Virus record (IMG/VR): IMGVR_UViG_3300050821_002337
Span: 1-25,172 of that record
Direction: 5' to 3' (one strand)
Origin: a virus
DNA: 25,172 nucleotides
Below the pieces are notes generated by a model. It made no database searches and was not told where the DNA came from. It worked only from the letters and a program-made list of their open reading frames with translations. Every line of letters starts with the position of its first letter. Positions within the stretch are counted from its first letter, which is position 1. Below are positions 1 through 25,172 of this stretch, piece after piece. Both the position numbers and the translations under genes were made by a program.

Positions 1-441
1 CACCAGCGCCTAACTATTGAGAGGTATGACGGTCTGTTACGGTGTGAAACGGGCTGTTACATCATGCCAGTGCTCCAAGGATATGAGCCGGATGATTACG
101 TTTCTCACGTGCGGCAGTACGGCGCTCGGCTGGCGAAAGGCGCCTGGGTTGGGGTTGGCTCCATCTGCAAGCGCAACGCTAACCCGTGCCTGATTCTCGA
201 TGTTCTGATTGCGATAAAGACGGAACGGCCAGATCTTCGATTACACGGTTTCGGTCTAAAAACCACGGCACTCGCCAACGGCACAATCCGAGCGCTCTTG
301 GAATCGGCGGACTCGATGGCGTGGAGTTTTGCAGCTCGTCGGCAGAAAACCGGAGCAAACGACTGGCGCAACGCGATGGCATTCAAAAACGCCGTGGGAC
401 GAAAGAGCCTTTATCAGAGTCACCTTATAGAATTATTGTGA
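1..441 (+). CDS. dpdA: DpdA/TGT-like 7-deazaguanine DNA base-exchange enzyme, C-terminal part (5' end outside window)
   Basis: The reading frame is open from the first base, so the ATG at 64 is internal; the 21 codons before it read HQRLTIERYDGLL..., in keeping with the family. The 146 visible residues resemble the C-terminal half of phage DpdA-like proteins (queuine tRNA-ribosyltransferase fold). These swap guanine in DNA for a preQ0-type base, which blocks host restriction enzymes. Visible motifs are IMPVLQGY, VGVGSICKRN, RPDLRLHGFGLK and SADSMAW. By analogy with TGT, the Asp of SADSMAW (codon 310-312) is the likely catalytic nucleophile. No CxCxxC zinc site of tRNA-type TGT is seen. Partner genes for preQ0 synthesis would lie upstream, out of view. 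DNA rather than RNA as substrate is inferred from the family. The motif match is strong; the symbol is given for the family. Confidence 0.8.
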   Translation, partial: HQRLTIERYDGLLRCETGCYIMPVLQGYEPDDYVSHVRQYGARLAKGAWVGVGSICKRNANPCLILDVLIAIKTERPDLRLHGFGLKTTALANGTIRALLESADSMAWSFAARRQKTGANDWRNAMAFKNAVGRKSLYQSHLIELL

Positions 442-505
442 GTAGACGGGTTCGCACCACGACGGAGTGACCAGCGAGCCATGAAACGCCAACCAGGAGC
501 CGAAG

Positions 506-715
506 ATGGCAAATGACCAAGTGACGCCCGACCGCCTGAGCCGCGCCCGTGAAAAAGCGGAGCAAGTGCTTCCTTGTACCTGCAGAATCCGCACCCCTAC
601 TGCTGCTGAGGCGGAAACGATTCGCCACGCCCCTCATTGCCGCGCCAGATATCGCGAAGAGATCATGGAAGCACTATTTATGTTTGCGGAAGAAGAAGTG
701 CGGAGGAAGTCGTGA
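506..715 (+). CDS. Small hypothetical phage protein with Cys cluster
   Basis: This is a 69-residue protein of unknown function. A good ribosome-binding site (CAGGAG) lies about 8 bases before the ATG at 506. It has a CTC motif near residue 24 and a HxxHC-like group (HAPHC) around residue 42, so weak metal binding is possible, then an acidic helical C-terminus. Its stop overlaps the GTG start of the next gene, so the two are probably translationally coupled. I recognise no family. Confidence 0.6.
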   Translation: MANDQVTPDRLSRAREKAEQVLPCTCRIRTPTAAEAETIRHAPHCRARYREEIMEALFMFAEEEVRRKS

Positions 716-993
716 CCAACCCCGTGACGCCCGAGTCCAGCGAGAGGAAGCTGGCGGAGGAGTGCGCTGAGAAAATATGGGGCGAGTATCTTAACGAGCT
801 GTCTATTTACGATCCACCTGAAAGTCAGATTGTTTCTGAAGTTAAACGACTGATTGTAGAACTTGTTACGCCTCTTATTGTCTACCATTCCGCCGCCATC
901 GTGCAGGAGACGCTGCGGCGAATTTGCGACAAGTGCGACGAAGAGGGGTATATCCATCGAAGCGAGATTATGTCCTTGGGAGAGTCTAAATGA
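712..993 (+). CDS. Small hypothetical phage protein
   Basis: The start chosen is the GTG at 712, which overlaps the TGA of the gene before it (GTGA) and follows a strong GGAGGA site at 702-707. A longer version from ATG 637 would run 79 bases inside the preceding gene with no good binding site. The product is 93 residues, mostly predicted helix, with a CDKCDEEG segment near the C-terminus that could bind metal as half a zinc site. It ends by overlapping the HNH gene start (ATGA at 990). Function unknown. Confidence 0.6.
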   Translation: MTNPVTPESSERKLAEECAEKIWGEYLNELSIYDPPESQIVSEVKRLIVELVTPLIVYHSAAIVQETLRRICDKCDEEGYIHRSEIMSLGESK

Positions 994-1490
994 CACCCCG
1001 TCAAAAGACAGCGCTAGAAAACTTGCACTACCGCTTTTGGAGCAAGGTTGATTTTAACGGGCCGATTCCAGCGTTGCGCCCAGAACTGGGACCGTGCTGG
1101 CTGTGGAAGGGTGCTCTATGTAAAGGGTACGGAAGATTCTTCGTAGGGTCTCGGCGTCACCGTCCAGCTCACGCGTTTGCACATGAACTTCTCAAGTATG
1201 CAATACCGAAAGGATTGGAGCCGGATCACCTTTGTCGTAACAGGTCTTGCATTAATCCGAACCATTTAGAAGTAGTCACAGGGGCAGTGAATATTCTGCG
1301 TGGCACGTCTCCTATTGCAAATTTGGCCCGCAAGAAAACCTGCGCGAACGGTCATCCATTCGATACTACAGCCATCGGTTCATATGGAAAGCGGGTAAGA
1401 ATTTGTCGGATATGCCGTAGGGCCAGATGCCAGCGGTGGCGGAAAAAGAAAAGAGAGGCGGGACAGGCGAGGTTAAATGCAAAACAGTGA
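990..1490 (+). CDS. HNH endonuclease (HNH_3 type) with C-terminal zinc ribbon
   Basis: This 166-residue protein has the pattern of HNH_3-type phage endonucleases: CWLWKGA...GYGRF (residues 36-50), HAFAHELLKYAIP (61-73), then the core PDHLCRNRSCINPNHLEVVT (78-97), where H80, N89 and H92 are the expected active-site and metal residues. A zinc-ribbon tail follows, with KTCANGHPFD and RICRICRRARC. Such proteins nick or cut DNA. Placed a few genes ahead of terminase, it could assist packaging, as HK97 gp74-like HNH proteins do, or be a mobile homing-type nuclease. The sequence alone does not decide. The start overlaps the previous stop by four bases. Confidence 0.88.
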   Translation: MTPRQKTALENLHYRFWSKVDFNGPIPALRPELGPCWLWKGALCKGYGRFFVGSRRHRPAHAFAHELLKYAIPKGLEPDHLCRNRSCINPNHLEVVTGAVNILRGTSPIANLARKKTCANGHPFDTTAIGSYGKRVRICRICRRARCQRWRKKKREAGQARLNAKQ

Positions 1491-1662
1491 ATATGATCGC
1501 GGGTTTGCAGATGCCATAAAAGCTGCGGCTGAATTAGCTCACGACTTCTCTGATAGACCATCTCATCCGGGCAATCTAGGCCTAAAGGACCGCATTCTCG
1601 CCCTCGCCCCACCCGCCATCCTAGAGCGAGTCGCGGAGCGGCAGAAAGGAACAGAGAAATGA
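1477..1662 (+). CDS. Small hypothetical phage protein
   Basis: This 61-residue protein overlaps the end of the HNH gene by 14 bases, and an AGGCGAGG-like binding site sits just before the ATG. The N-terminus (MQNSEYDRGFADAIKAAAELA) looks like a helix of the kind common in small phage proteins beginning with a YxRGFxDAxxAAA pattern. The middle has PGNLGLKDRILALAPPAI. No catalytic motif is seen. The stop overlaps the next ATG (ATGA at 1659). Confidence 0.6.
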   Translation: MQNSEYDRGFADAIKAAAELAHDFSDRPSHPGNLGLKDRILALAPPAILERVAERQKGTEK

Positions 1663-1769
1663 CGTTTGATACTTATAAACACAACCAATGGCTTCAACTA
1701 AATCTCGTGTTAGACATTACGCACGAGCGGGCGTGGTGCTCTTACCGTGACCTGGTAGAGAGTCCCTGA
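1659..1769 (+). CDS. Very small hypothetical protein (36 aa)
   Basis: The frame from ATG 1659 overlaps the stop of the previous gene as ATGA and runs 36 codons to TGA at 1767. The predicted peptide starts MTFDTYKHNQWLQLNLV and contains one Cys. A binding-site-like AAAGGAACAGAG lies upstream inside the preceding gene. The only support is the overlap arrangement shared by its neighbours. No homolog is recognised. Confidence 0.4.
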   Translation: MTFDTYKHNQWLQLNLVLDITHERAWCSYRDLVESP

Positions 1770-1846
1770 AGGCGAGAGTTCATCATTCGCAAAAATGACC
1801 GTTGCTTAGTTCACGCCCGTGCGTACGGGAATCGGTGGAGGGGAGA

Positions 1847-2023
1847 ATGAGTCTCGATAAGCCTTCCTATGAATATCGAAGCGACGGAAACTTTTTGATT
1901 CGGTGTACGTGCCCACATTGCGGTGAAACGTGGGACGCTCACGCTATGTCGCAATATCAACGCTACTGCAGAGCCTGCACACAGGTTCTTCAGTGGGAGC
2001 GCGAGGCAGATGCTCACAAGTAG
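1847..2023 (+). CDS. Small zinc-ribbon protein
   Basis: The ATG at 1847 is preferred over the in-frame start at 1802 because a purine-rich GGAGGGGAG site lies directly before it. The 58-residue product has two CxxC knuckles: CTCPHC near residue 20 and CRAC near residue 45, separated by a short acidic/aromatic stretch. This is a typical small rubredoxin-like zinc ribbon, likely structural or nucleic-acid binding. A 5-bp hairpin (CCCGT/ACGGG, 1816-1829) precedes the start. Function beyond zinc binding is unknown. Confidence 0.6.
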   Translation: MSLDKPSYEYRSDGNFLIRCTCPHCGETWDAHAMSQYQRYCRACTQVLQWEREADAHK

Positions 2024-2101
2024 ACGGGTTGCCACAGGTAAAGCAATCAAACGATCCGCGCTAGCACCACCCAAGAACTCTTCTCATAAAAATCATTTGC
2101 A

Positions 2102-2509
2102 TTGCCGATTGACTCACTACATAATCGCGTCCGACTGGCTTTCCTGTCAGCGGCAGGCTCGCCATACCGCTGTATCGCAGTTCCTGCGAGTATTCCTATC
2201 TCCAAAAATTACCTGTTAACCTATCCTGACGGCAGCAGAAAGCACATTGCTCGGGCTGAGCGTGACGAACTGTTGCTGGCCGGACTCGCCAAGCAAACAA
2301 CTCCTCGAAACTATCTCTTCACTGGACGCGAATATACGTTCCGTTCTTTCGCGGACCTGCGGCCGCTCGCTGAAATGTTGGTGCCCACAAATCTGCGCCG
2401 ATTCTTGCCCGGCTCATTTGTTTTTGAGCATGATGGCAAGAGGCATTCGGAATTGATGGAGACGCCAGAGGCTTGCGCATGCCGGCTGAAACTGTACGGT
2501 GAGGCGTGA
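2102..2509 (+). CDS. Hypothetical phage protein upstream of terminase
   Basis: This open frame of 135 codons runs from a TTG at 2102, with no clear ribosome-binding site, so the true start is uncertain. The section from about residue 36 (KNYLLTYPDGSRKHIARAERDELL) looks most protein-like. The C-terminus has a CxC (ACACR). The stop overlaps the GTG start of the small terminase, which supports the frame being real. I recognise no domain. Confidence 0.5.
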   Translation: MPIDSLHNRVRLAFLSAAGSPYRCIAVPASIPISKNYLLTYPDGSRKHIARAERDELLLAGLAKQTTPRNYLFTGREYTFRSFADLRPLAEMLVPTNLRRFLPGSFVFEHDGKRHSELMETPEACACRLKLYGEA

Positions 2510-2892
2510 GGCGCACGGCTGAATCTATCGAAGAAGCCAAAGAGGCGCGACAAAAGCCACTGACTGCAGAGAAATCTTCAAAGAAAATACTGCGCGGTAA
2601 ACACCCCAACTCCATTGCCAATCTAAAGCCTTATCGCAAAGGGCAATCCGGCAATCCGGGCGGCAAACCAAAAGTTGATTTTGCTCGCATCATCGCACGC
2701 GCGATCCTCGAACAGAACGACGAGGCAGCTTACAAAGCCTTGGGCGCTGCGCTACTGAAGGGCAACGCTTATGTGTTCAAGGAATTAGCAGATCGCGCAT
2801 ACGGCAAGGTGAAGGAAACGCATGAGCTCACCGGGGCCGACGGCGCTCCACTGGAAGTCACGGTTAAACTTGTCAAAGCCAACAGCAAATAA
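2506..2892 (+). CDS. DUF5681-type protein, likely terminase small subunit
   Basis: The start is GTG 2506, overlapping the upstream stop (GTGA). The 128-residue protein has a basic, disordered N-terminus, the hallmark KGQSGNPGGKPK motif (residues 45-56) of DUF5681 proteins, then a helical segment (FARIIARAILEQNDEAAYKAL) and a YGKVKE motif. DUF5681 proteins repeatedly sit just upstream of phage large terminases and are taken as DNA-recognising small subunits. Position immediately before terL here agrees. The recognition role is inferred from family and position, not shown by the sequence. The 3' end overlaps the terL frame. Confidence 0.8.
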   Translation: MRRTAESIEEAKEARQKPLTAEKSSKKILRGKHPNSIANLKPYRKGQSGNPGGKPKVDFARIIARAILEQNDEAAYKALGAALLKGNAYVFKELADRAYGKVKETHELTGADGAPLEVTVKLVKANSK

Positions 2893-4171
2893 AATCGAGG
2901 CGCAGTTTCCAGAAAAGCTGGAATTCCTGTTCGAGCCGCACAGATATAAATGCGCCTACGGCGGTCGGGGTGGTGCGAAGTCATGGGGCTTTGCGAGAGC
3001 GCTCTTAATCCTGGGCGTGCAAAAACAGATGCGCATTCTCTGTGCTCGCGAGACGCAGAAGTCGATTCAAGACTCGGTGCACAAACTGCTGAGCGATCAG
3101 ATCATGGAACTTGGTCTGTCGGGTCGCTACACCGTGCTCAAGTCAACCATTATCGGCACGAATGGCACGGAATTTATATTCGCTGGCATTCGACAGAACG
3201 TCGGCAACATCAAATCCTACGAGGCGTGTGACGTCGTTTGGGTCGAGGAAGCGCAGACGGTCAGCAAGCATTCTTGGAACGTGCTGATACCGACGATCCG
3301 TAAAGAATCGAGCGAGATTTGGATTTCATTCAATCCAGAACTGGAAAGCGATGAGACCTATCAACGCTTCGTGGTCAATCCTCCATCGAATGCCTGCGTT
3401 GTGCGAATCAACTGGGCCGACAATCCCTGGATTCCAGATGTGCTACTGAGAGAAATGGAAGATTTGAGGGCGCGCGACGGAGCAGCCTACGATCACGTCT
3501 ACGGTGGAACGTGCAAGCAGGCGGTTGAAGGCGCGATCTATCGAGCGGAATTGCTAGCGGCTGAAAAAGAAGGCCGCCTCATGCGCGTTCCCTATGATGC
3601 GATTCAGCCCGTGCATACCTTCTGGGACCTGGGCTTCGGTGATAACACGAGCATCTGGTTCGCGCAGTCGATGCCATTTGAGTTTCGTATCATCGATCAC
3701 TTGAGCGGATCGCTGCAGGCGCTGCAGTACTACGTGAAGCAGCTTCAGGAACGCCCTTACGTTTACGGCACGCACTGGCTGCCGCATGATGGCAAGGCGC
3801 ACGAACTTGGAACAGGTCGCAGCATTGAGGAGCAATTGAAGCTGGTTTTCGGTAAGGACAAGGTGCGCTGCACACCGAGGTTGAGTATGGCCGACGGAAT
3901 TGCAGCCACGCGCGCCATCTTTGGGCGCTGCTGGTTTGATCGCGAGAAGTGCGCGGATGGGATCCAGAGCTTGCGGCACTATCGGTATGAGCATGACGAG
4001 CATTTGGGAGCGTTCAAGCGCGAGCCGCTTCACGATTGGGCTTCACACGATGCGGACGCTTTCAGGACCTTGGCTGTAGCGATCAAGGAATTGCAAAAGC
4101 CAGAAGAATCGCGCGCGAGCCTGCCGCACTCTTTGCCGACGCATGGTGGCGCCGGCGGGTGGATGACGTGA
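2822..4171 (+). CDS. terL: Phage terminase large subunit (PBSX family)
   Basis: This is the ATP-driven DNA packaging motor and nuclease. From ATG 2822 it has 449 residues. Walker A is GGRGGAKS (47-54), Walker B with catalytic Glu is DVVWVEEA (137-144), and the coupling motif is WISFNPE (167-173). The RNase H-like nuclease follows: FWDLGFGD (267-274, first acidic residue D269), LPHDGKAHE (D323) and the C-terminal HDWASHDADAFR (D410/D412). The start is uncertain. ATG 2822 has an AAGGAA site but overlaps the small subunit by 71 bases. A TTG at 2870 would start at MSKPTANKIEAQFPEKL and fits homologs better. Length is normal and all key residues are present. Confidence 0.95.
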   Translation: MSSPGPTALHWKSRLNLSKPTANKIEAQFPEKLEFLFEPHRYKCAYGGRGGAKSWGFARALLILGVQKQMRILCARETQKSIQDSVHKLLSDQIMELGLSGRYTVLKSTIIGTNGTEFIFAGIRQNVGNIKSYEACDVVWVEEAQTVSKHSWNVLIPTIRKESSEIWISFNPELESDETYQRFVVNPPSNACVVRINWADNPWIPDVLLREMEDLRARDGAAYDHVYGGTCKQAVEGAIYRAELLAAEKEGRLMRVPYDAIQPVHTFWDLGFGDNTSIWFAQSMPFEFRIIDHLSGSLQALQYYVKQLQERPYVYGTHWLPHDGKAHELGTGRSIEEQLKLVFGKDKVRCTPRLSMADGIAATRAIFGRCWFDREKCADGIQSLRHYRYEHDEHLGAFKREPLHDWASHDADAFRTLAVAIKELQKPEESRASLPHSLPTHGGAGGWMT

Positions 4172-4284
4172 TGCGCTTTCCATTCATCAAAGATTCCACA
4201 GATTTTCGTGAAGAGTACAGGCGGCGTAAGATGGCGCACAAACTGGGCCTGTATTGGCTGTACAGATTTCTATTTATGAGGTGA
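4171..4284 (+). CDS. Very small basic hypothetical protein (37 aa)
   Basis: The ATG at 4171 shares its first base with the terL stop (TGATG), and a GTG lies one codon earlier. The 37-residue product is basic and aromatic (REEYRRRKMAHKLGLYW) and ends LYRFLFMR. The C-terminal half might be an amphipathic helix. Support rests on the tight coupling to terL and the short distance to the next gene. No family recognised. Confidence 0.45.
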   Translation: MRFPFIKDSTDFREEYRRRKMAHKLGLYWLYRFLFMR

Positions 4285-4290
4285 GACACA

Positions 4291-4539
4291 ATGGCAAGCA
4301 GCGTGGTCGAAGTCGAAGGAAAAAAGAACAAGAGCGGCCCGAAAGTTGTAGCGCGCCTTGAAATCAAGCGCGCGATGGATGGCGGGCACGTTGTGACGCA
4401 TCACTATGAGGGCTATGCGCACGAGCCGAAATCGTACACATTCGGTAAAGGGGAGGGCGCGCGGGCGGCCGGGCATATCGCGAGGCACGCTGGCTTGCCG
4501 CACGGGCAGGCGACGGACGGCGAAGCGGAGGAAGAGTAA
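4291..4539 (+). CDS. Small hypothetical phage protein
   Basis: This 82-residue protein begins 6 bases after the previous stop with a good GAGGTGAG site. The N-terminus is Lys-rich, the middle contains KRAMDGGHVVTHHYEGYAHEPKSY, and the tail is acidic. It has no membrane segment or catalytic motif. The AMDGGHVV...HHY pattern looks like a short conserved phage protein found near portal genes, but I cannot name it. The stop shares a base with the next ATG (TAATG). Confidence 0.6.
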   Translation: MASSVVEVEGKKNKSGPKVVARLEIKRAMDGGHVVTHHYEGYAHEPKSYTFGKGEGARAAGHIARHAGLPHGQATDGEAEEE

Positions 4540-4712
4540 TGCCAGCCTTCCTTGAAGCCAAGCTGAAAAAGCAGTACGGCGAGAAGAGCAAGATCCCGTA
4601 CAAGATCATGAACAAAATTGGGGCAATGAAGGGTAGTCGCGAAACCTCCAAGGGCAGGACCATGCAGCGCAAGCACGAAAAGGCTACATCTTCACTCGCG
4701 GAGTTGGCTTGA
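4539..4712 (+). CDS. Small basic hypothetical phage protein (57 aa)
   Basis: The frame starts at ATG 4539, sharing a base with the previous TAA, and encodes 57 residues. The sequence begins MPAFLEAKLKKQYG, followed by IPYKIMNKIGAMKGSRETSKG, rich in Lys and Arg. A GGAGGAAGAG site precedes it. The YxxMNKIGAMxGxxET pattern is one I associate with tiny conserved proteins near terminase and portal genes of podovirus- and siphovirus-type prophages; the role is unknown. Codon use and coupling favour a real gene. Confidence 0.6.
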   Translation: MPAFLEAKLKKQYGEKSKIPYKIMNKIGAMKGSRETSKGRTMQRKHEKATSSLAELA

Positions 4713-4738
4713 ATCTGGAGGAGGTTCACGAAGAGGCA

Positions 4739-4864
4739 ATGGCCCGCTTAGAGTACTGGTCGCGACCTATAAGATGCGCGGATATCAGATTCTTTATTTA
4801 CCGTGGCAGTACCAATCCGCTTTGGTGGAAACCTAACAATGCCCCTCACAAAGCAAGAAATTAA
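4739..4864 (+). CDS. Possible very small protein (41-51 aa), doubtful
   Basis: A near-perfect ribosome-binding sequence, AGGAGG at 4719-4724, stands 14 bases ahead of ATG 4739, with a second AGAGG at 4732. From this ATG the frame runs 41 codons (MARLEYWSRPIRCADIRF...). An in-frame TTG at 4709 overlapping the previous stop would give 51 codons. The end overlaps the co-chaperonin start by 26 bases. The composition is not convincing, so this is listed mainly to explain the strong binding site. Confidence 0.35.
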   Translation: MARLEYWSRPIRCADIRFFIYRGSTNPLWWKPNNAPHKARN

Positions 4865-5330
4865 AGCTCGCAACAATCCCAGTGAAACCTACGTCAGCCC
4901 ACATCACGGCGATGGCGGCTGGCATACGACTCCCGGTTGTCAGCAATTCACGACCGAATGGACGCCACGCAATGATCGCATCCTTGTGCGTCTGTTCCGA
5001 GAACGGAACAACTCGCTTATTCTGCGGCCAGAGATTGCAGCGCTGGAGACATCATCGCGTAGAGGCGTGATCCTGAAAGCGGGTCCGGGCAAATGGATCG
5101 ATGGCGCATGGCGGAAGACGGGCGTTCTCTGGTGCCCGGACGAAAATGGTATTCAGCAATCGACTGGCGGCGAGTGGGAATACATTGCCGGCCATCGTCA
5201 GCCAATGATGGTGCGCGTGGGCGATGAAGTGATTATTGGGCGCTGGCATGACTGGAGTTCACTCGAAGCGGGATGGGGCGAAGAGATTGCGCTGTGTCAA
5301 GAAGCAGATTGCCGGGTGGTTCTCGCGTAA
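4839..5330 (+). CDS. GroES-like co-chaperonin (Cpn10 fold)
   Basis: This 163-residue protein has a GroES-like core after a ~43-residue N-terminal extension. NDRILVRLFRE (45-55) matches the first beta strand of Cpn10 (HDRVIVK...). NNSLILRPEIAALETSSRRG (57-76) fits the mobile loop, with LIL (60-62) in the place of the GroES IVL tripeptide that binds GroEL. GVILKAGPGKW (76-86) matches the GEVLAVGNG strand, MVRVGDEVIIGRW (124-136) the KVGDIVIF strand, and EEIALCQEADCRVVLA the closing strand. The insert at about 94-123 is longer than in GroES. Phage co-chaperonins (T4 gp31) replace GroES for coat folding. ATG 4839 has a GGTGGAAA site and is preferred to GTG 4803. The sequence match was made by eye. 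Confidence 0.75.
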   Translation: MPLTKQEIKARNNPSETYVSPHHGDGGWHTTPGCQQFTTEWTPRNDRILVRLFRERNNSLILRPEIAALETSSRRGVILKAGPGKWIDGAWRKTGVLWCPDENGIQQSTGGEWEYIAGHRQPMMVRVGDEVIIGRWHDWSSLEAGWGEEIALCQEADCRVVLA

Positions 5331-5561
5331 ATGCCTTCCAAATTCAGCAGCGTCAACAGGATGCCAATGTCCGAGTTTGAGACCAGCGAGCGAATTGATT
5401 GCAGAAAGCCTGTAGGGCGCGAGCCCGCCATCTCGTCCCAGTGGATCGAGTTCGTACAGTTCTGCAAGAATCTCGGCTTCGGACGGATTGAGAAGCTAGA
5501 AATCCAAAATGGCCAACCCATGATGGCAGAAGTAGTAACAACCAAAGTAAAGTTTAGCTAA
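5331..5561 (+). CDS. Small hypothetical phage protein
   Basis: This 76-residue protein starts at ATG 5331, directly after the co-chaperonin stop, with a GGTGG site inside the preceding gene; in-frame ATGs at 5361 and 5367 are alternatives. The middle part (SSQWIEFVQFCKNLGFGRIEKLEIQNGQP) looks like a compact alpha/beta segment. Function unknown. It is the last gene before the terminator-like hairpin at 5589. Confidence 0.55.
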   Translation: MPSKFSSVNRMPMSEFETSERIDCRKPVGREPAISSQWIEFVQFCKNLGFGRIEKLEIQNGQPMMAEVVTTKVKFS

Positions 5562-5588
5562 TACGCTTCAGGCTGATCGGAACATCCG

Positions 5589-5630
5589 AAGGCCAGTGTC
5601 GAGGAGCAATCCTCTGCGCTGGCCTTTTTC
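5589..5630 (+). terminator. Rho-independent terminator-like hairpin before portal
   Basis: An outer stem AAGGCCAG (5589-5596) pairs with CTGGCCTT (5619-5626). After a small internal bulge, an inner stem GAGGA/TCCTC (5601-5605 with 5610-5614) closes a GCAA tetraloop, and the T-run TTTTTC follows at 5625-5630. This has all parts of an intrinsic terminator. The portal start codon comes only two bases later, at 5633. It may be a partial terminator or attenuator separating packaging/chaperone genes from head genes. Confidence 0.75.
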
Positions 5631-5632
5631 TT

Positions 5633-7813
5633 ATGCCCACAGCAACAGCACAAAAATCCAAGAGCAAACGGAAGTCCTCGGCCGAGAATGAACGCAAGCT
5701 GATCGAGACTTCGCTCAAGCGTTTCACGCTCACCGAGGAAACGGAATCCGAAGTCCGCGAGAGAGGGCTTGACGCCTTGCGCTTCTCCATCGGGGAAACG
5801 CAGTGGAATCCCGCTATCAAGTCCCAGCGCGAGATTGAAGGGCGCCCCGTCCTTACGGTCAACCGCATCCCGACATTCTTGCGGCAGTACACCGGGGAAG
5901 AACGACAACACAGACCGGCCATGCTGGTTGATCCGGTTGGCTCAGGTTCAGACCCTGAAATAGCGCAAATCTTTCAAGGCGCCTTGCGGCATATCGAGGT
6001 GGCGAGCTTTGCGGACACGACTTACGACTGCGCCTATGATTTCATGCTGCGCATTGGCTGGTCGTACTGGCGCATCAATCACGAATACTTGAGTGATAAG
6101 CCAGGCTCGCGGGATTCCTTCGCCCAGGAGCCCAGGATAGCCCCCATCGACAATCCCTTTTCGGTGTTCATGTCGCCAATCCGCGCAGCAGACGGCACGG
6201 ATCCGCTATGGTGCCACTGCATCGAAGACATGCACATGGATCAGTACAAGGAAAAGTATCCGCGATCCACGATTGCAACACTCAGTTCCTTGAACGGTGT
6301 CGGCAACAATGCGCCCGGATGGGTGACCAAGGACGGTATCCGCATCGCTGAATACTGGTGGCTCGAACTGGAACGCAAAAATTTGTGTCTACTGAGTGAT
6401 GGAAGCTCGAAATATGAAGGCGACCTCACAGAAGACGATCACGTCGAAGACGAACGCGAAGTCCTAGCGCGCACCGTGAAATGCGCGCAGCACAACGCGA
6501 TGGAAGTGCTCGAACGTTATGAGTGGACCGGGAAATACATCCCCATCATTGAACTGAATGGCACGAAGCTGAATGTGAACGGGAAGATTTACAAGGCTGG
6601 AATCGTGCACGATGCCATCGACCCGCAGCGGATGTACAACTATAACATCACGGCAGCGGCGGAGATGGTTGCGCTCGCTCCCAAGGACCCGCTATATGTG
6701 CCAGAAGGTTCTCTCGGCAACCACGAAGAAGAATATCGGCAGGCCAATCGCAAGAATTATCCGTTTCTGTACTTCAAGGCATATGACGGAGAAGGTAGGC
6801 CACTGCCTCCACCGACGCGAGCCGGTCATGAGCCGCCGATTCAAGCGCTATCAGCCCTTGCGCAGCAGGCTGATTACGATCTTAAGTCGGTCCTGGGCAT
6901 TTATGAACCTGGGCTCGGTGAGCAAGGTCCGCAGATTGAATCCGGCGTCGCTGTTCTGTCGCGTCAGCAAGCCTCTGACACGGGCACAGTCAACTATTCC
7001 GACAATCTAAATCGCGCCATTCGCTGGCAAGGAAAGATTCTACTCGATGATTTCCCGCATTTGATCACCAGCGCGCGTGTCCAGCGCATCATCAATCCCG
7101 ATGATTCGGTCAAGCACGCCGTGCTGTTCAACTCCGTACATAGCGACCCGACCGAAGCGCAAGAACTACTCAGTCCTCCCGCACTCGACAAGATTTATGA
7201 CATTGGGACAGGAAACTACGACGTAACGCTATCGGCTGGCCCGAGCTATCGCACCGCGCGACAAGAAGCGGCGAAAGCGATGATGAGCCTTGTTACTGCC
7301 AAGCCTGAATTGTTCATGATCATCGGTGATTTGATGGTTAAGAGCATGGACTGGCCTGGATCAGAGGCGCTGGCTAACCGATTGAAGAAAGCATTGCCTC
7401 CAGGGCTTGCCGATCAGGACGATACCGACCCACAGAACCAGCTCGCCACGCTGCAAGCGCAACTCCAGCAACTTGGTCAACAGCATAACCAAATGGTTGC
7501 GGAATTAGCGCGGGCGACAGACACGATTCGCACGAAGCGCCTTGAACTGGAATCTCGTGAGCGCGTCGCGAACATACAGGCGCAGGCCGGAATGATCGAA
7601 GCGCTGATTAAATCGAATGCCGAGGCTGGCAAGGCAGCCATGCAAGCCGAACTCGACACCATCAGTCACCGGATGCAACTCCTGCATGAGTCGATGACCG
7701 TTGAGGACGAAGCAGGCGATGCGCCGCAGACCCCAGAACTTCCCGGAAGCGTTGAACCAAAGGTACAGCCCATCACGCCGGCGGCGCCTACCGCCCCGGT
7801 GAAGCCAATTTAA
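5633..7813 (+). CDS. Phage portal protein, P22 gp1 type
   Basis: At 726 residues this is nearly the same length as P22 gp1 (725). It forms the ring at the capsid vertex through which DNA is packaged and released. Family-like stretches are RPVLTVNRIPTFLRQYTGEERQHRPAM near residue 72, FADTTYDCAYDFMLRIGWSYWRI near 125, DNPFSVFMSP near 172, and QQADYDLKSVLGIYEPGLG with SGVAVLSRQQASDTGT near 415-450. The C-terminal 120 residues are Gln/Ala-rich coiled coil (NQLATLQAQLQQLGQQHNQM), as expected for a barrel. The only plausible start, ATG 5633, lies two bases behind a terminator hairpin and has no ordinary ribosome-binding site. Gene order (terminase, portal, scaffold, coat) is that of P22. Confidence 0.92.
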   Translation: MPTATAQKSKSKRKSSAENERKLIETSLKRFTLTEETESEVRERGLDALRFSIGETQWNPAIKSQREIEGRPVLTVNRIPTFLRQYTGEERQHRPAMLVDPVGSGSDPEIAQIFQGALRHIEVASFADTTYDCAYDFMLRIGWSYWRINHEYLSDKPGSRDSFAQEPRIAPIDNPFSVFMSPIRAADGTDPLWCHCIEDMHMDQYKEKYPRSTIATLSSLNGVGNNAPGWVTKDGIRIAEYWWLELERKNLCLLSDGSSKYEGDLTEDDHVEDEREVLARTVKCAQHNAMEVLERYEWTGKYIPIIELNGTKLNVNGKIYKAGIVHDAIDPQRMYNYNITAAAEMVALAPKDPLYVPEGSLGNHEEEYRQANRKNYPFLYFKAYDGEGRPLPPPTRAGHEPPIQALSALAQQADYDLKSVLGIYEPGLGEQGPQIESGVAVLSRQQASDTGTVNYSDNLNRAIRWQGKILLDDFPHLITSARVQRIINPDDSVKHAVLFNSVHSDPTEAQELLSPPALDKIYDIGTGNYDVTLSAGPSYRTARQEAAKAMMSLVTAKPELFMIIGDLMVKSMDWPGSEALANRLKKALPPGLADQDDTDPQNQLATLQAQLQQLGQQHNQMVAELARATDTIRTKRLELESRERVANIQAQAGMIEALIKSNAEAGKAAMQAELDTISHRMQLLHESMTVEDEAGDAPQTPELPGSVEPKVQPITPAAPTAPVKPI

Positions 7814-7823
7814 CGGAGGAAAC

Positions 7824-8762
7824 ATGCCAACAGGAATCGTAATGAAGTCAGGAAGCATAGGGGCCACAGACAAAGACATTCAGGATGTGCTCGAAAAGAA
7901 CGGCTACGAAATCGACAAGCCGGAACCGGCAGCCGAGCCCGAACGCGATACGTTCGCCACCGAGGAAGAATTTGAAGCCGCCCACACCGAATGGCAGGAA
8001 GCTCAAGAGGGTAAGGCTGCTACCAAAAAGGCCGAGGAGTCCGAAGACGAGGAAGATGAACAGGGACGACAGCCCCAACCAAAACTCACGCGCACGCAGC
8101 GCAAGATTCAACGCGCAACTGACAAGCTCGCAAAAGAAAACGCCGAACTGAAGCAGCGTCTCGATGCTCTTGAAGGCAAGGCCAAACCCGAAAAGAAAGA
8201 TGAGAACCCGCGCCCGGCACGCGCGGACTACCAAACCGACCAGGAATACGAAGACGCTTTGCTTGATTGGGGCTACAAGACGCGCGCGACGAAAGAGCAA
8301 CGCGAAAATGCCGAACGCGCGGAACGCGAGCGCCTCACGGAAATTCAAAACAACTATCGCTCCCAGGTCGAGGAATTCAAGGAAGAGCACGACGACTGGG
8401 AAGAAGTCGTTAACCAGGATATTCCCATGCACCAAGCAGTGACGCTGGCAATCGTAGAACAGGAAAACGGCGCTGAGGTGGCTTACTACCTTGGCAAGCA
8501 TCCTGATTACGCGCGAAAGCTAGCGGAGATGTCGCCACTCTCTGCCGTTATGGAAGTTGGTCGCCTCTCATCGAGGCTGAAGACTGGCTCGCCATCAACC
8601 AGCGATGCTAACGGTGGAGCAAACCTCAAACCAAAGCCCAAGGTACCTGCCCCGGTAAGGCCGGTATCGACTGCGGCTACCACATCGCCTCTCACATCTC
8701 GCGCAGCGGCAGAAAAAGGAAATTACAAAGCCTTCAAGGCCGCGCAGCGCATGGGGAGATAA
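7824..8762 (+). CDS. Putative capsid scaffolding protein
   Basis: This 312-residue protein lies between portal and coat, as P22 gp8 (303 aa) does, and has a strong GGAGGAAAC site. It is highly charged: an acidic N-terminal half (EEFEAAHTEWQEAQEG, ESEDEEDEQG), coiled-coil segments (KIQRATDKLAKENAELKQRL, ENAERAERERLTEIQNNY), and a basic C-terminus (NYKAFKAAQRMGR) like the helix-turn-helix coat-binding tail of scaffolds. It contains no cysteine that I can see. Function is inferred from position, length and composition; sequence identity to P22 gp8 is not evident. Confidence 0.75.
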   Translation: MPTGIVMKSGSIGATDKDIQDVLEKNGYEIDKPEPAAEPERDTFATEEEFEAAHTEWQEAQEGKAATKKAEESEDEEDEQGRQPQPKLTRTQRKIQRATDKLAKENAELKQRLDALEGKAKPEKKDENPRPARADYQTDQEYEDALLDWGYKTRATKEQRENAERAERERLTEIQNNYRSQVEEFKEEHDDWEEVVNQDIPMHQAVTLAIVEQENGAEVAYYLGKHPDYARKLAEMSPLSAVMEVGRLSSRLKTGSPSTSDANGGANLKPKPKVPAPVRPVSTAATTSPLTSRAAAEKGNYKAFKAAQRMGR

Positions 8763-8778
8763 AACAGGAGACTAATCT

Positions 8779-10047
8779 ATGTCCAACGTTTTACTGACCA
8801 ATCAGGAGATCAGTTACAAGAACCTCATGGTTCTCGAAAACTCCATCTCCTTCACGAAAAAGGTTTCAAGAGAGTATGACGATAAGTTTGGGCGTGCAGG
8901 AGCGAAGATCGGCTATTTGCTGAATATTCGAAAACCCGCCCGAGCCGTCAGCACCGCAGGGCAAGGCATTCAGCTTCAGGACTACATGGAAAGATCCGTT
9001 CCGTTAATCCTGAACAAGCAGTACCAGCAAGCACGCGGATTCACTTCTTCGGATATGGCTTTGTCGCTTGATGATTTTACAAATCGCGTCACGAAGCCAG
9101 CCATCGTGCAAATCGCCAACGACATCGACTATGACGGCATGCAGCGTTTTGTCGATGTACCAGCGGAAGTCGGAACGCCTGGAACCACCCCCAACACTGC
9201 GGACACGTATCTAAACGCCCTGCAGATCTTGGCGGATGAGGGTTTTCCGATTGATGAAGATGATTTGACCGTGCACATCAGCCCAAAAATGCAGCGCATT
9301 ATCTTTCCGGCACTGCAAGGCTTGATCGCGAACGCTGCGGGAACGGCCAGCATCGGCTTCATGCGCTCACTCGCTCCAGGAGAAGGCGGCAAGGAAGATT
9401 ACTTCAAGGGCCTGGTCGCCAAGGGCCTCGGCTTTTCATGGTTCATGACCCAAAACGCTCCCGTGTTTACAACCGGGACGCAGGGCGGGGCGGGAGTCGT
9501 GAATGGCGCTGGGCAAGTCGGCAGTTCAATCATCACAAACACTTGGTCGAACAGCATCGTAAACCTGCTACGCGTCGGCGACATCATCACCTTCGCCGGC
9601 GTGCATCGCATCAATCCACTAACTCGGCAATCGACAGGGGACTTGCGGCAATTTGTTGTGACCGCAAACGTCACTTCCGATGGTGCCGGTAACGCAACCA
9701 TCCCGATTGGCTGTGTCGATGGCGACGGCATTGTCCTTGCTGGTCCGTATCAGACTGTTGATGTTTCACCGGCAAACGGCGCAGCGATTACCGTCAACGG
9801 TGCAACCGCTGTGCAGTCGGTACGTGGGCTTGCTTTCCACCCTGAAGCGTTCACGTTTGCGTGCGCGGACCTTGAAACGTACGAAAACCAACACATCATG
9901 GAGATGGCGGCAGACAAGGAACTTGGCCTCGCGATCCGCACTTGGGGTCAGCCCGACATCAACACAGACCGGCTGCTGTTGAGGCTCGATGTCCTGGGTG
10001 GCTGGCTCACAAAATATCCGCAGGGGGCTTGCAGAATTGCGAGCTAA
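8779..10047 (+). CDS. Major capsid (coat) protein, P22 gp5 family
   Basis: At 422 residues (P22 gp5 is 430) this is the HK97-fold shell protein. The N-terminus (NVLLTNQEISYKNLMVLENSI) and middle match P22-type coats. Around residues 230-345 lies the P22-like inserted I-domain: NLLRVGDIITFAGVHRINPL, then TRQSTGDLRQFVVTANV, TSDGAGNATIPI and AFHPEAFTFACADLE. The inserted domain directs folding and capsid size in P22. Folding of P22 coat depends on GroEL/GroES, which fits the phage co-chaperonin upstream. An AGGAGA site precedes ATG 8779. Family assignment is by recognisable motifs. Confidence 0.92.
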   Translation: MSNVLLTNQEISYKNLMVLENSISFTKKVSREYDDKFGRAGAKIGYLLNIRKPARAVSTAGQGIQLQDYMERSVPLILNKQYQQARGFTSSDMALSLDDFTNRVTKPAIVQIANDIDYDGMQRFVDVPAEVGTPGTTPNTADTYLNALQILADEGFPIDEDDLTVHISPKMQRIIFPALQGLIANAAGTASIGFMRSLAPGEGGKEDYFKGLVAKGLGFSWFMTQNAPVFTTGTQGGAGVVNGAGQVGSSIITNTWSNSIVNLLRVGDIITFAGVHRINPLTRQSTGDLRQFVVTANVTSDGAGNATIPIGCVDGDGIVLAGPYQTVDVSPANGAAITVNGATAVQSVRGLAFHPEAFTFACADLETYENQHIMEMAADKELGLAIRTWGQPDINTDRLLLRLDVLGGWLTKYPQGACRIAS

Positions 10048-10057
10048 GGAGAAAAAC

Positions 10058-10900
10058 ATGAACATCCAACACATCAAAAAAGCAATTCTCACCCTCGCTG
10101 CGGTCTTGGCTTTCTGTGGAATTTCGCAAGCTCAGACCGCGCTTACCATGACCACTCTCGCCTCGTCGGTGAACGGACCAGCACTATATGCTGGAACCTC
10201 ACCGACAATCGACAACTGCATGACGCTTGCCTCCGTAACAGGCATCAGTGCACCTACGCTGCCTGGAACTCCGGTAAGCGTCTTCTATGTTGGCCGTGAA
10301 GCCTTCGGGGTACTCACCGTCAACACCACAAGCAAAATAACTTGCGGATTGCGCGGATACCTGGGCACCCAGGCCAGTCCGCATCCGAATGGAGACATGG
10401 TACTTGTCGCGCCGGTTTACAACACGGCCAACGGCGGGAACCCCATGCCAAACGGGTTCTTTAACCAAGACCCTCCGCTTGGCGGTGCTTGTACTGCGGC
10501 CAATACACCCGCAACTCCGTGGGTCAATGTGCTGACAGGGGCGCAGTGGCTGTGCTCCTCACTCACAGGCACATGGGTACCGGGGTTTCAGAATCCTTGG
10601 GCGATTGATTCCTCCGCGCAAACTGCTTCGGTGGTTTCTGGGGCTGGCGCCAATTTGCCTACCGGTCCGCTATTTGTCGTGAGCGGTTCAGCGGCAATCG
10701 TGAACTGGACGCAACCGGTCGGCTGCAATGCTACGGCCGTCGGCGGTTGTTCCTTCACGGTGATTTCGGCCGCGGGATCCACATGGACGTGGACAGCGGC
10801 TGGAAACATTATGACAGCGGGAACCGGCACGGCGGGACATACCTTCACGTTTACATGGTCGTCCAGCTTGTCGAAGTGGGTTCCTTCGTCACTCACCTAA
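10058..10900 (+). CDS. Signal-peptide-bearing protein encoded beside the coat gene
   Basis: ATG 10058 follows an AAGGAGAAAAAC site that overlaps the coat stop. The first residues are a textbook Sec signal: basic MNIQHIKK, hydrophobic AILTLAAVLAFCGI, and cleavage after SQA (residue 25), leaving Gln. The 255-residue mature part is Gly/Thr/Ser-rich beta with about six cysteines. A TCGLRGYLGTQASPHPNGD segment looks like a repeat-type fibre or decoration motif, and the C-terminus is HTFTFTWSSSLSKWVPSSLT. Position suggests a head decoration or fibre protein, but export of a virion protein is unexpected. It could also be a secreted moron. Function unknown; the signal peptide is clear. Confidence 0.75.
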   Translation: MNIQHIKKAILTLAAVLAFCGISQAQTALTMTTLASSVNGPALYAGTSPTIDNCMTLASVTGISAPTLPGTPVSVFYVGREAFGVLTVNTTSKITCGLRGYLGTQASPHPNGDMVLVAPVYNTANGGNPMPNGFFNQDPPLGGACTAANTPATPWVNVLTGAQWLCSSLTGTWVPGFQNPWAIDSSAQTASVVSGAGANLPTGPLFVVSGSAAIVNWTQPVGCNATAVGGCSFTVISAAGSTWTWTAAGNIMTAGTGTAGHTFTFTWSSSLSKWVPSSLT

Positions 10901-10910
10901 TCACACTTTC

Positions 10911-10936
10911 CGGGGCCTGCTTTCGAGCGGGCCTCG
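10911..10936 (+). other. Strong UUCG-capped RNA hairpin between genes
   Basis: An 11-bp stem, positions 10911-10921 pairing with 10926-10936, includes two G-T pairs and closes a TTCG tetraloop. There is no continuous T-run after it (CTTCACTT), so it may be a weak terminator, an RNA-processing or stability element, or a transcript barrier downstream of the gene ending at 10900. Confidence 0.65.
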
Positions 10937-10960
10937 CTTCACTTCAAAGGGAGGAAAATT

Positions 10961-11545
10961 ATGGCAACAGCACCGAAGGTCGTTGTACCCGAAGAAGCAG
11001 TGGCGATTCCGGCCGCGAAGCCGGTAGTCGCTCTGAGTGCAATTGCGAAGCCCAAACTCGGTCAAATCGTTGTGTACAAGTATGAAGACACGAAGAAAGC
11101 CGACTGCCCGGCTGTCATCGTTCGCGTTGTGAGTGGCACGCTGGTCAATCTGCGTCTCCTCGAAGACGCTCCAGGCATGGATTGGAAGCAAAGCGTTCCT
11201 GCTGGAGTTGGGCCGGGAACGTGGAGCCCGGACGGCGGAAGTGTTGTGCAAAATCTCGATGGAACTGTGGAAATCAAGCCGGTTCCATTCGATGCGCATG
11301 AACAGATTGTCACGGGGCCACATGTTCATGATAGCGAGAAGGGCTACGTGGCTGTGCCCGGCTATGAACGCAAAGAGTATCCACTCGTCGTTGACAACAC
11401 CGATCCTGTCAATCCAGTCGTCGTGTTCAGCAAAGAAGAGCATGACGCCTATCGCGCCAAACCCGCTACGCCGCCTGTGCCACCTGTGCAGGCACCGCCC
11501 GCCACCACACCAAAACTCACCGAAGCAGGCTCGGTCGTCAAGTAA
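10961..11545 (+). CDS. Hypothetical accessory head-region protein
   Basis: This 194-residue protein has a GGGAGG site and follows the hairpin at 10911. The N-terminus is Pro/Ala/Val-rich and disordered. A beta-rich middle (KPKLGQIVVYKYED, CPAVIVRVVSGTLVNLRLLED, residues 31-70) resembles a small beta-barrel. Residues 119-161 hold a GPH...GY...YP...D...EEH pattern that recurs in the next gene. The tail is Pro-rich. It may be a capsid decoration or head-associated protein by position only. Confidence 0.65.
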   Translation: MATAPKVVVPEEAVAIPAAKPVVALSAIAKPKLGQIVVYKYEDTKKADCPAVIVRVVSGTLVNLRLLEDAPGMDWKQSVPAGVGPGTWSPDGGSVVQNLDGTVEIKPVPFDAHEQIVTGPHVHDSEKGYVAVPGYERKEYPLVVDNTDPVNPVVVFSKEEHDAYRAKPATPPVPPVQAPPATTPKLTEAGSVVK

Positions 11546-11554
11546 AAGAGAATC

Positions 11555-11580
11555 GGGCTCGCTCAAGAGCCCTTTTCTTC
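11555..11580 (+). terminator. Rho-independent terminator
   Basis: Stem GGGCTC (11555-11560) pairs with GAGCCC (11567-11572) around the loop GCTCAA, followed directly by TTTTCTTC (11573-11580). The hairpin sits 10 bases after the stop at 11545 and 20 bases before the next gene. It should reduce read-through into the following connector genes. Confidence 0.75.
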
Positions 11581-11599
11581 AGAAAAAAGGAGAAACGAC

Positions 11600-11959
11600 A
11601 TGGCAGCAGGACCAAGATTCGACATGAAAGACCCTGCGGTACAGGAGAAAATACGTCGCGGCCCGCATGAATATGTGGTGATAGACGGCGTTCGGCAGTA
11701 TGTTCCACTCGACGGCTACAAGCACCAAGCCTACCCGAAATACATGGACCGCTCGGCGCAGCCGATCCGCAAAGCATACAAAACCGATGCCGAGCACCAG
11801 GTTGCGGTAAAAGAGTGGGAAGAAGCCATTACGGCAAGCCTTGTCTCGAACAAAGCTGAGGAAGATGCTTGGCTAGCCGAGCACGCTCCAATAGAACCGC
11901 TTGAACCACAGGCGGTGCCTGTAGAAGCGCAAAAGCCGAAGAAGGCCAAGAGCGCTTAG
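11600..11959 (+). CDS. Hypothetical accessory head-region protein
   Basis: This 119-residue protein has an AAAAAAGGAG site. Residues 21-66 repeat, with nearly the same spacing, the GPH...GY...YP...D...EH pattern of the protein encoded just upstream: GPHEYVVIDG, VPLDGYKHQAYPKYMD, KTDAEH. An acidic helix (VKEWEEAITASLVSNKAEEDAWLAEH would be its core) follows, then a Pro/Lys-rich tail. Function unknown; possibly a head decoration or joining protein. The stop is followed immediately by the GTG of the next gene. Confidence 0.65.
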   Translation: MAAGPRFDMKDPAVQEKIRRGPHEYVVIDGVRQYVPLDGYKHQAYPKYMDRSAQPIRKAYKTDAEHQVAVKEWEEAITASLVSNKAEEDAWLAEHAPIEPLEPQAVPVEAQKPKKAKSA

Positions 11960-12757
11960 GTGCCAACGCCTCCCGTTCCTTCCCTGATCCAGCAAGCGCC
12001 GCTCGACATTATCTCGTCGGCACTGCGTCTTGTTGGATCACTTCAGTCGGGAGAAGTGCCAACAGCCTCGGAAGCTAGCGATGCTTTAATGATCGCGAAT
12101 CAGATGCTTGATGCCTGGGCCGCCGAACGTCTCAGCATTCCGAACATAGTGCGGGACATTGACGATTCAAACGATCTCCCATTGTCACTCGTGGCAGGCA
12201 AGCAAGCGTATCTTCTCGGACAGGCGACTGGCGCGGAGGATTTCTACATGCCTCGGCCTCCACGTCTCGAACGAGTCTCGGTGATTTTTACTGCCAGCAG
12301 TTCAACGCCCGTCGAAAAAGATCTCTACATGGCCGACGATGTGGAATGGCAGAGAATTGCGGCGAAAAGCGTACCGTCACTCATTCCAGAAGTTTGTTAC
12401 AACGATCAAGGCTATCCCGACCTGACGCTTTCGTTCTGGCCGATACCAACGCAGGCGAACCCGATTGCCTTCTACTCATGGAGCGCGCTCACTCAGTTTG
12501 CCGATCTTGTAACCAAAATTTCATTTCCGCCGGCATATGCGGAAGCAATTCGTTTTAATTTAGCCGTGCGCCTCGCGGCTGAATTTCCCGGCGATCCACA
12601 AAAACTTCCTCTCGTAATGAAGATTGCAAGCCAGTCAAAAGCGCGCCTAGAAAGCTTCAACGCACCAATCAAAACGGCAACTGTGGACGAAGCGCTGTTG
12701 AGTAGGGGCGGAACAGGGAACATATATTCCGGCGGCAGCAATAGGAGTCACAACTAG
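11960..12757 (+). CDS. Head-to-tail connector, P22 gp4-like (tail accessory factor)
   Basis: The start is GTG 11960, right after the previous stop. The 265-residue protein has the N-terminal pattern of P22_Tail-4-type proteins: IISSALRLVGSLQSGEVPTA and ANQMLDAWAAERLSIP (residues 18-60), then YMADDVEWQRI and a C-terminal helical part (AYAEAIRFNLAVRLAAEF). In P22, gp4 binds the portal after packaging and begins tail assembly. This protein is longer than P22 gp4 (166 aa), as are many relatives that contain the extra middle beta region. The next gene is a gp10-like partner, as in P22. Confidence 0.82.
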   Translation: MPTPPVPSLIQQAPLDIISSALRLVGSLQSGEVPTASEASDALMIANQMLDAWAAERLSIPNIVRDIDDSNDLPLSLVAGKQAYLLGQATGAEDFYMPRPPRLERVSVIFTASSSTPVEKDLYMADDVEWQRIAAKSVPSLIPEVCYNDQGYPDLTLSFWPIPTQANPIAFYSWSALTQFADLVTKISFPPAYAEAIRFNLAVRLAAEFPGDPQKLPLVMKIASQSKARLESFNAPIKTATVDEALLSRGGTGNIYSGGSNRSHN

Positions 12758-14272
12758 ATGCCCCGCTTTGGGTTCTGTGGAGGCAGTTATCAGAGCGAGA
12801 TTCCGCTTGCTGACTTGCAGAGCAGTATTAATTTTTATCCAGAAGCCACGGAAAATCCCGGTTCGCGCACATCCATGATTTTACTTCCCACGCCTGGACT
12901 TTCACTTTATGCCACTTTGATCGGGCCATCCGTGAGAGGCAGTTACGTAATCAATGGCAGAACATTCAAGGTGAGCGGAACTCACCTTTATGAGCTTGGT
13001 GCTGGCGGGGTAGTCACAGATTATGGCGGCAATCCTGGCACTGCAAACAACAACATCGTGGACGATGGCAACCCTGCCGTCATGGTTGCGGGCGGCACGG
13101 ACTCAGGGCAGTATCCAGGGCAACTCGCCATCGCTAGCGGCGGTTCACTCACCGTATTCAGTCTTGCGTCAAATACCTTCAAGGCCATTACCGGAGCTCC
13201 CGTCAATGTGCTCATGGTCGAGTTTCAGGATGGCTTCTTTGTCGCTCTGACCGCTGGCAACACGTTTCAAGCCTCGCAGGTGGAAGACGCAACCACATGG
13301 TCAGGCTTGTCTGTCTCGAATGTCTCTGTCTATTCCGACGCGCTGCTATCCATCATTTCCGATCATCGCTTTCTATGGGTGTTTGGAGGTAAGCGGGCCG
13401 TCGCTTACTACACTTCGGGTGGCGCGCTGTTTCCCTTCGATGTAGTCAATGGCGGATTTGTCGAAATGGGCATTCTCGCGCAATTCTCACCGGCGCGGGT
13501 GAACAACACAATCTATTGGCTGGCAGGAGACGAGCGCGGCGAATCTGTTGTGGTTCGAGCCAACGGATTCATGCCGCAACGCGTTTCCGATCATGGTTTT
13601 GAATATTGGATGCAATCGCAAAAAGTGGGCATTACCGACGCTGTTGGCTGGGGCACGCGCGAAGAGGGGCACAATTTCTATCACCTGTGGTTTCGGGCAG
13701 CGAATGCAACGTGGACACTCGATACGGACTTAGGGCTTTGGCATCAGCGCAGTTCGCTTATTGCTGGGGCGCCAAGCGCTCATCTTTCCCGCTGCCATAG
13801 TTACAATTTCGGATTACATCTTGTCGGAGACCGCACGAGTGGCAAGGTTTATGCGATGAACTCCTCATATCTCACCGACAACGGCGCAGCCATCATTCGC
13901 ACGCGCATCGGGCCTACCATATCCAAAGAGTCGCAGTGGATTTTCATCAACGAATTTCAGGTCGATGTAGAAACGGGGCTTGGGCCGATTCCCGCACTCA
14001 CCGATGCACTCGGAAATCCGCGGGATCCGTACATGATGTTCCAATACAGCGGCGATTTCGGCAAAACGTGGGGCAATCAACGCATGATCGCATGCGGTCA
14101 GGCAGGAAACTATCGCATACGCGCAGTGGATCGCAGGCTCGGAAAATGGCGTAGTTTCACGCCGAAAGTAACCGTTTCTGATCCCATTTTTTGGAAGATT
14201 GCCGACGCCTACTACAACGGCACGCAAGAAGCACAGGAAAGGCTTGCCAAGCAGTTCGCTAAGGTCACATGA
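12758..14272 (+). CDS. DNA stabilisation / tail hub protein, P22 gp10-like
   Basis: This 504-residue protein (P22 gp10 is 472) begins directly after the previous stop. The N-terminus matches gp10-type proteins: the segment GGSYQSEIPLADLQSSINFY followed by PEATENPGS, TPGLSLYATL, and PSVRGSYVINGRTFKVSGTHLYEL. The middle reads as repeated beta blades typical of a propeller-like fold (DGFFVALTAGNTFQASQVED, FLWVFGGKRAVAYYTSGG). In P22, gp10 plugs the portal with gp4 and gp26. The C-terminus has FQYSGDFGKTWGNQRMI and RLGKWRSFTPKVTVSDP, features shared with this family. Confidence 0.87.
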   Translation: MPRFGFCGGSYQSEIPLADLQSSINFYPEATENPGSRTSMILLPTPGLSLYATLIGPSVRGSYVINGRTFKVSGTHLYELGAGGVVTDYGGNPGTANNNIVDDGNPAVMVAGGTDSGQYPGQLAIASGGSLTVFSLASNTFKAITGAPVNVLMVEFQDGFFVALTAGNTFQASQVEDATTWSGLSVSNVSVYSDALLSIISDHRFLWVFGGKRAVAYYTSGGALFPFDVVNGGFVEMGILAQFSPARVNNTIYWLAGDERGESVVVRANGFMPQRVSDHGFEYWMQSQKVGITDAVGWGTREEGHNFYHLWFRAANATWTLDTDLGLWHQRSSLIAGAPSAHLSRCHSYNFGLHLVGDRTSGKVYAMNSSYLTDNGAAIIRTRIGPTISKESQWIFINEFQVDVETGLGPIPALTDALGNPRDPYMMFQYSGDFGKTWGNQRMIACGQAGNYRIRAVDRRLGKWRSFTPKVTVSDPIFWKIADAYYNGTQEAQERLAKQFAKVT

Positions 14273-14802
14273 GTCTTGTCGCGATTGATCGCCCGCCGTT
14301 TGAAGCTCCGATTGTTGATGCGAAAGGGAATCTCACTCCGCCTTGGGCCGGGTGGCTTGCTCGGTTTATTTCGCTGCAGACGGCGATGGCACAGCTTGCG
14401 CTTACCGTCGGCACAAACTCTATTAGCAAAGTCTCGACAGGATTTGGCGTGAAAGCCCCGCTGGCATCACGCGGCAGGCTTCTGATTGCAATCGCTAATG
14501 TATATTTAGTGAATGCGGCGGCTGGCGTGGGAGTTTTCGCACGACTCTTTCGCACTACCGGAACTATCCCAACCGCAGGCAATCCACCAAATGCGGGAGA
14601 TGTAGAGATTACGGCGGTCGGTGGTCCAGACCCAACGGCCGCAGGCACTCTATTGTTGCCTTTTGCGCTGCTGGACCAACCGTTGCAAAAAAATACGCAG
14701 TATTCCTATTACCTGACGCTAGAGACTCTGAACGCTGCCAACCAAGCGACCCTCGTGAGCAGCGTGGAAAATCCTCCGACAATGACGGTGACCGAATTCT
14801 GA
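14269..14802 (+). CDS. Hypothetical structural protein between gp10-like and ejection genes
   Basis: This 177-residue protein overlaps the gp10-like stop by four bases (ATGA). Its N-terminus (RPPFEAPIVDAKGNLTPPWA and GWLARF) is a short helix-rich leader seen in many small phage tail proteins. The rest is beta-sandwich-like (LLIAIANVYLVNAAAGVGVFARLF, YSYYLTLETLNAANQ). In P22 this place is held by the tail needle gp26, but no long trimeric coiled coil is present, so I do not call it a needle. Confidence 0.7.
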   Translation: MSLVAIDRPPFEAPIVDAKGNLTPPWAGWLARFISLQTAMAQLALTVGTNSISKVSTGFGVKAPLASRGRLLIAIANVYLVNAAAGVGVFARLFRTTGTIPTAGNPPNAGDVEITAVGGPDPTAAGTLLLPFALLDQPLQKNTQYSYYLTLETLNAANQATLVSSVENPPTMTVTEF

Positions 14803-15320
14803 TGTCAGTTTTAGCGCTTCCCATTGTGGGCCGAGCCATCGAAGTTAGCAGCCCATTTCCGCCGGACAAGTTCCATCTCGTGTGGCAATGGATGAATGAG
14901 TTCCCGTCAGCAAACTTCGATGACTATGGCCCACAAGATTTCCGTGCGTTCCTGTCTGAGATGCGGATTCGGATGAAGGTCGAAAAGACCTGGGCCATCT
15001 CGTCGAGGCAGGATCGCTTGTGCGGAATCGTGGCCTATCTGCCAATCACATCGCGGATGGGAACATTTCACGGCATCTGCTTTGCGAAAGGCTGCTGTAC
15101 ACGCGAAGAGAAGCGCGACGCGCTGCGCTTGATCCTGAAGGACATCTTCGATTCAGGCGTGGAGAAAGTCTGCGCGTCCTACTTTGCCGACAATTTCAAG
15201 ATAGATCGCTTCCTCACTGACCTTGGTGCTGTGCGTGAAAGCTATTTCAGACGGCACACGCTTCGCAATGGAGTGCCACTTGACATGATTCAGGTCGCCA
15301 TCTTTCGAGGAGAAAACTAA
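14802..15320 (+). CDS. GNAT-type N-acetyltransferase in the virion cluster
   Basis: This 172-residue protein shares a base with the previous stop (TGATG). It has a GNAT-like order of strands and helices: WAISSRQDRLCGIVAYLPI (64-82), GTFHGICFAKGCC (87-99), then a helix REEKRDALRLILKDIFDSGV in the acetyl-CoA-binding position, KVCASYFADNFKIDRFLTDLG and an R..YFRRHTLRNG strand near the end. The usual glycine-rich Q/RxxGxG/A loop is replaced (CTREEKRDA), so cofactor binding may be altered. Such acetyltransferases recur beside podovirus ejection genes, at the P22 gp14 position, with unknown targets. Confidence 0.7.
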   Translation: MSVLALPIVGRAIEVSSPFPPDKFHLVWQWMNEFPSANFDDYGPQDFRAFLSEMRIRMKVEKTWAISSRQDRLCGIVAYLPITSRMGTFHGICFAKGCCTREEKRDALRLILKDIFDSGVEKVCASYFADNFKIDRFLTDLGAVRESYFRRHTLRNGVPLDMIQVAIFRGEN

Positions 15321-16193
15321 ATGCCTGCCGGTGGGATGCTCACAACCGGAATTGTTAGCGGCCTGGGTTCAATCTTCGGCGGACTGTTTGGCGGTGGCGC
15401 TGCCAAGAAAGCCGCGCAACAGCAGATCGAAGCGGAACAAAAAGCCCAGGGCGTAATCCAAGGCTCTGAAAAGCAGGCGCTCGGCTACCAGCAGAACGCT
15501 ACCGATACAAGCCTTGGGAATCTTCAACCGTACCTGCAAGCTGGCACGCAAGCGACCTCAAACCTTAATCAGCTAACCGGCACTCCGGGGCAAGGACTGC
15601 TCACTCCGTGGACGCAGCAATTCACAGCTCCGACTGCAGAACAAGCCGCGCAGACTCCTGGGTATCAGTTCCAATTGCAGCAAGGCGAGCAAGCCCTGCA
15701 GAATTCAGCCGCGGCGCGCGGCGGACTACTTTCCGGGCAGACACTCGGCGACCTAAATAATTATGCGCAGGGTGTTGCTTCGACAAATTATCAGAATGTC
15801 TTCAATAATGCTCAAAGCCAGTACCAGAGCGCCTATAACACGTTTCAGAACAACCAAAACAACACGTACAACCGGCTCATGGGCCTGTCCAATACGGGCC
15901 AGAATGCCGCGAACACGATGGGCTCACTCGCGCAAATGGGCGCGCAGAATGCCGGGAACATCACATCGAGCGCGGGCGGGGATATTGCCAGCCTGTACAA
16001 CGCGCAAGGGGCGGCGAGGGCGGGTGGCACAATTGGGACGGCGAACGCTTACGGCAGCATCATCCCAGGAATCACGAACAGCTTGCAAAACATGATGCTC
16101 ATGAAGAACCTCATCCCGTCGAGTAGCTCATCGGGCGGGTACGGATCAACGCAATCCCTGCAAGACTCAATGGCGAATACGACATACCAATGA
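15321..16193 (+). CDS. Ejection / internal virion protein, gp7 position
   Basis: This 290-residue protein begins right after the previous stop with a GAGGAG site. It has a Gly-rich hydrophobic N-terminus (GIVSGLGSIFGGLFGGGAAKKA), a Gln-rich helix, and the family-like stretch PGYQFQLQQGEQALQNSAAA followed by RGGLLSGQTLGDLNNYAQG (about residues 113-150). Asn/Gln-rich helix follows, then a Ser/Gly tail. The same pattern is common in DNA-transfer proteins encoded ahead of two larger ejection proteins. In P22 gp7 is packaged and ejected into the cell wall. Role is assigned by order and motif. Confidence 0.72.
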   Translation: MPAGGMLTTGIVSGLGSIFGGLFGGGAAKKAAQQQIEAEQKAQGVIQGSEKQALGYQQNATDTSLGNLQPYLQAGTQATSNLNQLTGTPGQGLLTPWTQQFTAPTAEQAAQTPGYQFQLQQGEQALQNSAAARGGLLSGQTLGDLNNYAQGVASTNYQNVFNNAQSQYQSAYNTFQNNQNNTYNRLMGLSNTGQNAANTMGSLAQMGAQNAGNITSSAGGDIASLYNAQGAARAGGTIGTANAYGSIIPGITNSLQNMMLMKNLIPSSSSSGGYGSTQSLQDSMANTTYQ

Positions 16194-17740
16194 TCTCCAT
16201 TCCTTCAGGACCAGCCAATTACAATGTAGCCGTCCCGCAGGCGCAAGACCCGCTTGCACAAATGGGTAAAATGCTGTCGCTCAAAAGCTTGATGGGCGAG
16301 CAGCAGCTTCAGCCATTACAGCTTCAGGAACAGCAGCAGCGCCTCTCACAGCAGCGGCAGATGGCGCCGCTGCAGGTTCAGCAAGCGCAACAGGGCGTGC
16401 AAGCCTCGACACTTGAAAACCAGCAGCGAGAATTAGAACTGAAATCGCAGCAGTCCATGATGAAGGCGTGGACCGACCCTGAATTCACCGGCAACGTCAC
16501 AGGAGCCGTCGGAAAGTCTACATCTAGCGATCAAGCCTTTGATCCTGACGCGATGATTAAGGGCCTGGTATCGCGCGGCGTCCTTCCTAAAGATGCAATA
16601 TCGACGGCTTCATCCTTCACGGAATTATCAAAAAACGCAGCCATGATGACGAAGGACCAGCTTTCAAACTATAAAGATTCTCACGATCAGTTATTCAACA
16701 TGCTTGCGCCTATTGTGGACATGAAAGGCCCGGAGGCAGCGACAGCGCTGAACGCAATAAAACAAAAGCTCGCTGCCAGTCCTTTGCCTGGACTTGATCC
16801 GGTCGATACACAACTACTGCAAAGCGCCGATCTGACGCATCTTCCCGCAATGCTCGGAGTCATGGGCTTTACCGGAAAACTGTTCGATTACCACAAGGCG
16901 CAAGCGGAGAATATGAAGGCTGGTCTCGAAGTGGCTCCGCCGACTAAAGATCAGCTCGACACGTTCACGAAGCAAACAATTCCTTCCTTCGCGGCCCTCA
17001 AGCCTGAACAGAAAAATGCCTACACGGCGGAAGCCAAAACCGCGAGAACCGTACCGGAATTGAACGCGATAGTCGCTCGCGCCGATGCCACGGACAAGGC
17101 CGAGCAAATGCATGCGGATTCTCTCGCCCAGACTAAAGCGATGGTTGGAAACAAATTTGGAGATGCCGGCCTCACTGCGAATGAAAAGATTTGGACCGAC
17201 CCGGCACACGGTTTCGCGGGAGCGCTCGCGCAAGCGAAACAAACAAAGGCATCAATTGTAGCCGGGGCAGACGGTAACGGTTTGCTCACGTCAATGGTTC
17301 CCACGATGGAGGTTCTTGGCGTCAATCACGCTGCGGGAATCAGTCGCATTTCGCCACAAGAAGCGATGGCTGCGGGAGCGCCTGGTGGATGGGCCGAGCG
17401 GTGGAACGCTTGGGCAACAAAGTCCGCGACTGGAAAGCTCACTCCAAGGCTTGCCGAAGAAGGCCAGCAATTGATGGATGTGGTTCTGGATGCCGCACAC
17501 ACGAAGGCTTTGACAAGCAGCGCCCTGATAGCCCAAGGGCATGGATTAACGCCCGCACAGACGCCCGCAATGGACAAAAACGGTAACGTCACGACGCTGG
17601 ATAAGGTCATCGGCGGCGGCGCGCAACCTGCCGCAATTCCTGCCGAAGCCACGCACATAGGCCCAGACGGTAAACCGTACAAATACAAGGGATCAGGTGA
17701 TAAGACTGATCCTAAGAATTGGGTTGTAGTCACAAAATGA
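16190..17740 (+). CDS. Ejection / internal virion protein, gp20 position
   Basis: This 516-residue protein overlaps the previous stop (ATGA at 16190). Residues 35-90 are strongly Gln-rich coiled coil (LQLQEQQQRLSQQRQMAPLQ). The centre is alpha-helical with Ala/Lys-rich stretches (YTAEAKTARTVPELNAIVAR), and the C-terminus ends in a small module GPDGKPYKYKGSGDKTDP. No enzyme motif is seen, nor a signal or membrane segment. Length and position match the second ejection protein of P22-like phages (gp20, 471 aa), which helps DNA cross the cell envelope. Sequence similarity to gp20 is not obvious to me. Confidence 0.62.
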   Translation: MISIPSGPANYNVAVPQAQDPLAQMGKMLSLKSLMGEQQLQPLQLQEQQQRLSQQRQMAPLQVQQAQQGVQASTLENQQRELELKSQQSMMKAWTDPEFTGNVTGAVGKSTSSDQAFDPDAMIKGLVSRGVLPKDAISTASSFTELSKNAAMMTKDQLSNYKDSHDQLFNMLAPIVDMKGPEAATALNAIKQKLAASPLPGLDPVDTQLLQSADLTHLPAMLGVMGFTGKLFDYHKAQAENMKAGLEVAPPTKDQLDTFTKQTIPSFAALKPEQKNAYTAEAKTARTVPELNAIVARADATDKAEQMHADSLAQTKAMVGNKFGDAGLTANEKIWTDPAHGFAGALAQAKQTKASIVAGADGNGLLTSMVPTMEVLGVNHAAGISRISPQEAMAAGAPGGWAERWNAWATKSATGKLTPRLAEEGQQLMDVVLDAAHTKALTSSALIAQGHGLTPAQTPAMDKNGNVTTLDKVIGGGAQPAAIPAEATHIGPDGKPYKYKGSGDKTDPKNWVVVTK

Positions 17741-19674
17741 GCGACGCTCCTGCCGGATTCACGCAAGTCACGCCGGATGCACTTCCTCCTGGCTTCAGAC
17801 CAAAAGAGCAGATGGAATTTCAGAAGCCCGATCAATTTACGGGACAGGTTTCCGCCCAGACTCGTAAAGGTGATTTGGTTGATCCGCTAAGCAAGCAGAT
17901 CCAAGAGAGTCCTTTCCGTGCCCTGCAATTACCGTTCGAGGCTCTTGGAAACGTCGCAGGAGAAGCGCACGACAAACTAGCGGATCAAATGCTTTCCGAT
18001 GCGGCAAAAGGCAAGGGAGTCCCCAAAACTGACTACCTAAAATCATTCCTGCTCGGTTCTGGAAGAGACGCCTCCAATATGGCCGCTGGCGCACTTTCGC
18101 CGACTGGCATAGCTACCGGCGTTGCGACTGCAGTAGCCCCTGAAGTTATGGGGCCAGCTCTCATAGCTCATGGCGCGCTTGGCGTAGCAGAAAACACGCC
18201 TGGAGCCATAAAAGGCAATCCCGATGCGATGCAAGGGGTTCTTTCATCCGCAGCAGAAGCGACGGGTGGCGCTACCGTGACGGGCGGAGCCTATGGCACA
18301 CGCAATACTCCCATACAAGAAACGTGGAAAGCGAATCGAAACACGTTGCATCGGCTGACGGGCGCCATGCAAACACCGCAAGAAGCAGCACAGTTGCCAG
18401 CCGGTTCCAGCTTTGCTCCGGCCCGAGCAGTTTCCAATCTTGATGTCATGAAACTAGCGGAAGCAGATGGAATTGATTTGACTCCTGCACAGTTCAGCAA
18501 AGACAAGGTAGCGCAAATGATTCAGGCGCAGGGTGAACAGACGCTAACACCAGGAGGGAAGCCGTTCCAAGATTCCCTCGAACTGAATAGAGGAAAACTG
18601 GAGCAGGGAATTGAGAATTTTGCTCGGCGGCATGATCCGTACGCGCTCGGAAATTCTCCTGAATCCGCTGGCGATGCTTTGAAAACAAGCGCGAAGGTAG
18701 CCCTCGAAGTCGCGAAGGACAATGCCAACATCGCTTACAAGCAAGCGGGAATTGATCAGGCGAATATTGCCGTGGATGTTAAAACTCCGCTACAAAAGTT
18801 CGTAGACTCGCAGCGCATGGTTCGTCAGCCGGGGGCCGCCGTGACGCAGCCCGAATATAAAAGTCCTGCGGTTGAAGCAGCTCTGAAGGACATCGAAAGC
18901 AAAATAAATGATCCTAGACTTGGGCCGAATTCTTCTGTCCAAAGCGCGCGCAACCTACGAACAGAATTCTGGGAGAAGGCCAATGATTACAGCGGGACGA
19001 TCCCAGATGCCGCAAAGGGAATTTACAAGATGGCCTCGCAGATTCCTGACGATGCCATGATGTCAGCGGCGAAAGGAACTCCGTTCGAGCAATCCTTCCG
19101 TGATGCAAGCTCGCAATGGTCTGCACTCAAATCGAAGTTCGATACTCCAGGTGAACCCCTAAACAAGCTGCTGCAAACTTCAGATTCCAAGCAAGCCTAC
19201 AACTCGATTGTGGGCGGTAAATCAGCGGACGTAATCCAAAAGTTGAAAGCGGAGAAGATCGACCTCGCGCCAATTCAATCTCAGGTCGTACGCGATATTG
19301 CTGGTAAAGGTTTCAGGGCTACCGGAAACACCTTGGCCGGTTATCCCGACAGTTTTCTGCAGCAACTTTTCGGTCCCGATGCGACTAAGGAACTTTATAC
19401 CAGAGCAGAAATGGGAAGGCGTCTTAACCTGGAAGCGAATTCTTCTGGGTCTGGGCGTTTGCTCATATCGAAAGAACAACTGGGCTGGAATCCGGCAAGT
19501 TGGGTTAGGGGCGAGGCGGCCGCCCAGGCTTCAATGCCCCGTGCTCCAAATAGTTTCGTGTCTCCGACCCGCCCGGCGCCTGCAAGCTATTCTTCACTGT
19601 CTCCGAAAATGTTGAGTCTTCGCGCTCTTTCCGGGGCGACGGGGATAAGCGCGACGGCTGAACAGGGCCGCTAA
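17737..19674 (+). CDS. Ejection / internal virion protein, gp16 position
   Basis: ATG 17737 overlaps the preceding stop as ATGA and is preferred to the in-frame start at 17719. The 645-residue product (P22 gp16 is 609) begins MSDAPAGFTQVTPDALPPGF. A long Ala/Gly-rich hydrophobic region (about residues 105-165: SNMAAGALSPTGIATGVATA, VAPEVMGPALIAHGALGV) could insert in membranes. The rest is mostly helical, with coiled-coil parts. No peptidoglycan-cleaving motif is seen by eye. It is the third of three consecutive large genes matching the P22 ejection-protein cluster. Confidence 0.65.
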   Translation: MSDAPAGFTQVTPDALPPGFRPKEQMEFQKPDQFTGQVSAQTRKGDLVDPLSKQIQESPFRALQLPFEALGNVAGEAHDKLADQMLSDAAKGKGVPKTDYLKSFLLGSGRDASNMAAGALSPTGIATGVATAVAPEVMGPALIAHGALGVAENTPGAIKGNPDAMQGVLSSAAEATGGATVTGGAYGTRNTPIQETWKANRNTLHRLTGAMQTPQEAAQLPAGSSFAPARAVSNLDVMKLAEADGIDLTPAQFSKDKVAQMIQAQGEQTLTPGGKPFQDSLELNRGKLEQGIENFARRHDPYALGNSPESAGDALKTSAKVALEVAKDNANIAYKQAGIDQANIAVDVKTPLQKFVDSQRMVRQPGAAVTQPEYKSPAVEAALKDIESKINDPRLGPNSSVQSARNLRTEFWEKANDYSGTIPDAAKGIYKMASQIPDDAMMSAAKGTPFEQSFRDASSQWSALKSKFDTPGEPLNKLLQTSDSKQAYNSIVGGKSADVIQKLKAEKIDLAPIQSQVVRDIAGKGFRATGNTLAGYPDSFLQQLFGPDATKELYTRAEMGRRLNLEANSSGSGRLLISKEQLGWNPASWVRGEAAAQASMPRAPNSFVSPTRPAPASYSSLSPKMLSLRALSGATGISATAEQGR

Positions 19675-19701
19675 GGCGACCGATAGCTAGAGTGAGGATC
19701 A

Positions 19702-21048
19702 ATGGCAAGAACATCCATACCGCATCAAGCAGAGTTACATGCAAAGCCCGAAAGCGAATTAACACGTAACCGTAACACCAAAAGATTGAAAATGAGAACC
19801 ATACGCGCTTTAGCATTTGCCGCAATCATAGCACTTTTCCTGCTGCCTTGCGTCTCTCATGCTCAGATTGTCCAACCCTTCATGGGCATCGCCGATCCGC
19901 AATTCCTTTCAAACACCGGCGCGCCCCTTTCGAGTGGTTCAGTTTATTTTTATGCGGCTGGGACAACCACGAGCGCGCAGACATACACGGACGCGTCAGG
20001 TACGGTCCTCAACGCGAATCCGATTCCGCTGAACTCTGCAGGACGACCGACAAGCGGCGGAATTTGGCTGTTGAATATTTCGTACAAGATAGTTGGTTGC
20101 GCAAGCGCTACGGATGGTCCTGTTTGCGCTGGAGGTAACACGCTTTTTACTGTGGATAACATACCCGGCTTCAATGGTGGTGGCGGTGGCGGCTCCGCGA
20201 CGAGTCCATTCATCACGGCAAGTTCAAATCCAGCGACAACGGGCATCCTGCGTCTCGCGTCCGGCGATTCAGGGCCATGCTGGCGCAACGCTGCAAACAG
20301 TGGAAATATTTGCTTGCACAAAAATGTCAACGATTTGCTGACTTGGGATGGCGGATCGGTAGTATTTCCAGAAGTCGGAGCGCCAACTGCCTCGGCTGGA
20401 TTTGACCTTCTCTGGGCCGACAACTCCAGTCACAGATGGAAGATGTCGAACAATGGCGGCGCTGCGGATAACGTAGTCGGCGCGAATACCACGGACATAC
20501 TGCAATTCAAAACGTTTGATACGAACGGAGGAAACACCCTCAAGATCAACGGAACACAGGTCACCGCGATGGCACCGGCCAGCGCGACCGTTGTGGGTAG
20601 CGGGGCAACGATCACAATTAATGGGATAACCTGCACGATCAATAGTTCGTGCAACGTCGTTGCAGAGACGGTTTTCGGCTGGGGCGGGTCAGGCAATGCA
20701 TTCAATGCTGGGTCGGCCAATCAGAATGTATGTCTACAGACTGGAGTCAGCGGTTGCGTGAGGATGAACTTTGCGAATCCCCACACCATCACCAGACTCG
20801 CATACAACTTGATGATTAGCCCGTCTGGTTGCGCTAACAATGCGGTTGTCGGGGTCTATGACGTTACCTCTTCTACGCTTTTAACTTCTTTGACAATTAC
20901 AAATGGTCAAGCCCTTGGCTGGGTCGATAGCGGCGCACTGAGTGTTGCGACAACGGCAGGACACGCGCTTGGCGTAGGCGTCACCAATGGGGCGGCCGCC
21001 TGCACGACATATCCAACCATCGGCATGGTAAACGCAATACTGCAATAA
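19702..21048 (+). CDS. Tail fibre-like protein with Sec signal peptide
   Basis: From ATG 19702 (GAGGATC site) it has 448 residues; the alternative ATG 19792 gives 418 and begins exactly at a signal peptide: MRTIRALAFAAIIALFLLPC, cleavage after SHA, mature Gln. The following domain matches fibre N-terminal modules: SSGSVYFYAAGTTTSAQTY, NPIPLNSAGRPTSGGIWLL, LFTVDNIPGF, then a Gly-run linker. The C-terminal domain (HTITRLAYNLMI...VGVYDVTSSTLL) looks like a receptor-binding beta-sandwich. The mature part has about ten cysteines. Position between ejection proteins and tailspike fits a tail fibre. The signal peptide is unexpected for a virion part. Which start is used is open: 19702 has the better binding site, 19792 the better signal. 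Confidence 0.75.
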   Translation: MARTSIPHQAELHAKPESELTRNRNTKRLKMRTIRALAFAAIIALFLLPCVSHAQIVQPFMGIADPQFLSNTGAPLSSGSVYFYAAGTTTSAQTYTDASGTVLNANPIPLNSAGRPTSGGIWLLNISYKIVGCASATDGPVCAGGNTLFTVDNIPGFNGGGGGGSATSPFITASSNPATTGILRLASGDSGPCWRNAANSGNICLHKNVNDLLTWDGGSVVFPEVGAPTASAGFDLLWADNSSHRWKMSNNGGAADNVVGANTTDILQFKTFDTNGGNTLKINGTQVTAMAPASATVVGSGATITINGITCTINSSCNVVAETVFGWGGSGNAFNAGSANQNVCLQTGVSGCVRMNFANPHTITRLAYNLMISPSGCANNAVVGVYDVTSSTLLTSLTITNGQALGWVDSGALSVATTAGHALGVGVTNGAAACTTYPTIGMVNAILQ

Positions 21049-21051
21049 AAA

Positions 21052-21408
21052 CTAGATGTGTTCTCGCGCCCAGCTTTCAGCCATCACTTCACTCGAAGAT
21101 CCAGTGCGGATATGCCCACATTCATGAGCCAGAACGTGCCGCAGAATTTCGGGAGAAGCAGAAAGTACGTAGGATTCACGAAGCACGATCTTGTGTGCCG
21201 CGAGGTTCGTAAAGGCTGCGTCGGATTCTGCGTGCCAGCCGCGCTTCAGTTCTTTCCATGCTTGCTCATCGGCAATGATCACGTAGTAGCCAGTCGGAAC
21301 AAGTCCTCGATCAGCCGCCTGGAACTTGGCGCGGGCAGGAGAAATGCCCTGAGCATGTGCGGTCAGACCCATGAACAGCAGCAGAAGAATCAGTGTGGTG
21401 GCTTTCAT
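21052..21408 (-). CDS. Secreted HExxH metallopeptidase-like protein
   Basis: This minus-strand gene sits between fibre and tailspike, convergent with the fibre gene (stops three bases apart). The product from ATG 21408 is 118 residues; a GTG at 21414 would add two. A Sec signal (KATTLILLLLFMGLTAHA, mature Gln) precedes a compact domain. HVLAHECGHIRTGSSSEVMAE (from residue 91) holds the zinc site HECGH (95-99), with E107 or E111 as possible third ligand, in the style of HExxHxxG...E..A...WA peptidases. It would act outside the cytoplasm. It could be a lysis or superinfection accessory, or a host-type moron. Activity is inferred from the motif only. Confidence 0.75.
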   Translation of the reverse strand: MKATTLILLLLFMGLTAHAQGISPARAKFQAADRGLVPTGYYVIIADEQAWKELKRGWHAESDAAFTNLAAHKIVLRESYVLSASPEILRHVLAHECGHIRTGSSSEVMAESWAREHI

Positions 21409-21444
21409 ACTCACAGGATAACAAAGCGGTTATATTGACGTAAT

Positions 21445-21458
21445 AGTACAAAGGTACT
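21445..21458. promoter_or_regulatory. Short inverted repeat between divergent starts
   Basis: AGTAC (21445-21449) and GTACT (21454-21458) flank AAAG in the interval between the minus-strand metallopeptidase start and the tailspike start at 21474. A TTGACG lies just before it on the + strand (21435-21440). It may be an operator or promoter zone for one of the divergent genes, but the -10 elements are not clear and a 5-bp arm is weak evidence. Confidence 0.25.
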
Positions 21459-21473
21459 GGAAATGGAAACTAA

Positions 21474-23807
21474 ATGACAAGTAAACAAATGAAGACAGCG
21501 TTACGGATGGCCCTCTGCGTGTTGTGCCTGTTAGGTGCTACAGCCGGGCGCGGGCAGGTCGGGAACCCGCAAACCTTCGCCACAGCCAACCTAACTGCCT
21601 CGGCGGCAAGCTGCTCGGTCGCCAATAACACTGCGGTACTGCGAGTGCACTTGCCAAACAACGCGGATGGAGCCTCGTTCACTACTTCGGGCACGTATTC
21701 AGGAACCGTGCAATTTCAGGCTTCTGCCGATAATCAGACGACTTGGCCGACAAATGAAGGCAGCGCGACTTCGCCGGGCATCACTTCGATAGCCGTAAAC
21801 GGGCTCACGGATCTGTGCATTTACGTCTCGGCTTATACGAGCGGAACCATCGTGGCGACGATCAATGTCACTCTGAACACTGGATTGCAGGGGCCAGCAG
21901 GGCCAGCAGGTGCGGGCGGCGCAGCAGCTAATAGCCCACTTCCAGCCGCCACGTCAGGGCCGGGGCCGGTTTTCAACGTCAAAAATTATGGGGCGGTGGG
22001 GAACTCGCAATCGAGCCTAAACGCCACTGCAACGGGCGGAACTGGATTCACTTGCACCGACTGCGCATTCACGCAGGCCGATGTTGGAAAACGTATTTCT
22101 TGCGCCGCCAATTTTACGACGGTAGTTGCACCGGCTACAACAATTGCCAGCGTCACGAACGCAACTACGATTGTCCTTTCCGTATCTGCCGTTGGAGCCG
22201 GAACCTGCGTTGCTGTTTGGGGTACGCCGGACGATGCGGCGGTCGCTGCCGCTTTAGCGGCTGCAATTGCACAGATGACTAACGTTTTCAATTCGGGAAA
22301 TTTAGGGATTACAAGCTCTGCGCCGACACTTTACTTTCCTGCCGGAAACTACAATCTATCATCCACCGCGATTAACGTGGCTCCGTCTTCCTCAAGAAGT
22401 GGATTTGCCATCCGTGGGGATGGTATAGACCAAAGCAAAATTTATTTTAATACCGGGGAGACTGCCGCTCAACTCATTCAATTCAACGGCAACGCGCGCG
22501 AGATCTTGATGGAAGATATCACCCTGGATGGCGCGCAAGGCAATCAAACTACGGCAAACCTCGTATTGATCATGGGGGGTGGTCCGGCTTGGATTAGAAA
22601 TGTCACGATTCAGAGATTCGGCGTAAGCCAGGCCCTTTATTTGGCTGGGCAGGATTACGGAAACAAGATAACTGTTGTCGCAAATAGCGGTACGGGCATC
22701 GTCTGTCAGGGCTGCACCGGAGAGTTGTATGAGACTGTTTCCTCGAATAATAACGGATCGGGAGGAAATCTACTAATCTCCGGCGTGAATGGCGGTGGAA
22801 CGGGAGAGGGATTTAGCTGGCTTAAGGGGCTTGTTGATGAATGTGTCGGTGGGCCTTGTACGCAGGTTGTGAATTCGCGGGACGTTTGGCTTGGCGGTGG
22901 ATTTTTTTCCGGCAGCGGTGGTGCGGCTATTTCCGTGGATGCAAATTCATATGTCCATCTAGTAAGTGGCATCGCTGGCGTGTTTGCTCAGGACTCAAAC
23001 CTCAACGGACTTACAGTAGCTACTGGTGGCGTTGTACAGGCATCCGACTTCCGATTTTTTGGTACTGGCACAGGGAAGTGCATTACCAATAATGGAATCT
23101 TTAACGATAACGGCGGAAACTCATGCGAGAACATGTTCCAGATCGCTAGCGGAACATCCACTGGCACGACAGCAGTCCTAACACTGACTAACAATACGGC
23201 CGCCGTAAATGCGAATTGCTCCGTTGGCGATGCCTTGCTCGTTTCAGGAACAACCGCAGGATACAACGGCTATTATCCAGCTGGGGCTACAAGCGGAATT
23301 ACGGCGGTCACAGCAACCACGCTGACATACACAACGATTGCATCAAACATAGGTGCGATTGGGGCGGGTGGCTTCGCCTTCTGTCGCAACATGCAGACAT
23401 ATACGGGAACGCTTCCGAAGGCGCTTCTAAACAACCCGATTCCCAATACCTGCTACGTCACGATCACGCCTATCGTGAACGCCACAACGTATAACATATG
23501 CAATTTCGCAGCCCAGAATCCAACGAACATTACCCGCATTACGGCAAGCTCTCAGGTCACAACTGCCTGCACAGTGGCCCCGATCATCACCATTTCAAAC
23601 GGCACTGTGTCTGAAACGCTGACACTCACCACGGCTAAAAGTTCCTGGGATAGTTCCGTAGATACGAGTACAGGTGTAGGCACGACCATTTTCAAGCCCA
23701 ACACGACAATCACGGTCAAGTATGACGCGGGAGCGGCTTCTGCTTGCACTACGCCGCCAACGAACTTCGCAGTCAGCTACAACATTTCTCCGATTTTGAG
23801 CAACTAA
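21474..23807 (+). CDS. Tailspike with pectate-lyase-type beta-helix and signal peptide
   Basis: This 777-residue protein starts with a Sec-like signal (MKTALRMALCVLCLLGATAG, near residues 6-25; mature Gln about 28). An Ig-like domain follows (residues 32-137), then a short collagen-like linker GPAGPAGAGG (140-149). The sequence FNVKNYGAVGN (167-177) and DDAAVAAALAAAIA with LYFPAGNYNL (253-297) is the classic entry to a Pectate_lyase_3 beta-helix used by tailspikes to bind or cut polysaccharide. The middle is Gly/Asn-rich parallel-helix sequence. The C-terminal third (from about residue 550) is Thr/Ala-rich beta. About 18 cysteines are present. It takes the P22 gp9 place, but a signal peptide replaces the head-binding domain. 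Confidence 0.8.
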   Translation: MTSKQMKTALRMALCVLCLLGATAGRGQVGNPQTFATANLTASAASCSVANNTAVLRVHLPNNADGASFTTSGTYSGTVQFQASADNQTTWPTNEGSATSPGITSIAVNGLTDLCIYVSAYTSGTIVATINVTLNTGLQGPAGPAGAGGAAANSPLPAATSGPGPVFNVKNYGAVGNSQSSLNATATGGTGFTCTDCAFTQADVGKRISCAANFTTVVAPATTIASVTNATTIVLSVSAVGAGTCVAVWGTPDDAAVAAALAAAIAQMTNVFNSGNLGITSSAPTLYFPAGNYNLSSTAINVAPSSSRSGFAIRGDGIDQSKIYFNTGETAAQLIQFNGNAREILMEDITLDGAQGNQTTANLVLIMGGGPAWIRNVTIQRFGVSQALYLAGQDYGNKITVVANSGTGIVCQGCTGELYETVSSNNNGSGGNLLISGVNGGGTGEGFSWLKGLVDECVGGPCTQVVNSRDVWLGGGFFSGSGGAAISVDANSYVHLVSGIAGVFAQDSNLNGLTVATGGVVQASDFRFFGTGTGKCITNNGIFNDNGGNSCENMFQIASGTSTGTTAVLTLTNNTAAVNANCSVGDALLVSGTTAGYNGYYPAGATSGITAVTATTLTYTTIASNIGAIGAGGFAFCRNMQTYTGTLPKALLNNPIPNTCYVTITPIVNATTYNICNFAAQNPTNITRITASSQVTTACTVAPIITISNGTVSETLTLTTAKSSWDSSVDTSTGVGTTIFKPNTTITVKYDAGAASACTTPPTNFAVSYNISPILSN

Positions 23808-23809
23808 CT

Positions 23810-24091
23810 ATGAATCCTCTAATCCAATCTCTATCTCAATGGGTCGTCGCTCATCCGACCGCTGTGTCGATGACCGCATATTACGTCTTCTCGGTGTTCA
23901 TCAGCTCGCTCGAAATGCCGACGAACCAAAGCGGTGCGTTCTACCGTTTCTGCTTCAAATTCTTTAATGGTCTAGCGGCAAACCTGCCACGTGCACAGGC
24001 TTCCACGACAAACCTTGGGTACCAAAATCCGAAAGCACCGACGATTCCAGGGCCTGAAATACCATCACCGAAGGACACTAAAGGAAGTTGA
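23810..24091 (+). CDS. Small membrane-associated phage protein (holin-like candidate)
   Basis: ATG 23810 comes two bases after the tailspike stop; the longer frame from 23744 would lie inside that gene. The 93-residue product has one hydrophobic segment (VSMTAYYVFSVFISSL, about residues 19-34), then a conserved-looking FYRFCFKFFNGLAANLPRAQ stretch and a Pro/Ser-rich tail. This pattern recurs in short late-region phage proteins I cannot name. A holin or holin-associated role is possible from size and position. The last 14 bases overlap, tail to tail, the minus-strand endonuclease gene. Confidence 0.6.
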   Translation: MNPLIQSLSQWVVAHPTAVSMTAYYVFSVFISSLEMPTNQSGAFYRFCFKFFNGLAANLPRAQASTTNLGYQNPKAPTIPGPEIPSPKDTKGS

Positions 24092-24590
24092 GGACTGCAA
24101 ACTCGCCATGATGAATTTTAGCAGCTTCGTCGTAGGCACGTGCAGCTTCTTCCTTAGTATTAAAGAGACCGAGCCAGTAATGTTTTCCCCTGCACTGAAG
24201 TTGGGCAACCCATTGTTTCCTACTTGTATTCCAGCTCACACCTTTAAATCCACTTTTGTTCCTGGTACTTTTCCGGAGGTTGGCCTGATTTTGGGAGCCG
24301 GAACATTTGCGCAAGTTCTGTTTTCGATTGTCCAGGCCCTCATGGTTGCGGTGATCTACGTGAAGAACTCCCATAATGAACGTGTGCATTCTGAGACTTT
24401 TTCCATCCACCTGTCGGAAGGCATAGAAGGTTCTGGCCTCTTTACTCCACTCGGCCGTCCAGTTGAATTGCGAGAGGCGTTCAAAATCTTCCACATCGAC
24501 AATGGCATTTTGTCCTTGTGTCAGTGGGATCAGGCGGTAAGAATTATCAAGCGGCTGAACAACCTCGTGTCTTTTCACGGGGAGTTTCAT
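24078..24590 (-). CDS. HNH homing-type endonuclease with AP2 DNA-binding domain
   Basis: This 170-residue minus-strand protein has an HNH core at about residues 66-105 (MHTFIMG, HVDHRNHEGLDNRKQNLR) and an AP2 domain at 114-168 (GFKGVSWNTSRKQWVAQLQC, then YWLGLFNTKEEAARAYDEAA and the HHGEFAVLNF ending). HNH-AP2 proteins are free-standing homing-type nucleases that spread between phage genomes. The AP2 part binds the target and the HNH part cuts it. A GAGGTGG site precedes ATG 24590. It faces the opposite way from its neighbours, as expected for a recent insertion between two late genes. All domain landmarks appear intact. Confidence 0.92.
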   Translation of the reverse strand: MKLPVKRHEVVQPLDNSYRLIPLTQGQNAIVDVEDFERLSQFNWTAEWSKEARTFYAFRQVDGKSLRMHTFIMGVLHVDHRNHEGLDNRKQNLRKCSGSQNQANLRKSTRNKSGFKGVSWNTSRKQWVAQLQCRGKHYWLGLFNTKEEAARAYDEAAKIHHGEFAVLNFL

Positions 24591-24648
24591 CGGTCCACCT
24601 CGAATGGACTGTTGAAGTTCAGCCGCATTTTACTATAGGAGAAACCCC

Positions 24649-24789
24649 TTGTCCCCACTAATCATCATCCTGCTTTTGATCCTCTTGCTCGGTGGCGGCG
24701 GATTTGGCTATTCGCACTATGGCGTCTGGGGCGGCGTTGGACCTGTCGTTCTCGTGATCGTGGTTTTGCTTCTGCTGAGAGTTCTTTAA
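24649..24789 (+). CDS. Small membrane protein (46 aa)
   Basis: The start is TTG 24649, preceded by TAGGAGAAA. The 46-residue peptide is almost all hydrophobic: SPLIIILLLILLLGGGGFGY, a short polar turn (SHYGVWGG), then VGPVVLVIVVLLLLRVL. Two membrane spans with a tight turn resemble DUF3309-like small proteins or class II holins. With the next gene it may form a holin-type pair, although membrane proteins this short are hard to assign. Confidence 0.6.
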   Translation: MSPLIIILLLILLLGGGGFGYSHYGVWGGVGPVVLVIVVLLLLRVL

Positions 24790-24800
24790 CGGAGGGAAAA

Positions 24801-24962
24801 ATGTCTGAACACAACAATGCACCGATCAGGCTGATTTTCATCGTACTCGCGCTCGTGATGTTCGCCATCGCAGGCTTCGGATGGCCTGCGCCTGTCGAGC
24901 CGTACCGCGTGAAGTTCATTGGGATTGGCTTATTTTTCTGGGTTTTGAGTACGTTCTTTTGA
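24801..24962 (+). CDS. Small two-span membrane protein, holin candidate (53 aa)
   Basis: ATG 24801 has a strong GGAGGG site. The 53 residues have a polar start (SEHNNAPIR), a first membrane segment LIFIVLALVMFAIAGFGW, a loop with PAPVEPYRVKF and a second segment IGIGLFFWVLSTFF. Two spans, small size and late position fit a holin or a lysis accessory protein. No endolysin is visible in the window to confirm this. Its stop overlaps the TTG of the next gene. Confidence 0.6.
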   Translation: MSEHNNAPIRLIFIVLALVMFAIAGFGWPAPVEPYRVKFIGIGLFFWVLSTFF

Positions 24963-25147
24963 GAAAGCTCGTCTATCGCCGCATCGATGGAATCAACCTG
25001 GCGGCCTGTGATTCATGCGCCTGGACGTTTAACCCAGAAAACCTCGAAGCGGACAGCCTCGAAGAATTGAAAGCGAAGTTTCAGGTGCAGAAACTCAAAG
25101 ACTTTGCCCAGCACAATTGTAGGGAATTTCCAAAGGAGAAAATATGA
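24959..25147 (+). CDS. Small CxxC...HxC putative zinc protein
   Basis: The TTG at 24959 overlaps the previous stop (TTGA), giving 62 residues; a longer frame from 24881 would lie inside the membrane-protein gene. The sequence has CDSCAWTF near residue 18 and FAQHNCREF near residue 51, a C-x2-C...H-x-C set able to bind one zinc, joined by an acidic helix (ADSLEELKAKF). Similar tiny zinc-finger-like proteins are frequent in Acidobacteriota-type sequences as far as I recall. Function unknown. The stop overlaps the next ATG. Confidence 0.55.
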   Translation: MRKLVYRRIDGINLAACDSCAWTFNPENLEADSLEELKAKFQVQKLKDFAQHNCREFPKEKI

Positions 25148-25172
25148 AGGTTTTTACCGCATTGGTTTTGGC
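25144..25172 (+). CDS. Start of a gene cut by the window edge
   Basis: ATG 25144 overlaps the previous TGA and follows a GGAGAAAAT site. Only nine codons are visible (MKVFTALVL), consistent with the beginning of a signal peptide or membrane anchor. The product cannot be named. Confidence 0.5.

Follow-up and report, generated by a model that had tools for sequence, protein, structure and literature searches.

According to the textbook account, tailed phages are assembled wholly in the cytoplasm, and their adhesins are therefore expected to do without structural disulfides. We wondered how two cysteine-rich adhesins that both begin with predicted Sec signal peptides, a tail fibre and a spike, could become part of such a phage. 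Their genes lie in a 25,172-base IMG/VR virus record with a P22-type structural module, analysed at its full length and referred to as the window. Its gene order is large terminase, P22 portal (PF16510, E 3.7e-136), scaffold, P22-type coat, head-tail adaptor, head closure, ejection proteins, fibre and spike. A near-identical contig from a different sample (L007) matches the window at 99.8% across 11.5 kb, and relatives of the phage point to Acidobacteriota as its host. The relevant features are listed below, a slash marking the predicted signal cleavage.

10058-10900, plus strand: third signal-bearing gene, adjoining the coat gene; MNIQHIKKAILTLAAVLAFCGISQA/QTALTM, 6 cysteines in the predicted mature part
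19702-21048, plus strand: tail fibre/tailspike gene; its product has a signal peptide, a head-binding domain and, in the mature part, 10 cysteines
19702-19863, plus strand: n-region and predicted Sec signal of the fibre; the basic n-region has 30 amino acids, predicted cut SHA/Q
19864-20166, plus strand: fibre head-binding domain of the P22-portal-phage type, beginning at the predicted mature Gln
21052-21414, minus strand: small M48/SprT-like metalloprotease-like ORF with predicted signal, between fibre and spike
21474-23807, plus strand: spike, with signal, unique N-terminal domain, Gly linker, conserved beta-helix/C-terminal part and 18 mature cysteines
21474-21554, plus strand: predicted Sec signal of the spike, cut near GRG/Q
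21930-23807, plus strand: conserved part of the spike, 49-57% identical to relatives L002, L003 and L006, whose N-terminal parts differ
22218-23081, plus strand: right-handed beta-helix of the spike (residues 249-536), from AlphaFold2 model and structure comparison

Signals were detected with a home-made heuristic that scores n-, h- and c-regions and recognises 10 known E. coli signals. A Sec/SPI signal was defined by basic n-region, uncharged hydrophobic core and small residues at -3 and -1 inside the first 60 residues, with a score of at least 6 as cut-off. N-termini of both fibre (...TKRLKMRTIRALAFAAIIALFLLPCVSHA/QIVQPF) and spike (MTSKQMKTALRMALCVLCLLGATAGRG/QVGNPQ) display all these features, and the Sec signals that the sequence-only reading had proposed for both proteins are confirmed as strong predictions of this scorer. 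Exactly 4 of 133 mechanically derived ORFs of the window reach the cut-off, and all four are plausible genes: the fibre, the spike, 10058-10900 and the minus-strand ORF at 21052-21414. The background rate is 3 of 335 ORFs in 15 control loci, which rules out a chance hydrophobic segment. A wrong start codon was ruled out as well: signals and domains share one reading frame, the pattern recurs, and in several cases the signal starts behind a Shine-Dalgarno-like site. In the window, AGGA stands at short spacing before the fibre start at 19702 and a strong Shine-Dalgarno AAGGAG precedes 10058-10900; an inner ATG at 19792, within the fibre signal region, has a weak ribosome site before it. Among signal-bearing proteins of this and other phages (see below), Gln occupies position +1 after the predicted cut in 21 of 24. 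The metalloprotease-like ORF has a weak Pfam match that misses the cut-off (E 1.4e-3). The product of 10058-10900 has a signal-bearing relative in contig G1095 (L165, E 9e-14), likewise encoded next to the coat gene, and one in contig G1097 (L163, E 2e-9) that is without signal and contains one cysteine.

The signal had been thought to stand where P22-like spikes carry a head-binding domain. For the fibre this was wrong: both an alignment and a profile match to PDB 7eeq place a P22-type domain directly behind the cut site. Fibre residues 55-155 align with the tailspike N-terminal domain of eight deposited podophages; a search with the window portal protein recovered most of these phages too. 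In all eight, the annotated start lies at the domain (M-AVQIAPL..., M-ATLLPEG...), and the predicted mature fibre, QIVQPFMG..., coincides with it. The domain profile matches 7eeq 'Tailspike head-binding domain' with E 5.7e-23 as well as tail spike chains 9vyg and 9vyh, and the window fibre sequence alone reaches E 1.4e-3 against the 7eeq-type domain. The domain is part of solved virion structures (7eeq, 9vyg). It is the predicted mature form, not the full ORF, that starts directly at the domain. Because the signal precedes a complete virion-attachment domain, predicted cleavage would restore the usual N-terminus; about 110 related tailspikes without signal begin at the very site where the fibre is predicted to be cleaved. 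Homologs whose start lies behind the hydrophobic segment had been named in advance as evidence against export. Most homologs literally do start there, but they belong to other phages wholly devoid of the signal, so that the signal appears as an addition and not as a wrong start, and the comparison does not count as a refutation. The position of the gene agrees with its domain. Two ejection-type genes precede it, an order shared with related P22-portal phages, and the P22-type portal and coat together with the preceding ejection genes provide the genome context of a P22-type tailspike. By domain and position the fibre would be a P22-type tailspike, and by its start a putative exported protein. 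With the whole fibre as query, no match was found among viral contigs.

The spike has no detectable 7eeq-type head-binding domain and no match in deposited phages. Its AlphaFold2 model is good only in the core of the helix, where pLDDT is about 75 (N-terminal domain below 50). This helix resembles tailspikes CBA120 TSP2, Sf6, HK620 and phi29 gp12 with VIA-align Z of 20-23. Spikes of L002 (57% identity) and L003 (55%) are similar to the window spike from residue 153 onward only. The stretches before that residue vary in both length and sequence among the three; even so, every one of these spikes begins with a signal of its own, and in L002 the gene preceding the spike is signal-bearing too. Judged by these sequences, the predicted signal is retained in the three spikes while the N-terminal domain is swapped.

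Further, we examined how widely signals are associated with the head-binding domain. In IMG/VR loci, 3 of 85 ORFs with the domain score as signal-bearing and a fourth (L035) was recognised by eye; the start codon lies at most 8 amino acids from the domain in 83 of the 85. Among deposited phages (INPHARED) signals are present in 0 of 9 ORFs, and in a GTDB genome scan in one of 18 copies, that of the acidobacterium Candidatus Sulfopaludibacter. Of four copies from 396 sampled Acidobacteriota genomes, three have signals (two of the three being close kin); signals were present in 0/14 ORFs from a sample of 398 Pseudomonadota genomes and in 0/1 from Verrucomicrobiota. Two cysteines inside the head-binding domain are found in 3 of 7 signal-bearing rows of the alignment versus none of the other 103. 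A single origin of signal-bearing head-binding domains is allowed by tree test (p-AU 0.92). These domains may form one clade, in which case counts of signal-bearing rows are not independent tests; repeated independent gain of signals on this domain is unsupported.

The trait extends to further genes and domains. One of the three signal-bearing Acidobacteriota copies belongs to a chromosomal prophage (G255) that has three consecutive signal-bearing adhesin genes and a lysozyme-like gene behind them. Several signal-bearing virion-region genes occur in each of contigs G1095, G1096, G1097 and L266, the first three of which encode a P22 portal. G1097 has five large signal-bearing adhesins, and the part of it that was read contains no adhesin-like gene without signal. 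For an unrelated N-terminal domain (AQQTINIG...), two copies are immediately preceded by a signal and 81 have none.

Signal-bearing adhesins were also found in a cultured podophage, Tunturi_1, whose isolation host is Tunturiibacter psychrotolerans X5P2 (PMC11924767). Five of the Tunturi_1 genes gp12-gp17 carry predicted signals, among them those annotated as tail spike and as 'virion structural protein', and the products have 20, 10, 20, 1 and 32 mature cysteines. Signals are absent from its portal, coat and ejection-type genes, and no further spike-like candidate was present among the 33 genes read. Tunturi_3 grows on the same host strain and has adhesins without signal and with 0-7 cysteines; Tunturi_4, a siphovirus on another Tunturiibacter species, has tail genes without signal. 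A host-imposed trait is unsupported by these two phages. Since Tunturi_3 is signal-less on the same host, the trait belongs to phage lineages and the export route is unnecessary for that host. A search of viral contigs with Tunturi gp12 matched nothing, and the paper describing these phages does not mention mass spectrometry (PMC11924767).

Cysteine content of the adhesins was then compared with their surroundings. Cysteines make up 2.5% of the fibre and 2.4% of the spike versus 0.74% across 15 non-signal genes of the window, which bears out the cysteine-richness noticed from the sequence. Counts estimated by eye as even, about 10 and 18, proved exact for mature fibre and spike; the mature product of 10058-10900 has 6. 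An even cysteine number after signal removal has been taken as a sign of disulfides in exported bacterial proteins (PMC7678975). In signal-bearing phage proteins the number is even in 23 of 25 when mature and in 13 of 25 with the signal left on; among 12 proteins with an odd number inside the signal, 11 become even once mature. L266, added once this test was complete, encodes three consecutive signal-bearing adhesins whose mature parts contain 6, 12 and 10 cysteines, bringing the total to 26 of 28. In a subset of 22 proteins without close relatives, 20 are even (p = 1.2e-4), where p-values for parity assume independent proteins, an assumption that is only partly true. As controls, signal-less tailspikes with the same domain are even in 27 of 58 cases and non-signal genes of the same phages in 13 of 35. 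A phage-wide cysteine bias is ruled out, as 55 non-signal genes from four of these phages contain 0.58% Cys.

Cysteines also come and go two at a time: exactly two lie in an insertion of 96 residues in Tunturi_2 gp17, and the L003 spike is without pairs 411/414 and 660/676, both members of each missing together. The tailspike of P22 itself has unpaired cysteines; cysteine content alone therefore says little, and parity with pairwise changes is the stronger evidence. Taken together, parity and pairwise changes support predicted signal removal and disulfide bonding. L006 is evidence against an export route. Part of its spike is 49% identical to that of the window and keeps 14 of the 18 window cysteine positions without having a signal, and both of its adhesins are cysteine-rich with even counts (22 and 20). 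In such a phage paired cysteines either need no export or oxidise after lysis. The L006 module is perhaps oxidised after lysis, or was perhaps acquired recently from a signal-bearing relative.

Signals, their exact placement, their recurrence and the paired cysteines can be read from the sequences; from these features we infer cleavage, Sec export, disulfides and virion membership of the adhesins. We consider it fairly probable that the adhesins are exported by Sec, freed of their signals and oxidised in the periplasm, and that they dock onto particles when the cell lyses or later. Receptor-binding protein genes in a P22-portal podophage lineage and in other Acidobacteriota phages would have gained cleavable Sec signals. 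Late in infection the adhesins would be exported, the signal would be cut off directly ahead of the virion-binding domain, and mature chains would fold and form disulfides in the periplasm, while heads and tail machines would assemble in the cytoplasm. Opening of the inner membrane at lysis would bring the spike pool and the particle pool together, and head-binding domains would then attach to the tail, a docking step that we propose. Export might yield stable disulfide-bonded spikes. DsbA-like proteins are encoded by all four genomes of Acidobacteriota prophage hosts and VKOR by two of the four. In P22, tailspikes add in vitro to particles that lack them, as the final assembly step, which makes it feasible for docking to occur late and from outside the cytoplasm. 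Exported spikes diluted at lysis must still meet particles, which we count against docking. Of the three readings put forward earlier (export with late joining, an anchor inside the tail, a cell-surface protein), the first is now best supported, by signal placement, paired cysteines and recurrence that includes a cultured phage; the joining step itself is a proposal. Chances appear even for the broader idea of two-compartment assembly in tailed phages of Acidobacteriota, in which heads and tail machines would be cytoplasmic and Sec-secreted, disulfide-bonded spikes, perhaps with a head-decoration-like protein too, would be docked only at lysis.

Signals by themselves would put the proteins outside the cytoplasm, and exported tailspike-like proteins (Pantoea WceF) and chimeric fibres (Bdellovibrio MAT) exist in bacteria. 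The adhesins could accordingly be exported and disulfide-bonded but serve apart from the virion, on the infected cell or beyond it, for example in receptor masking, host polysaccharide degradation or exclusion of other phages. We regard this as unlikely: the genes occupy the tailspike position, an intact head-binding domain lies exactly at the mature N-terminus, and the genes read in contig G1097 and in Tunturi_1 offer only signal-bearing spike-like candidates, so that the virion would lack an adhesin. A hydrophobic start that stays uncleaved, buried in the tail or used as membrane anchor, would let the spike assemble in the cytoplasm, as tailed phages generally do, and the L006 spike does without a signal. 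The clear n-h-c structure with A/Q-type cut sites in unrelated proteins, a cysteine parity that is even only with the predicted signal removed, and homologous domains that manage without such a segment make this explanation quite improbable.

The signal might also be used by some of the chains only, those from an inner start or escaping export being assembled in the cytoplasm and signal-bearing ones acting otherwise outside. The fibre does have a Met near residue 61, shortly after the domain begins, and a Met a few residues in is frequent in head-binding domains. In signal-less homologs, however, the start lies several residues ahead of this Met; initiation at the inner Met would truncate the domain, and cysteine pairing would be pointless for cytoplasmic chains; we see little chance for such a division. 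Finally, L006 with its signal-less copy of the cysteine-rich module might suggest that paired cysteines are a property of the beta-helix module, air-oxidised after lysis, and that signals are accidental fusions with host genes. Nevertheless, a single phage retains signals on several genes, and unrelated domains carry them too; signal-less tailspikes show no even bias; and a strong signal that served no purpose would be expected to do damage on a virion protein. These points render this account very improbable.

How do export and late docking compare with known systems? Tailspikes of Xanthomonas phage PBR31, Rhodoferax phage P26218 and Phage DSL-LC05 share the portal family and the 7eeq-type head-binding domain with the window fibre, and in PBR31 and P26218 the tailspike gene follows two large (ejection-type) genes, as in the window. 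The three tailspikes, however, have neither signal peptide nor cysteine pair in the domain. The beta-helix fold is common to the second spike of the window and known tailspikes. Virion proteins with Sec signals are represented by pVIII and pIII of Ff phages, display fusions of which fold in the periplasm (PMC4823517); these proteins, however, are anchored in the membrane and leave by extrusion through the envelope, with no lysis step, in a virion that has no tail or head. Tailed phages also send some late proteins through the Sec system of the host, such as fOg44 Lys44 and SAR endolysins (PMC6116005), but these are lysis enzymes rather than virion adhesins. Bdellovibrio MAT (PMC10769870) and Pantoea WceF (PMC7949094) are exported fibre- or tailspike-like proteins with signal peptides, but they are bacterial and located outside phage genomes. 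In the available parts of these two sources, no head-binding domain is reported, the MAT family is described with a conserved beta-rich domain of ~130 amino acids after the signal peptide (PMC10769870), and WceF is assigned to the Tat route (PMC7949094). In the open-access papers searched we found no earlier report of signal peptides on tailspikes or tailed-phage adhesins. Two-compartment assembly, if shown, would be new, whereas its sequence features, signals on virion proteins or on tailed-phage proteins, have known precedents.

One group of short-tailed viruses of soil Acidobacteriota seems to export its cell-binding spikes by the normal secretion route of the host, which would allow disulfides, as far as the sequences tell. 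This is directly testable, as Tunturi_1 with the trait and Tunturi_3 without it have one host strain in common. If true, phage assembly would involve a second compartment and lysis would be an assembly step, a route unknown for any tailed phage, and spikes of soil phages could be disulfide-armoured.

Predicted signals and other features in the window and in other loci are as follows.

10058-10900, gene adjoining the coat gene, with predicted signal and even cysteine count
19702-19791, basic n-region (30 residues) ahead of the fibre's signal
21052-21414, (-), small M48/SprT-like metalloprotease-like ORF with HECGH motif and predicted signal peptide
24078-24590, (-), AP2-domain/HNH homing-endonuclease-like ORF, close to the window's end
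L174:10371-23028, single cluster of five genes with predicted signals in Tunturi_1, a cultured Acidobacteriota phage
L005:7116-9722 (= L178) and also L202, predicted signal peptide preceding an AQQTINIG-type N-terminal domain
L006:7545-10025 (58-kb contig), spike without signal, C-terminal part as in the window spike

An n-region comparable to the fibre's (31 residues long) occurs in locus L035, where a GTG start with AAGGAG lies ahead of it. The metalloprotease-like ORF, antisense between fibre and spike genes, is possibly an exported moron. The product of the coat-adjoining gene is perhaps a head-decoration protein that joins late; the relative that contig G1097 encodes at L163:7652-8308 lacks a signal and contains just one cysteine.

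Tunturi_1 carries five signal-bearing genes, whereas Tunturi_3, sharing its host, has none. The AQQTINIG-type domain, preceded by a signal in both contigs, is unrelated; L005 has a lipobox-like LASC, and both contigs perhaps have Verrucomicrobiota hosts.

The L006 spike lacks a signal yet keeps most cysteines of the window spike, and is a handy case for asking if cysteine pairing depends on export.
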